A stretch of DNA of 37,396 nt, from IMG/VR virus record IMGVR_UViG_3300042542_002303, positions 1-37,396 of that record. The stretch is one strand, 5' to 3'. This stretch comes from a virus. Positions 1 through 37,396 of this stretch are shown here, one piece after another. The translations under genes were made by a program, and so were the position numbers. Each line of letters begins with the position of its first letter. Position 1 is the first letter of the stretch. The notes below the pieces were generated by a model. It saw nothing but the letters and a program-made list of their open reading frames with translations. It searched no databases and was not told the DNA's origin.

Positions 1-127
1 GTCGCAGGGCAGGGGCTCGGCAAGCCACAGAGTCGACAGGGTGCCACTACGGGCCGCGACAACCACCACCGGGCGGGCGCTGGACGAATCGGTAACGAGA
101 TAGCGCCGGCCGGCGACGATGGCGACC
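1..127. repeat. Terminal direct repeat (circular assembly overlap), left copy
   Basis: These 127 bases are repeated exactly at 37270-37396, so the contig closes into a circle of 37,269 bp. The repeat lies inside a protein-coding gene whose reading frame continues without a break across the join. An exact length of 127 matches the largest k-mer commonly used by de Bruijn graph assemblers, so I read it as an assembly overlap and not as a physical terminal repeat of the virion DNA. Confidence 0.93.
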
Positions 128-354
128 GACGCAGCAAGCGGGAGGCTATCGGCACCTTCTGGCACCGCGCCCTGTGTCGTCGTCGACAGCGGGTCGACCG
201 TAGCGGCGACGTAGGCCCCCAGAGCATCGGGAGACTGCGACGGGATGCGTCTCGCCGTCGCCGACGATGGAACGCCGGTCGACACACCGCCATCCGTCGA
301 CAAGCGCGGATACGACAGGATCGTGTCTGTGGAGCCGACCAGCACGCGCTGCAT
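1..354 (-). CDS. Neck / head-tail connector-like protein, N-terminal part (gene crosses the join)
   Basis: This is the first 118 codons of a 301-aa protein that continues at 37269 and ends at 36718. It begins MQRVLVGSTDT with an ATG at 352-354. No Shine-Dalgarno sequence precedes the ATG; a TATAGT -10-like element at 366-361 would start the transcript at or beside the ATG, so the mRNA may be leaderless. It is the first gene of the neck/tail module and follows a terminator (396-440). The part seen here is rich in Ser, Thr, Ala and Val, with no motif I can name. Its role as a head-tail joining or neck protein is inferred from its place between the gp10-like gene and the tail terminator and from its helical C-terminal half. 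Confidence 0.8.
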   Translation of the reverse strand, partial: MQRVLVGSTDTILSYPRLSTDGGVSTGVPSSATARRIPSQSPDALGAYVAATVDPLSTTTQGAVPEGADSLPLAASVAIVAGRRYLVTDSSSARPVVVVAARSGTLSTLWLAEPLPCD

Positions 355-377
355 GGCTGCACTATAATGCAGTTGAC
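355..377 (-). promoter_or_regulatory. Candidate late promoter with 16-bp palindrome CTGCA-N6-TGCAG
   Basis: A perfect palindrome with 5-bp arms lies at 357-372. Read on the minus strand its centre contains TATAGT (366-361), a good -10 element whose expected start point falls on the ATG at 354. There is no recognisable -35 hexamer 17 bp upstream, so an activator or phage factor may be needed. The upstream flank GTCAACTGCA is shared with the palindrome at 23430-23445, ahead of the scaffold/capsid module. Confidence 0.55.
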
Positions 378-395
378 GTCCGGGCGCTACCTGTG

Positions 396-440
396 CGCAA
401 AAACGCGCCCCCGGTCACCGCACCATGCGGAGCCGGGGGC
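396..440 (-). terminator. Rho-independent terminator after the packaging module
   Basis: Read on the minus strand, an 8-bp GCCCCCGG / CCGGGGGC stem (440-433 with 414-407) encloses a smaller CGCA..TGCG hairpin and is followed by GCGTTTTTGCGC. It lies between the gp10-like gene (stop at 468) and the late promoter at 355-377, separating the packaging and tail units. Confidence 0.7.
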
Positions 441-467
441 TAGGCGAGCTGACGCCATGGCGGCGGT

Positions 468-1079
468 CTAACCGAAGACCTTTGCCCTGCCAAGCAGCGT
501 GTTGAGTTCGCGCTCTTGATCTGGCGTCAAGCCCATAAAGGGCCGCGCTGGCGTCGTCGAGGTGCCGTGGTGGATCCAGTAGCCGAGGACGTTGTGTGGC
601 GGTCCCTGTTCGCCGGTCTTGATCTGTCGCTGGCCTGATTCGCGCTTGAGGTCGCGTTCAAGTTGACGGGCCTCGCCACGTCTCAGGGTCTTGCTGATGC
701 TTGTCTCGCCGAACCGCCCCTCGACAAGGCCAGCACGACGGAGCGCCCTGATCTCTGACGGCGCACGGACCTGGCTGCTTGACCCCGTGTCTGGCGCGAT
801 GACGACCTCGACACCGTTGCCGGTGATGCGCGTTTCGCGGACCTTGATGGAGTTCATCAAGCCACCCGTCAAGCGAAGGTCGATCTTCTGGTCCTCGCCC
901 ATGCGCTGTAGCTGTCGTCGGTACTGCGTCGAGTAGGACGCAAACGCCTGCCCCGTCGACGAGATGCCCTGATCAGTGCGCCGCAGGATCGCACCGGGGA
1001 CGAACGCGCCGATCACCTTGGCTGCTTTTTCGGCGTCGAATTTGACCGGGGTTCCGCTGCGCTTGGTTGTGATGCCCAC
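468..1079 (-). CDS. HK97 gp10 / gpG-like neck or tail-completion protein
   Basis: 203 aa. I chose the GTG at 1079 because GGAGGTGA sits just upstream; 28 more upstream codons are open but lack a ribosome site. The C-terminal half carries the pattern of phage virion morphogenesis proteins: a histidine pair before a GTSTTPARPFMGL stretch, which matches the H-x-G-T...P-x-R-P-F-x-G signature of the gp10/gpG-like completion family. The middle has a basic helical stretch (RRGEARQLERDLKRESGQ). The gene follows the MuF-like gene with a 4-bp gap and ends the packaging/connector operon. Proteins of this type complete the head-tail interface. An alternative is a general minor head protein; the position favours neck completion. 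Confidence 0.75.
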   Translation of the reverse strand: MGITTKRSGTPVKFDAEKAAKVIGAFVPGAILRRTDQGISSTGQAFASYSTQYRRQLQRMGEDQKIDLRLTGGLMNSIKVRETRITGNGVEVVIAPDTGSSSQVRAPSEIRALRRAGLVEGRFGETSISKTLRRGEARQLERDLKRESGQRQIKTGEQGPPHNVLGYWIHHGTSTTPARPFMGLTPDQERELNTLLGRAKVFG

Positions 1080-1083
1080 GTCG

Positions 1084-1899
1084 TCACCTCCGTTGCAGTG
1101 CCTGCGTCTCGGCGTCGACAATGAGCCTCGACCCATCGGGCCGATAGATCTCGATGCCTTCACGCACCGCCGTCTCTACCGTCGTCGGTGCCCAGCTATG
1201 ACGGCAGTTGTACCCGCCGCAGTAGTCGTCGGCAGGGAGGCCCTGCCCGTTGTCGAGGCGGGCCGGGTCCGTGACTGCCTTGCCGACCCATAGCTTGCAG
1301 AATGGCCGGTTCTTGGCGTCGCGTGGCCCGACGTAGACGTAGACCAGGTCGAGTTCCGCCTCGACCTCACGGGCCGCAGAGATGACCGACCGCCGACCCA
1401 CCGCCATGATGGCGGCATCGACTGCGGCCGACGCACGGACATACGTCGTCGACAGCCGCGCCCGCACTTCCTCGATGACGTCGGCAAGCGACCCACTGGA
1501 CGTGATGCCGCGAGACACGGCGTCACGCATTTCTTCACGGGCCAGCCGGAACACCGCGACAACGTCGGCGACTTGGCCATTGACGATGGCGTCTAGTTCT
1601 CGTCTCGCGTCGACCGATAGCGCCGAAGGAGGCGTGCCCAAGACAGCGGCGACGGCTTCAATGGCGCGTTGTCCGACGACACCGCGTACCGTTTCCCCCT
1701 CGGCCTCCAGTCGGCGACGTACTTGCGAGAGGACAGCGGCGGACGTCTGCGCCTGTCGGCGGACGAGACTGTCTTCGCCGGGGACGGTGTCGAGGGACAG
1801 GAGGATTCGCAGAAGGTCGCGCTCAAGTGCCACCTCGAGACGTCGCAGATCCTCGACGGCGGCATCGGCGACGACGCCGGCAGCATCTGCCCCGCTCAC
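1084..1899 (-). CDS. MuF-like minor head protein
   Basis: 271 aa, GTG start overlapping the portal stop by 4 bp (GTGA), with GAGG seven bases upstream. The N-terminal two thirds is helical. The C-terminus, from about residue 190, has the conserved MuF core: a GPRDAKNRPFC stretch, then NGQGLP, then CGGYNCRHSW, with the Cys/His set expected of the family. MuF-type proteins are injected or internal minor capsid proteins bound at the portal vertex, and their gene commonly follows the portal gene, as here. No toxin domain is fused to it. Confidence 0.88.
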   Translation of the reverse strand: MSGADAAGVVADAAVEDLRRLEVALERDLLRILLSLDTVPGEDSLVRRQAQTSAAVLSQVRRRLEAEGETVRGVVGQRAIEAVAAVLGTPPSALSVDARRELDAIVNGQVADVVAVFRLAREEMRDAVSRGITSSGSLADVIEEVRARLSTTYVRASAAVDAAIMAVGRRSVISAAREVEAELDLVYVYVGPRDAKNRPFCKLWVGKAVTDPARLDNGQGLPADDYCGGYNCRHSWAPTTVETAVREGIEIYRPDGSRLIVDAETQALQRR

Positions 1900-3443
1900 G
1901 ACGTGGCCTCATCCTCTTCCTCGTCCTCTTCTTCGACGACAGTAGTCTCGCGTCGCGCCGTGAACGGAGAGCCCGCCAGTGCGCCGGGCAGACTCACCTG
2001 CGGCGCACGGACGGCCCGCATCTGCTCAAGGTACGCTTCCGCCGCCGCACGGTCGGCACTCAGGCCCAGCATCACGCGAGCGTCGGCCTCGTCGATGAGC
2101 CCGGCCTCCCTCAACGCCAACACCCGATCCTGCTTCTCTTGATCGGCCTCATAGGTCTTGCCGGTCGACAGCGTGACCATCGGCTTGACGTCGCCAAACT
2201 CAGCGGGGCTTGCGGGGTCAAACAAGCGCAGCACGTCGATAACGATGGGCAGGAGTTGGCCCTCTTCGAACGCCTTGAATATGGGCCGGCTTTCCGCAAC
2301 GCGCTGATCATGCGGCGCGTTGGCGATCATGCGTGACACGCCGGACTGCGGCGCACCGGGTTCGACGGCGTAGGCGTCGGGTGAGTTGCCTCGCGACACG
2401 CCGAGCTCCTGCAGGTCACGAGTCGCGCTGGCCTCGATAGCAGCGTGGTCCGCGCCGGCAGTCTGCGCCTGCAGCGTCTCGCCGGACCCGATTTGCAGGA
2501 CGACACCTGGACCGCCGACAAGTTCGCTCGTCTCGCGAGTGAGGCCGCTGTAGACCCACGTTGCATGGGCCTGCATGTCGACGACGTGCTGCCGATTGGA
2601 CCTCGACACGTTCAGCCGGTCGACGTTGGCGACGACGTCACGGTCGGGATCGGGCCAGATACCGCCAGCACCGGGCTCGATACGAAGGAACGCGCCGGGG
2701 AAGCGGCCTTCGTATGCCTCCGACGCCGTCGCTGTCTTGCCGTCCTCGCTCACACGCCGATGCGACCACGCGCCAAACGACACGAGATTGCCCGCATCGT
2801 CCTCGACAAACTCCCGTGACCACACCCACCACAAAGGCGACGCCGACGACGGCGTGGCTTGCTTGATGGCGCACAGCCACAAGGCATCGGGGTCATCGGG
2901 GGCCGACGGATGCGCCAGCGTGACGACGTCGTGCGTCCAGTAGATTTGGCAGACCAGCTTGCCGATGTCGCCGATCTTGCGCCAGCCAAGCATGGCAAAC
3001 GACGCACGAGCGCCAGCGTGACAGCGCCGTTCCATCTCTGGCATGACGACGTCAATACCGGCCTCGTCAAGCCCACGCCGAAAGGCGACAAGGCGCTCGT
3101 CATCCTCGTCCAGCGCCTCGCCCTCGTCGTCGACAAGGGTGCGATCCGCTGGCGTGGCGTAGACGCCGCTGTCCTGTCGAGCGAAGAACCGGAGCCAGTT
3201 GACGGGGTCAATCGGAAGCTGCTGATAGGTGCGAGGGTACGCCTTCTTCAGCGCGTCGCGAATCACGCTGGCCTGGTCGCCGCTGTAGCGCACCGCAAGC
3301 CCCTTGACGACGCTATCGTAGTCGGCGGGTCGGGTCTTCCGGCCAGCGTCGAGTAGCGCCGACAACTGGTCTGGCATCCATGCGCCGGCCTGCTGTCGGA
3401 TTGTCTCGATCACGGCATCGCTTGCGGCGTTGTAGGAAATCAT
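1896..3443 (-). CDS. Portal protein
   Basis: 515 aa, ATG start. It lies directly between TerL and the MuF-like gene, the standard place for the portal. The sequence fits a portal of the SPP1 gp6 or HK97 type: a helical N-terminus, a beta-rich wing (around RFPGAFLRIEPG), and a long central helix region around residues 350-420 (SGVSRMIANAPHDQRVAES). The C-terminal tail is very acidic (VEEEDEEEDEATS). It forms the dodecameric ring through which DNA enters and leaves. The upstream gap of 42 bp contains a TTGACT-like hexamer but no properly spaced -10. Family assignment rests on context plus fold-like pattern, not on a single signature. Confidence 0.85.
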   Translation of the reverse strand: MISYNAASDAVIETIRQQAGAWMPDQLSALLDAGRKTRPADYDSVVKGLAVRYSGDQASVIRDALKKAYPRTYQQLPIDPVNWLRFFARQDSGVYATPADRTLVDDEGEALDEDDERLVAFRRGLDEAGIDVVMPEMERRCHAGARASFAMLGWRKIGDIGKLVCQIYWTHDVVTLAHPSAPDDPDALWLCAIKQATPSSASPLWWVWSREFVEDDAGNLVSFGAWSHRRVSEDGKTATASEAYEGRFPGAFLRIEPGAGGIWPDPDRDVVANVDRLNVSRSNRQHVVDMQAHATWVYSGLTRETSELVGGPGVVLQIGSGETLQAQTAGADHAAIEASATRDLQELGVSRGNSPDAYAVEPGAPQSGVSRMIANAPHDQRVAESRPIFKAFEEGQLLPIVIDVLRLFDPASPAEFGDVKPMVTLSTGKTYEADQEKQDRVLALREAGLIDEADARVMLGLSADRAAAEAYLEQMRAVRAPQVSLPGALAGSPFTARRETTVVEEEDEEEDEATS

Positions 3444-3485
3444 GCCGCAACCCTACCACGCCAAAAGTCAAGCGGAAACACCCGG

Positions 3486-4799
3486 TCAGACTCGCCCCCA
3501 TTCATCGGTCAGGGCGTCACCTGGCGTTGTCTGGTTGGCGCGTGGGCGATGGACGGGCCACTGCCAGTGACAGAGATAACCAAGGGCGTCGATACCGTGA
3601 TCGATATCGCCTCGCTTGTCGGGGTCGCCATTGCGGTCCAGCGCCTGCGTTTCCAGCGCCCGAGTGAGCACGGGGGCAGCGCTGGCGTCGACGGTGACGC
3701 GCCGGTCACGGAAGAGCACATTTAGCGTGTTGACCCTGTCCTTGACGGGCGGGTTTGCGTTGCCATGCACCGGCCTGAACCCGGCCTGCGTCAGTAGCGC
3801 GACGTCGCTCTTCGTCGACGTGGAACGAAGCGCCGTGCCGCTGGCGTCGACGAACGCCTGTAGTCGCATCTGGTACACGTCGTCTCGCGTGTAGTGCCTC
3901 CCTCGTGTGCGGGTGAGGTACTGCGCGATCCACTGTGCCACTCGCTCGGCGTGTTCGTCCGTCGTCGTGCCGTTTTCCTTGATCACCTCGCCGACGACGT
4001 GTGTCGTGCGTTGCGATTGGTCCGTCTCGACGACGATCCAGTGCATGTATCGCACGTTGAAGTCACACGCGATCTGAATGGTGCCGCGATTGACGACGGG
4101 CGACACGCAATGCACTCGCCTGTCGAATCGGCCGTAGACGCGCCCACCCTTGGCCGTGCGGACGCCGTCGAGTTTCTCTGACGCCGTGCTGTCGTCCATG
4201 CGTTGCCGCATCGATTCGACATACGTCGACGAGAGGTAGCTATTCGCCGACGACGTCACGCTCCACTGCCGCACGTCGGGGCTCGGCTTGGCCAAGATCA
4301 TCTCGTAGGCCGGCCCGTAGCCTTCAGGTGTGCCCGTCAACACGATTTGCTGACACGGCCCCATGCTGACACGGGCCATCGCCGTCGTCAGGGCCTCGAC
4401 GTCGCACAGCTCCCACTCGTCGACGAGAAGCCCGCCAGCGGTGATGCCTTCAAGGGAGCGGGGCTCGTCGGCACTGCGGCACAAGATCTCCATCTGCCGC
4501 TTGCGCCCGATGGTCAGGATCTTGTCCGTTTTGTGCCATGTATAGGGCAGCTTCCACGCATCCAGCATCCGCCGCGCCGTCGCCACGAAAACGTCGACCA
4601 CCATGCGGTAGGTAGGCTCAACGACAAGGATGGGGAACCCGCCAGACCGGAAAGCCATGTCGACGACGGCCGCGACACCGGCGACCGTTTTCCCGCTGCG
4701 GTAGCCACCTTGGAGCACCTTGATTCTCGACGTCCTGTCACCAACCAGCGCAAGCTGGTGAGGTAGCAGGGTCGCCGCGCCACGCTGAATATTCAGCAC
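3486..4799 (-). CDS. terL: Terminase large subunit (ATPase/nuclease)
   Basis: 437 aa, GTG start (MLNIQRGAATLLPHQ). The N-terminal ATPase has Walker A GGYRSGKT at about residues 31-38 and a Walker B with catalytic acid in GLLVDEWE. A coupling motif follows in VLTGTPEGYG. The C-terminal RNase H-like nuclease shows its acidic residues in ACDFNVRY, FVDASG and DHGIDALGY. It docks on the portal and pumps DNA into the procapsid while cutting concatemers. The gene follows the small-subunit candidate by 6 bp and precedes the portal. Confidence 0.95.
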   Translation of the reverse strand: MLNIQRGAATLLPHQLALVGDRTSRIKVLQGGYRSGKTVAGVAAVVDMAFRSGGFPILVVEPTYRMVVDVFVATARRMLDAWKLPYTWHKTDKILTIGRKRQMEILCRSADEPRSLEGITAGGLLVDEWELCDVEALTTAMARVSMGPCQQIVLTGTPEGYGPAYEMILAKPSPDVRQWSVTSSANSYLSSTYVESMRQRMDDSTASEKLDGVRTAKGGRVYGRFDRRVHCVSPVVNRGTIQIACDFNVRYMHWIVVETDQSQRTTHVVGEVIKENGTTTDEHAERVAQWIAQYLTRTRGRHYTRDDVYQMRLQAFVDASGTALRSTSTKSDVALLTQAGFRPVHGNANPPVKDRVNTLNVLFRDRRVTVDASAAPVLTRALETQALDRNGDPDKRGDIDHGIDALGYLCHWQWPVHRPRANQTTPGDALTDEWGRV

Positions 4800-4805
4800 G
4801 GTGCG

Positions 4806-5297
4806 CTATTTCCCGGCCGGGGTGACCACGGCCGGAATCCAATCCACCACGTCCACAGTGTCGGGCGCGTCGGCAACCGTGCGTCCAGGTGGCCCGTAGC
4901 GGGCGGGGTCGAGGGCCGCCAGCATGGCGAGGATGGCGGCGCGGTCGCCGTCGTCCGCGAGGGCTGCTAGGCGCTCCTCGAGCTCTTCGATGGACGGTCG
5001 CCGCCAGTTGGCTCCCATCGCCACCATGGTCCCGTTGTCGCGGTGCTCGGGCTCCCATCGTGCGTGAGGCGCTAGGGCGATGTCGAGGATCATCTTTGCC
5101 GCTGCGTTGCGATCCTTGCTGTCGGCCTCGACGACAGAGAGGCGCTCGGCGTCGGTGAGGTCCGGCACCACGTCGGGATTGCCGACGGCTTTGGCGTACT
5201 GGACGCGCAAGATGTGATCGGTCGCCGTGCGGAGCCAGCGAGAGAGAGGCAGGCGATCAGACGCCCGCCCGGAACCGGGACGGGGAGGGGACGGCAT
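4806..5297 (-). CDS. terS: Putative terminase small subunit
   Basis: 163 aa from the ATG at 5297. An upstream extension is open to 5420, but a T-rich terminator (5324-5354) lies inside it, which makes the 5297 start more likely. No strong Shine-Dalgarno precedes it. The N-terminus is basic and could bind DNA (SGRASDRLPLSRWLRTATDHILRVQYAKAV). The middle has a helical pair around ERLSVVEADSKDRNAAAKMILDIAL, and an acidic helix follows (SIEELEERLAALADDGDRAA). The product would recognise the packaging site and present DNA to TerL. The call rests mainly on its position immediately upstream of terL, size and charge, since TerS sequences are poorly conserved. Confidence 0.6.
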   Translation of the reverse strand: MPSPPRPGSGRASDRLPLSRWLRTATDHILRVQYAKAVGNPDVVPDLTDAERLSVVEADSKDRNAAAKMILDIALAPHARWEPEHRDNGTMVAMGANWRRPSIEELEERLAALADDGDRAAILAMLAALDPARYGPPGRTVADAPDTVDVVDWIPAVVTPAGK

Positions 5298-5323
5298 AGG
5301 CAAGCATCTTGCCAGATTGGCAC

Positions 5324-5354
5324 AAAAAAACAAACCCCCGACACCATGCCGGGG
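5324..5354 (-). terminator. Rho-independent terminator just upstream of terS
   Basis: On the minus strand a CCCCG / CGGGG stem (54-50 with 40-36 of the 53xx coordinates) with a 9-base loop is followed by GTTTGTTTTTTTG. Together with the terminator at 5419-5442 it insulates terS from the 59-aa gene upstream. Confidence 0.65.
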
Positions 5355-5418
5355 ATCCGTCTGCCTTGTCAGGGCCCATCGTGGGCGTTGTCTAGCGCGT
5401 GGTGGCGATGGAGGCAAC

Positions 5419-5442
5419 AAAAAAGCCCCGGCGAACCGGGGC
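5419..5442 (-). terminator. Strong terminator after the 59-aa gene
   Basis: On the minus strand GCCCCGG-TTCG-CCGGGGC (7-bp stem, stable TTCG tetraloop) is followed by TTTTTTGTTG. It begins 8 bp after the stop of the 5450-5629 gene. Confidence 0.85.
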
Positions 5443-5449
5443 GGTGAAG

Positions 5450-5629
5450 TCAGATGCCGTTGCCTTCGCCGATGCTCTCAAGGTAGGCGATGGCTTCCTT
5501 GACGAGGTCATTCGTCGACGACCGGCCACCCTTGGACCAGAGCAGGCTCTGGCAGAGTCCGACCAGCGCGTCGCGCTCGGTCTTGGTCTTGTCGGTCGTC
5601 GTCTTCTTCGAGGGCTTGTTGGTGTTCAT
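5450..5629 (-). CDS. Small basic protein of unknown function (59 aa) in its own transcription unit
   Basis: 59 aa, ATG at 5629. The N-terminal 20 residues are Lys/Thr-rich (KPSKKTTTDKTKTERD). They are followed by two predicted helices with LVGLCQSLLW and DLVKEAIAYLESI. It could be a small DNA- or RNA-binding or regulatory protein, but I recognise no family. It has a private sigma70-type promoter (5664-5636) and a private terminator (5419-5442). The predicted transcript start coincides with the ATG, and there is no clear ribosome site, so the mRNA is probably leaderless. That isolation and promoter quality suggest high early expression of a takeover or regulatory peptide; this is inference. 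Confidence 0.75.
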   Translation of the reverse strand: MNTNKPSKKTTTDKTKTERDALVGLCQSLLWSKGGRSSTNDLVKEAIAYLESIGEGNGI

Positions 5630-5635
5630 GCACCC

Positions 5636-5678
5636 ACTCTACCCAACCGTCACGCATCCGTCAAGCACTTGTGTGCTG
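5636..5678 (-). promoter_or_regulatory. Early promoter of the 59-aa gene
   Basis: On the minus strand -35 TTGACG (5664-5659), a 17-bp spacer and -10 TAGAGT (5641-5636). The predicted start point is about 5629, the first base of the ATG. The 19 bases at 5678-5660 (CAGCACACAAGTGCTTGAC) are identical to the plus-strand promoter at 13577-13595, which marks a shared control element. Confidence 0.75.
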
Positions 5679-5730
5679 TTTCTGTGGGATGGCGTTGCAA
5701 TGCGAGATCTAGTCGTCCTGCCGACAGATC

Positions 5731-5760
5731 AAAAAAAGAACCCCGCCAGCGCAGGCGGGG
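5731..5760 (-). terminator. Terminator after the winged-helix gene
   Basis: On the minus strand CCCCGCC-TGCGCT-GGCGGGG (7-bp stem) is followed by TTCTTTTTTT. It lies 78 bp after the stop of the 5838-6173 gene; the spacer between them shows no gene. Confidence 0.88.
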
Positions 5761-5837
5761 TCCAGTCGCGATCCGGTGGGTGTCCGGCGCTCGCCAGCCC
5801 GCCGAGAGACGGTAGCGGGGTGACGTGGGGGGGGATG

Positions 5838-6173
5838 CTATACCGCTTCAGGTTGCGAAGCAAGGCGGATCACGGTTGCCGGTCTTCCGCGTGTCATGCA
5901 TCCGGTCACTACCGCTTTCCCGTCGGCCTCCAATCTGTCGATGGCCTCTGACAGGGCAGCGGCCCGAAAACGCCGCAAAGCTCGTGTGATTTCTGATCTG
6001 CCCATCGGGCGGGTCTTAAGTAGCGCCACGATGGCCCCCTCCGCTTCCTCAGATGCCGCAGGAACGTTGATCGCCACGCTGACCACCTCACCTATCGCCA
6101 AGTCCTGCGGCGCGGCACAGATGACCACCCTGCGGCCCTGTTGCTCTGTCACGATTCCGGTCGTTGTCGTCAT
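5838..6173 (-). CDS. Winged-helix protein related to the C-terminus of the phage primase
   Basis: 111 aa from the ATG at 6173, chosen for the strong AGGAGG upstream; the frame is open to 6266. The N-terminus is a short beta-rich segment (RRVVICAAPQDLAIGEVVSVAIN). Residues about 48-108 form a winged helix-turn-helix: EGAIVALL, MGRSEITRALRRF, LSEAIDRLEADGKAVV, and a wing with GRP. The same pattern (MGRSDLLRACR, EIVDRLAEEG, GRPREIYAL) ends the primase-helicase encoded just upstream, so the two domains are probably paralogous. Likely a DNA-binding regulator or an origin-binding helper. Candidate AGATCT-centred operators and a TATAAT element lie ahead of it (6235-6304), so autoregulation is possible. 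Confidence 0.8.
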   Translation of the reverse strand: MTTTTGIVTEQQGRRVVICAAPQDLAIGEVVSVAINVPAASEEAEGAIVALLKTRPMGRSEITRALRRFRAAALSEAIDRLEADGKAVVTGCMTRGRPATVIRLASQPEAV

Positions 6174-6234
6174 GCTAACCTCCTGCACATATGGTGCGCG
6201 GAAGTCAGGACGGAAGTCAAGGACCTTCTTCTTA

Positions 6235-6304
6235 TTAGAGATCTCTAAAAGATCTCCTAATGACAAAACTCCTTTATTATAGGGGCTTCCGTTGTTTTAG
6301 ATCT
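6235..6304 (-). promoter_or_regulatory. Promoter with AGATCT-centred palindromes ahead of the winged-helix gene
   Basis: An AT-rich island in a GC-rich genome. It holds a perfect 14-bp palindrome TTAGAGATCTCTAA (6235-6248), a second AGATCT-centred imperfect palindrome 11 bp away (core 6250-6255), and a third AGATCT core at 6299-6304. A perfect minus-strand -10 TATAAT lies at 6281-6276, and the third AGATCT occupies exactly the -35 position (17-bp spacer). This suggests a regulator acting on the promoter of the 6173 gene. Confidence 0.6.
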
Positions 6305-6321
6305 TCTTTCCGCAAAACGCG

Positions 6322-6349
6322 ACGGCCCCGGGTTTTCTCCCGGGGCCGT
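6322..6349 (-). terminator. Terminator hairpin after the primase-helicase gene
   Basis: A perfect 11-bp stem ACGGCCCCGGG / CCCGGGGCCGT with a 6-base loop, 29 bp after the stop of the primase gene. On the minus strand only GCGTTTTGCG follows, so the U-tract is weak, but the stem is very stable. Confidence 0.65.
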
Positions 6350-6377
6350 TGAAGTTCTTTCCGAAATAAGAAGAACC

Positions 6378-8612
6378 CTACTCGGTCTTGAGCGCGTAAA
6401 TCTCGCGTGGGCGTCCGCCCGTAGGCTCCTTTGCTACCACGATTGTCCCCTCTTCGGCAAGCCGGTCGACAATCTCGCCCACCAGACGCGCCGGGAGCGC
6501 CCTACAGGCCCGCAAGAGGTCCGACCTGCCCATGGACCCGCCCGATGCCCGCAAAGCGCCTAGGACAAGCTCACACTGCGCCGCATGGTCGTCCCAGCTC
6601 GCCCGACGATTGGCCGCCAGACTCCCTGCAAACACCCTCGCCGACTCTTCGGCCAAGGCCACCGCCACACGAGCGCAATCCTCCGTCACGACAGGCACGT
6701 CCGCTTCGGGTTGCGCCAGCGCGGCAAGGATCATCGCCAACCGGCCGGCAAACTCCGGCAGGCGCGCCAGAACCGCCGGAGGCACATCCTGCCGAGTGCC
6801 ATCGCGCCGCGCCTTGTCAGCGTCGATCTTGCACCTCGTCAACAGGTCACGCGCCGCGTCTTCTTCCGGCATCGTGACCGAGTCGTACAGCCGAAGTTGA
6901 TCCACGCCAGTGTCGACCGTGACCGCAAGGGCCAGGTGCCATGCCTCATGACGCTCACGCACCGCCAGCACGGCCGACCGGACGTCCAGCGGCAGATCGT
7001 CGTCGGGCCTTGTCTCTGGCGGTTGCCAGTCCGGCAGCACCCACTGTGAGCGCATCCACACATGACGACCGACAAAGCCGTCTGCCACGTCGACCGACGT
7101 CAGGACACTGTGCAGGCTCTCCGGCGTTGTCGATCCAAGCACCGTCACGACAGGCGCAATCAAGTCGAGTTTGCCGCCGCCCTTGACGAGAGACACCGCT
7201 GGGGACCACTTGTCTGTGCCCTTCGTGGACAGCTCCGTCAGAGACTGCTTGATGTCCTGCCGATGTGTCGCGGCCCTTGGACCCATCATGTTCCCGAGCT
7301 GCATCCCATACTCGTCAAGCACAAGACACGTCGCCACGCCAGCGCCGACAGCCTTCCTCACGCCGTCGACAAAAGCAGGCCCCGACGAGAAAGAGTTGGG
7401 ACCGCGCAATGCTGGCCAGCACTCGTCGATGACCCGCGAGAGACAAGACTGCGGACGGTTCTTGCCCTCACCCGACGACGCCATGGACACGACGTAGAGG
7501 CTCGACGTCGACCGGCGATACACGAGCCGACGGCCAGCCATCGCCGACCCGAGGGCCAGAAGCGCCGCAATGGTCAGTCCAGGTTGCGGATGGTCCGCCC
7601 CACGGATCACCCAGCCGCAAAACGTGTCGCACAAACCGCCCAGCGCCCTCACATCGGCGAGCATCGCCCAACGTGCGGCGTCCTGCTCGGCTGGCGTCGG
7701 CCCCTTGGGCTTGGCCCTCTCCGGCGTCATGATGATCTCTGGCTCAATCGCCAGCGCGTTGATCTCGTCGACGTAATAGCCGCTGTCTGACTCCATAATC
7801 GCCTTGTCGGCAGGGCTCCGAGGATGCGACGCGCCAGCCCTGAGGCCACGCTCAATCGTGCCCCTCGACTTGCGTTCGCTTTCTCCCTCCCAGCCACGGG
7901 CCACGCTGTAGAGCGCGTCCGCAGCTACGCCGAACGACAGATGGCCCGCGCCGCAGATCTGGCCCAACTTGAATGCCGCACGAACCAGCGCATGGTTGCG
8001 CCCGCCTTTGCCTGTCCGCGCCACCTCGTCGACTTCCTGCCGCAGCGCCGTCTCTGCCCACGATGTCGCAGTGAGAGCAAAAGTCTGGCGCGTCAGTGTG
8101 ATCGCCTGCTGTCGTGGCTTCACCCTGTCCACGATCCACGACGGCAACGGCACCGGGTCAACGTCGTTCGCCCATGCGTAGCCCTTGCCCTCGACGACAG
8201 ACGGGAACGCCACGATGTATCCGCCCTCGCCTCTTGTGTCGGCATCGGGGCTGATAGCGTTAGGGCTTGACTTGGCTGTGTTGGGCAAGCGCACACCCTC
8301 CGGCAGCGCGTAGACGTAGTGCCATCCGCCGCCGCGTGTCCTTGCTATCCACGTCTCTGGCAGGCGCGGCATGATCTCCGACGACGCCGCGTCAATGTCG
8401 ACGACGTAGATGCCAGACACCGAGCCCGTCGCAATCGCCACGTTCGCACCTGGCGTCTTCTCCCACCACGACCGGATCGTGTCCTCGTCCGTCGTCGCGT
8501 CTTTGCACCCGGCAGACCCCGCAAAGGGAATCTTCGACCCCGGAGAGCAAGGGAACACCGCAAGCCCACGGCTGGCATACCAAAGAGCCGCTTCAATATT
8601 GGTCATCGTCAC
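6378..8612 (-). CDS. Bifunctional primase-polymerase with DUF3987-type helicase domain
   Basis: 744 aa. GTG at 8612 is preferred (GAGG seven bases upstream); ATG two codons later is an alternative. Residues 1-165 are an archaeo-eukaryotic primase (Prim-Pol) domain: KIPFAGS near the start, the catalytic DID at 72-74, a GGGWH with the metal-site histidine at about 98, and GEGGYIVAFPS. Residues about 320-620 form a DUF3987-like P-loop domain with Walker A-like ASSGEGKN (about 378-385) and Walker B CLVLDEYG (about 429-436). The last 70 residues form a winged helix related to the separate 5838-6173 protein. It would prime and unwind at the phage origin. The gene follows the helicase gene by 9 bp. 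Confidence 0.92.
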   Translation of the reverse strand: MTMTNIEAALWYASRGLAVFPCSPGSKIPFAGSAGCKDATTDEDTIRSWWEKTPGANVAIATGSVSGIYVVDIDAASSEIMPRLPETWIARTRGGGWHYVYALPEGVRLPNTAKSSPNAISPDADTRGEGGYIVAFPSVVEGKGYAWANDVDPVPLPSWIVDRVKPRQQAITLTRQTFALTATSWAETALRQEVDEVARTGKGGRNHALVRAAFKLGQICGAGHLSFGVAADALYSVARGWEGESERKSRGTIERGLRAGASHPRSPADKAIMESDSGYYVDEINALAIEPEIIMTPERAKPKGPTPAEQDAARWAMLADVRALGGLCDTFCGWVIRGADHPQPGLTIAALLALGSAMAGRRLVYRRSTSSLYVVSMASSGEGKNRPQSCLSRVIDECWPALRGPNSFSSGPAFVDGVRKAVGAGVATCLVLDEYGMQLGNMMGPRAATHRQDIKQSLTELSTKGTDKWSPAVSLVKGGGKLDLIAPVVTVLGSTTPESLHSVLTSVDVADGFVGRHVWMRSQWVLPDWQPPETRPDDDLPLDVRSAVLAVRERHEAWHLALAVTVDTGVDQLRLYDSVTMPEEDAARDLLTRCKIDADKARRDGTRQDVPPAVLARLPEFAGRLAMILAALAQPEADVPVVTEDCARVAVALAEESARVFAGSLAANRRASWDDHAAQCELVLGALRASGGSMGRSDLLRACRALPARLVGEIVDRLAEEGTIVVAKEPTGGRPREIYALKTE

Positions 8613-8621
8613 GCTGTCACC

Positions 8622-10673
8622 TCAAAAGGGAAGATCGTCGTCAGAGGAGAAGAGATGCGGGGTCGTCCACGCGGGCTGTGCCGCTTCGACGATCTCACTG
8701 CTGTGCGCAAGCCATTTGCTGGACCCGATGTGGTTCCCGAGACACTCGCTGCACTGGACGAAGTAGAGCCGTCGTCCAAGGCTGTCCTCTTTCCATGTGA
8801 TCTGAACCTGTGCATCGTGCGTCGAGCACGCTGCACACATCTCGAACATCCGCTCAGCACACACTCGGTCCGCCTCGTTCTCGATAAGACACGTGCCGCA
8901 TGTGCCGCAGAATTGCTTGTCTTGTCCATTGGCAACCGTCGGCCGGAATCCGAGTTGATCGATCTTCGCCATACAGCACGGCGCAAGCCCACCACGCGTC
9001 CCGCTCTCGCCCTCGTCGTCAATCTCACGGCGCTTGCCATGGTAAATGGCGACGACGCGGTCCCACTTGCCATCTTTCTCCGTCTCGACGGCCACCACCG
9101 GCCGCATGTGCCCGTCGTCGAGAAGGACGATGGCATCGTCGACGCTCTCTGGCAGGCGACAACCAACGTGCTCCTCCCACCATCGCATCGCCTTGCGCCA
9201 CGCAAACGAGCCTTCCTCATGCTCGACGCAGACCCACTCCGACACGATCTTGCGCCCGAGCCCGAGCGGCCCACCTGGCGGGTAGTAGTCGATCCGCAGC
9301 GTCGGTGGAGCGTTGTCGTCGCCGGTCTTGTGGTGCTTGCGCCACTCGACAGCGCCGACGTCGTGACGCACGGGCGGAGCCTTGGGCTTCACTTCGAGCG
9401 ACAGCGCCGGCAGGTTGCTCGCCTTGTCGTTCGCCTTGCGCTCTGGCGCGGGCCACTCGTAGCCACAGTGAAGGCAGACGCGCACCGCCGGTGCTTGCTG
9501 CGCAAGACACTGAGGGCAGGTCTTCGTGGGTGCTTCGCCGTCGCTCTTCTTTCCCTTGGGCTTCACCTTGACGTCGTCAATGGGGCCATGCCGAGCGATG
9601 TTCCCGCCGTAGTCCAAAAGCAGGCAATCGGTCTTTCCGTCGGCGAGCCGCATACCGCGCCCGACCATTTGAACGTAGAGAGACGGGCTCATAGTCGGCC
9701 TGACCAACGCCAGCACGTCGACGACAGGCGCATCAAAACCAGTCGTCAGAACGTCGCAGGACGCAAGACACGCAAGTTGCCGCGCCTTGAATCGCCCGAT
9801 GATCTCGTCCCGCTGGCCGCGCTCCGTCTCGCCGGTGATCACGTCGCAGGACACGCCACGGATCTGCATCTCGTTTCGCAGCCGCTTTGCATGGGCCACC
9901 GACGTGCCGAAGATCATGGCCGACGTCCGCCCGCCGTCTAGCGCACCCTTGACGTCGTCGGCGACGATGCCGTTGATCTTGTCGACGTCGCAAGACATCT
10001 CCAAATCCTTCGCCGCAAACTCACCCATGCGGATGCCGACGTCGGATAGGTCTATCTGCTCTCGGACGTACCCCGTCACGACAGGCGACAGCCACCCGTC
10101 ACGAATGAGGCGCTTCACGTCGACGTCATAGGCCACGGCCGTGAAAAGCGCACTGTCCCCTTCAGTCAAGTAGCCCTGCCCGAGACGGTAAGGCGTCGCG
10201 GTGTATCCGAGGATCCGCAGGTCAGGGTTGACTGCTCGCAGGTCGGAGATCATGCGCTGGTATGACGTCGTGTCTTCAGGGCTCAAAAGATGCGCCTCGT
10301 CGATGATCACGACGTCGACATGCCCGAGCCTTGACGTCGACCGAACGATGGATTGGACACCGCAGATCGTGATCTGCTCGATCTCCTTTCGTCCAAGCCC
10401 GGCGCTGTAGATCCCTACCGGGGCCATCGGCCAGACGGACCGCACCGCCTTGGCATCCTGCACGATCAGCTCCGCTCTGTGGGTGGCAATGACGACGCGG
10501 CACCCGAAATCCTGCACAAGCCGCCGCGTCGTCTCTCCGAGCGTCGGGCTCTTGCCGCTTCCCGTCGGCATCACCACAAGGGGGCTGGCTGGCTTCTCTG
10601 GCGTCGACGGCGCACGTTCCCAATACGAAAACACCGCGTCGACTGCCTCTTGCTGGTAGTCCCGTAACTTCAT
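8622..10673 (-). CDS. SF2 DEAH-type helicase with C-terminal zinc ribbons
   Basis: 683 aa from the ATG at 10673 (AAAGGAG upstream); the frame is open to 10736 but would begin inside the promoter region. N-terminal RecA-like domain: RDYQQEAV (Q-motif region), Walker A MPTGSGKS, DEAH in VIIDEAHLL, and motif III-like GYTATP. Second domain: SAMIFGTSVAHAK, LTTGFDAPVVD and motif VI QMVGRGMRLADGK. The C-terminal third holds several CxxC pairs (CPQC, CLHC, CGTC, CAAC, CSEC), suggesting zinc ribbons for DNA binding. Related phage helicases act in replication or recombination. First gene of the leftward replication unit, transcribed from the divergent region 10674-10747. Confidence 0.93.
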   Translation of the reverse strand: MKLRDYQQEAVDAVFSYWERAPSTPEKPASPLVVMPTGSGKSPTLGETTRRLVQDFGCRVVIATHRAELIVQDAKAVRSVWPMAPVGIYSAGLGRKEIEQITICGVQSIVRSTSRLGHVDVVIIDEAHLLSPEDTTSYQRMISDLRAVNPDLRILGYTATPYRLGQGYLTEGDSALFTAVAYDVDVKRLIRDGWLSPVVTGYVREQIDLSDVGIRMGEFAAKDLEMSCDVDKINGIVADDVKGALDGGRTSAMIFGTSVAHAKRLRNEMQIRGVSCDVITGETERGQRDEIIGRFKARQLACLASCDVLTTGFDAPVVDVLALVRPTMSPSLYVQMVGRGMRLADGKTDCLLLDYGGNIARHGPIDDVKVKPKGKKSDGEAPTKTCPQCLAQQAPAVRVCLHCGYEWPAPERKANDKASNLPALSLEVKPKAPPVRHDVGAVEWRKHHKTGDDNAPPTLRIDYYPPGGPLGLGRKIVSEWVCVEHEEGSFAWRKAMRWWEEHVGCRLPESVDDAIVLLDDGHMRPVVAVETEKDGKWDRVVAIYHGKRREIDDEGESGTRGGLAPCCMAKIDQLGFRPTVANGQDKQFCGTCGTCLIENEADRVCAERMFEMCAACSTHDAQVQITWKEDSLGRRLYFVQCSECLGNHIGSSKWLAHSSEIVEAAQPAWTTPHLFSSDDDLPF

Positions 10674-10689
10674 GATCTGTGTTGCTCCT

Positions 10690-10735
10690 TTGTGCTTGAC
10701 ACGTTCTATCGGGGGCCGATAGAAGTCAAGGCACA
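10690..10735. promoter_or_regulatory. Divergent early control region with 21-bp palindrome
   Basis: Between the leftward helicase and the rightward ATPase gene. Palindrome TTCTATCGG-GGG-CCGATAGAA at 10704-10724 (9-bp perfect arms). Rightward promoter: TTGACA (10696-10701), 18-bp spacer, TAGAAG (10720-10725). Leftward candidate: TTGACT (10729-10724) with TAGAAC (10708-10703) at a short 15-bp spacing. The palindrome covers both spacers, so one repressor dimer could block both directions. The GTGCTTGACAC context recurs at the 13591 promoter. Confidence 0.7.
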
Positions 10736-10747
10736 AGAGGAGAACAC

Positions 10748-11470
10748 ATGCAGATCATGAAGCTGGCGCAAGCCATACGGCCTCACGCACCCAAGGTGTT
10801 GGTTTACGGTGACAGTGGCATCGGCAAGACGACGCTGATCGGCAGTCTGCCGGGCCGCGTCCTGATTGTGTCCGCAGAGTCGGGCTTGCTGTCCTTGTCG
10901 TTTGCGTCTGGCGATGACCGCTTTGACGTCGTCGAGATTGAAACCGTTGATGATCTGATTGCCGTTCACAAGCACTTGACCGGCAAGTCGCACGGCTACG
11001 ATTGGGTCGCGCTGGACTCAATCAGTGAGATTGCCGAGGTGGTCCTCACCGCAGAGAAAAAGAAAGTGACCGATCCGCGTCAGGCTTATGGCGCTGTCAT
11101 TGAGCGCGTCACCGCCGCGATGCGGGCTTTCCGTGATCTGCCGATTGGCGTCTATTTCAGCGCCAAGCTGGCCAAGGTGAAGGACGACGCCACGGGCCGG
11201 ATCTCCTACGGGATCTCGATGCCCGGTGCCAAGTTGGGTGACGCCGTCCCCTACCTCTTTGACGAGGTGTTCCGTCTTGTGTGCGTCGACGAAGTCGACC
11301 CCGACGGCAAGCGGGCAGCCGTGCGCTACCTCCAAACTTCCGGCGATGCGCGGAGCATCGCCAAAGACCGCAGCGGGGCTCTCGACCCGCTCGAACCTGC
11401 CGACCTCGGTGCCGTCGTGGCAAAGATGGCGGCTCATGCTGGCGTGGCAGCTTCCACGACGAAGGAGTGA
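10748..11470 (+). CDS. RecA-fold ATPase, Sak4-like single-strand annealing/recombination protein
   Basis: 240 aa, ATG at 10748 with AGAGGAG upstream. Walker A GDSGIGKTT at residues 21-29; Walker B-like YDWVALDSIS near residue 90; an arginine-rich core region follows (VTDPRQAYGAVIERV). This matches the phage nucleotide-binding (AAA_24/Sak4) family, RecA/Rad51-like core ATPases that promote single-strand annealing together with a phage SSB. The next gene is a DUF669-type ssDNA-binding protein, the known partner arrangement. It overlaps that gene's first potential ATG (TGATG). First gene of the rightward early operon. Confidence 0.88.
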   Translation: MQIMKLAQAIRPHAPKVLVYGDSGIGKTTLIGSLPGRVLIVSAESGLLSLSFASGDDRFDVVEIETVDDLIAVHKHLTGKSHGYDWVALDSISEIAEVVLTAEKKKVTDPRQAYGAVIERVTAAMRAFRDLPIGVYFSAKLAKVKDDATGRISYGISMPGAKLGDAVPYLFDEVFRLVCVDEVDPDGKRAAVRYLQTSGDARSIAKDRSGALDPLEPADLGAVVAKMAAHAGVAASTTKE

Positions 11471-11475
11471 TGATC

Positions 11476-11997
11476 ATGTCTGATTGGACCAACGATAACG
11501 ACCCACTTGCCCTTGACTTCGACGTCGCCAGCGTCGAGCGCCGACCGTCCAGCTTCGATCCGCTGCCTGCCGGTGACTACCCTGTCACCGTCAGCAAGAT
11601 CGAGGCGAAGAAGACTCGCGACGAGCAGAGCGTTCAGGCCAATGTGGAGTTGACCGTCGACGACGGCGATCACAGGGGTCGCAAGATCTGGACGCGCATT
11701 ACGCTGCGCACCATCCGCACCGACGAGAAGGGCCAGCAAATGATGGACATTGGCAAGCGCCAGTCTGCCGAGCTGGCCGACGCTTGCGGCGTGACCGGCA
11801 TGAGCCTGTCGCCGTGTGTCGGAGCGCAGATCGTGGTCAAGTTGAAGGTGCGCCCTGCGGCCAACGGCTACGAGGCCAGCAACGACGTCGTCGCGTTCAA
11901 GGTCCGCGCCGGTATCGCTGCGCCTGTCGCCGCCGCCGCCAAGCCCGCCGCATCGGCTCCGACGTCGCGCCCCGGCTTTATGGCCCGCAAGGGCTGA
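11476..11997 (+). CDS. DUF669-type single-stranded DNA-binding protein
   Basis: 173 aa from the ATG at 11476, eight bases after GAAGGAG; an in-frame ATG at 11470 overlaps the preceding stop but is too close to the ribosome site. The body is an OB-fold-like beta barrel (DYPVTVSKIEAKKT, VQANVELTVDDGDHRGRKIWTRITLR) followed by a helix and more strands. A flexible Ala/Pro linker leads to a short C-terminal tip (FMARKG). DUF669 proteins are phage SSB analogues found beside Sak/Sak4 recombinases and helicases, as here. The terminator at 12007 follows directly. Confidence 0.85.
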   Translation: MSDWTNDNDPLALDFDVASVERRPSSFDPLPAGDYPVTVSKIEAKKTRDEQSVQANVELTVDDGDHRGRKIWTRITLRTIRTDEKGQQMMDIGKRQSAELADACGVTGMSLSPCVGAQIVVKLKVRPAANGYEASNDVVAFKVRAGIAAPVAAAAKPAASAPTSRPGFMARKG

Positions 11998-12006
11998 AGT
12001 TACATC

Positions 12007-12040
12007 GCCCCGCACGGTGATCCGTGCGGGGCTTTGCTTT
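12007..12040 (+). terminator. Rho-independent terminator after the ssDNA-binding gene
   Basis: A perfect 11-bp stem GCCCCGCACGG / CCGTGCGGGGC with a 4-base loop, followed by TTTGCTTT on the plus strand. It separates the recombinase/SSB pair from the XRE-led operon, so the latter depends on read-through or on a promoter I cannot see. Confidence 0.85.
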
Positions 12041-12050
12041 GGAGATGCAT

Positions 12051-12305
12051 ATGGCCCGCACCTGGTACGACCGAAAAAACGGAGCCCGCACGATGCTTGA
12101 TGGGACTCGCCTACGCGCTCTCCGTGAGGGTATAGGCATGAGCCTGCCCGACGTGGCCCGTGAAACGCGCTGTAGCGTTGCCTCGCTGTCAGTCTGGGAG
12201 AATGAGGGTGCTTGCCCGTCGACGGAGTCTATCGCCGCGCTGCGGGCATTCTACGGCGATGCTTTGGAAGAATCGGGCGCTCTCACGGTGTCCGATGCCG
12301 GATGA
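12051..12305 (+). CDS. XRE-family helix-turn-helix regulator
   Basis: 84 aa from ATG 12051 (GGAG six bases upstream); ATG 12093 is equally well placed after another GGAG and would give a 70-aa protein that begins at the HTH. The HTH spans LRALREGIGMSLPDVARETRCSVAS with the typical LSVWENEG recognition-helix end, then IAALRAFYG. Such proteins are Cro/CI-like repressors or activators. With no integrase in the genome it is more likely a switch for early genes than a lysogeny repressor. It overlaps the RusA-like gene by 11 bp. Its operator could be one of the palindromes at 10704-10724 or 13582-13602. Confidence 0.85.
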   Translation: MARTWYDRKNGARTMLDGTRLRALREGIGMSLPDVARETRCSVASLSVWENEGACPSTESIAALRAFYGDALEESGALTVSDAG

Positions 12306-12663
12306 CCCCATCGTTCTCAGTGCCCCTTTGCGCGTCGACGCATGGACCAACGTGCGCGGCCACTGGAAGACGACACAGAAGCGCAAGGACCGCGAGAAGC
12401 AGACGACCGCATGGCTGCTCCGCAGCCGTGCGCTGCCTGACCTTCCTGTCGTCGTGACCTTCACGCGAATCAGCCCGCGTGACCTCGACGACGACAACCT
12501 ACCCAGCGCCTTCAAGTACGTCCGCGACGAGATAGCGCGGCACTACGGAACGCACGACGGAACCACCGCGCCGATCACATGGCGCTACCAGCAACGCCGT
12601 GCGCGTGTCGACGAGACGGCGCGTTACGGATTCACGATTGAGATTGAGGAGGAGCAGCGATGA
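12295..12663 (+). CDS. rusA: RusA-like Holliday junction resolvase
   Basis: 122 aa, ATG at 12295. The family core is visible: a basic early region (HWKTTQKRKDREKQTTAWLL), a beta strand VVVTFTRISPR, then the DLDDDNLPSAFKYVRDEIA stretch, corresponding to the R-x-D-x-DN...K...D-L motif whose aspartates bind metal. A second acidic site lies near HYGTHDG. RusA dimers cut four-way junctions, which would debranch replicating DNA before packaging. It sits with Sak4, SSB and an exonuclease, completing a recombination set. It overlaps the next gene by 4 bp. Confidence 0.82.
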   Translation: MPDDPIVLSAPLRVDAWTNVRGHWKTTQKRKDREKQTTAWLLRSRALPDLPVVVTFTRISPRDLDDDNLPSAFKYVRDEIARHYGTHDGTTAPITWRYQQRRARVDETARYGFTIEIEEEQR

Positions 12664-12839
12664 GCAGAATCCACACGCAATACGACAGCCACACAAAAGA
12701 GCTTACACGCAGGGAGGATATGACCTACGTTGAAAGGCAAACGATTGCTCTTGAACGCATCGCCGATTACCTCATGGAGATCGCCAACTGCGTCGATGAC
12801 GACGACACCGTGATCCGTGTTCGCAAGGTCGACGAATGA
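12660..12839 (+). CDS. Small hypothetical protein (59 aa)
   Basis: 59 aa, ATGA overlap with the RusA-like gene, and GAGGAG upstream inside that gene. It has a mixed N-terminus (SRIHTQYDSHTKELTRRED), a central helix (VERQTIALERIADYLMEIA), an acidic DDDD turn and a basic end. It is coupled on both sides (ATGA with the exonuclease at 12836), so it is very likely translated. I recognise no family. Confidence 0.78.
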   Translation: MSRIHTQYDSHTKELTRREDMTYVERQTIALERIADYLMEIANCVDDDDTVIRVRKVDE

Positions 12840-13534
12840 TCCTCTACATCGACACCGAAACCGGCCCGAGCACCCGCCCCGACGTCGTGGCTCACATCGC
12901 AGGAAAACACTACGATCCAAGCGACCTCGACAGGGCCGCCAAAGATGCGGCGAAGGCTCTTGAGAAGACCAGCCTATCGGGCACCTTCGGCGAGCTCTGG
13001 GTCATCTCCTGCGCCACCGACAACGACGAGCCGATGACCTACGTCCGCGACGGGACCGACCCCGACGGCGAGGGGGCCATGCTGCGCCGGTTCGCGGAGG
13101 ACATGATCGACCTCGACAAGGACGTGTCTTTTTCCCGCCACCTTGACGCCATCGTCGCCCATGGCGCGGACTTTGACAGGCACATGATCCGCCAGCGTTG
13201 CACGGCGCACGGTGTCTATCTGCCTGCCGCCGTCGCAGGGTGCAGCCCCGACGGGACGAGCATGACGCCGTGGGATCGGGCCAATCGGTGGCGCTGCACG
13301 ATGGCGCTGTGGACCGGCGACAACCGGGGCCGCGTCAGCCTGGGAGATCTGGCGCTGGCCCTCGCGGTGGACGCGCCGATCAAGGGGGCCGACGGGATCG
13401 ACGGATCACAGGTTTGGCCCCTGATCTGTGCTGGCCAGATCGGCCGCGTGGCGTCCTACTGCGCCGACGACGTGCGCCGGGTGCGGGCGATCTATCAGCG
13501 GATCATGTCCGCCCGTCGGCCTGATCTGATCTGA
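12836..13534 (+). CDS. DEDD-type 3'-5' exonuclease (PolB-exonuclease-like)
   Basis: 232 aa, ATG overlapping the previous stop by 4 bp. Exo I is YIDTET near the N-terminus, Exo II is VAHGADFDRHMIR in the middle, and Exo III is SYCADDVRRVRAIY near the C-terminus. The Tyr four residues before the last Asp places it with DEDDy enzymes. The pattern resembles the predicted exonucleases related to the PolB proofreading domain. No polymerase domain is fused. It could supply end processing for Sak4/SSB recombination or proofreading. A short GATCT tandem repeat follows at the 3' end. Confidence 0.88.
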   Translation: MILYIDTETGPSTRPDVVAHIAGKHYDPSDLDRAAKDAAKALEKTSLSGTFGELWVISCATDNDEPMTYVRDGTDPDGEGAMLRRFAEDMIDLDKDVSFSRHLDAIVAHGADFDRHMIRQRCTAHGVYLPAAVAGCSPDGTSMTPWDRANRWRCTMALWTGDNRGRVSLGDLALALAVDAPIKGADGIDGSQVWPLICAGQIGRVASYCADDVRRVRAIYQRIMSARRPDLI

Positions 13535-13581
13535 TCTGCTTTGATCCACCGCATCCCAATGCGGCCACAGCACAATCAGCA

Positions 13582-13645
13582 CACAAGTGCTTGACACTTG
13601 TGATGATGGTGTGTAGGCTGTGGTTGTGGCCGGCAGGGGTGCCGG
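13582..13645 (+). promoter_or_regulatory. Early promoter with operator palindrome and leader hairpin
   Basis: -35 TTGACA (13591-13596), 17-bp spacer, -10 TAGGCT (13614-13619). A palindrome CACAAGTG-N5-CACTTGTG (13582-13602) covers the -35, an obvious repressor site. The leader has a CCGGCA-GGGG-TGCCGG hairpin (13630-13645) ahead of AGGAG and the ATG at 13667. The 132-bp gap between the exonuclease and this operon holds nothing else that I can see. Confidence 0.75.
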
Positions 13646-13666
13646 GCACGAAACAGGAGAGACACC

Positions 13667-13870
13667 ATGACCAACAGCTACATCCCCCCCGGCGCTGATC
13701 ACTACTGGGGCGCAGACCTCGACCTCCCCGACACCCGCGACGACCCGCCGGAGGACGACCACCAGATCACCGACGAGCAAGCCGAAGCATGGGCCGCCGA
13801 GATGGGCGAGGAGCGCGACATCGAGGACGTGCTGGCCGAGCTGGCAGAAATCTACGGGGTGCCGGTGTGA
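13667..13870 (+). CDS. Small acidic protein of unknown function (67 aa)
   Basis: 67 aa, ATG at 13667 with AGGAG upstream. Extremely acidic: Asp and Glu make up about a third of the residues (DLDLPDTRDDPPEDDHQ, EERDIEDVLAELAEIYG). First gene after a strong regulated promoter. Acidic phage proteins of this sort can mimic DNA and block nucleases or repressors, but I have no family match and that is only a possibility. Confidence 0.8.
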   Translation: MTNSYIPPGADHYWGADLDLPDTRDDPPEDDHQITDEQAEAWAAEMGEERDIEDVLAELAEIYGVPV

Positions 13871-13968
13871 TGTGCCGCACCATGCAGAGGGCCATCGTGG
13901 CCGAAGCCCGTCGCCGCAACCTGCCCGTGTGGGCGTTTCTCTTGCTCCTCGAGGTGACCCATGATTGA
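13870..13968 (+). CDS. Possible 32-aa microprotein
   Basis: ATG at 13870 overlaps the previous stop (TGATG), and its own stop overlaps the next start by 8 bp. The product has a basic first half (MCRTMQRAIVAEARRRNL) and a short hydrophobic run (WAFLLLLEV). It could be a membrane microprotein, or simply a translational bridge between its neighbours. The double coupling is the main support. Confidence 0.45.
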   Translation: MCRTMQRAIVAEARRRNLPVWAFLLLLEVTHD

Positions 13969-14179
13969 CCCCGACCGCTACTTGCCCGATCCCGGCATCG
14001 ACGACAGCCCCACCGACGCCGAGCTTGCCAGCGTCGCAGACGGCGTCGACGTGACCCGATGGGTGATGGATCTCGTCGACACTGGCGAGGACAGTGCGGC
14101 CCTGCTCCGGTGGGCGCAGGACTGCTACCGAGAGATCATGGATGCGGTGGAGCGTAACCGAGAGGAGCGTGATGCGTGA
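13961..14179 (+). CDS. Small acidic hypothetical protein (72 aa)
   Basis: 72 aa, ATG at 13961 with GAGGTGA upstream. Acidic and helical (DAELASVADGVDVTRWVMDLVDTGEDSA, then CYREIMDAVERN); no family recognised. Its end overlaps the start of the cytosine methyltransferase gene by 8 bp, which suggests translational coupling. Confidence 0.75.
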   Translation: MIDPDRYLPDPGIDDSPTDAELASVADGVDVTRWVMDLVDTGEDSAALLRWAQDCYREIMDAVERNREERDA

Positions 14180-15086
14180 GCTGGCTCTTTTCGCGGGTGC
14201 TGGTGGAGGCATCCTCGGCGGACATCTCCTTGGGTGGCGCACCGTGTGCGCTGTGGAGTGGGACGCCTACGCAGCCTCCGTCCTGGTTGCCCGCCAAAAC
14301 GACAAAATCTTGCCGCCTTTCCCGATCTGGGATGACGTGCAGACGTTTGACGGACGAGCATGGCGAGGCCGTGTTGACGTCGTGTCTGGCGGTTTTCCCT
14401 GTACCGACATCAGCACCGCAGGACGTGGCGCAGGCATCGACGGAGAAGCGTCCGGCATGTGGCGTCACATGGCGCGAATCATCGGTGAGGTACGACCGCA
14501 ATACGTCTTCGTGGAAAACTCACCGGCTCTTGTTCACCGAGGCCTTGCCCGAGTCCTCGGTGACCTTGCCGCGCTGGGGTATGATGCGCGATGGGGTGTG
14601 CTGGGAGCGGCTGACGCCGGGGCACCACACAGGCGCGACCGAATATGGATCGTTGCTGCCGACGCCGACTGCGTCGGTGATGGGAAGCAACACCACCATG
14701 CGACGTCACGGCCAGACGTTAATGAGTCGAGTGTTAATGTGGCCGACGCCCACGGCTCATTCTTGGAAAGAGAAAGGATATCCGGCGGAATACAATCGGA
14801 TGACTCCGGGGCTTGGATCAGTCGTGCTGAAGCCGCATTTGTGGCCGACGCCACAAGCGAGCGATTGCCGCAACAGAGGCAACGCGGACACACCGGCAAT
14901 CGCCAGACGAATCGAAGCTGGCAAGCAAATCACATTGACCATGACTGTCAGTGGTGGGCAACTGAACCCGACGTGGGTCGAGTGGCTCATGGGGTGGCCA
15001 ATCGGGTGGACCGATTGCGCTGTCTCGGCAACGGACAGGTTCCAGAAGTGGTGCGCCTCGCATGGCGCACGTTGATTAACGACTGA
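14172..15086 (+). CDS. dcm: C5-cytosine DNA methyltransferase
   Basis: 304 aa, ATG at 14172 after GAGGAG. The family motifs are in order: I (LFAGAGGGILGG), IV with the catalytic Cys (GGFPCTDIS), VI (FVENS), VIII (RRDRIWIVA), a variable target-recognition region, and X (LGNGQVPEV). It transfers a methyl group from S-adenosylmethionine to cytosine C5, probably protecting phage DNA from host restriction; no cognate nuclease is nearby. The target-recognition region contains repeated VADA units. The whole gene is also open in the +1 frame (14176-15075), where the translation matches another widespread phage protein type. Confidence 0.93.
   Translation: MRELALFAGAGGGILGGHLLGWRTVCAVEWDAYAASVLVARQNDKILPPFPIWDDVQTFDGRAWRGRVDVVSGGFPCTDISTAGRGAGIDGEASGMWRHMARIIGEVRPQYVFVENSPALVHRGLARVLGDLAALGYDARWGVLGAADAGAPHRRDRIWIVAADADCVGDGKQHHHATSRPDVNESSVNVADAHGSFLERERISGGIQSDDSGAWISRAEAAFVADATSERLPQQRQRGHTGNRQTNRSWQANHIDHDCQWWATEPDVGRVAHGVANRVDRLRCLGNGQVPEVVRLAWRTLIND
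14176..15075 (+). CDS. Overprinted +1-frame ORF inside the cytosine methyltransferase gene
   Basis: 299 codons, GTG start four bases into the dcm frame. The translation begins MSWLFSRVLVEAS and carries SSWKTHRLL, WGMMRDGV, three [LW]PTP[TQ]A repeats, and ends LNPTWVEWLMGWPIGWT then DRFQKWCASHG. From memory this matches a phage protein type that is common in databases and usually annotated as hypothetical or methyltransferase-like. It appears to be the alternative frame of dcm genes. It may be a real second product or a persistent annotation artefact forced by conservation of the dcm frame. Only an expression or substitution-pattern test could decide. Confidence 0.35.
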   Translation: MSWLFSRVLVEASSADISLGGAPCALWSGTPTQPPSWLPAKTTKSCRLSRSGMTCRRLTDEHGEAVLTSCLAVFPVPTSAPQDVAQASTEKRPACGVTWRESSVRYDRNTSSWKTHRLLFTEALPESSVTLPRWGMMRDGVCWERLTPGHHTGATEYGSLLPTPTASVMGSNTTMRRHGQTLMSRVLMWPTPTAHSWKEKGYPAEYNRMTPGLGSVVLKPHLWPTPQASDCRNRGNADTPAIARRIEAGKQITLTMTVSGGQLNPTWVEWLMGWPIGWTDCAVSATDRFQKWCASHGAR

Positions 15087-15096
15087 AGGAGAAGAC

Positions 15097-15270
15097 ATGA
15101 AAAAGAAAATCCCCCGCATCGCCCTCAACATCGATCTCAAGCCCGCCGAACGTGCGGCCCTCGACAAGGCCGCCGCCGCCGTCATCGACGAGCGTGGTCG
15201 ACCCATGCGCTTGTCGACATGGGCGCGTCGTGTGCTCATTGAAGCCGCCAAGGCCACGGAGAACACATGA
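15097..15270 (+). CDS. Ribbon-helix-helix-like small DNA-binding protein (57 aa)
   Basis: 57 aa, ATG at 15097 with AAGGAG upstream. A basic start is followed by a beta strand (RIALNIDL), a first helix (KPAERAALDKAAAAVIDE) and a second helix (LSTWARRVLIEAAK). This order is typical of CopG/Arc-type ribbon-helix-helix repressors. It could regulate the modification operon. Overlaps the next gene by 4 bp. Confidence 0.72.
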   Translation: MKKKIPRIALNIDLKPAERAALDKAAAAVIDERGRPMRLSTWARRVLIEAAKATENT

Positions 15271-15524
15271 GCAAGCACACACCGGGACCGTGGTTGGCCC
15301 GAGAACCCAACGGCCCCGGCATGGGGTGGCGTGTTGGCCCGGCATGGCTGGGAGAGGCACCTTGGTCCGACGAGACACGCGCCGACGCCCAACTCATCGC
15401 CGCCGCGCCGGACATGTTGGCGGCGCTGGAGGCCGTCGCCGAAACGACGTGGGACGGCACGACCGCGAAAATGCTGCGGGAGCAGGTGCTTGCAGCCATC
15501 GCCAAAGCAAAAGGCCAGCCATGA
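15267..15524 (+). CDS. Conserved phage protein of the HTPGPW...LIAAAP family
   Basis: 85 aa, ATGA-coupled start. It shows the familiar pattern of a widespread small phage/prophage protein: KHTPGPW at the N-terminus, then DAQLIAAAPDMLAALEAV and a C-terminal helix. The function of the family is unknown. It is often found among early replication or modification genes, as here. Confidence 0.82.
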   Translation: MSKHTPGPWLAREPNGPGMGWRVGPAWLGEAPWSDETRADAQLIAAAPDMLAALEAVAETTWDGTTAKMLREQVLAAIAKAKGQP

Positions 15525-15676
15525 TCGCCCGCATCCTTGCCATCTTTGGCGTCCGTGTCGTCGACCTCGACATGGTGCATGTGCCCATCGACAAGTGGCA
15601 CGAAATCATTGGCGAGCGTGATCGCCTGCGTCTTGAGGTGGAGCGGCTGCGGTCGCTTGTGAGAGGTGGAGTGTGA
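15521..15676 (+). CDS. Small hypothetical protein (51 aa)
   Basis: 51 aa, ATG overlapping the previous stop by 4 bp. A hydrophobic start (IARILAIFGVRVVDL) is followed by a charged amphipathic helix with heptad spacing (IIGERDRLRLEVERLRSLV), likely a short coiled coil. Coupled to the adenine methyltransferase gene by GTGA. No family recognised. Confidence 0.72.
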   Translation: MIARILAIFGVRVVDLDMVHVPIDKWHEIIGERDRLRLEVERLRSLVRGGV

Positions 15677-16194
15677 GCGGCAAGCGCGGCAAACAGGACT
15701 GGGCAACGCCGCCCCACATCGTCGAGGCTGTCGCCGTCGACAGCTTTGGTGGTCGCCCATTCGACCTCGACGTCGCGGCCTACGCCAGCAACGCGAAAGC
15801 GCCCGCCTACTACGACCTCGCAGGCAACGGCATGACGTCGCTGTGGGCTGCGCCGCAAGTGTGGTGCAACCCACCCTACGAGAACCAGGGCGAGTGGATG
15901 GCCCGCGCCGTCTGGCATGCGAGGGAGTACGGCACCTCCGTGGCGTTGCTCGTGCTGGCGTCGACGTCGGCGCTCTATTGGCGACCGTGCGCGTGGGATG
16001 CCGGTACCGTCGACTTTTACGAGGGCCGTATCGCGTTCCTCGACGAGCATGGCAAGCAGCAACCCGGCTTCGACCGCGCTAGTGCGCTGGTGCTTGTCGG
16101 CCCTGCCTTTCGCCCCGGTGTCGTGCGAGTTCGCGACGCCTCGACAGGAAGATTGATTGATGGCGACAAACGATACCAACCCGGTCTGATTTGA
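15673..16194 (+). CDS. dam: Phage N6-adenine DNA methyltransferase
   Basis: 173 aa, GTG start in a GTGA overlap, with GAGGTGG upstream. The pattern fits the phage N-6-adenine-methyltransferase family: QDWATPP near the start, FDLDVAA with the SAM-pocket acid, the catalytic NPPY (VWCNPPYENQ), then LLVLASTSALYW and GRIAFL. The length is typical. It methylates adenine N6. With the C5 enzyme it gives the phage two different base-modification activities in one operon, consistent with restriction avoidance. Confidence 0.9.
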   Translation: MSGKRGKQDWATPPHIVEAVAVDSFGGRPFDLDVAAYASNAKAPAYYDLAGNGMTSLWAAPQVWCNPPYENQGEWMARAVWHAREYGTSVALLVLASTSALYWRPCAWDAGTVDFYEGRIAFLDEHGKQQPGFDRASALVLVGPAFRPGVVRVRDASTGRLIDGDKRYQPGLI

Positions 16195-16206
16195 AGGGAG
16201 CACATC

Positions 16207-16485
16207 ATGCACGACACTGAAGGTGAGACGATTGAAGACGTGAGGCGGCAGAGAGACGAAATTGGCATCCAACTGGCGGCACTACGCGAGCGGCTGCGGT
16301 TGGCGATGGATGCGGCGCGCAAACTCAAGGCATTCCGCGACGGCATCACGTTCAAGGTGGACGAGGACCGTGGCGTCCACAGTCTACGGAGCATCGCCGT
16401 CGACCTTGAGCGCCTGTGGGATGAGAGCGCCAACGCCCTCGCCGCCCTCGACGCCGTCCCAGGCGACACATCGGAGCGCCCATGA
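16207..16485 (+). CDS. Coiled-coil hypothetical protein (92 aa)
   Basis: 92 aa, ATG at 16207 with GGGAG upstream. Almost entirely helical, with heptad-like runs (DVRRQRDEIGIQLAALRERLRLAMDA split over two turns of the same helix) and an acidic C-terminus. No family recognised. ATGA-coupled to the membrane protein that follows. Confidence 0.72.
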   Translation: MHDTEGETIEDVRRQRDEIGIQLAALRERLRLAMDAARKLKAFRDGITFKVDEDRGVHSLRSIAVDLERLWDESANALAALDAVPGDTSERP

Positions 16486-16619
16486 TCGCCATACTCTTCG
16501 CCATTGTCGTCGTCAGCGTAGCTGTCGGCCTCGTCTACCTCGCCGACGTATGGGAAGCGCGGGAACGCGCCCGCCGTCGCCATGAGGCCCTGCAATCCTT
16601 CTATGGACGTGAGCCATGA
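16482..16619 (+). CDS. Small single-pass membrane protein (45 aa)
   Basis: 45 aa. One clear membrane segment at residues 2-22 (rich in Ile, Val, Leu and Ala) is followed by a strongly basic cytoplasmic stretch (WEARERARRRHEAL). Coupled by ATGA overlaps on both sides. It could be a membrane-targeted superinfection or host-modulating peptide, or an early inner-membrane protein. It is far from the lysis genes and on the other strand, so a holin role is less likely. Confidence 0.7.
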   Translation: MIAILFAIVVVSVAVGLVYLADVWEARERARRRHEALQSFYGREP

Positions 16620-17224
16620 CCCGAGTCCGTGGAACCGACAAACTTGATCCACCGTCGACGTACCAGCGCATTATCGAGCGTGGGCCGTGGGCCAGTTACG
16701 CCCGATGCGAGGAATGCGGCGTCGACGCCGGCCGCGCCTGTCGAGACATGAACGACCGTGAGGCGCTAGAGGTCTGCGATGAGCGCCGGCTCGTCATCAA
16801 CGACAGCGCCGCCCGCTGCCGTGTGCGGAACGTCGACGACGAGAAGCCGGAGAAGTCTCGCCGCGACAAGCCGCCAGCCAGCGACAAGCGCACGAAGAAA
16901 CGACGAGAGGAAGGCAAAGCAGGTCAGCCGGTCTACGTCGCCTGCCACCACTGCGGCGAGCCGACTCGACTATGGGGGCAGGGCCTGATCTCAGGCCGCA
17001 CGTGGTGCGCGGCCACGGAGTGTCGTCGCCACAAGGGCAGGGTGTATCGCGCCGAACGCAAGGGCCAGAAGCAGCAGCCGCAGACGGTGCCTTGCCATTG
17101 GTGCGGGACTGCCCTGCCAGTCACCGGCCGACATGGTGCCGCCAGACCATGTTGCGGTGACGTCGCTTGCTCGTCTGCGATCAAGTACGAGACGGCGAGA
17201 CATCGGGCGGCTGCTACCCCGTGA
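16616..17224 (+). CDS. Multi-zinc-finger protein of unknown function
   Basis: 202 aa, ATGA-coupled. Three cysteine clusters: an N-terminal C-x2-C-x6-C set (CEECGVDAGRAC), a middle set with CHHCG and later CAATEC, and a C-terminal set with CHWCG and CCGDVAC. The linker between the first and second is highly basic (KSRRDKPPASDKRTKKRRE). The N-terminal cluster resembles the small zinc-finger domain common in phages. A nucleic-acid-binding role is likely. Last gene of the rightward operon; its end overlaps the end of the convergent endolysin gene by 11 bp with no terminator between them. Confidence 0.82.
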   Translation: MTRVRGTDKLDPPSTYQRIIERGPWASYARCEECGVDAGRACRDMNDREALEVCDERRLVINDSAARCRVRNVDDEKPEKSRRDKPPASDKRTKKRREEGKAGQPVYVACHHCGEPTRLWGQGLISGRTWCAATECRRHKGRVYRAERKGQKQQPQTVPCHWCGTALPVTGRHGAARPCCGDVACSSAIKYETARHRAAATP

Positions 17225-17810
17225 CGACGAGAGGATACCCTCTGACCACGCGATAGCGCCTCGGTGACGCGCCCCACATGACCTCAGCCTGTAGGGTGCG
17301 CCGGTCGATTTGGATGACCTTCGCCGGTGCGCTGTCGGTCGCGTAAATCACGTCGTCATCGTAGGCGAGGGCCATGATCCAATGCTCGCCTACGTCGTCG
17401 CCGGTGTAATCGACATGCAGCCACGCGAACCCGTGCCTTGGTGAGATGCCGTGACGGTCGATTGCGTCGCAGATTGCGACGCTCAACTGCCGCGCCGACA
17501 TGGCCCCTTTGGCGACCGTCCAGGCTGATTCAGGATCGGGACAAGACAGCCCCGCAGACCGCGCCAGACGTGGCAGGACGGCCAGCGACGAGCCGGGTGC
17601 CCATACGGGCGGGACCGCCAGCGCGGCGCGTTCACAGACCGTCTGAGGCGTTGCGCCAGCGCGGGCACCCGATGCCCGCTGCGCCTCGGCCAGACTGGTC
17701 GCTGTGCATCCCCACTGCGCGACGGTCTTGCCGCCGAGACCGTAGGGCGACGAGCCCCATCGGCGGTCGCCTTGCCACATGACGCGAGACGGGAGTGGCC
17801 AGCCGTGCAT
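17214..17810 (-). CDS. C39-like cysteine peptidase, probable endolysin
   Basis: 198 aa, ATG at 17810 overlapping the previous stop (TAATG). The pattern fits C39-like/papain-like hydrolases: QGDRRWGSSPYG, then WGCTATSLA with the catalytic Cys at 35, His143 in EHWIMAL and Asp159 in YATDS. It has no signal peptide, so release through a holin is expected. It is the last gene of the capsid/lysis unit, downstream of membrane and coiled-coil genes. Cutting of peptidoglycan cross-links is the likely role; a virion-processing protease is an alternative. Confidence 0.75.
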   Translation of the reverse strand: MHGWPLPSRVMWQGDRRWGSSPYGLGGKTVAQWGCTATSLAEAQRASGARAGATPQTVCERAALAVPPVWAPGSSLAVLPRLARSAGLSCPDPESAWTVAKGAMSARQLSVAICDAIDRHGISPRHGFAWLHVDYTGDDVGEHWIMALAYDDDVIYATDSAPAKVIQIDRRTLQAEVMWGASPRRYRVVRGYPLVVTG

Positions 17811-17938
17811 TATCCGCTCACCGCCATGACGACGTCGGGCTCGCCGTAGAATCGAGCCTGCTGCGCGGCCTGCTCAGGGGACATGGCCCACAGGTAGCGG
17901 GTGCGGCCGTCGACGTAGTGGGCAACGTAGCGTCTCAC
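17810..17938 (-). CDS. Small hypothetical protein (42 aa)
   Basis: 42 aa, GTG start in a GTGA overlap with the upstream gene and AGGA before it; the stop overlaps the endolysin ATG. Begins RRYVAHYVDGRTRYLWAMS, then EQAAQQARFYGEP. No membrane segment. Double coupling within the lysis block is the main support. Unknown function. Confidence 0.65.
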   Translation of the reverse strand: MRRYVAHYVDGRTRYLWAMSPEQAAQQARFYGEPDVVMAVSG

Positions 17939-18132
17939 TGGCGTTCCTCGATTCGCTTTGCGGCGTCGTCGACGATGTCTGCCACGGCGTCATTCTTGGG
18001 GTCGTCGTCGCTGCGAAGGCGAGCGGCGTACAAGCGAAGCGCGAAGCCGACGACTTCGCGAACGACGGCATAGATGCCGCCGCCAGCGAGCATGGCATGC
18101 CACTCTGCGGCGACGTAGTTAGCGAGTTCCAC
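17935..18132 (-). CDS. Small lysis-block protein (65 aa), holin candidate
   Basis: 65 aa, GTG start after AAGGGA; overlaps the upstream gene by 14 bp. The first 40 residues are moderately hydrophobic (EWHAMLAGGGIYAVVREVVG, then FALRLYAARL), and the end is charged (DIVDDAAKRIEERQ). It could be a small membrane-associated holin or accessory protein; the hydrophobic run is not long enough for a firm call. Confidence 0.6.
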   Translation of the reverse strand: MELANYVAAEWHAMLAGGGIYAVVREVVGFALRLYAARLRSDDDPKNDAVADIVDDAAKRIEERQ

Positions 18133-18364
18133 TGTGGTTTCCCTTCAGCAAAAGTGCTTCAATGCGGTCGAATCTTTTGTCCATCTCGGCCTGCATCTTC
18201 TCGACGCTGCCGGCCACCATCGCCAGCGCTTCCTTGCTGGCCTTGTCGCTGCGCAGCTCCGATGTGATCTCCTCGAGACGGCGCACACGAGCCTGTAGCG
18301 CCGCCCATGCCGCTGCGCCACCTGTCGCTGCCGAGAGAGCACCGATAGCGATTTGCTCAATCAC
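18119..18364 (-). CDS. Membrane plus coiled-coil protein, holin or inner-spanin candidate
   Basis: 81 aa from GTG 18364 (GAGG upstream, 4-bp overlap with the phospholipase gene). One N-terminal membrane segment (IAIGALSAATGGAAAWAAL) is followed by a long charged coiled coil (RVRRLEEITSELRSDKASK, then VEKMQAEMDKRFDRIEALL). This topology is seen in XhlA-like lysis accessory proteins and in inner-membrane spanins. I see no lipobox-bearing outer spanin partner nearby. Its place between the phospholipase and the endolysin supports a lysis role. Confidence 0.7.
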   Translation of the reverse strand: MIEQIAIGALSAATGGAAAWAALQARVRRLEEITSELRSDKASKEALAMVAGSVEKMQAEMDKRFDRIEALLLKGNHSGTR

Positions 18365-19209
18365 GCCACACCTCGAAACCACGCGCCGCAGAGACGGACG
18401 GTGTCGTAGCCGGTCGACCACTCACGTTCGACGCGCTGCCTGTTTTTCTTGAATGCCCAATCGTTGACGGCGTCCACGTCAACATCCAGCCCGTCAGTGC
18501 GTCTCGACTTGCGTTGCGATGGAGCCCACAGCAGAGCACGGGGAATCGCAGAGAGAATCGCCGGGACGTCACCTGGGCGGATGCGGCCGGCCGGGTCCAT
18601 CGGTGCCTCACCGAGACGCACGGATACGCGAGGCTCCGGCTTGTGGTCCCAGACGCTGTCGACAGTGTTGTCGGTGAACCCGCCATCGCCATACAGACGA
18701 ATGTCGGGAGACAACTCCGTGCCGATTGACGGGATGACCGCCGCAGGGACCACGCCGCACATGAACGACGACGACGCGATGACCGCCTCGCGCACCACAA
18801 TGCGCGGTGTGCTGTGCTTCGACAGGTATACGGGCCTCGCCCTGTCGAGGTCAGTCACGCACACCACAAGCCCGCTGGTTGCGTCTCCGAGTCGTGCGCC
18901 CTTACCGACGTGCGTGTCGACGAGGTCGCCGATGACGTCGAGAGAAAACAGACCACCACGGGGCACACTGGCCGGCGACAGCGCGAGAGTCTGTCCACTC
19001 TCCAGCACGTCGACGAGCATGGCGACGATGACTTCGTCGGGCAGACCAAATGCCTTGCACGTCGCGACGATGGAGCCCGCCGATGCACCGCTCCACCCAA
19101 GCACTTTCGCGTGTGCGTCGACGGCAGCAGCAGCACCGGCGAGGTAGGTGATAGCGGGGCCACCTCCACTGATACTGGCGTACACTGCACGACGTGACAT
19201 GCCGGTCAC
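18361..19209 (-). CDS. Patatin-like phospholipase
   Basis: 282 aa from GTG 19209 (GTGA overlap; an ATG lies three codons in). The patatin fold markers are in order: glycine-rich oxyanion loop SGGGPAITYLAG near residue 15, nucleophile elbow GASAGS (G-x-S-x-G), the REAVIASSSF helix, and the catalytic aspartate in YGDGGFTDN. The Ser-Asp dyad is complete. Patatins hydrolyse acyl chains from phospholipids. No signal peptide or fused domain is visible. It lies in the late operon between a membrane protein and a membrane/coiled-coil protein, just before the endolysin, so membrane attack at lysis is a reasonable inference. Interaction with host membrane defence is an alternative. Confidence 0.87.
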   Translation of the reverse strand: MTGMSRRAVYASISGGGPAITYLAGAAAAVDAHAKVLGWSGASAGSIVATCKAFGLPDEVIVAMLVDVLESGQTLALSPASVPRGGLFSLDVIGDLVDTHVGKGARLGDATSGLVVCVTDLDRARPVYLSKHSTPRIVVREAVIASSSFMCGVVPAAVIPSIGTELSPDIRLYGDGGFTDNTVDSVWDHKPEPRVSVRLGEAPMDPAGRIRPGDVPAILSAIPRALLWAPSQRKSRRTDGLDVDVDAVNDWAFKKNRQRVEREWSTGYDTVRLCGAWFRGVA

Positions 19210-19466
19210 GGTATCACCGCGACGGGGGAACCGGAACCCCCGCCAACGCCGCCACTCGGTTTGCCCGGTGGCTTTCTAGTGCGGCGTTTCTTGCGCTTGT
19301 CGTCCTCCTCTTCGTCAGTCTCAGAATCGTCGACGTCATGTAGTGACGCTTGCTCGCTATTGAGAAGGCGCACGGCAATCACTTTGACGATCCAATCACC
19401 TACAGCCATGCCGAAGCCGACGACGACACACTCGACGAGAAGGATGATCAACTCCAACATGTCCAT
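19206..19466 (-). CDS. Membrane protein with acidic-basic tail, holin candidate
   Basis: 86 aa from ATG 19466 (GGGAGG eight bases upstream). A hydrophobic segment at residues 3-30 (MLELIILLVECVVVGFG onward to VKVIAVRLL) is followed by an acidic patch (DDSETDEEEDD), a basic patch (KRKKRRTRK) and a Gly/Pro/Ser end. The strongly charged C-terminus after a hydrophobic N-terminus is holin-like, though one or two membrane passes cannot be told apart. It directly precedes the phospholipase gene with a 4-bp overlap. Confidence 0.7.
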   Translation of the reverse strand: MDMLELIILLVECVVVGFGMAVGDWIVKVIAVRLLNSEQASLHDVDDSETDEEEDDKRKKRRTRKPPGKPSGGVGGGSGSPVAVIP

Positions 19467-19468
19467 GG

Positions 19469-20242
19469 TCACGCCCTCCCGTCGTAGCATGAGCCATCCC
19501 GCCAGAAACGCTGCTCGGTGTAGACGACGATATCCGCCGTGAATCGGCCAGACTTGCGCTCGATCCAAAACTCTCCGTGTCCTTGCGTCCATCCTGTCGG
19601 CCCCTTGATGTAACTGCATTTGTCAACGGGAGCGAGGCACGGCAGACCGAAGGCACCACGCACATGCTGCGAGCCCTCAGGGCCAGCCACCGGCATCGTG
19701 TAGAGCTGTGCGCGGTGACAGTGCCCGATGACCAGGTTCGTGCCGTATCTCAGCAGATGCGACTTGCAGTAGGCATCGCCGGCAAACACGCCATGCGTGA
19801 ATCCGAGGTGCCCGATCTTGTGCACCTCACCGTATGGCGTCGACGTGATGGCGTGGTCGACGAGACGAAGCGCGGATGCCCACGTCTCCATTCCTGCAAG
19901 TGCCGGCGCTGTCTTCGCGACGAAGCGCCTGTAGCGGTCCTCATGGTTGCCCTCGACGTAGTGGATCGGCTTGCGTCCCATGATCTTGCGCAAGCGCGAC
20001 AACTCATCGCGGACCTGCTCAAGTTCGGCGAGGAACGCCTGTCGCGGCTCTCCGTCGTCATGCAGCGACACCGCCGCAAAGTCGGCAAAGTCGCCGTTGA
20101 TGATGAGCCGGTCAGGCTTGCAGTCCTCGAGACGCTTGAGGAACGCCGCCCACGCAAACGGGTCATGGAAGGGGACATGGACGTCGCTGCACACCATGAC
20201 GTGCTCGACGTCGGCCCGCAGCTTTCCCTTGCGGCGGGTCAC
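19469..20242 (-). CDS. Calcineurin-like metallophosphoesterase
   Basis: 257 aa from GTG 20242 (GTGA overlap with the upstream stop); the frame is open further upstream but that part overlaps another gene. All metal-site motifs are present: D-x-H in CSDVHVPFH, GD in INGDFADF, GNHE in VEGNHEDRY, the His in FTHGVF, and G-H-x-H in IGHCHRAQ. Phage members of this family are common; substrates range from nucleic acids and cyclic nucleotides to ADP-ribose-type compounds. Its place among late genes is unusual for a nuclease of replication and leaves the substrate open. Confidence 0.9.
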   Translation of the reverse strand: MTRRKGKLRADVEHVMVCSDVHVPFHDPFAWAAFLKRLEDCKPDRLIINGDFADFAAVSLHDDGEPRQAFLAELEQVRDELSRLRKIMGRKPIHYVEGNHEDRYRRFVAKTAPALAGMETWASALRLVDHAITSTPYGEVHKIGHLGFTHGVFAGDAYCKSHLLRYGTNLVIGHCHRAQLYTMPVAGPEGSQHVRGAFGLPCLAPVDKCSYIKGPTGWTQGHGEFWIERKSGRFTADIVVYTEQRFWRDGSCYDGRA

Positions 20243-20469
20243 CGCTCCACTTCCGTGGTGTGCGTCGGCTCGACGTCGGGGTAGTGCCAGTGGGGATACT
20301 CGCCGACAGAGCGGTGGTTCATCGTGCGCGTCGCGATGTTCATGCCGCCGAAGTAGTCCGCAGAGATGCGACCACCGCCGAGGTGGCGACGCACGAATCC
20401 GGGGCAAGCGTAGGTGTCGGAGATGACGACGACGACGGCGTCACCGATAACGGGTGTGCGGATCTTCAT
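20239..20469 (-). CDS. Small hypothetical protein (76 aa)
   Basis: 76 aa from ATG 20469, just after AGGAGG and the hairpin at 20482-20508. The N-terminal half is beta-like (KIRTPVIGDAVVVVISDTY); the C-terminal half has several His and Tyr residues (GEYPHWHYPDVEPTHTTE). No family recognised. Overlaps the phosphoesterase gene by 4 bp. Confidence 0.7.
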   Translation of the reverse strand: MKIRTPVIGDAVVVVISDTYACPGFVRRHLGGGRISADYFGGMNIATRTMNHRSVGEYPHWHYPDVEPTHTTEVER

Positions 20470-20481
20470 GGGCCTCCTAGA

Positions 20482-20508
20482 CAACAGGCCCCACAAGGGG
20501 GCCTGTTG
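20482..20508 (-). terminator. Hairpin between structural and lysis-side genes
   Basis: A perfect 11-bp stem CAACAGGCCCC / GGGGCCTGTTG with a 5-base loop, 22 bp after the stop of the 20531 gene. No U-tract follows (TCTAGGAGG comes next, carrying the next ribosome site), so it may be an mRNA-stabilising or processing hairpin or a weak terminator that tunes late expression. Confidence 0.55.
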
Positions 20509-20530
20509 CGTGTCACGTTGTCGTCGACGT

Positions 20531-21034
20531 TCAGCCGATCTTGCGGACAATCAGGCTGAAGTCACGGATGGTCAGGGCGTGACCGTTGGTGCCGACGCGC
20601 ACACGGGCCTCGACGGTGTCGCCGACAGCGGTCGGGGCAAACACGGCGTAGGCAGCGGGCATACCCATGCGCGAGGCAGTGGCCAGCTCGGTCTTGCGCG
20701 AACCAACGCCGATCTGCGCCTTGGCCGCGCCACCGATGCTGGCCCAGATCTCGACGTCGACAACGGCGCTGTTGGTCGCGATGCCGTCGCCGACGATGGC
20801 GAAGACCTCATAGTCGCCGATGCCGGCGGGCTGGGCGACAGTGACGACGCCAGTCGAACCGACGAACGAAAGAGCGCCGCCAGCGTTGTTCTTGGCGACG
20901 GTGTAGAGCGTCGACGAGAGGATGGCCTGCGGCGTAGCAGCGGCGGCGACGGTGATTGTCTCACCAGTGCCGTTCTTGATCTGCGCCACAAGGGCGAGGG
21001 GAGTGCCACCGGTATTCAGTGCTGCGAGGGACAT
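20531..21034 (-). CDS. Virion protein, probable capsid decoration or head fibre
   Basis: 167 aa, ATG at 21034 with AGGAG upstream. Beta-rich, low in charge, dominated by Ala, Val, Thr, Gly, with repeated short strands (GETITVAAAATPQAI, GGALSFVGSTGVVTVAQ, GDYEVFAIVGDGIATN). It looks like a jelly-roll or immunoglobulin-like outer capsid protein. It is the last structural gene of the capsid module before the lysis block. Family not recognised; the role is inferred from composition and place. Confidence 0.65.
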   Translation of the reverse strand: MSLAALNTGGTPLALVAQIKNGTGETITVAAAATPQAILSSTLYTVAKNNAGGALSFVGSTGVVTVAQPAGIGDYEVFAIVGDGIATNSAVVDVEIWASIGGAAKAQIGVGSRKTELATASRMGMPAAYAVFAPTAVGDTVEARVRVGTNGHALTIRDFSLIVRKIG

Positions 21035-21042
21035 GTGTGCTC

Positions 21043-21189
21043 CTACTTGCCGCGCTCGCGGCTCTGACGGTTGATGCGCTCGGCACCTTCACGCGCAATT
21101 TTACGCGCTTGTTCCGAGGTGAGGGAAGGGCTGGACTGCTTGATCTTTTCCGCGACCTTGTCGACGGTGGAGGTCTTGATGTCAGACAC
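21043..21189 (-). CDS. Small basic hypothetical protein (48 aa)
   Basis: 48 aa from GTG 21189, overlapping the upstream gene by 8 bp. Helical and basic (DKVAEKIKQSSPSL, EQARKIAREGAERINRQS, RERGK). It lies between two capsid-module genes. Unknown function; possibly a small virion or DNA-binding protein. Confidence 0.65.
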   Translation of the reverse strand: MSDIKTSTVDKVAEKIKQSSPSLTSEQARKIAREGAERINRQSRERGK

Positions 21190-21643
21190 GAGCCACCGCC
21201 TTTGACGACGTCGACGACGCGACGGACTTCACCATCGCTTGAATGCTCTTCGCGACTTCGCCGCCCATCTGCTGTTCCATCTGGACTTCAGCCTGTCGAC
21301 GAGCCTCGATGCTCTTGGCGATGAAGCCATCGCGGGCCTTGGCCCATTTGGCGAGCATATGCTCAGGGTGCTCACGCTGAATCACGTCGGCCTCGAAGGC
21401 GAGGGCGTCGTCGGAAGATGGCACAGACTCACCAGGACGAAGCGTCCACTCGCCAACGTGCTCCACAAGGAACACGGGAAGCTGCGTCTCCTTGCCGTCG
21501 ACGACGACGGGGACGCGCTTCGACATGACGCGAGCAAGCGCCTGTCGCTGAGACGTGGGTTCGCCCTCTTTGGTGACGCCACCGTCGGCAAACTCGACGA
21601 TGTGGGGGTCTTTGATGCAGCGGAGTTTGATCGTTCGTTTCAC
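21182..21643 (-). CDS. Capsid-module protein of unknown function (153 aa)
   Basis: 153 aa, GTG start at 21643, first gene after the terminator behind the major capsid gene. Residues 1-80 are beta-rich (KRTIKLRCIKDPHIVEF, RVPVVVDGKETQLPVFLVEHVGEWTL). The remainder is a long helix with an acidic-then-neutral pattern (EARRQAEVQMEQQMGGEVAK). No family recognised. Because it follows the terminator, it is probably made in lower amounts than the capsid protein. Confidence 0.7.
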   Translation of the reverse strand: MKRTIKLRCIKDPHIVEFADGGVTKEGEPTSQRQALARVMSKRVPVVVDGKETQLPVFLVEHVGEWTLRPGESVPSSDDALAFEADVIQREHPEHMLAKWAKARDGFIAKSIEARRQAEVQMEQQMGGEVAKSIQAMVKSVASSTSSKAVARV

Positions 21644-21666
21644 GCGACGCGCCTCTAGTGAGGGAT

Positions 21667-21700
21667 AAGAAAAGCCGGGGGCTCACGACGAGCCCCCGGC
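21667..21700 (-). terminator. Terminator after the major capsid gene
   Basis: On the minus strand GCCGGGGGCT / AGCCCCCGGC (10-bp stem, 7-base loop) is followed by TTTTCTTATC. It starts 10 bp after the capsid stop codon. Partial termination here would raise scaffold/capsid output over downstream genes. Confidence 0.88.
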
Positions 21701-21709
21701 AAGCAGACC

Positions 21710-22702
21710 TCAGTCGAGGTCGTAGATGATCTTGCAGCCGTGCTCGTCGGTGTGCTCGGCGACCGACCAGCACCAACGACCAACGGCGAGCAGGGTGTCG
21801 TCGGAGAGATCGTACTGGAAGCCCAGCGACGGCTCGTAGCGTTCGACCATCTCAGCGAAGCCACGCACGGAGCCGGGGGTGCCCGTCTCGCCACGGCCAG
21901 CGACGATGAGCGCGGCGACACGGTCGACGCCAGCGTTCGCGGTCTGCATGACGTTCTTGTTCGCGCTGTAGATCGGGATACCAGCGAACGAACCACGGAA
22001 GCCGTTGCGCGAGGCATCGGGCCGGTGGTTGAAGAACGACACATCGCCGCTTCCGCCGCCGCCAAAGATGGCCGACAGCGACGCGCCAGTGCCCGACGCA
22101 GCGAGGGTGCGCAGGTCGGCGAGGCCCTGCTCTTCAAGCACGAAGACGAGGTCTTCCGACGACGGGTTGTTATCCATGACCTTGAGCAGCGCATCCAACA
22201 GCGTGACGAAGCTGAGCGGCTGGTTGCTCGTGCCGGCGCTCTCCGACAGACCCGAGAAGAGGGCGAGGGCGTCAGTCTCAGCGCGGAGATAGTGGGCCTC
22301 AAGGATCTCGGTGATGGCATCACGCACGAGCGGCAGGGCACCGGGGTTGTTCCCCTCGATGGCAGCAATCACCTGGCTGCGCGGAACACCGGGGAGCGCG
22401 AGTTCGACGGCGTCGGCGGTGAGCTGGATGCCCTGAACCTTGGTCGTCGGGGTGATCGAAATGTTCGCCTGCACACCAAGCGCGGCCGGGTTGGAGAACG
22501 CGATGCCCTCGCTGTCGTCGACAGCGGCGGCAATCGCGGACTTCTTGCGGATCTTGCGCACCTTGGAGGCGCGGCCGCTGATGTCGGCCATGTTGAGGAA
22601 GGGGAGCAAGACGTACTTGCCGCGAAGCGGGTCAAGCGCAAGCTGCGACATGACCTCGGTGAGAATCCAATTTGCGACGGTCGTGCTGCTAGAGACGGGC
22701 AT
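21710..22702 (-). CDS. Major capsid protein (HK97 fold likely)
   Basis: 330 aa, ATG at 22702 with AGGTGA upstream. It follows a scaffold-like gene and is followed by a strong terminator, as expected for the most abundant virion protein. The pattern fits HK97-fold capsids of the scaffold-using type: an N-terminal arm, DPLRGKYVLLPFLNMADISG, a helical spine (VRDAITEILEAHYLRAETDALALF), a glycine-rich loop (SAIFGGGGSGDVSFF), then GIPIYSANKNV and a C-terminal beta domain (VERYEPSLGFQYDLSDDT). No protease gene is present, so maturation may proceed without cleavage or with an unrecognised enzyme. Confidence 0.85.
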   Translation of the reverse strand: MPVSSSTTVANWILTEVMSQLALDPLRGKYVLLPFLNMADISGRASKVRKIRKKSAIAAAVDDSEGIAFSNPAALGVQANISITPTTKVQGIQLTADAVELALPGVPRSQVIAAIEGNNPGALPLVRDAITEILEAHYLRAETDALALFSGLSESAGTSNQPLSFVTLLDALLKVMDNNPSSEDLVFVLEEQGLADLRTLAASGTGASLSAIFGGGGSGDVSFFNHRPDASRNGFRGSFAGIPIYSANKNVMQTANAGVDRVAALIVAGRGETGTPGSVRGFAEMVERYEPSLGFQYDLSDDTLLAVGRWCWSVAEHTDEHGCKIIYDLD

Positions 22703-22729
22703 GGGTCACCTATTTGCGGCGTCAGCCGC

Positions 22730-23386
22730 TCAAGCGTTTTGCGCCTTGGTCGTCGGCGAGAATCGCCCAACGCCAAGGGAGGGCGAACCGCCGTTGCGGT
22801 TCGCCAGAACTCGATTGAAGAACGCAGCCACCGCGCCGGGGTCGCGCTTCTTTATCTCGGCCAACTTCGCGCCGCTCTTGTCCGCAAGCGCGGCCTCGAT
22901 ATCGACGGCGGACACCGGAGCCGGCGCACCCATCGGCGGGGGCTGGCCCTTGACGGGTGCCGCGCTCGACGTGGCGCGGAAAGCAGCAAGTACCTTGCGG
23001 CGGGCCTCGATATCGGAGGCAGTCGCGTAGAGGTCACGCACCGCTTCCGGCAATGCGGCAGCTTCAGCGTCGAGACGCTTGGCTTCCTCGGCCTCATAGC
23101 TGCGCCACTTGGCAGCCAGCGGCTCAAGCCCCTCCAACTCGGCGAGACGGGCCTTGGCGGCTTCCAGCGCCTTCGTTGTCTCGCCAGCCGCCTCGGCCTC
23201 CGCCTGAAGGCGCTTGCGCTCCTCGCGGGCGGCTGCTTTGGCCGAAGCCTGTTCCGCTTTCAGGGCCGCGAGTTCAGCGGCAGCGGCCTTGAGCGCGTCG
23301 AGGTCCACGACGTCAGGTGAAGGGGCAGCAGAGCCCGCTACAGGCTCCGTGGAGGGGGTTTGCGCGGCATCGCCGGAGGTGGTCAT
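22730..23386 (-). CDS. Capsid scaffolding protein
   Basis: 218 aa, ATG at 23386 without a clear Shine-Dalgarno. Classic scaffold composition: a disordered Pro/Ser/Ala N-terminus, a long charged coiled coil (residues about 30-135, for example KAAAREERKRLQAEAEAA and LAAKWRSYEAEEAKRLDAEA), a Pro-rich hinge (KGQPPPMGAPAPV), then a basic helical C-terminus that would bind the capsid protein. Directly upstream of the capsid gene. First gene of the capsid/lysis module, behind two copies of the late palindrome. Confidence 0.85.
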   Translation of the reverse strand: MTTSGDAAQTPSTEPVAGSAAPSPDVVDLDALKAAAAELAALKAEQASAKAAAREERKRLQAEAEAAGETTKALEAAKARLAELEGLEPLAAKWRSYEAEEAKRLDAEAAALPEAVRDLYATASDIEARRKVLAAFRATSSAAPVKGQPPPMGAPAPVSAVDIEAALADKSGAKLAEIKKRDPGAVAAFFNRVLANRNGGSPSLGVGRFSPTTKAQNA

Positions 23387-23398
23387 GCCGGCAGTCTA

Positions 23399-23450
23399 CT
23401 GCACCATAGTGCAGACGCGCAACCCGGACCTGCACTCTTTTGCAGTTGAC
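23399..23450 (-). promoter_or_regulatory. Candidate late promoter region with two CTGCA-N6-TGCAG palindromes
   Basis: Perfect palindromes at 23399-23414 and 23430-23445, 31 bp apart (about three helical turns). On the minus strand the proximal one contains TATGGT (23408-23403), which would start the transcript about 10 nt before the ATG at 23386. The distal one is preceded by GTCAACTGCA, the same 10 bases found at the tail-module promoter (355-377). Confidence 0.55.
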
Positions 23451-23456
23451 AGGACG

Positions 23457-24119
23457 TCAGTGGGTGCGGCGTACCACCTGATTGAGCGAGCACGGCCCGA
23501 TGTTCATGCCGGTCGCCCCGCCCGACAGCGACGTCAGTTCGAATTGGATCAGCCGCTCGTTCCAGCCGGGGCGCAACTCAGCGGCGTAGGCCCCGGTGCC
23601 AAACTGTGCCGTTCCCGTCGTCGACAGCGTCGCCGACGTGAAGCTGCCCGCGAGGCCATCGGGACCGTAGACGCGCACGGTAGCGCCGGCCGTGCCCGCC
23701 GTGAGGCGCGTCCCGAGGCCACGGAAGTACGCTCGGCTGTAGGGGGCCAATGGGCTGACATAGAAGGGGCGCACAAAGAATCTCGCCGTGATCCCCACGA
23801 TCTGCCCGACCGTCGTCAGCGTCGCCGTGGGCACCTCGCCAAGCACGTCGGTCCCGTTTGCAAACTCGGTCGCCCATATCGGGTGTTGATGCGCGGCCCC
23901 CCACGGCGGGCCGCTGCGGTCGATACCGCGCTGGCCCTGCGGATTGAGCGGGGTCGCGCCGTCGTCGGCGAAACCGGCGGTGTCACCGCGCAACAGCTCA
24001 AGCAGATAGCGCCCACGGCCCGCCAGAGAGGTGGCCAGTCGGCGAGAGACAGCGGGGGCGAGGGAGCGCACCTCGCTATCGGCAAGCGGCTCTGACGACG
24101 ATATACGCGACAGGGACAT
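23457..24119 (-). CDS. Distal tail / fibre-like protein (220 aa)
   Basis: 220 aa, ATG at 24119 with GAGG upstream. Residues about 60-75 (GIDRSGPPWGAAHQHPIW) resemble the start of the next upstream gene product (PIDHSGAPLGCQLRMPLA), and both end with a beta-rich domain containing SGG and a late Cys, so the two proteins are probably paralogous distal tail proteins. The C-terminal half is beta-rich (GATVRVYGPDGLAGSF, GWNERLIQFELTSLSGG). Last gene of the tail module; receptor-binding or tail-tip decoration is the inferred role. Confidence 0.65.
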   Translation of the reverse strand: MSLSRISSSEPLADSEVRSLAPAVSRRLATSLAGRGRYLLELLRGDTAGFADDGATPLNPQGQRGIDRSGPPWGAAHQHPIWATEFANGTDVLGEVPTATLTTVGQIVGITARFFVRPFYVSPLAPYSRAYFRGLGTRLTAGTAGATVRVYGPDGLAGSFTSATLSTTGTAQFGTGAYAAELRPGWNERLIQFELTSLSGGATGMNIGPCSLNQVVRRTH

Positions 24120-24128
24120 GGGTGCCTC

Positions 24129-25439
24129 TCAGGGGTCGAAGTAAATGCAGACGCCGGTCATCTGAACGAGGTCGCTTAATCCGCCCGATGGGCCGACGTG
24201 ACGGACGCGCACGTCCAGCTGATTCGTGGCGGCGGTCGTGAACGGGACGCCGGTTATTTGCGCTCGCCACCAACGCGACCCGCCGATCTGCGTCGGCGCG
24301 ACCTCGGTAGCAGCCGCAGACCCGACTGCGTCAAAGCGCCAGTTGGCAAGGCTGTCGTTATCCGGTGCCTCCATCAGTACCTCGACCTTCAAGTCTGACG
24401 GCGACGTGCGGAAGCCTGGCATCTGTAGGATGGTGCCCGAGAACACCGACGCCGCTGTTGCGTGTTTGTCGGGGTAGCGGATCCATCCCGACAACTGCGT
24501 CAGGCTCGGCGTCTTTGGCGACGCGATGTCTGCCGACGCACCCACCGCTATGGACGTGATCGGAAACTCAAGCAGCGCCTCAGCCGACCACGTCGTCCGG
24601 TTGTTGTTCCATGTGTTGCTGATCTGCCTCGCGAAGTTGCCGGGGACAGTGCCCCCGGTGACGTACTCCCAGAGCGCGTTAATCTTGCGGTTGAGTCTCG
24701 ACGTCACCCACGCCGACAACGGGCCATCGGTAACGACTTCCTCGTCGTAAAACTCCAACACGTTGGCAGGCTCGTAGGACGCCAAAGCACCGTAGGGCGA
24801 GTCTTGCACGGCTGTGCCTTCGACGAGGATTCCGTTGCTGTTGCCGGCGCTTCCGCGCTGATGGTCAAGCGCCCATCGGAACAAGGTTGCGCCGGTGTCG
24901 ATGTCGCGCATGAAGCGCTTGACAAGGATGTAGTGAATGCCAGTCGTGGCCAGCAGGAATGTCCACGAGACAGATACATTGCTTGGGGTCGCAGAACGCA
25001 ACCCATCAGCGACGGGCGGAGGTGCGGCCTCACGCTCTCCGGGTGTCGGATTGACCGTGACTGTCCACGACGTGTTGCGAACCTCAAGCGTCACGGGGTC
25101 GTCGCCAAACGGAGTCACGTCGACGACAAGGCGATAGTAGCCAGTCTCGCCAGCCCGCACAAAGACCGGCACGGCAAGGATGTAGTAGTTCCCATCGGCT
25201 CCGCTGACGTTGCCGACAATCCGTCCGATATGCTGCGCGGCAAGCGGCATCCGTAGCTGGCATCCAAGCGGTGCGCCGCTGTGGTCAATCGGCGTCGTCG
25301 AGTTGGCCCCGGTCGCAAGGTCACTAGCGAGCGCCACGTCGCCCGCCGCAGTGGCGAGCCAGCGGCGGAAAATGCTGGCGTCTGGCGACGTGTCGCGAGG
25401 TGGGACGCCCACGGGCGATGCAGAACGTAGACGGGCCAT
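24129..25439 (-). CDS. Distal tail / fibre-like protein (436 aa)
   Basis: 436 aa from ATG 25439, overlapping the previous stop (TAATG) with GAGGTGG upstream. Beta-rich throughout: YYILAVPVFVRAGETGYYR, DDPVTLEVRNTSWTVTV, then a C-terminal domain with SRWWRAQITGVPF and LDVRVRHVGPSGG. The N-terminal region around PIDHSGAPLG is shared with the 220-aa neighbour. Position after the hub-like protein suggests a fibre or receptor-binding protein. No enzymatic motif found. Confidence 0.7.
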   Translation of the reverse strand: MARLRSASPVGVPPRDTSPDASIFRRWLATAAGDVALASDLATGANSTTPIDHSGAPLGCQLRMPLAAQHIGRIVGNVSGADGNYYILAVPVFVRAGETGYYRLVVDVTPFGDDPVTLEVRNTSWTVTVNPTPGEREAAPPPVADGLRSATPSNVSVSWTFLLATTGIHYILVKRFMRDIDTGATLFRWALDHQRGSAGNSNGILVEGTAVQDSPYGALASYEPANVLEFYDEEVVTDGPLSAWVTSRLNRKINALWEYVTGGTVPGNFARQISNTWNNNRTTWSAEALLEFPITSIAVGASADIASPKTPSLTQLSGWIRYPDKHATAASVFSGTILQMPGFRTSPSDLKVEVLMEAPDNDSLANWRFDAVGSAAATEVAPTQIGGSRWWRAQITGVPFTTAATNQLDVRVRHVGPSGGLSDLVQMTGVCIYFDP

Positions 25440-27664
25440 TAGCGCCACCTCGGTTCGTTGTCAGTGTTGGCGTTTGCGCCTGCGTTGCCGTCGCTGTCGG
25501 CCAGCTTGGCGAGTTCTATCAGGCTGTAGCCTGACGCGCTTGTGCCAGTGCTGCTCGTCTCAGGGTTGAGCACGACGTAATCCTCGTTTTCTTTAATCGC
25601 GAAGGCTGGGACGCTGTCGATTTCGATCTGCGTCGTCGACGGGATGGTGTTGATGTTTGTCGCGTGGGTCGCTGGCGTCGTCGCCAGAGAAGACCTGTCG
25701 ACGATGGTGATTCCTGCGCCGACCCAGAAGTCATTAGCTGGCGACGTGCCGGACACTTCCGGTGTCGTCGTGGACAGAGTGTAGGTTTTGACGCCGTCGA
25801 AGGCCGTGATCGTCGCCGCAGGGCAGACATGCAGCAGCCGGTCCAGCAACTCAAGCCGCACATCGACACGAGCCTGGTCATAGCGCGGACGACGCGCCAC
25901 CACGCGAGCCGACAGACCAAGGATCGACCCGCCACGGAAGTCGGGCAGATCGTAGGCGTCGGGAAGGTCGGTGCCCAGAGTGACGACGTCGCCGATGCGG
26001 AGTCCCAAGTGCTCGTGCGACAGCGACAGCGAGAGAAAGCGCCGGCCCAGCGTGGAGCCCTTCATCACGGCGTCAACGTAGACGATAAGGTCTTCAACGC
26101 GCATCGACACCGGGTTGCGCCAAGCCGGCGCATCGAACCCGATGGGGAAGCCGCCGTCGATGCCAATCGACTTGATCTCCACCTCTAACTTGTTCGTGTT
26201 GCGCTGGTATTTCTTCGCAAGGTCGACGTTGACGAGCGGGGCCTCGACCGTGAAATCGCCAGAGCGGATATCGTAGCCGCCGCGCACGGTGAGAAGCGGG
26301 TAGACGTTGGCTTCGTCGCAGGTGACGGTGAGCGGTCCATCTGGGATGACGTCGTCAGCGCCGATTGTCGTCGTGTTGACGATGCGCGGCGGTGCAAGCG
26401 TGATCGGCTTGATCTTGCCGTCGACGGTGGAGACGATGGCGGTGTTGGTCAGCAACGTCCACTCGCGGAGGACGTCGGTCAATTTCTCCTCGCGCTCGAC
26501 GACGAAGAGCGAATTGACGAACGGCACCGCCTCGAATGCGGCGATGTCAACCTCTGTCGTCGTGAATGCTGCGCCCATGCGCCAGCCGCCCTCGTAAGTC
26601 GAGGCTGGCAGACGGCCCGGTAGGCGGTCGTAGGACGTCGCGCCTTGCCCCTCACGAGACAGCAGCAGATAAGGCAGCGCCGCCCCGATGAAGGTTGCGA
26701 TGGGCCTGATGGTCGCGTCGAGAAGACCGACGCCGGTGAGGATGTGCGGTGTACCGAACGATGGCGATAGGGCCAACTCGACGATGTCGTTCGTCGTGTC
26801 GACGGAGATTAACGTGTAAATGGCGAACACCTCACGACCTGAACGTCGTGACGTGGCGTCGATGGCAACATACGTCGGGAAGGAGGAGCCGAGACGAAAT
26901 GCGGACGCATCCTCCACTTGCACATTGATGTGAGACGACGTGATTGATGCGACGCCAAGCGCCGCCTGCTCACGCAAGCCCAGCCCGATTGAGCGCTCCC
27001 AATACTCCTGGACGATGCCGGCGCACCGAAGCGTCCATCGGAGGTCGCCGGCCTGAACGGGTGCCTCGTCGATGAGGTAGGTACCCAACAGCGTCGACGT
27101 GTAGAGCCCTCCGCCATCGGGCGCATGGCCGTAGAGCGACACACGGCGACCACGCCAGAACGGAGGCACAACGTAGACGCTATCGCCGTCGCTGGCAGTG
27201 CCGTAGAGCGCGGCCGCCGTCGACCCAAACGCACCACGGGTGCAGCCGGTGAGGGATGTGCCCGATGCGACGGTTCCCACCGTGATCGTCTCGGCTCCGA
27301 CGTAGATGTGCTGGCCACCGACAAGCGCCGCCGTAGACGCCAGCGTGATCGTCGTCGCCGATACCGTGGAGGTCGCGGACGCCCACGTCACAGACCGCGA
27401 CGCCGTGGCGAAGAGGTCGGCAAGGACGCCGGCATCGTCCAGCATTTCAAGGTCCAATGTCGCCGCCATCTCGCGACGATCTTCGTAGGACAGCGTCGAC
27501 TCGCCCTCTTCGACGCGAGTCAGACACACGATTGGCGTTCGCCCGCCCCACACCGCTGGCGACGTCGGAAGGTTGCGCTCGACGAAGACGACGGGGATTC
27601 CCTCGACAACCACCGAGAGGTGAAGGTCGACGTGCTCGTTTGCTGTGCGCCCGTAGTAGGCCAT
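25439..27664 (-). CDS. Tail tip / baseplate hub-like protein (741 aa)
   Basis: 741 aa, ATG at 27664 in a TGATG overlap, with AGGTGA upstream. Second gene after the tape measure, where the tail-associated hub protein normally lies. The sequence is mostly beta with an early DLEMLDDAGVLADLF region, a segment rich in Thr/Ser/Ala around residues 90-165, long middle domains (for example RRFLSLSLSHEHLGLRIGDVV), and a Thr/Ser/Asn-rich end. Domain order resembles hub proteins that carry an ordered core and a flexible tip. I cannot match it to a named family; the role is from position and size. Confidence 0.7.
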   Translation of the reverse strand: MAYYGRTANEHVDLHLSVVVEGIPVVFVERNLPTSPAVWGGRTPIVCLTRVEEGESTLSYEDRREMAATLDLEMLDDAGVLADLFATASRSVTWASATSTVSATTITLASTAALVGGQHIYVGAETITVGTVASGTSLTGCTRGAFGSTAAALYGTASDGDSVYVVPPFWRGRRVSLYGHAPDGGGLYTSTLLGTYLIDEAPVQAGDLRWTLRCAGIVQEYWERSIGLGLREQAALGVASITSSHINVQVEDASAFRLGSSFPTYVAIDATSRRSGREVFAIYTLISVDTTNDIVELALSPSFGTPHILTGVGLLDATIRPIATFIGAALPYLLLSREGQGATSYDRLPGRLPASTYEGGWRMGAAFTTTEVDIAAFEAVPFVNSLFVVEREEKLTDVLREWTLLTNTAIVSTVDGKIKPITLAPPRIVNTTTIGADDVIPDGPLTVTCDEANVYPLLTVRGGYDIRSGDFTVEAPLVNVDLAKKYQRNTNKLEVEIKSIGIDGGFPIGFDAPAWRNPVSMRVEDLIVYVDAVMKGSTLGRRFLSLSLSHEHLGLRIGDVVTLGTDLPDAYDLPDFRGGSILGLSARVVARRPRYDQARVDVRLELLDRLLHVCPAATITAFDGVKTYTLSTTTPEVSGTSPANDFWVGAGITIVDRSSLATTPATHATNINTIPSTTQIEIDSVPAFAIKENEDYVVLNPETSSTGTSASGYSLIELAKLADSDGNAGANANTDNEPRWR

Positions 27665-29037
27665 CAGGTCACCTGTTCATGTGCGGTGGTGTCGAGGTCA
27701 TACAGCGGCACACCGGGGCCGATTCGGCGAGGCCGAAACGCCGACAGCGTGTCCTCCGACCAATGCAGCGTACCGAACGGGTGCTCGATGATCGGGGCCA
27801 GCGTGGAGCCCGATGCCACATTGACCTCACGAGCCTGGAATGCAGCGCCAGCGCCGAAGCGCCGCACGAACGATTCAAGCGAGCCACCGGGGTCGACGCT
27901 GGCCCGCAGAAGCATCCGCGCTTCGTGAACGAAGGCGAACCCTAGGGACCATGACACCATGTGCGATGACCTCGATACGCCGACCACGCCGCCGTTCGCC
28001 TTGCGCGGCACGGCCACTGTGCGCTCGCCAAATGGCTCACGTTCGCGGAGCACATCGTTTCCGACCCAGACTGCGGCCGCGCTCCTTGCGCCGCTCTTAG
28101 GGGCGCTGTCGTTCTCCGTGGAGGCACTGAACCCCAACAGGTCATAGTCGAAGGTCTGGCTTCCGTCCTTGACGAGGCCGAAGGTATCGGTGCCCGCCGT
28201 GCGGGTGATGGTCAGCACCGATGCCTGCTTGTCGGGGTCGATGTCTGCGGCGAGTGACACGTCGTAGGCGTTGCCGCCAGCGCCGAAAGCGTCGAGGCCG
28301 GTCTTGATGGCGAGCGCCAGCTCATTGCTGGGGCCTGTCGCCGAGGCGGTGGTGGTGCGGACGTAGGGGCCGACACTGGCGGCAGCCTCGATCTGAGCGC
28401 CCCACACGAAGATGCCGCTCACGCCGTCGCCAAGATAGATGGAGTCGCCTGCCGCTGGTCCGCTGCTTGTGGCGATGAGCAATTGCGCGGTGACCGCAGT
28501 GTCCGATAGGCCGGTGATGGCGATGCGATACCATCCATTTTCCAGCGTCGTCACGGAGCACAAGCCCAGCGTCCATGTCCCGTTAGATGTGACGTAAGCG
28601 ATGCCCCCCGTCAGGAGGTTTATTGTGACGTCAATACGGTTTGCCGACGTACCCGAAAAAAGATACGCACGGACAAAGTTGCGCCCGTCGGGGCGGGCGT
28701 AGAAGCTGGCCGTGTAGGTTATCTGTGATGCAGCTTTTGAGACGGACTTCGAGACAAAATGGACGTTAGACGTCGCATTCTCCACAACCTTGTCGGCCGT
28801 CAACGTGCCATCGGGTGCGATGACGACGTTGGGTGCGAGGATGACTTGAGATTTCGTCCAGCTCGCATCATCAAGGGACTCGCTGTACGTCGCCAGATTC
28901 GTCGCGTACCTGCCCCGCAGAAAGTAGGTGCCCAGCGCAAGGTCGACGTTCCCGACCGCGCCAGCGGCCTCACGGAAGCGCAAGCGCCGGTTGGCTGCGG
29001 TGACGACGACAGCGCCAGAGAGGACCGGATAACTCAC
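27664..29037 (-). CDS. Distal tail protein with inserted carbohydrate-binding-like module
   Basis: 457 aa, GTG at 29037 (GTGA overlap, GAGGTG upstream). Directly follows the tape measure, the usual Dit position. Residues about 45-235 look like the carbohydrate-binding/concanavalin-like module frequent in phage tail proteins: NLATYSESLDDASWTKS at its start, DGTLTADKVVE, YTASFYARPDGRNFV, GWYRIAITG, and a VGPYVRTTTA exit. The surrounding parts (LALGTYFLRG before, PSNELALAIKTG after) read as one interrupted tail protein. Dit proteins with such insertions have been called evolved Dits and bind host sugars. The inserted DNA is locally less GC-rich. Confidence 0.7.
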   Translation of the reverse strand: MSYPVLSGAVVVTAANRRLRFREAAGAVGNVDLALGTYFLRGRYATNLATYSESLDDASWTKSQVILAPNVVIAPDGTLTADKVVENATSNVHFVSKSVSKAASQITYTASFYARPDGRNFVRAYLFSGTSANRIDVTINLLTGGIAYVTSNGTWTLGLCSVTTLENGWYRIAITGLSDTAVTAQLLIATSSGPAAGDSIYLGDGVSGIFVWGAQIEAAASVGPYVRTTTASATGPSNELALAIKTGLDAFGAGGNAYDVSLAADIDPDKQASVLTITRTAGTDTFGLVKDGSQTFDYDLLGFSASTENDSAPKSGARSAAAVWVGNDVLREREPFGERTVAVPRKANGGVVGVSRSSHMVSWSLGFAFVHEARMLLRASVDPGGSLESFVRRFGAGAAFQAREVNVASGSTLAPIIEHPFGTLHWSEDTLSAFRPRRIGPGVPLYDLDTTAHEQVT

Positions 29038-30872
29038 GCTGCACCTCGTCGGCGGTTGCCGCTGGACGTGACCTTGTGGATCTCGCGGGCGATATCCTCT
29101 GGCAGCGGTCCGCCTGCACCGTATGCCACGTTGACAATCAATGGGCCACCGGAGCCGCCGCCGCCGCTGCTACGGGGGGAGGCACCAGGGTCGCGGGTCG
29201 CCTTGTCGTCGAGGGGCTTGCCGATGGTGCCGCCTGCGGCTGTGTGTGACAGCGCGGCAGAGCCTGCGCCCATGCCGACGCCAGCGGCGACAGCAAGGCC
29301 GCCTAGGCCGAGCATGGCTGGCCCTCGTGGGTCGCCTAGGATCGACATTCCGGCACCCTCGAAAAGGTACTTCGTACCGATGCCAACAAGCTGATCTCCG
29401 GTCGCCGCCAAGAACGCAGCGGCTGCTAACTGCTCTGCGTTCTCAGCGCCTTCAATCTTCGCCTTGAAGTAGTCCTCTGAGACATTTATCAGCGTCGTCG
29501 TCGCACCCTGTGCAAGCTGGCCGATATCGTTATACATGCCTTCATATTGCTTGACGTTGTCCTTCAGATTCTTGAATTCATGCGCCTTCAGCTTGTCAAG
29601 ATTTTCCATCTTGTGATTCATGGCGACTGTGTCGAACGCCATGCGAGCGGCGAGGCTTTCACCCTCAAGTTGCTCTAGGCGCGACTGGTGAAGCTGCTCT
29701 GCGCGTTCGCGTTCGCGCCTCTGCTTGTCCATGTCGCGAAATTCGTCTGCCATTTCCTTCGCTTGTTTTTTTCTGTCTGCTGCTCGCGCTTTTTTGACGG
29801 CCTCTAGCGCTTTGTCTTCATCGTCAAGCATTGCGACATGAAGGTCGTAGCGAAGCTTCGCTTCGTCTTCGGCCTGCTTTTCTGCGTCTTTTGTTTTCTT
29901 ATCTTGAGACGCTTTGTATGCCTCTTCTTGCGCGTTCGCCGCATCGACGGCTGCATCTGTCTTCAGTTGCTCAATGCGCTCGGCCTCAATGGACTCATAT
30001 CGACGGAGAAGAACCTGTTCTTCGATGGCAAGATTGTATGCGTCGGTGACCTTGCGGTACTCGGCCATAACGTCTTTTGCAGCGACGCGAACCTTCTCCA
30101 TCTCCTGCTTCTGGGCGTTCCAGCGAGTGATCCAAGTGTCAAGACCGCCCTGCGCCTGCGACGCAATCATGCCCATCGCACGTTGATCGTTTGGGTCGAT
30201 TCCAAATTGTGACCGGAATGTCGTCTGCGCTTGTTTGCCTGCGTTGGCGGCCTCCTCGACTGCCATCTTCTGCGCTTGAATCCGCCCCATGCTTGCGCCG
30301 AGGATCAGATCCTGCATTTCGGTGTCGGCGTCTTGAATGGCCTTCTTCAGGTCTTCCATGTGCGATGCCGCAGCATCGGCTCCGGCCTTGCCTGCGTCGC
30401 CAACGCCGCCAAAGTTCTTGATGAGTTGATTGACGCCGACTGCGGCTAGCGAAATAGCGGCGGTGAGGCCGGCGCTACCCCCGATGGCCAACACCATCCC
30501 AGGGATGTTGTTGATGACGCCGCCGATCCCATACTGAAGGTCTTCCATCGCTCGCGACGCTTCAAGCGCCGCCATCCCAAAGCCGCCCCCCCGAGCCGTG
30601 CCAATCGCCTGCGATGCCCTGTTGGCTGCAATGCGTGTGGTGTTGAGTTGAGTTGTGAGGCGATTCATCTCCTCGCGATAAAATCCCGTGTTTGGCCCGC
30701 CCGCCATGATGGCGGCGTTCAAATCTTTGATGTCTCGCTCAAGCGCAATGATGCTTTTGTCGACGCGAGCGACGACGGTGTCGACGCCACCGAAGCGTTT
30801 CTCTACGTCGGCAACGGCCGCCTGCGCTTGCGTGGCGTTGACCTTGACGACGTACTCGATTGTCTGCGTCAT
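29034..30872 (-). CDS. Tape measure protein
   Basis: 612 aa, ATG in an ATGA overlap with the chaperone fusion frame. N-terminal YVVKVNATQAQAAVADVEKRF and long helices with heptad character are typical of tape measures. A hydrophobic segment lies near residues 115-150 (GGVINNIPGMVLAIGG onward). A long charged coiled coil spans about 290-450, followed by another hydrophobic Gly/Ala stretch (GLGGLAVAAGVGMGAG) and a Gly-rich C-terminus. Tape measures set tail length; 612 residues at about 0.15 nm each would give a tail near 90 nm. The gene follows the G/GT chaperones, as in other siphoviruses. Confidence 0.93.
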   Translation of the reverse strand: MTQTIEYVVKVNATQAQAAVADVEKRFGGVDTVVARVDKSIIALERDIKDLNAAIMAGGPNTGFYREEMNRLTTQLNTTRIAANRASQAIGTARGGGFGMAALEASRAMEDLQYGIGGVINNIPGMVLAIGGSAGLTAAISLAAVGVNQLIKNFGGVGDAGKAGADAAASHMEDLKKAIQDADTEMQDLILGASMGRIQAQKMAVEEAANAGKQAQTTFRSQFGIDPNDQRAMGMIASQAQGGLDTWITRWNAQKQEMEKVRVAAKDVMAEYRKVTDAYNLAIEEQVLLRRYESIEAERIEQLKTDAAVDAANAQEEAYKASQDKKTKDAEKQAEDEAKLRYDLHVAMLDDEDKALEAVKKARAADRKKQAKEMADEFRDMDKQRRERERAEQLHQSRLEQLEGESLAARMAFDTVAMNHKMENLDKLKAHEFKNLKDNVKQYEGMYNDIGQLAQGATTTLINVSEDYFKAKIEGAENAEQLAAAAFLAATGDQLVGIGTKYLFEGAGMSILGDPRGPAMLGLGGLAVAAGVGMGAGSAALSHTAAGGTIGKPLDDKATRDPGASPRSSGGGGSGGPLIVNVAYGAGGPLPEDIAREIHKVTSSGNRRRGAA

Positions 30873-31857
30873 CGCCTACCTCGTGGCCTAGCGGCTTCCT
30901 GCGCCCGTGCCTCGGTACGCGCCTGCTCGGCATCCGACTGCATCTTAGCAGCTCTGCCAGAATCCACGACCGAGAAGGCGTCTACGGCGTGTGTGGACAG
31001 CGCACGGAGCGCCTCCACGCCCGGCTTGCCTTCGCATGAGCGCCACAAGGCAAGCGCCCCGCCGACGTCGGGGTGGTCGCGTAGGTGTCGGCGAGGGCAT
31101 CGGCGTGTGGCGTGTTCAGTGCCGGCGAAGAAAACCACCGGCCCGTCGGAAGTGCATCCCTGCTGTGATCGTCGCGCCGTGGGGCAGTCGTCGCAGTCGT
31201 ACCGTGTCAGGTCGACAGCGGTTGCAGCCCACAGCGCACGGCTTTTCCCACGGGCAACTCAAGGAAGTGCCGGGCAGCCTGGTACAGCGGAGCCAGCAAG
31301 CCGGCGAGGGTCAAGCCCGGCATCGACTCGGCGATGGTCGCCTTCATGCCCTCGATACCCGACACCTCGACAACGATGGCGGACACGACACGGGCCGCGA
31401 TGGCATCCAGCGCGTTCAGGGCGCTCTGTGCGCCGACGAGGTCGCCAGAGACGCGACACTCCCGCACCCTCGCCCATTGCGCCTGCGTCTCAGCGTTCCA
31501 AAGACGTCTATCGGCGTCAGCGACTACCTGCATCGTGACGAGAATACCCTCCAGCGCCGGGTCTGGCTCGTAGGGGCCGACTTCTTCCAGCGCGTTGCCC
31601 TCGGTGAGTTCTGCAAGCAGCCGCGCCTCACGGGCCAACTTGGCGCTGTCGCGGTCTGTGAGCGCCAGAGAGACGCCAGCGACTGACTCGGTGACCTGCT
31701 TCCAATCCGTGCTGTCGTCGAGGGGCACACGGCGCTTACGGCGTCCCTCTATCTGCGCCTTGCGGGCCTCGCGATAGGCGTCGTGCGCCTCGCGTAGGAC
31801 GTCTTGCAGCGGGACAGGTGTGCCACGGGTGCCGGGATAGATGAGCAGAGCTGGCAT
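30869..31857 (-). CDS. Tail assembly chaperone GT fusion made by -1 frameshift
   Basis: Reading starts at ATG 31857 and shifts -1 on GGGAAAA (31249-31243), giving 205 residues of the G part plus 124 residues of the T part, 329 aa in all. The -1 frame is open from the slip (AGC CGT GCG CTG) to the stop at 30869, which overlaps the tape-measure ATG by 4 bp. The T part starts with a cysteine cluster (YDCDDCPTARRSQQGC) and ends basic (RTEARAQEAARPRGRR). As in lambda G/GT, the fusion would coat the tape measure and recruit tail tube subunits. No convincing independent start with a ribosome site exists for T. Confidence 0.88.
31207..31857 (-). CDS. Tail assembly chaperone G (zero-frame product)
   Basis: 216 aa, ATG at 31857 with GAGG upstream. 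Mostly helical (PLQDVLREAHDAYREARKAQIEG, split over one long amphipathic helix; then AKLAREARLLAELTEG and DADRRLWNAETQAQWARV). The slip site lies 12 codons before the stop, so the zero-frame product is nearly the full G domain. Position immediately before the tape measure plus the frameshift make the assignment secure. Confidence 0.9.
   Translation of the reverse strand: MPALLIYPGTRGTPVPLQDVLREAHDAYREARKAQIEGRRKRRVPLDDSTDWKQVTESVAGVSLALTDRDSAKLAREARLLAELTEGNALEEVGPYEPDPALEGILVTMQVVADADRRLWNAETQAQWARVRECRVSGDLVGAQSALNALDAIAARVVSAIVVEVSGIEGMKATIAESMPGLTLAGLLAPLYQAARHFLELPVGKAVRCGLQPLST
31243..31249 (-). other. Slippery heptamer GGGAAAA for programmed -1 frameshifting
   Basis: In the zero frame it reads gtG GGA AAA gcc, the canonical X-XXY-YYZ arrangement. 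Lambda uses the near-identical GGGAAAG in its G/GT pair. Downstream in the -1 frame the T domain is open for 124 codons, while the zero frame stops 12 codons later. A GC-rich stretch follows that could hold a stimulatory structure, but I did not find a clear one. Confidence 0.9.
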
Positions 31858-31892
31858 GTATGCGCCTCATGTGAGGGGTTTGCGCGGCGATA

Positions 31893-32207
31893 TCACACGC
31901 GCTGGGGAACGTCGACAATCGTCAGGGTGCCCGACAGCACGGGCAGATTCTCGTCGACGTCGGACACCCACACCTCATAGACCCATCGGCCGGGCTGAAG
32001 TGCGCCAGCGTAGTCCGCCGCCGCGAACGTAAACGTGGCCTCGCCCGTCGCCGGTGAAACGACCGTCCCAGCCTTCGCCAGTTGACCCTGAGCGCGAACA
32101 ACCATCGTGACCGTGTATCCGGTCAGGTTGAACGGTCCGCCGCCGCTGGCGTTGATTTGGAGCGTTACGGTCTGGGTGTGGCCCTGTTTGATCGATAGCG
32201 CCGTCAT
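31893..32207 (-). CDS. Ig-like or baseplate-upper-protein-like virion protein (104 aa)
   Basis: 104 aa, ATG at 32207 (ATGA overlap; AGGTG upstream). All-beta sequence: KQGHTQTVTLQINAS, FNLTGYTVTMVVRA, GEATFTFAAADYAGAL, GRWVYEVWVSD and SGTLTIVD. This order resembles the small beta-sandwich (BppU N-terminal/Ig-like) domains of tail proteins that bind or decorate other virion proteins. Accessory tail role inferred. Confidence 0.7.
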   Translation of the reverse strand: MTALSIKQGHTQTVTLQINASGGGPFNLTGYTVTMVVRAQGQLAKAGTVVSPATGEATFTFAAADYAGALQPGRWVYEVWVSDVDENLPVLSGTLTIVDVPQRV

Positions 32208-33256
32208 GGTGACACCTGTCCGGTGAGGGTGAGGCCGGCTGGGATGGAGCCGGTGAGAGATTGCGCGGCTGGGATGACGCCGCCAGCCGTCAGCGTAGCA
32301 GGCACGGTGCCCATCGCCGACAGCGATGTTGCGGTGTTGCCTATTGCAGGCAACACCGCAGGAACGGTGCCGATGAGCATCGGGGGCTTGTTCGTCGCCC
32401 AGATACCGACGCCGTCGAGGGTGATTGCGCCAGTGCCAAGGTTGGGAATCGAAGTAGCGCCGTCGACGGCCGCATCGTCGAGGGTGACAACGCCGGAGGC
32501 AAAGACCACCGCCGCAACGTCGCCAGTGCAGGAGACAGCGTCGAGTGTGATAGCGCCCGACGCAACGTGCGTTTGTGTGCCAGAGCCCGCCACGGTGGCG
32601 TCGGCGAGGGTGATAGCGCCCGTGCCGAACACGACAGCGGCGACGGTGCCCGTCGAGGTGACGGCGTCGAGTGTAATTGCGCCCGTGCTGGCGACGACGG
32701 GAGAGCCCGCGCCAGCCACCGTGACGCTGTCGAGGGTGACAGCGCCGGACCCGACAACCACCGGGGAGCCGGTGCCTGCAACGGTGACGGCATCCAGCGT
32801 GATAGCGCCGGTGCCGTCGACGGAGGACGCGCCGACGTCACCCGATCCTGCGACGGTGACGGTGTCGAGAGTGACCGCGCCCGTGCCGAAGACGACGTCG
32901 GAGACGACGCCAGTGCAAGCGACGGCGTCCAGGGTGATTGCCCCGGTGGCGACGTGTGTTTGCTGGCCACTACCAGCGAACGCCACCGTGTCGAGGGTGA
33001 CCGCGCCGGTCGCAACGTGCGTCTGCTGGCCACTGCCCGAGACGACGACGGTATCGAGCGTGATTGCGCCGGTCGCGGCGACGCCGCTACCAGACCCTAC
33101 CGTCGCGCTACCGCTAACGACGGCATCGGCGAGGACGATGTCGCTCGACTCCTCAAGGTTGATTGGCGGATTTGGATCGTGGTTGGTGGGCGTCGTCGCC
33201 CACTGCGTCTGCGCCCACGACCGAACAACGAGGCCGTTGCCGGAAATCTGATGCAC
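32204..33256 (-). CDS. Repeat protein of twelve ~21-residue units, probable beta-solenoid virion protein
   Basis: 350 aa, GTG at 33256 with AGGAGG eight bases upstream. Residues 1-37 are unique (MHQISGNGLVVRSWAQTQW..). Residues 38-294 comprise twelve units of 21 residues (first 23, fifth 24) on the pattern G-[TS]-G-A-[IV]-T-L-D-x-V-x-[VS]-x-G-x-G. Residues 295-350 are five 10-residue units on a GTVPAxLTA pattern. Uniform alternation of small and beta-branched residues suggests a beta-solenoid or fibrous spike. It sits between an unrecognised virion protein and an Ig-like protein in the tail module. Repeat number may vary between relatives. Confidence 0.8.
   Translation of the reverse strand: MHQISGNGLVVRSWAQTQWATTPTNHDPNPPINLEESSDIVLADAVVSGSATVGSGSGVAATGAITLDTVVVSGSGQQTHVATGAVTLDTVAFAGSGQQTHVATGAITLDAVACTGVVSDVVFGTGAVTLDTVTVAGSGDVGASSVDGTGAITLDAVTVAGTGSPVVVGSGAVTLDSVTVAGAGSPVVASTGAITLDAVTSTGTVAAVVFGTGAITLADATVAGSGTQTHVASGAITLDAVSCTGDVAAVVFASGVVTLDDAAVDGATSIPNLGTGAITLDGVGIWATNKPPMLIGTVPAVLPAIGNTATSLSAMGTVPATLTAGGVIPAAQSLTGSIPAGLTLTGQVSP
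32375..33145 (-). repeat. 63-bp coding tandem repeat array
   Basis: The DNA encoding repeats 1-12 has a 63-bp period with diverged units; each carries a version of GGxGCxATCACxCTCGACGC on the minus strand. Divergence between units suggests an old array kept by selection on the protein. The repeat also opens long antisense frames that are by-products. Confidence 0.8.
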
Positions 33257-33278
33257 GGCCTCGACCTCCTACGTCAGA

Positions 33279-34403
33279 CTAGCCCGACGCCGTGGCGAAC
33301 ATCCCATTGAAAGTTGCCCCCGTCGTCGACGGGCTGTTGACGTCCAAGAACGCCAAGCAAGCATCGTCGAAGATGCGCGTCAAGTTGAAGGCGGTGTTGA
33401 TGCCGTCGACGATGGTCATCATGTTGGCGACGACGCACGGCAAGAACGCAATCGGGTGGCCGATGACGAATGCGACCGTGCCTGTCACCGAGGCGGAACA
33501 CTGCATCTGCGTCAACGTGCGAATGCCGCTGTCGCCGGTCGCAAGCGGGGCGAACCATTGATTCAGCGGATGATCGAGACGGTTGATCACCGCCGATGCG
33601 TTGCCCGTCAGCGACGGCAACGTCGCGGCGTTGCCGTTTTGGTCGGTATAGGTGCAGACGGTCCAGTTGTGCGCCGTCGCACCGAGAGCCCCTTGGACTT
33701 CGACAATGAGGAAGTTTCCGTCGGCGCTGTCTGGCTGATCATCGGCGGTGTTCTGGTAGCGCGTCGGCGAGCCGGTGACCGACTCAGTCGCCGTTGACGA
33801 CATCGTTTTGTTGACTTCAAAGAGACGGTCGTAGAGCAGCAACGTGCGCGGTGCGAGAGTCGACATGACGTCAGACCGAACGAAGTGCTGCGTGTCGGGG
33901 CTGGTCGGGTTGACGAAAAAGAACGCGCCTTGCGTCGCATCCGTCAGCGCCGCGCCACCGGGAGCAGCCGCCGCAGCGCTCCCCGCAGCGGGATAGTTAC
34001 CGACGCGCCAAAGGGAGCTGGTTCCGCCGATGACGGTAGTGGTTCCGTTCTTGGCAAACGTGAAGTCCCTGCGCTTGCCGAAGTTTGACACCTCGTTGAT
34101 CAGGTCCGACAGCGACGAGAACCCGTGCATCCGGTGACGCCCTGCGACCTTGCCGATGGCGTGATCGACACGCTCCACGCATCGCTCGGCGAGGGACATG
34201 AAGTCGCCGCCGTCGATCTTGCCGACGAAGTCACCGCCACGACCGCACCACACACCGCCTGCGCCGGGGACGCCGTTGATCAGGATCGGGCGCTTGCCGT
34301 GCCAGTCGCGCATGGACCCCGAGATGTGTTCCACCTGGTCCGCGCCAAGCCATCGCTCCAGCTTGCTTGCGTTGGTGCTACGTCGTGCGATCACGTTGGC
34401 CAT
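33279..34403 (-). CDS. Virion protein of unknown family (374 aa)
   Basis: 374 aa, ATG at 34403 with GAGG upstream. N-terminus ASKLERWLGADQVEHISGSM, then INGVPGAGGVWCGRGGDFVG, a Gly/Ala-rich loop (PAAGSAAAAAPGGAAL), and a large beta-rich C-terminal part (RTLLLYDRLFEVNKTM; AINRLDHPLNQWF-like region; VTGTVAFVIGHPIAFLPCVV). Hydrophobic patches look like oligomer interfaces, not membrane segments. It follows the tail tube and small accessory genes, so a structural tail protein is likely. I do not recognise the family. Confidence 0.7.
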   Translation of the reverse strand: MANVIARRSTNASKLERWLGADQVEHISGSMRDWHGKRPILINGVPGAGGVWCGRGGDFVGKIDGGDFMSLAERCVERVDHAIGKVAGRHRMHGFSSLSDLINEVSNFGKRRDFTFAKNGTTTVIGGTSSLWRVGNYPAAGSAAAAAPGGAALTDATQGAFFFVNPTSPDTQHFVRSDVMSTLAPRTLLLYDRLFEVNKTMSSTATESVTGSPTRYQNTADDQPDSADGNFLIVEVQGALGATAHNWTVCTYTDQNGNAATLPSLTGNASAVINRLDHPLNQWFAPLATGDSGIRTLTQMQCSASVTGTVAFVIGHPIAFLPCVVANMMTIVDGINTAFNLTRIFDDACLAFLDVNSPSTTGATFNGMFATASG

Positions 34404-34415
34404 GTCGTCGTCCTC

Positions 34416-34637
34416 TCAGGTGCAGACTTCGCCGGCATAGATGCCGACGTTAGCGGGCGGCTGCGTCGTCGTCGACGTGGGGCTTGACCCATAACCATCA
34501 AGCCAGAACCCGACGACATGGGCGCACTTGACGCAACGCCAGAACGCTTTGCTCTCGACGTCGGCCTCGCCAGCGGGAGCCGTCGCCGACTCCCACTGTG
34601 CGTGACCGAGGTTGAACGCCGGGTCGACGTCGTGCAT
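34416..34637 (-). CDS. Small protein with CxxC knuckle (73 aa)
   Basis: 73 aa, ATG at 34637 in a TGATG overlap. One C-x2-C pair (WRCVKCAHVVGFW) with a later Cys near the C-terminus; a Ser/Thr/Pro-rich linker (GSSPTSTTTQPPANVG) follows. A small metal-binding or disulfide protein in the tail module; function unknown. Confidence 0.68.
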   Translation of the reverse strand: MHDVDPAFNLGHAQWESATAPAGEADVESKAFWRCVKCAHVVGFWLDGYGSSPTSTTTQPPANVGIYAGEVCT

Positions 34638-35038
34638 CAGTTGTTGCCGTCGGTGATGGTCAGCGACGTGACCTGCACCGGCTGGCCCGAGACGATGGAC
34701 AGCGTCGTGAGGTTGAGGTCGCTTCCCGACGTGCCGCAGTCGCCGTCACACACGAACGCGCCGGTGCTGTCGGTCAAGTAGAAAAACGCCGCCGTGCCCG
34801 TCGCGTTCGCGCTCGTGTCGGAGAACGGCGTCGTGAACGTGAGCACACCCGACGACGACGAGCCGCAGGGATCGGCGCAAGTCAACTCGGCGAGCAACGT
34901 ACCGGCGGGAGTGCCGCCCTTCGTCGGCTTCGCGCCGCTGTAGATGCGGAGCAGGCCAGCTCCAGAGCCAGCGTCGACGGCGATACGGATTGAGTCGACG
35001 CGAGTGTTGCGGACGGTGTTTGCGATGCGGACAGCCAC
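34637..35038 (-). CDS. Conserved beta-rich phage virion-associated protein (133 aa)
   Basis: 133 aa from GTG 35038 (GGGGTGA upstream). Shows a pattern I recognise from many tailed phages: RIANTVRNTRVDSIRIAVDAG at the start, LLRIYSGAKP, LLAELT with CADPCG, ATGTAAFFYLTDSTG, CDGDCGTSGSDLNL and a VTSLTITDG end. The family function is not established. Two pairs of Cys in loops may form disulfides. It follows the tail tube gene by 4 bp. Confidence 0.75.
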   Translation of the reverse strand: MAVRIANTVRNTRVDSIRIAVDAGSGAGLLRIYSGAKPTKGGTPAGTLLAELTCADPCGSSSSGVLTFTTPFSDTSANATGTAAFFYLTDSTGAFVCDGDCGTSGSDLNLTTLSIVSGQPVQVTSLTITDGNN

Positions 35039-35042
35039 GGTG

Positions 35043-36272
35043 TCACCCCACAGAGAGGATAGCAGGAAGAGCGCCGGTGCCGGTGGCAACGACGCGAGCA
35101 ACGGTGAGGCCGTCGACGTGCTGCGTGGTGACCACGCAATCAGCCTCAGGCATGTAGGCATACATCACGGCCCCGATCTCGGTGCCGACCTGGAGTGACA
35201 CCTTGCGGGTCACGGACACATCGCCAGCGGCGTCGCTGTCGCCGATGAGGTCGTTCAGCGTCGGAGAACCCGCGCTGTCCTGCAACTCGCCAGCGAGGTT
35301 GGCGTCGCCGACGTAGATGGAGAATTCCATCGTGAACGTCTTGCCGTCGCCAGTGGAGCTGACGCCACCAACGCGCCCGTTCGTGCGCGTCGACGCAACA
35401 CGGGGCGTCGTCGCCGCGCTGTAGTTGATCGTCAAGTCGCGGGCGATGACGTCGTTGCCCGCAAACCACATGCGGCAAGCGTCGACGACGATGGGGTTAC
35501 CCGACACGGGCTCGGCATGGGCCGGGTTGGCTTCGGCAACGTCGCTAAACGACGTCGGGGAGAAGACCGAGGTCATGCCCACGAGGCCGGCATTCGGCAG
35601 GGCAAGCGCAAGGCTCATCGGCATACAGCCGAAGTAGTCGCGCCGCCAGTCCTCGCCCTCTGCGGCAAACATCGCATGGACGTGGTGCGTGACGGCGTCA
35701 GCGACGGTGTAGACCGCGTTGCGGAAGACGGTCGCGCCCGTCGTCGGGGTGCCGCTGTAGGGATGGTCCAGCGTCAGCGTCGTCGTGCCGCCACCGCTGG
35801 CGATGCGGCCCATCTGCAAGCCCGCCGACGAAGCGAAGGCGATAACCTGCCCGTTTGCGGTGGTCGTGCCGACGACGGCAACGATTCCCGACGCTGGCGT
35901 GTGACCGCTTGCAGCGACAGTCGGCGCAACGCCCGACGTCTGAGGGGCCACAGCGCCGAAGAGCGAGGCGAGCAGATAGCCCTGCTCCATCTTCGCTTCC
36001 CAATCGGTGACAGCCGCGCCCGTGTTGCTGTTGACCCCGCGCATCTCGGTGGCGACGGAGATATCGGCGAGGTCTTGCACACCACGAACATGCGAGTAGC
36101 GCCGGCCCGACAGTGAGCGCAGCGGCCGCGCAATCGGCGCACGGTTGCGCGGAAGGAACGACGCGCCGTCGTCGGTGAGACGGAGGGGAACGAGCGTCGG
36201 CGTACCGGTGAACGTGAAGGCGTTCGTGTGGAGGCCGTAGCGCAACGTGGACAAGCGAGCGACGTCGGTCAT
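35043..36272 (-). CDS. Major tail tube protein
   Basis: 409 aa, ATG at 36272 (ATGA overlap with the tail terminator gene). Lies between the tail terminator and chaperone genes, the standard tube position. Beta-rich with a conserved-looking tube core (ISVATEMRGVNSNTGAAV, DWEAKMEQGYLLASLFGAV) and a C-terminal strand set (KTFTMEFSIYVGDANLAGEL, VTRKVSLQVGTEIG). At 409 aa it is longer than minimal tube proteins, with an extra central domain (residues about 105-200) that may decorate the tail surface. Confidence 0.75.
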   Translation of the reverse strand: MTDVARLSTLRYGLHTNAFTFTGTPTLVPLRLTDDGASFLPRNRAPIARPLRSLSGRRYSHVRGVQDLADISVATEMRGVNSNTGAAVTDWEAKMEQGYLLASLFGAVAPQTSGVAPTVAASGHTPASGIVAVVGTTTANGQVIAFASSAGLQMGRIASGGGTTTLTLDHPYSGTPTTGATVFRNAVYTVADAVTHHVHAMFAAEGEDWRRDYFGCMPMSLALALPNAGLVGMTSVFSPTSFSDVAEANPAHAEPVSGNPIVVDACRMWFAGNDVIARDLTINYSAATTPRVASTRTNGRVGGVSSTGDGKTFTMEFSIYVGDANLAGELQDSAGSPTLNDLIGDSDAAGDVSVTRKVSLQVGTEIGAVMYAYMPEADCVVTTQHVDGLTVARVVATGTGALPAILSVG

Positions 36273-36721
36273 GTGCTGTACCTCAATTCAAGAGTCATTC
36301 GGAGTCGGCGAGCACCGCTCACCTGTTCCACAGTGTAGGGGGCCACGTCGGTCCCTGCTGGCGTGACAGCGACGATGCCAGACGTAGCGCGGTCCCAGTT
36401 GGACCCGAGCGCAAATGCCGCCGCAAGCTGCGCGGCATCGGTCGGGATGGCCTCGTCAATAGCCGAGGTGTTGCCGACGCTGTCGACGTACTCGACGACG
36501 ATCTCCCATGTCAGCCGATGTCGGGTCTGCTGCACCTGGTACGGCCCCTCGGCCGCACCCGACAACACGCGACCCCACCATCGGCGCGACTGCGTTCCGA
36601 CCGTCTCGTCGTGACCCGCCACATCGTGCGTAAAGCGCGACGGGAGCCCACGCGAGACGACGGCAGGGGTGATGCCGCCGGGGATCGCCACAAGGGCGCG
36701 GCGGGCATCCTGCCATGTCAC
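36269..36721 (-). CDS. Tail terminator / tail completion protein
   Basis: 150 aa, GTG at 36721 in a GTGA overlap with the neck gene, GAGG upstream. It fits the size and fold pattern of tail terminators: an N-terminal helix (TWQDARRALVAIPGG), then strands HRLTWEIVVEYVD and a final sheet (YTVEQVSGARRLRMTLELRYS). Position directly before the tube gene supports the role of capping the tail tube at the neck. Confidence 0.75.
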   Translation of the reverse strand: MTWQDARRALVAIPGGITPAVVSRGLPSRFTHDVAGHDETVGTQSRRWWGRVLSGAAEGPYQVQQTRHRLTWEIVVEYVDSVGNTSAIDEAIPTDAAQLAAAFALGSNWDRATSGIVAVTPAGTDVAPYTVEQVSGARRLRMTLELRYST

Positions 36722-37396
36722 CGTGAAATCCTCATGAAGCGCGGGCCTTGTGAACCCGGCGTCGGAATCTCCGGTGTGACCTCGTCCTGCGAACGGGTGA
36801 TCAGGTCGATACGGTCGTATGTGGTCTGCTTGATCTGCTCGTAGCTGGCCTCAAGCCGCGACACGAATTCCGATGGGGCGGCTGGCCACTGGCGGGCGAG
36901 GTGGACCACCGTGGCGGCAGCATGCATCGGCACAAGCACGTCATCGGTGAGCACGTCTTCGTCGAGGATGCCACGCGCCGCAAGCGCCGGGACAAGCACC
37001 ATCCGCCACGATGCTTGGATGGCTTCTTCAAGGGTGAGGTCGCTTGACGACGCAATCTGACGGACGACGGGATAGGACTGCGTCAGCTCTGTCGGTGACA
37101 GCGCAATCGACGTGATGCGCCTGACAACGCGGAACGACTCGTCCCATTCACGGACAACGCCGTCGACGGTGGCCCGGAAGAGCACATAGCCCGCGCCGGG
37201 CTCGATGGTCTGTGCTGCCGTCAGGGCCACAGACACAGCCAGACCGCTCACAGTCGACGCATGGCCAAGGTCGCAGGGCAGGGGCTCGGCAAGCCACAGA
37301 GTCGACAGGGTGCCACTACGGGCCGCGACAACCACCACCGGGCGGGCGCTGGACGAATCGGTAACGAGATAGCGCCGGCCGGCGACGATGGCGACC
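36718..37396 (-). CDS. Neck / head-tail connector-like protein, C-terminal part (gene crosses the join)
   Basis: Continuation of the gene that starts at 354; together 301 aa. This part has beta strands around residues 90-160 (RPVVVVAARSGTLSTLWLAE; GAGYVLFRATVDGVVREW) and a helical C-terminal domain (DLTLEEAIQASWRMVLVPALA, VPMHAAATVVHLARQW, RLEASYEQIKQTTYDRI) resembling helical head-tail adaptor proteins. An internal start at 37338 is possible but has no advantage once the circle is closed. It overlaps the tail terminator gene by 4 bp. Confidence 0.82.
   Translation of the reverse strand, partial: VAIVAGRRYLVTDSSSARPVVVVAARSGTLSTLWLAEPLPCDLGHASTVSGLAVSVALTAAQTIEPGAGYVLFRATVDGVVREWDESFRVVRRITSIALSPTELTQSYPVVRQIASSSDLTLEEAIQASWRMVLVPALAARGILDEDVLTDDVLVPMHAAATVVHLARQWPAAPSEFVSRLEASYEQIKQTTYDRIDLITRSQDEVTPEIPTPGSQGPRFMRISR
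37270..37396. repeat. Terminal direct repeat (circular assembly overlap), right copy
   Basis: Exact copy of bases 1-127. Removing either copy gives the 37,269-bp unit genome. The join falls in the neck-protein gene, whose start codon is at 354 and whose stop is at 36718. Confidence 0.93.

Follow-up and report, generated by a model that had tools for sequence, protein, structure and literature searches.

What does the palindrome CTGCA-N6-TGCAG ahead of the tail module of this virus do: is it a promoter, or a site at which a promoter is controlled? The initial annotation regarded it as a phage-specific late control element built around a −10 box. The window, i.e. the whole stretch of 37,396 nucleotides analysed here, closes into a circle of 37,269 bp, its ends sharing a 127-bp repeat. 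Because the record is circular, the first gene of the tail module crosses the record ends, running from 354 to 1 and then on to 36718. The genes at the starts of the two modules concerned are:

1–354, minus strand: 5′ part of the first tail-module gene (whole gene 301 aa; the A of its ATG at 354)
36718–37396, minus strand: 3′ part of the first tail-module gene (the final 127 bases of the window repeat 1–127)
22730–23386, minus strand: scaffold gene, named by position only (218 aa, ahead of the capsid-like gene)
21710–22702, minus strand: capsid-like gene, named by position only (330 aa; query used for finding relatives)

All structural genes of the window lie on the minus strand. The names assigned with PHROGs are terminase, neck protein, tail protein, primase, helicase and metallo-phosphoesterase. 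The first tail-module gene gave no family match, and no match above the cut-off was found for the scaffold and capsid-like genes. A search of genome contigs with the capsid profile found no relatives. Remote matches among annotated phages were confined to the terminase (919 records) and the primase (344 records), with zero matches for the capsid-region DNA, the capsid, the portal and the protein d discussed below. The early operon contains a C5 cytosine DNA methylase gene (14094–15086). Integrase (PF00589) and resolvase (PF00239) domains were not found in the eleven records that were compared whole or nearly so; in control genomes the same search detected PF00589 in 14/14 and PF00239 in 11/14. 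Temporal control in a virulent phage is therefore likelier than lysogeny.

Exact copies of the palindrome were found at 357–372, 23399–23414 and 23430–23445, as the initial annotation had claimed, and none elsewhere in the record; a reversed-pattern control gave no copies. The genome-wide search also bore out the low chance expectation, which is 0.042 copies by composition and on average 0.069 by dinucleotide shuffling. The maximum in 1000 shuffles was two copies, and three or more occurred in none (0/1000). Three copies alone are nevertheless not decisive, since 5-N6-5 inverted repeats number 84 in the window, and the arms GCGTC and GTGAC are likewise present three times. With up to two mismatches the pattern falls to chance level in the window (19 observed, 21.2 expected). 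What carries weight is position and conservation, not count. All three copies lie where the tail and scaffold/capsid modules begin, and the element, hereafter type A, recurs in relatives ahead of the first tail gene (28/28 sequences) and ahead of the scaffold gene (8/16). A type A weight matrix matched these two promoters only in 7/7 type A genomes (G008 and G009 among them contain the tail site only), except for one 9.1-bit match elsewhere in G006. The same matrix gave no matches in four type B genomes, which are described below. The initial description thus holds for an element that is specific to a phage group and sits at module starts, whereas the word "late" derives from gene functions only.

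The elements of the tail promoter are arranged as follows:

357–372, minus strand: type A palindrome CTGCATTATAGTGCAG, putative operator (−18 to −3 before the tail-module ATG)
361–366, minus strand: −10 element TATAGT inside the palindrome (6 bases before the ATG at 354)
373–377, minus strand: conserved GTCAA flank 5′ of the palindrome (25/28; it also precedes the upstream scaffold copy)
384–389, minus strand: weak −35-like TAGCGC (17 bp from the −10 element TATAGT)

Relatives of the first tail gene were found at 29 loci, 27 of which reach upstream of the start (L084 and L087 do not). Together with the window they make 28 tail sequences, 13 of them distinct in palindrome, −35 and flank. TGCA-N6-TGCAG is kept in all 28, and so is a −10 element of the form TANANT within the palindrome (TATAGT in 15, TAGAGT in 11, TATACT in two), which agrees with the initial observation that the palindrome encloses TATAGT. 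The gap between the −10 and the ATG is seven bases in 26/28 sequences and six in 2/28. The −35-like hexamer, TAGCGC and its variants, begins with T in 28/28 and has G as its third base in 26/28. In L064, L066, L067, L077 and L082 the sequence further upstream is unrelated to that of the window, and the element is still retained. No ribosome-binding site is visible ahead of the tail ATG or the scaffold ATG. On the minus strand at 390–430, in the interval that separates the neck gene from the tail gene, a GC-rich inverted repeat runs into TTTTT; it is terminator-like by eye, and the terminator scan made no call there.

The scaffold promoter is organised differently, with the layout TTGCGC-18-TAGACT-6-ATG and two copies of the palindrome:

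23393–23398, minus strand: −10 element TAGACT, 6 bases before the ATG (TANNNT in 16/16 sequences)
23399–23414, minus strand: type A palindrome CTGCACTATGGTGCAG between the −35 and −10 elements (−28 to −13)
23417–23422, minus strand: −35 element TTGCGC (TTG in 16/16 sequences)
23430–23445, minus strand: type A palindrome CTGCAAAAGAGTGCAG, the upstream copy (−59 to −44; spaced 31 bp from the downstream one)

Sixteen upstream regions were aligned, from 15 capsid loci and the window. All of them have a TTG-type −35, a spacer of 17 or 18 bp, a TANNNT −10 and an ATG 6 or 7 bases further on. The sigma-70-type core TTG-17/18-TANNNT is thus present at 16/16 scaffold promoters and weak at the tail gene; a generic sigma-70 scan called neither promoter. 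Among the eight type A regions, both copies are perfect in five (the window and L023–L026) and one copy is altered by one or two bases in L027, L030 and L032. A distance of 31 or 32 bp separates the two copies, and it is the downstream one that occupies the spacer. In the other eight regions the promoter is retained and the palindrome is absent. The scaffold −10 and −35 lie outside the palindrome and are both kept where it is missing, and the earlier view of the element as the promoter itself is not supported. The statement that there is no matching −35 applies at best to the tail promoter, where TAGCGC is merely weak, and fails at the scaffold promoter, where TTGCGC stands 18 bp from TAGACT. 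Nor is TATRGT conserved in the scaffold copy: relatives have TAGAGT, CAGAGT or TCTAGT at this place, and the conserved −10 lies further downstream. Since the N6 of the downstream copy varies, TATRGT is not its kept feature. The sequence GTCAAC-TGCA, noted earlier as shared, is common to the tail copy and the upstream scaffold copy and is absent from the downstream scaffold copy.

Relatives that lack type A carry other elements at the same promoters, either type B (GTTATGTAAGCG-like) or type C (CTTTGCC-N5-GGCAAAG). In G003, G005, G007 and G012, GTTATGTAAGCG or GCTATGTAAGTG and their variants occupy the scaffold spacer and the tail −10 region. A type B matrix built from ten sites, with the portal sites excluded, revealed a further site in G003, G007 and G012, where it overlies the CTTACA −35 of the portal promoter; the matrix also matched the coding region of the zinc gene in G012, probably by chance. 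A search for more B-type tail genes yielded 13 loci, namely ten B sequences and three contigs with a third element. The variants among the ten B tail sequences are TTATTTAA in three, CTACATAA in one and TTATGTAATAG in one. The third element, type C, is CTTTGCCAAAATGGCAAAG at the tail genes of the three contigs, where it lies over TTGCCA-17-CAGAAT-6-ATG. The contig G014, judged from protein identities to be a close relative of one of them, has no tail gene; as predicted from the tail genes, it carries a pair of type C copies just upstream of the scaffold gene, spaced by 32 bp and one of them with a single mismatch, over the promoter TTGCCA-17-TATGGT-7-ATG. This is the type A architecture with another code. 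Among the 11 records searched, the type C pattern with two mismatches allowed also matched others at scattered places, and one exact match stands elsewhere in the type B genome G030. The portal promoter of type A phages (3440–3480 in the window) has an unusual layout: CTTGAC stands just 10 bp before TAGGGT, and 3 bp before it in G006.

In all 13 genomes in which both sites are readable, the two sites are of one type. Five of these are of type A (the window, G001, G002, G004 and G006) and eight of type B (G003, G005, G007, G012 and G027–G030); the type C tail and scaffold sites come from different contigs. The gene order is neck-tail-scaffold in A and neck-scaffold-tail in B, and the sites nonetheless stay with the gene starts. 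Since three sequence types fill these promoters in the relatives, the element can be read as an interchangeable operator, and A, B and C as what appear to be three unrelated codes used at the same promoters.

The relation between operator type and ancestry was assessed with quick trees, tried for 25 genes and usable for 22. One A/B change suffices in 18/22 trees; the others are those of the terminase, the first early gene and the capsid (two changes each) and of gene g (three). In a careful capsid tree one A/B change is sufficient, with weak support, and this tree does not reject operator type tracking capsid ancestry alone. A single clade of B is rejected for gene g (p_AU 3e-6) and for the first early gene (1e-7). 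Since these two genes crossed between A and B, the two types share a gene pool; the first early genes of G001 (A) and G005 (B) are 95% identical, and gene g of G007 (B) is 91% identical to that of the window (A). Judged from the trees, types A and B still appear to be largely two lineages. As one change is enough in 18/22 trees, any lineage-specific gene correlates with type equally well. Real-looking genes present in all A and in no B are d (16616–17224), a patatin-like gene and the gene at 31893–32207, which is missing from the fragment G009. The patatin-like phospholipase gene (18361–19209 in the window, on the strand of the structural genes) was seen in type A genomes only.

We consider it fairly probable that the palindromes are operators through which a repressor, likely encoded by the phage, controls the tail and scaffold/capsid promoters, each phage using one operator type. 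Relative to the ATG, the sites are centred at −10.5 (tail) and at −20.5 and −51.5 (scaffold) in type A, at −31.5 (portal), −25.5 (scaffold) and −10.5 (tail) in type B, and at −28 (tail) and at −29 and −61.5 (scaffold) in type C. Every promoter has a site between −38 and −3, a stretch in which bound protein should stand in the way of the polymerase, and no fixed register is kept across types and genes. Because the centre is variable, a repressor operator fits better than an activator site or a sigma-factor element. As with repressor operators, a genome-specific site recurs inside the promoter cores, and the sites change in concert within a genome (13/13). One operator type at all promoters of a phage further implies a specificity factor that changes with them.

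In the proposed mechanism, a trans-acting regulator, most likely a phage-encoded repressor, would bind TGCA-N6-TGCA as a dimer and cover the host-type promoters (TTG...TANNNT) of the tail and scaffold/capsid modules, with one site over the −10 of the former and one in the spacer of the latter. The second scaffold site lies three helical turns upstream (31–32 bp) on the same face of the DNA, which suggests cooperative binding. Transcripts of both modules probably begin at the ATG and would be leaderless. Occupied early in infection, the sites would keep the structural genes silent; dilution or degradation of the regulator, or an excess of replicated genomes, would then release them. The specificity factor would change with the operator type, the best candidate being a zinc-cluster protein (d in A and C, a protein of another family in B). 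A repressor encoded by the last early gene would be an odd order for early silencing. If the mechanism is true, the structural genes of this uncultured phage group are on by default and are held off by an early repressor; their switch is then not a late activator, an antiterminator or a sigma factor. The three codes at the same promoters would then be a natural experiment on the joint change of a regulator and all its sites, and phages of different operator types might shut each other out of a shared host.

A late activator, for example a zinc protein acting in the manner of P2 Ogr, might instead bind the palindromes and recruit the polymerase to weak promoters. The Ogr and Delta late activators of P2 are small zinc proteins that serve a few late promoters through an inverted repeat, the Ogr sites being located near −55. 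A small zinc protein, here a candidate, a few late promoters and an inverted repeat are also what we find. The upstream scaffold copy, at −51.5 (A) or −61.5 (C), is at the usual distance of an activator, the tail −35 is weak, and the end of the early genes, where the candidate is encoded, is a place at which a late activator would be expected. Unlike the situation in P2, however, all promoters here have a core site, and at differing positions. The data do not show the upstream site that an Ogr-type activator would have at all late promoters, as no second upstream site was seen at the A or C tail promoters. In addition, a protein lying over −18 to −3 should exclude the polymerase. A search of d against Pfam at E 1 gave no Ogr match, although short divergent zinc proteins may escape such a search. 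Taken together, we regard an activator as unlikely. The sites could also be read by a host transcription factor. In that case the hosts of A, B and C phages would differ in such factors, and the phages would rely on these for their timing. The phage regulator is a candidate only and the types largely follow lineages, as this would have it; the exchange of genes between A and B (95% for the first early gene, 91% for gene g) suggests shared hosts instead, and such a host factor seems to us quite improbable.

The initial suggestion of a specialised promoter for an alternative or phage sigma factor agrees with the tail −10, which lies inside the palindrome and is invariably TANANT. It is at odds with the scaffold −10 and −35, which lie outside the palindrome and survive its loss, with the variable register, and with types B and C, which replace the element entirely; we hold it to be very unlikely. 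An RNA hairpin, i.e. a terminator or a translation control in transcripts entering from upstream genes, is the last possibility, and we give it hardly any credence. The identical 16-mer does occur in hairpins with T runs in unrelated AT-rich contigs, with a fold z-score of −2.67 for the one folded, but the window sites are not followed by a T run, have fold z-scores of −0.55 and −0.94, and overlap promoter elements. In seven AT-rich contigs the identical 16-mers lie between other genes and were judged to be hairpin terminators. One unrelated AT-rich phage group (L037, L038, L050, L052, L053, L056 and L058) has pairs of CTGCA-N6-TGCAG 32–33 bp apart, some copies being identical to the window 16-mer; that both core and spacing agree is a striking coincidence. 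Phages of this group have genes that, from their protein sequence, we take to be ThyX-like.

The repressor-operator reading has a parallel in the Cluster A mycobacteriophages, which have genome-specific operator/stoperator motifs with cognate repressors (PMC6550527). In these phages there is one motif per genome, the motifs differ in related phages, and some operators lie inside promoters; the Cluster A repressors have cognate specificity, while for the present phages we infer a corresponding one (PMC6550527). The Cluster A sites are 13 bp long, are bound by an HTH repressor, number up to 30 per prophage and are mostly outside promoters (PMC6550527). The phages studied here differ in having three to four known sites, symmetric in A and C and placed at structural-gene promoters, and no integrase or resolvase. 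Many sites outside promoters, as is typical of stoperators, were not found: the type A sites are at two promoters only in the seven A genomes, bar the 9.1-bit match of G006. A literature search, in which subscription journals were thinly covered, found no published description of these elements. A similar half-site is known for AphA, which is PadR-like. The AphA box is ATATGCA-N6-TGCATAT, which has the same TGCA half-site spacing as type A (PMC6018088). No PadR match in Pfam was obtained for the window proteins scanned, which are a subset of its proteins.

For the repressor of the operator reading, one gene of the window stands out:

16616–17224, plus strand: candidate regulator d, a protein with three cysteine clusters (202 aa) that ends the early operon

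The gene d was found in 7/7 type A genomes, and in six of them it lies after a DNA methyltransferase gene at the end of the early operon. The same place is taken in type C by a diverged d (35% over 112 aa; 34% in the alignment) and in six B genomes by another family of small cysteine-cluster proteins with the conserved start LFSxGV; in G005 and G030 the contig ends before this position. From its distribution and position, the zinc-cluster protein d would be the best candidate for the regulator, and a candidate only. The association of regulator and operator type is a correlation, since the types largely follow lineages. G006 has kept type A operators though its d is only 30% identical, which is no closer than the type C protein. 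No recognised DNA-binding fold was found in d (model pLDDT 49.8, best structural match Z 3.5). It shows a weak sequence match (E 0.024) to TraR, which we take to be an RNA-polymerase binder. PHROGs gave nothing firm on the zinc proteins. In the loci L154–L157 and L159, which hold relatives of d, no A, B or C site and no capsid or tail-gene match was found. Tentatively, and with some doubt, d and its B-type replacement may be seen as new cysteine-cluster, non-helix-turn-helix repressors that silence the structural genes of integrase-less phages and whose specificity has evolved into three or more codes; the promoters, the operator-bearing gene starts and the pairing at 31–32 bp in A and C would have stayed fixed, and virulent phages would thereby have gained something like immunity types.

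Other candidates were considered and rejected. An XRE-type helix-turn-helix protein (12024–12305, plus strand) occurs in the window, G004 and G009; G001, G002 and G008, likewise of type A, encode HTH proteins that are very unlike it, their genes being divergent from the first early gene. Because they are dissimilar among type A genomes, the HTH proteins do not fit as the regulator. The wHTH gene at 5838–6173 has one confident relative in viral contigs and partial, weak matches in G006 and G009. In replication modules of a second kind, an HTH gene is divergent from the first early gene, and each early promoter holds a different sequence (G001 25141–25362, corresponding to L091 5141–5362; G002 29719–30009; G005 25714–26382). 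Such a module is common to G001 (A) and G005 (B) at 92–95% identity.

Follow-up and report, generated by a model that had tools for sequence, protein, structure and literature searches.

A cytosine methyltransferase gene in the viral DNA analyzed here is fully open in two frames, each resembling a known type of phage protein. This raises the question of whether the second frame is an overprinted gene or whether a large family of database proteins is an artefact of calling the wrong frame. The locus lies in a virus record of 37,396 bases, the whole of which we refer to as the window. We call the longer reading alpha and the +1 reading, which starts four bases later, beta. The two genes and their start region are as follows.

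14163..14167, + strand: AGGAG, a Shine-Dalgarno-like site 4 nt 5' of the alpha ATG and 8 nt 5' of the beta GTG, which the two genes may share
14172..14178, + strand: double start ATG-C-GTG (alpha ATG 14172-14174, beta GTG 14176-14178)
14172..15086, + strand: alpha, putative large subunit of a C5-cytosine methyltransferase, 304 aa (ATG at 14172, stop 15084-15086), with motifs I-VIII and X and without motif IX
14176..15075, + strand: beta, putative +1-frame subunit, 299 aa (GTG at 14176, stop 15073-15075), with the target-recognition region and motif IX (phrog_1008); it begins MSWLFSRVLVEAS and ends near LNPTWVEWLMGWPIGWT

An upstream ORF occupies 13961-14179, and its stop overlaps the beta start. 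Some 600 bases downstream of the gene pair, at window positions 15673-16194 (+), is a Dam-type N6-adenine methyltransferase gene (PF05869, 1.5e-22), so that the phage encodes both a C5 and an N6-adenine methyltransferase.

The original prediction had pointed to a +1 frame open for 299 codons, and this openness proved to be far beyond chance. Upon shuffling of synonymous codons in the window alpha, the +1 frame stayed open in 0.95% of 2000 trials, with a mean of 3.1 inner stops. Relatives were gathered by alpha (80 loci), by beta (80 loci) and from genomes by alpha (8 loci). Removal of identical alpha genes ahead of counting reduced the 80 alpha-selected loci to 75 and gave 144 distinct genes for a pooled stop permutation, from which L001 was excluded. 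These 144 relatives contain 2 inner +1 stops versus 660.5 +/- 18.0 expected from synonymous shuffling within each gene, a ratio that is no p-value because the relatives are non-independent by kinship. The +2 frame of the same genes, which served as a control, was not depleted (2281 inner stops versus 1925.9 expected). Frame 2 therefore stays open more often than codon composition predicts, and the frequent stops in close dcm relatives by which the original prediction was to be judged did not appear: 74 of the 75 distinct alpha-selected genes lack an inner +1 stop, and inner +2 stops are present in all 75. Depletion of +1 stops was seen in every section of these 75 genes, with 0 versus 77.7 expected over codons 10-75, followed by 1 versus 120.7, 0 versus 43.0, 0 versus 71.3 and 0 versus 50.3. 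The exception, L006, has one inner +1 stop, and the near-identical L005 is open. The two differ there by one substitution that produces E115V in motif VI of alpha together with the stop in beta, such that a single change strikes both subunits.

Family matches identify alpha as a C5-methyltransferase that lacks part of the enzyme. The window alpha matches PF00145 with 113.5 bits, passing the Pfam gathering cut-off of 22, and all 100 aligned alphas match it at E <= 0.001. Contrary to the original prediction, however, not all C5-methyltransferase motifs are in the dcm frame. The PF00145 match of the window alpha reaches only profile position 194 of 324, and the full set of motifs I-X is not found in this one chain, which carries I-VIII and X, with motif IX sitting in the +1 frame. 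The motifs, repeats and target region are listed here, with labels I (LALFAGAGGG), IV, VI, VIII and X on the window alpha being those we take these segments to represent.

14181..14210, + strand: alpha motif I region, LALFAGAGGG
14382..14414, + strand: alpha motif IV, VSGGFPCTDIS, with the catalytic Cys, aligned to M.HhaI GFPCQ
14511..14531, + strand: alpha motif VI, VENSPAL, aligned to M.HhaI
14631..14657, + strand: alpha motif VIII, RRDRIWIVA, the final motif ahead of the dominant-frame change
14653..14676, + strand: beta repeat LLPTPTAS, beta residues 160-167
14658..14961, + strand: variable target-recognition region, with beta as the dominant frame and alpha predicted to be disordered
14737..14760, + strand: beta repeat MWPTPTAH, beta residues 188-195, read as VADA in the alpha frame
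14839..14862, + strand: beta repeat LWPTPQAS, beta residues 222-229, read as VADA in the alpha frame
14962..15012, + strand: beta motif IX, LNPTWVEWLMGWPIGWT
15012..15044, + strand: alpha motif X, RLRCLGNGQVP

All three of the [LW]PTP[TQ]A repeats originally reported in the +1 frame are thus present. Of the 75 distinct viral genes selected by alpha, 70 have the strict motif IX pattern in the +1 frame and none has it in frame 0; near-variants of the motif were read in the other five (L023, L048, L061, L065 and L074). The alpha of L048 stops short of motif X, and in the small relatives L003, L169, L181 and L186 the target region is short and IX is reduced. The window alpha matches phrog_363 (8.7e-66) and the window beta phrog_1008 (2.5e-35), both described as DNA methyltransferase. 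In alignments of 100 alphas and 100 betas, each taken from the 144 loci after thinning by identity and completeness, phrog_363 was matched by every alpha and phrog_1008 by every beta, which bears out the original statement that the two are separately annotated phage protein types. A Pfam search with the window beta alone matched no family, and a profile search of solved structures with beta gave nothing convincing, the best match (E 0.06) being an unrelated chain.

Structure models suggest how the parts of the enzyme may be divided. In the model of alpha, residues 1-172 are folded and confident, as is the last helix, and residues 173-286 fall below pLDDT 50. Compared with M.HhaI, 183 residues aligned (Z 19.9, rmsd 2.3), placing 1..304 on 12..321. 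Alpha is thus modeled as a catalytic domain plus the motif X helix, and in its frame the target region is predicted to form a disordered linker. For beta, the model was poor (mean pLDDT 56.2, pTM 0.25; better near residues 101-120, 131-150 and 261-299) and showed no fold. A structural search of BFVD with this low-confidence model gave as its best hit an entry named S-adenosyl-L-methionine-dependent methyltransferase (E 2.7e-05, 30% identity), on which we do not rely.

To determine which frame is selected where, we made use of the geometry of the +1 overlap, in which codon position 1 of alpha is codon position 3 of beta, and compared variability by codon position in 45 disjoint pairs of relatives with nucleotide identity of 0.75-0.98. 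Over alpha codons 1-163 (motifs I-VIII), position 3 was more variable than position 1 in 44 of the 45 pairs (reverse 0, tie 1). The order was inverted over codons 164-284 (target region and IX), where position 1 was the more variable in 42 pairs (reverse 2, tie 1), and over codons 285-304 (X) position 3 led again, in 35 pairs (reverse 3, ties 7). These switches indicate that the main frame is alpha over motifs I-VIII, beta over target recognition and IX, and alpha again over X, with the first change falling at approximately alpha codon 164. The same pattern was seen in a distant family of five ShroomBoi-like mycobacteriophage genes (L255-L259), where differences at positions 1/2/3 numbered 24/4/127, 40/14/0 and 14/0/55 in ten pairs that are non-independent. 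Over IX, three single-chain relatives show the most differences at position 3 (13/11/46), as an ordinary gene does. In the L260 group, the target region has 8 differences, all at position 2.

Synonymous sites provide further support for selection on the second frame. Over IX, third-base agreement at conserved four-fold alpha codons is approximately 98%, versus approximately 29% expected from codon usage, at an alpha identity of 55-85%; in a helicase control, which represents one gene family (35 genes), the third-base excess at similar identity was a small fraction. Suppression of synonymous sites in the +1 frame, which the original prediction had proposed as a check, thus exceeds what frame 1 imposes. 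In the N-terminal half of beta, with stop-forming sites omitted, the excess was approximately 0.5 for codons 101-140 at 50-80% identity and 0.3-0.4 for codons 5-40 at 65-90% identity. Codons 41-66 were mixed and codons 67-100 were close to the control, with no excess. This unevenness indicates that beta's own constraint covers only part of its N-terminal half. Overall, the +1 frame evolves under selection. An artefact, in which composition and repeats of alpha keep the +1 frame open and the database proteins are wrong-frame calls, could draw on the fact that single records often annotate one frame only and that conserved alpha residues force some +1 similarity. Chance openness of this kind is ruled out by the permutation, by the undepleted +2 frame, by alpha third positions that are frozen over IX and by position 1 being the most variable in the target region, and we give the wrong-frame reading practically no weight.

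The start region is conserved as well. The beta start lies at +4 nt from the alpha start in 106 of the 144 genes (101 ATG, 5 GTG) and at -5 nt in 16 of the 144, and beta overlaps 92-100% of alpha in 141 genes. Among the 106 genes of the +4 type, alpha starts with ATG in 61, GTG in 32 and TTG in 13, and 86 have a Shine-Dalgarno-like site within 18 nt upstream. The usual arrangement of the paired starts in relatives is NTG-A-ATG. The alpha Asn codon that creates the beta ATG is AAT in all 119 genes with Asn at this position (expected 49.3), compared with an AAT share of 571 of 1317 Asn codons elsewhere in those genes. In L012, L028 and L043, beta starts 5 nt ahead of alpha with MSWLISK, and another start-like stretch, M-N-S-L, comes after it, an arrangement that looks like a duplication of the start region. 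Adjacent start codons (AUGUG or GUGUG) can yield translation of both frames in E. coli, as described in PMC9841429. Those double starts overlap, whereas the starts of the window are separated by one base (ATG-C-GTG).

These start sites bear on an alternative route to a second product, in which ribosomes start on alpha and a programmed +1 shift near motif VIII yields a transframe protein containing the target region and IX. Such a shift would be useful at about the place where frame dominance changes, and the second frame of the tandem relatives described below has stops further upstream, as frameshifting would allow. A shift, however, has no need of beta's selected start codon or of a +1 frame that is open across the N-terminal half, as it is in the 75 alpha-selected genes (1 stop versus approximately 198 expected over codons 10-140), and a product staying in the +1 frame would be without motif X. 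We therefore regard frameshifting as improbable.

The arrangement of motifs IX and X in relatives ties beta to the enzyme. We surveyed 68 loci, taking the frame of the catalytic PCQ as 0, and found IX in +1 with X in 0 (nested) in 28, both IX and X in +1 (tandem) in 5 and IX in frame 0 (single chain) in 6; in the rest, IX was in +1 with X not found (11), IX was not found (17) or IX was in +2 with X in +1 (one). The single-chain relatives L279 (phage PFR1), L282, L283, L284, L286 and L287 have motif X and a IX of the RFVEWMMG type, both in the catalytic frame. L279 matches PF00145 to position 312 of 324, and the single-chain IX-X stretch aligns with M.HhaI 271-307 (3.6 bits, which is weak taken alone). 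Beta IX and single-chain IX gave a short alignment of 24 columns (E 0.00018, probability 48-60%). Tandem relatives include Mundrea gp78/gp77, which overlap by 83 nt, Hoot gp84/gp83, which overlap by 179 nt, Float294 and KHumphrey. Relatives of the ShroomBoi and C72C1 type have stops near the beginning of the +1 frame, which is open over the target region and IX, so beta there must have an internal start, unlike in the window. A tree was built from 55 catalytic domains of the 68 surveyed rows after near-copies were dropped, with layouts labeled by pattern and 10 of the 55 unassigned. In it, single-chain and tandem forms are mixed in one supported group of 10, and nested forms lie on both sides of the midpoint. 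Outside these loci, a plasmid search with beta matched 4 records and the beta profile matched 8 of the 274 bacterial genomes searched (class of G001).

Several individual relatives deserve mention. L266, on a ShroomBoi-like contig (98% in the best segment), has an alpha truncated at 176 aa, and both IX and X are shifted by one base relative to its relatives, through either a single indel or a sequencing error. L312 601-1362, a copy in an E. coli prophage, has an internal stop and carries the annotation of a DNA cytosine methyltransferase pseudogene. In the single-chain gene of phage PFR1 (L183 529-1575), the +1 frame retains TP-A-type repeats in the initial part of the target region, and their persistence suggests that this enzyme arose by fusion from a split form.

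It may still be asked whether beta, although translated, acts independently as an overprinted protein and is not a methyltransferase subunit. Constraint beyond that of alpha is seen outside the target region too, at codons 5-40 and 101-140, and beta alone found neither a Pfam family nor, by sequence, a methyltransferase structure, as such a protein might. Motif IX, however, is missing from alpha and present in beta, relatives hold IX either in the catalytic chain or together with X on a second gene, and dominance moves to beta exactly at the small domain of the enzyme. We consider a separate protein very improbable. Of the two possibilities first raised, the overprinted gene came nearer, in that the +1 frame is selected and its stops are rare, but the presence in beta of motif IX and the target region of the same enzyme speaks against overprinting by an unrelated gene.

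Split C5-methyltransferases are known. In M.EcoHK31I (YGGCCR), the gene for the small chain lies within that for the large chain in a different frame, with an internal beta start, and the chains are 309 and 176 aa. The window beta likewise lies inside alpha in another frame (+1), but it is longer, at 299 aa, and covers almost the whole of alpha from a start only 4 nt downstream of alpha's. According to PMC3404938, the larger M.EcoHK31I subunit contains the predicted target recognition domain together with motifs I-VIII and X, and the smaller polypeptide motif IX only, and M.AquI (CYCGRG) is split in the variable region, with IX-X on the smaller subunit. In layout, the window shares with M.EcoHK31I a large chain with I-VIII and X but no IX, and IX on a second polypeptide (in beta's frame, with the strict pattern never in alpha's). 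The two differ in that predicted target recognition is on the large subunit of M.EcoHK31I, whereas the evolutionary signal here points to beta's frame. M.AquI, as described there, has X on the small subunit with IX, whereas X is on alpha here; its layout is matched instead by the Mundrea, Hoot, Float294 and KHumphrey relatives. Single-chain C5-methyltransferases (PF00145; M.HhaI; PFR1-like phage enzymes) have a catalytic domain homologous to alpha, which aligns with M.HhaI, but hold in the catalytic chain the motif IX that is absent from the window alpha. The window locus is thus a variant of the M.EcoHK31I precedent in which beta overlaps nearly all of alpha and the starts are nearly shared. 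Among the results listed by our searches of open-licence literature there was no description of overlapping alpha/beta phage methyltransferases, which does not imply that none exists.

Taken together, the locus very probably specifies a single, split C5-cytosine DNA methyltransferase in two frames of nearly the same extent, a reading supported by the switch of frame dominance from alpha to beta and back where the parts of the enzyme change. Selection on its frame argues that beta is a real polypeptide. Ribosomes would initiate at both start codons, which lie 4 nt apart and would use a single Shine-Dalgarno site. Alpha would form the catalytic domain that binds AdoMet, with the motif X helix at its C-terminus docked onto it and the variable stretch serving as a disordered linker, and beta would provide the small domain with target recognition and motif IX. 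DNA would then be methylated by the alpha-beta pair only, and general phage biology suggests modification of phage DNA against host restriction as the likely role. It is also possible, though we place it a shade short of probable, that the whole enzyme is dual-coded end to end, with the main frame switching twice and the N-terminal half of beta being a conserved part of the second subunit with its own function, for instance docking to alpha from the same start site or fixing the chain ratio.

Since the two frames appear to encode two halves of one DNA-methylating enzyme, both database families are probably real and neither is an error. The suspicion of an artefact fails for the families, whose +1 frame is selected, and has substance at the level of single records, which often miss half of the enzyme. 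Alpha alone is annotated in Acinetobacter phage ABMM1 (vB_AbaM_ABMM1) and beta alone in Pseudomonas phage phPA-G. In Acidovorax phage Alfacinha1 beta is annotated and named cytosine-specific methyltransferase, and in all four tandem phages examined (Mundrea, Hoot, Float294 and KHumphrey) both genes are annotated. A split enzyme would explain how two unrelated-looking families of phage 'DNA methyltransferase' come from one stretch of DNA, and would imply that in many genomes gene callers omit half an enzyme. Split C5-methyltransferases are also tools for targeted methylation, and if such a gene is recoded or cloned with only one frame in view, the partner subunit would be destroyed. The family would represent a widespread natural case of one DNA sequence giving two subunits of one enzyme, in which single-chain, tandem and nested relatives may allow the origin of the overlap to be traced.

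Follow-up and report, generated by a model that had tools for sequence, protein, structure and literature searches.

A lytic cassette built around a patatin has already been proposed for the Wolbachia phage WO (Kent 2011, PMC3173496; Bordenstein 2022, PMC9203015), so the first-pass annotation of the DNA described here overstated its case in not counting phage lysis among the roles known for patatins. In phage WO the patatin lies beside a holin-like protein of fewer than 150 aa with transmembrane (TM) and coiled-coil features, and homologues of the latter adjoin a GH108 lysozyme (PMC9203015). The literature also offers the LysB mycolylarabinogalactan esterases of mycobacteriophages, lipid-ester hydrolases that are encoded in a lysis cassette and deal with the outer layer of the envelope, as well as the spanins (Rz/Rz1, T1 gp11) and the disruptins, which serve the outer-membrane step of lysis.

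The patatin-like gene described here (PAT) lies in an IMG/VR virus contig of 37,396 bases, the whole of which was analysed and is referred to below as the window. A near-identical record of 37,426 bases is cut within the metallophosphoesterase gene, the halves of which lie at its two ends, which makes a circularly permuted and roughly complete phage genome probable. Read in descending coordinates, the late operon ends with capsid, two small genes, g20239, metallophosphoesterase, an 86-aa TM protein, PAT, a TM and coiled-coil gene (CC), genes of 65 and 42 aa and a cysteine peptidase, after which come the plus-strand early genes. The membrane, coiled-coil and cysteine-peptidase neighbours that had been reported for PAT at this position are all present, and the features are as follows:

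21710..22702, minus strand: putative major capsid protein, so named from its position and a scaffold-like neighbour (no family match); 74-99% identity in related phages, used as lineage marker
19469..20407, minus strand: metallophosphoesterase ORF (phrog_221, E 1.4e-33), a conserved late gene; the true start is probably internal
19206..19466, minus strand: 86-aa single-TM protein upstream of PAT, lineage-specific; ATG at 19466 preceded by GGGAGG; its stop and the PAT start share 4 nt
18361..19209, minus strand: PAT, patatin-like phospholipase gene, 282 aa; GTG start, possible ATG at codon 4
Landmarks within PAT: glycine loop at residues 15-17; Ser43 in the nucleophile elbow; Asp175-Gly-Gly; family-specific C-terminal part after about residue 185
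18119..18364, minus strand: CC, 81 aa, N-terminal TM segment and coiled coil, holin-like or inner-spanin-like; GTG start overlapping the PAT stop (GTGA)
17935..18132, minus strand: small probable membrane protein, 65 aa, homologue of an 87-aa gene in patatin-less relatives; holin candidate
17810..17938, minus strand: 42-aa gene with overlaps of 4 and 1 nt to its neighbours; L145 and L148 have a counterpart (42 aa), L144 possibly one of 60 aa
17214..17810, minus strand: cysteine peptidase of C39/papain-like type, Q13, C35, H143 and D159 invariant; best endolysin candidate

The idea of a lysis patatin is therefore not new, and, as in the putative WO (Wovirus) cassette, PAT lies beside a small TM and coiled-coil protein of less than 150 aa (81-113 aa for the CC proteins of the PAT lineages). 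This cassette nevertheless differs from that of WO. The WO cassette is defined by an ankyrin-repeat protein and the lack of a canonical endolysin, whereas here a candidate peptidase endolysin is kept and no ankyrin gene was found among the neighbours scanned. Furthermore, tblastn of PAT against INPHARED, which includes the WO record KX522565, gave no match, so PAT and the WO patatin are at most distant members of one superfamily. By analogy, the PAT cassette would work like the one proposed for WO without being a member of it. The likeness to LysB would lie in the presence of a lipid-ester hydrolase in a lysis cassette, but PAT comes from a different family, LysB not being a patatin, and would have a different substrate. 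With the spanins and disruptins PAT would share the outer-membrane step, but it would do so as a soluble enzyme, as inspection and hydropathy revealed no apparent signal peptide or TM anchor and there is no lipobox.

The complete patatin-like ORF that had been annotated at 18361-19209 proved to be a real frame, on the minus strand; the plus strand there is interrupted by stops. In a Pfam profile search the product matched PF01734 (Patatin) significantly, at E 8.7e-12 and 46.1 bits against a curated cut-off of 27.7 bits, with residues 12-182 aligned to positions 2-185 of the 191 in the profile. A profile search of the whole record returned the same match, and the homologues in two other lineages, L145 and L148, matched at E 5e-13 and 1e-14 (50.0 and 55.6 bits). 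No match to PAT was obtained in PHROGs or by phmmer against the PDB; the best PDB sequence match, VipD, was not significant (E 0.16). Across nine comparisons with the window, omega (dN/dS) for PAT was 0.05-0.11, synonymous changes far exceeding replacements, which shows that PAT is not a chance frame. It is under purifying selection at a level like that of the peptidase gene (omega 0.05-0.14; capsid protein 0.09-0.14).

Neither the nucleophile elbow GWSGASAG (G41-A-S43-A-G45) nor D175-G-G varies among the aligned viral homologues, the most distant of which is 61% identical, so that PAT shares with VipD, ExoU, CapV/CapE and PlpD, all of PF01734, a profile score above the cut-off, a GxSxG elbow and DGG. 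It differs from them in its glycine loop and in having its own C-terminal part after about residue 185. The usual oxyanion loop of patatins is GGGx[KR]G, whereas that of PAT reads S-GGG-PAI; the GGG is invariant but [K/R]-G is absent from every aligned member, and the loop is gapped in alignment against VipD. Thus, PAT is a patatin on the basis of its profile score and dyad motifs, with an atypical glycine loop. The GASAG elbow, DGG and a glycine loop had been correctly described, but the likeness to active patatins was overstated, as the loop (GGGPAI) is without the basic residue and glycine; catalytic competence is likely, not certain, and the activity may be altered. Two AlphaFold models were of low confidence, with pLDDT 31 from near-identical rows and pLDDT 38 from an alignment of 61-96% identity, both too poor for judging the geometry of the dyad. 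Using the latter model, Foldseek placed patatins at the top of both libraries with no match below E 0.001, which gives the assignment weak support.

These low-confidence fold matches include the CBASS patatins CapV and CapE, as might be expected if PAT were an anti-defence, superinfection-exclusion or decoy protein related to CBASS effectors. However, PAT had no PADLOC match (DNA methyltransferases were the only matches among PAT and the neighbours scanned, with no adjacent CD-NTase), no cyclase was present among the window genes scanned, and PAT sits late, with the lysis genes, not in the early region. These scans gave no sign of a CBASS-type effector, and we regard a role of this kind as very improbable. 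In the early region, the window encodes on the plus strand a C5-cytosine DNA methylase (14094-15086; PF00145, E 2.4e-32), with a 57% homologue in just one compared relative, and an orphan methyltransferase-like protein (15673-16194; PADLOC E 9e-11).

A single-sequence search with PAT identified nine near-identical contigs (95-97%), a scan for the GWSGASAG motif added two homologues (69-70%), and profile-guided scanning raised the total to 15 contigs, the lowest identity being 61%. A third iteration over IMG/VR added nothing, the set having converged. No homologues were found in PLSDB or in two GTDB pattern scans, and all close members found are in viral contigs. Six further contigs fall into five sequence groups of 61-70% identity (L143, L144, L145/L146, L147 and L148). 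The capsid protein of L146 is 94% identical to that of the window and its PAT just 64%, which indicates different histories for the cassette and the structural genes. A second ester hydrolase occurs near PAT in L089, where the fibre-like protein just upstream (5473-7206) has a GDSL lipase/acylhydrolase domain (PF13472, E 1.2e-17), and likewise in L119 and L147.

Synteny agreed with the earlier placement of PAT inside the lysis block, as its homologues occupy the same slot in every lineage found. In all five groups PAT immediately precedes the TM and coiled-coil gene; the gene of a probable membrane protein of 79-81 aa and the C39-like peptidase come next, and PAT and CC overlap by 4 nt (11 nt in L145). 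Ahead of the peptidase, a gene of 42-60 aa can be clearly recognized in the window, L144, L145 and L148 but was not resolved for L143 or L147. What lies upstream of PAT differs by lineage (the 86-aa TM protein, proteins of 116 or 204 aa, or g20531), and so the constant partners of PAT are the downstream genes. The CC proteins are of two types with no detectable sequence similarity, one in the window, L145 and L148 and the other in L143, L144 and L147; the peptidases also form two types, one in the window, L143 and L147 and the other in L144, L145 and L148. All four combinations were found around a constant PAT, indicating that parts of the cassette were exchanged while PAT stayed at its head. 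The 86-aa TM protein was considered as a fixed partner and rejected, having no match near PAT in other lineages and being truncated in L004 (contig 3300027805_000100). There, at about 3145-3400, a deletion, either real or an assembly error, has joined the first part of the metallophosphoesterase gene to the end of the 86-aa gene with loss of the TM segment, while PAT and the remaining cassette are intact.

This arrangement bears on two other readings of PAT. One is that it is a phospholipase of the virion or of entry, carried in the particle along with head or tail proteins, which the phage would use to get across the membrane when it infects; in L148, g20531 of the capsid block immediately precedes PAT, and in L089 and L147 genes resembling those of tail fibres are nearby. 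As its constant partner is a downstream cassette gene and not a structural gene, and PAT has no structural-protein family match, we consider this highly unlikely. The other, and the main rival to a lysis role, is a late metabolic or membrane-remodelling function, in which PAT would be a cytosolic lipase that liberates fatty acids or modifies the host membrane in the course of infection and merely sits next to the lysis genes, with no part in lysis itself. The lack of an apparent signal peptide and the dispensability of PAT in relatives (see below) are in keeping with this, and phage or viral patatins elsewhere have been catalogued as auxiliary metabolic genes (PMC9723777, PMC9469726). On the other hand, in every lineage PAT keeps its slot and its overlap with CC even though parts of the cassette are swapped, and a position in the late operon speaks against metabolic supply during replication, so that this explanation seems to us rather unlikely.

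The neighbours of PAT gave weak indications of possible lysis functions. The start of CC was fixed by conservation with patatin-less relatives and its TM segment was predicted from hydropathy; in PHROGs, CC of a patatin-less relative weakly matched an Rz-like spanin (E 0.003) and the alternative CC type a holin (E 1.3e-4). The 65-aa protein, for which hydropathy reached a borderline maximum of 1.48, showed 41-54% identity over short stretches to the 87-aa gene product of patatin-less relatives by tblastn. In the peptidase the Q, C, H and D residues are invariant across 14 aligned homologues, a single homologue matched Peptidase_C39_2 at a sub-threshold E 0.017, and no rival endolysin was found by Pfam among the late proteins scanned. 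A PDB profile search was also tried as a means of identifying the peptidase as an endolysin and was set aside, as it returned a single unconvincing match.

Eight near-full-length relatives (35.7-37.8 kb) had no match to PF01734 anywhere. Their metallophosphoesterases are 70-77% identical to that of the window (a range of 66-77% was also obtained for patatin-less relatives) and their capsid proteins, where compared, 74-85% identical. The patatin-less relatives keep CC, in some cases with a detectable homologue of the 65-aa gene, and then a more distant peptidase (24-31% identical to that of the window), which shows that phages of this group can lyse without PAT. A capsid tree groups the PAT carriers on one side (support 71/86), and a single gain or loss would thus account for the distribution. 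On a tree, peptidase type also tracks PAT (support 100/99), but the one-sided position of the carriers in the capsid tree means that a functional link gains no independent support from this. The genomes differ in layout as well: the window clade has the capsid block, with the metallophosphoesterase and 86-aa TM genes, at the end of the late operon (17214-23386 in the window), and in the patatin-minus relatives compared (L018, L066-L081) the capsid genes come before the tail genes. The closest full-length relative, L076/L077 (G004), differs from the window in its helicase (33% identity), which is encoded on the opposite strand, and lacks any match to the primase/polymerase of the window; the replication module has been exchanged between these near-identical phages.

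Strict and broadened lipobox scans of the window's late operon around the cassette, the latter widened in line with the AWAC report, revealed no outer-spanin gene, as the first-pass annotation had noted. It had gone on to suggest that the lipase might carry out the outer-membrane step of lysis; on this reading PAT would replace the spanin as an enzymatic outer-membrane disruptor and so supply the third lysis component in a Gram-negative phage that has no spanin. In favour of this, no spanin could be identified in 91 of 677 phages in a survey, and a LysB esterase already performs the outer step in phages of mycolata (PMC6139136), while the means by which spanin-less phages pass the outer membrane has been stated as an open question (PMC12819732). 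However, four patatin-less relatives scanned genome-wide, and the cassettes of others, also contained no convincing spanin lipoprotein, so these phages manage with the same cassette and neither component; PAT and spanin do not trade off, and compensation by PAT for a missing spanin is an unsupported step. In addition, the CC proteins could themselves be inner-spanin-like, and the proposal presupposes a Gram-negative host; the nearest terminase and helicase matches listed are from phages of Gram-negative bacteria, at about 30-39% identity only. Specific replacement of the spanin is thus unlikely. A wider proposal would make PAT one of a dedicated class of patatins by which tailed phages without spanins enzymatically destroy the outer (or inner) membrane, WO being a second, independent case; this we consider doubtful.

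The explanation we favour, though we would give it only an even chance, is that PAT is an accessory late phospholipase of the lysis cassette which attacks the host membrane at lysis. The retention of PAT at the head of probable lysis genes in several lineages suggests that it contributes to the burst by membrane digestion. PAT would be made late, its translation coupled to that of the adjacent TM and coiled-coil lysis gene, and, having no apparent signal peptide, would be held in the cytosol until the holin step. The burst itself would be begun by the holin and the cysteine-peptidase endolysin; PAT could then reach the inner membrane and, if the host is Gram-negative, the inner face of the outer membrane, where hydrolysis of envelope phospholipids to lysophospholipids and fatty acids may finish or speed the burst. 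Such an endolysin-like route is the simplest model and agrees with both the PAT-CC coupling and the constant presence of PAT in the cassette. For colicin release, a phospholipase precedent reportedly comes from Dekker in 1999 (cited in PMC4353708), with an outer-membrane phospholipase A that is activated by bacteriocin release protein. Against a lysis role stand the close patatin-less relatives that retain the remaining cassette and the lack of a strong endolysin or holin family match in it, the C39 match being sub-threshold; the end of the late operon is also a site where phages park accessory genes. Thus, what holds of the lysis reading put forward earlier is that a patatin heads a compact late cassette that has lysis-module features, but not that it substitutes for a spanin.

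As WO is a phage of an intracellular symbiont, the proposal that a patatin acts in lysis is hard to test there. The cassette described here is small, self-contained and coupled by overlaps, and includes a peptidase endolysin gene, so that the idea would be testable in an ordinary lambda-based lysis assay, with the natural patatin-minus relatives as matched controls for a role of PAT in lysis.

Follow-up and report, generated by a model that had tools for sequence, protein, structure and literature searches.

A lambda-type G/GT tail-chaperone cassette very probably expressed by -1 frameshifting in an uncultured tailed phage

In an IMG/VR virus record of 37,396 bases and 64% GC, the whole of which was analysed and is called the window here, two overlapping reading frames lie on the minus strand immediately before a long tape-measure-type gene, and the question raised by this locus is how the second of them, T, comes to be translated. 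The upstream tail-chaperone frame, G (31207..31857, minus strand), encodes as its 0-frame product a protein of 216 aa with relatives found down to 45% identity, and ends at a TGA (31207..31209, minus strand). From 31258 onwards the -1 frame stays open as far as a stop ending at 30869; it shares 52 nt with G, and this stop coincides in part with the ATG (30872) of the next gene. The slippery heptamer GGGAAAA (31243..31249, minus strand) is situated close to the 3' end of G, and a -1 shift on it would give a T reading of 125 aa (30869..31246, minus strand; beginning KSRALWAATAVD) and a predicted GT fusion of 329 aa, whose junction would read LPVGKSR. We consider it very probable that this is a lambda-type G/GT tail-chaperone cassette with a -1 frameshift in an uncultured tailed phage, because the heptamer, its phase, the open frame, their conservation, the dual-coding constraint and the selection on T before any likely start all fit this reading.

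The heptamer is phased X XXY YYZ in G (gtG GGA AAA), with AAA as codon 205, followed by 11 sense codons and TGA as codon 217, which ends 43 nt from the first base of the heptamer. An earlier note on this DNA had described exactly this phase, 12 codons before the G stop, as well as a -1 frame open into T and up to the tape-measure start, and both descriptions proved accurate; the range that it gave, 31207-31273, comprises the heptamer, the remainder of G including its stop and some upstream bases. A -1 event joining the two frames is confined to the overlap, from 31258 to the G stop, and this heptamer is the sole in-phase XXXYYYZ across the entire window G. Resampling synonymous codons 20,000 times over the last 17 codons of G produced an in-phase GGGAAAA in 0.34% of cases and any in-phase XXXYYYZ in 1.6%. 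All 4 copies of GGGAAAA in the window are on the minus strand. Eight other window genes, when pooled, contain 5 in-phase XXXYYYZ motifs (2 with A or T in the second triplet) and no in-phase GGGAAAA.

Relatives were collected from IMG/VR by searches with G, with a T alignment and with G alignments, which gave overlapping sets of contigs. The widest set comprises 37 loci, in 7 of which the contig ends inside G, leaving 30 with a complete G. In every one of the 30, GGGAAAA is present and the distance from its first base to the end of the G stop is exactly 43 nt, and all 30 keep the two-frame arrangement, so that the comparison with related phages proposed in the earlier note bears out both heptamer and frame layout; loss of the heptamer in relatives that keep both genes, which that note had named as evidence against the frameshift, was found in none of them. 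In the set obtained with the T profile the frames were joined by the same heptamer at 27 of 27 T loci, a figure biased towards conservation of the overlap because the search patterns sit in or beside it. A fairer set, searched with patterns from the middle of G only, contained 24 loci, and the heptamer was present in all 18 of those with a complete G. Removal of exact duplicates left 29 sequences including the window, which fall into 12 groups at 80% DNA identity and 4 at 75%, the most distant pair being 53% identical; since these sequences are related, they do not amount to 29 independent observations.

The conservation extends to codon choice at the slippery site. Codon 204 (Gly) is GGA and codon 205 (Lys) is AAA in 29 of 29 sequences, although GGA makes up 12% of the Gly codons and AAA 38% of the Lys codons in the G genes of this genome group, and at 5 further Gly positions that are invariant but lie outside the overlap, 3 or 4 different codons occur per position. 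The residue encoded just before GGA varies (P in 21, V in 7 and A in 1) and its third base is always G. Over codons 205-216 the ratio of observed to expected synonymous differences was 0.175, compared with 0.52-0.92 in the other 17 blocks. Such low synonymous change is expected over the end of G where two frames are read, and this drop alone does not separate coding from RNA signals.

A hairpin is predicted 3' of the heptamer. It spans 31170..31240 (minus strand), with arms at about 31240-31228 and 31183-31170, and the 93 bases 3' of the heptamer fold at -41.2 kcal/mol, a value equalled by 3 of 200 dinucleotide shuffles (z -2.85). When shuffles preserving the T protein and the overlap were used, 13 of 14 representatives were more stable than their shuffles (mean z -1.56), the representative L071 being no more stable (z +0.51); the corresponding sign-test p of 0.0009 is optimistic because the 14 representatives are related. 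Among 15 sequences examined, the predicted stem begins 2-5 bases past the heptamer in most, and the partner of its 5' arm usually lies at about columns 66-80, shifted to about columns 70-84 in L082 and L089; L070 and L071 pair more weakly. RNAalifold on 28 sequences returned short stems and did not recover the hairpin as one long common stem. In a stem written by hand, 86.3% of cells pair across 24 distinct sequences, compared with 29-58% for slid versions; the same sequences contain no two-sided, covarying changes, since the 5' arm hardly varies, and a search of 30800-31900 against Rfam gave a single match, far below the gathering score. With moderate support from these folding models, the GC-rich hairpin is likely to act as the frameshift stimulator. 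As a separate observation on this stretch, when L002 and L057 are compared with the window (31857-30869), near-identity holds throughout G and for 30 codons into T, where 89 of 90 nucleotides agree, and identity drops to about 67-80% per block beyond T codon 30, an apparent recombination joint just 3' of the heptamer and hairpin.

Whether T could be translated from a start of its own was assessed in the window and in its relatives. The earliest ATG, GTG or TTG of the T frame in the window is GTG 31138 (31136..31138, minus strand), with none between the opening of the frame and Cys-31, and Cys 18, 21 and 31 of the T reading precede this codon; the first cysteine cluster thus lies upstream of the sole likely start, as had been pointed out previously. 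Those three cysteines belong to a set, Cys18, Cys21, Cys31, Cys50, His54 and Cys71, which is invariant among 12 aligned members and whose composition suggests a metal site in T. Selection on T was measured in 28 sequences, L061 being omitted since its contig ends inside T. Over the 21 T codons from the G stop to the codon at +108, which is GTG 31138 in the window, pN/pS was 0.39 when the T frame was read, whereas the two remaining frames of the same DNA gave 1.47 and 1.25. This protein selection ahead of the first plausible start indicates that T-frame protein is made there, and therefore that, in the window, the shift is the only route that uses ordinary starts (ATG, GTG, TTG).

Across the relatives the picture is less uniform. 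From the point where the T frame opens up to Cys-31, 17 of the 28 sequences have no ATG, GTG or TTG; the other 11 have at least one, which lies downstream of the heptamer only in L062 (TTG at +36) and L084 (TTG at +81) and deep within G in the rest. At +108, 25 of 28 sequences have ATG or GTG; the exceptions are L057, with ACC, and L074 and L079, both with ATC. In the window the Shine-Dalgarno energy of this codon is -2.6 kcal/mol, against a mean of -3.2 kcal/mol for background positions inside G, and it ranges from -10.1 to -14.0 kcal/mol in L082-L089 (8 of 28), where the codon is an ATG preceded by a strong Shine-Dalgarno sequence (GGAGG) inside T and could be an internal start for a short T product. 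The view of the earlier note that T has no good start therefore holds for the window, where the GTG has a weak ribosome-binding context, and may not carry over to the L082-L089 clade. The same division applies to a separately translated T start, which the note had listed as contrary evidence: the window offers just this weak GTG and three relatives no start codon at this column, but the eight with a strong Shine-Dalgarno sequence do provide a candidate.

An additional short T product from the +108 codon is accordingly possible in the L082-L089 clade. A reading in which both routes operate, with part of the group making three products, namely G, the frameshift GT and a shortened T initiated internally at the 31138 column behind a ribosome-binding site of its own, fits all the conservation data and draws on the frequency of start codons at this column and the strong Shine-Dalgarno sequences of that clade, but the GTG context in the window is weak and the start codon is not universal, and we judge it unlikely. 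If it were true, this shortened T would be devoid of Cys 18, 21 and 31, and it and GT might be competitors for the tail-tube protein.

The same start codons and the same clade could be taken to mean that T is simply a separate gene, begun at GTG 31138 (ATG in many relatives), and that the heptamer is incidental. Such a gene, however, would drop the invariant Cys 18, 21 and 31, would be deprived of a start codon in the three relatives with ACC or ATC at this column, and would leave unexplained the T-frame protein selection on earlier codons, the constraint on the end of G and a heptamer that is invariant in 30 of 30 loci, which makes this explanation very improbable. Slippage of RNA polymerase on the A run, in place of ribosome slippage, would join the same frames, but the run consists of just four A, known polymerase slippage runs are longer than this, and the invariant G GGA AAA phase together with the G-ending prior codon fits the pattern of a paired-tRNA slip, so we find it scarcely credible. 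A sequencing or assembly error breaking one continuous gene, conceivable in metagenomic contigs at a short A run, is practically negligible given an identical two-frame layout in 30 of 30 contigs with distinct sequences in 12 groups and a G tail that is constrained past the heptamer too. The fusion of G and T by a -1 frameshift thus remains, as had been proposed, the best explanation of the locus, on the strength of the conserved heptamer and of the selection before GTG 31138.

The assignment to a tail-chaperone cassette depends in part on the neighbouring gene (29034..30872, minus strand), whose ATG overlaps the T stop and whose 612-aa product had no useful PHROG match of its own. This protein matches the downstream protein of the relative L025 by BLASTP at 1e-41, and the L025 gene in turn matches the tape-measure profiles phrog_7025 (2.1e-05) and phrog_1538 (6.8e-04) as well as the tail-lysin profile phrog_1047 (4.5e-06). 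Tape-measure profiles reached E 0.001 or better in L025 and L079 only, the other 8 of 10 scanned downstream genes being without them, and an ORF of more than 250 codons starts -4 to +4 nt from the end of T in 17 of 17 relatives checked. By this homology in two steps, the G/T cassette would directly precede a tape-measure gene.

The sequences of G and T themselves were of little help. Neither Pfam nor PHROGs contained a family for the window G or T at E below 1, NCBIfam gave no useful match for G, and the PHROG most often matched by members of the G family, phrog_1869 (3 of 11, E 0.021), is without assigned function. A sequence search of the PDB with the G and T profiles gave no match, and the T profile against bacterial and archaeal genome contigs gave 32 pattern matches, none of which was confirmed. 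In tblastn searches of 50,697 phage records the window G had no match, while the window T had 4 weak ones (E 0.4-0.5) in Rhizobium and Rhodobacteraceae phages, which we inspected in their annotation and set aside as unconvincing; against named phages, G of L028 gave 2 matches at E 0.5, and T of L028 and G of L036 gave none. AlphaFold2 predicted a mainly helical G (mean pLDDT 81.5) and a T model too poor for a fold search (pLDDT 51.5). Foldseek with the G model returned nothing at E 0.001 or better, and together with VIA-align it found common helical arrangements; a tail chaperone was absent among the PDB matches listed, which excludes nothing. The third and fourth BFVD rows for this model are tail assembly chaperones of Arthrobacter phage Molivia at weak E values (0.096 and 0.11), and their presence among the top four rows offers only a hint. 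G and T are consequently named for where they lie, for the neighbouring tape-measure gene and for the frameshift, the sequence families being without match.

Elsewhere in the window we observed a terminase large subunit (3486-4799, minus strand) about 31% identical to Salmonella and Escherichia phage terminases, with 31.5% for LSPA1 (Guernseyvirinae), a C-5 cytosine DNA methylase (14094-15086, plus strand; E 2.4e-32), a Patatin-like phospholipase (18361-19209, minus strand; Pfam Patatin, E 8.7e-12), a Calcineurin-like metallophosphoesterase (19469-20407, minus strand; E 3.2e-09), and a 350-aa ORF of GTGAITLDxVTVAGSG-type repeats without a PHROG match (32204-33256, minus strand). An ORF of 409 aa (35043-36272) is a candidate major tail protein by its position. 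Salmonella phage LSPA1 has a tail module of similar layout, with a major tail protein, later two chaperone genes and then the tape measure, but neither hhalign nor hmmsearch revealed similarity between its chaperones and G or T, and the first of these chaperone genes lacks an in-phase XXXYYYZ towards its 3' end.

The lambda heptamer is GGGAAAG (G GGA AAG) and lambda G has about 140 aa. The window departs from lambda G/GT in its GGGAAAA, in a longer G of 216 aa, in a cysteine-rich T, and in a G and T that match no PHROG or Pfam model. The two agree in having two overlapping frames right before the tape-measure gene and, towards the 3' end of G, a G GGA AAR heptamer for the -1 shift, lambda features that are covered in part by a review (PMC5009743). 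According to that review, a low level of -1 frameshifting from G into T is a widely conserved trait of long-tailed phages, with G binding the tape measure and T the tail-tube protein (PMC5009743). The GGGAAAA heptamer itself is shared with tail chaperones that shift by -1, as published for Microbacterium phage Bush (PMC11749239) and on mycobacteriophage TM4 (quoted in PMC4626039 from Xu et al. 2004), although neither Bush nor TM4 is among the matches to the window G (0) or T (4, E 0.4-0.5) in the 50,697 phage records. For the 3,679 SEA-PHAGES genomes, the PRFect paper gives a figure of 2,397 tail-chaperone genes annotated as joined (PMC10885494).

Under the frameshift reading, the majority of ribosomes would read G through to its stop and yield the 216-aa product, and a minority would slip by -1 on G GGA AAA, presumably aided by the GC-rich hairpin a few bases 3'. 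These slipped ribosomes would enter T and produce the 329-aa GT fusion, whose T domain is rich in cysteines and probably binds metal. If the analogy with lambda applies, G would coat the tape measure, and the major tail protein would be recruited by the T portion of GT. The mechanism is the textbook one of lambda G/GT and no new principle is added; what is new is this cassette, from a group of phages whose chaperones no model matches. An automatic pipeline would overlook GT, since this product lacks a reading-frame start of its own and neither G nor T is recognised by any family model. As a clean comparative case of a frameshift cassette, the 30 relatives keep the heptamer, the 43-nt distance to the stop and the probable hairpin down to 53% G DNA identity, and the missing chaperone pair can now be annotated in this group of ~37 kb phages.
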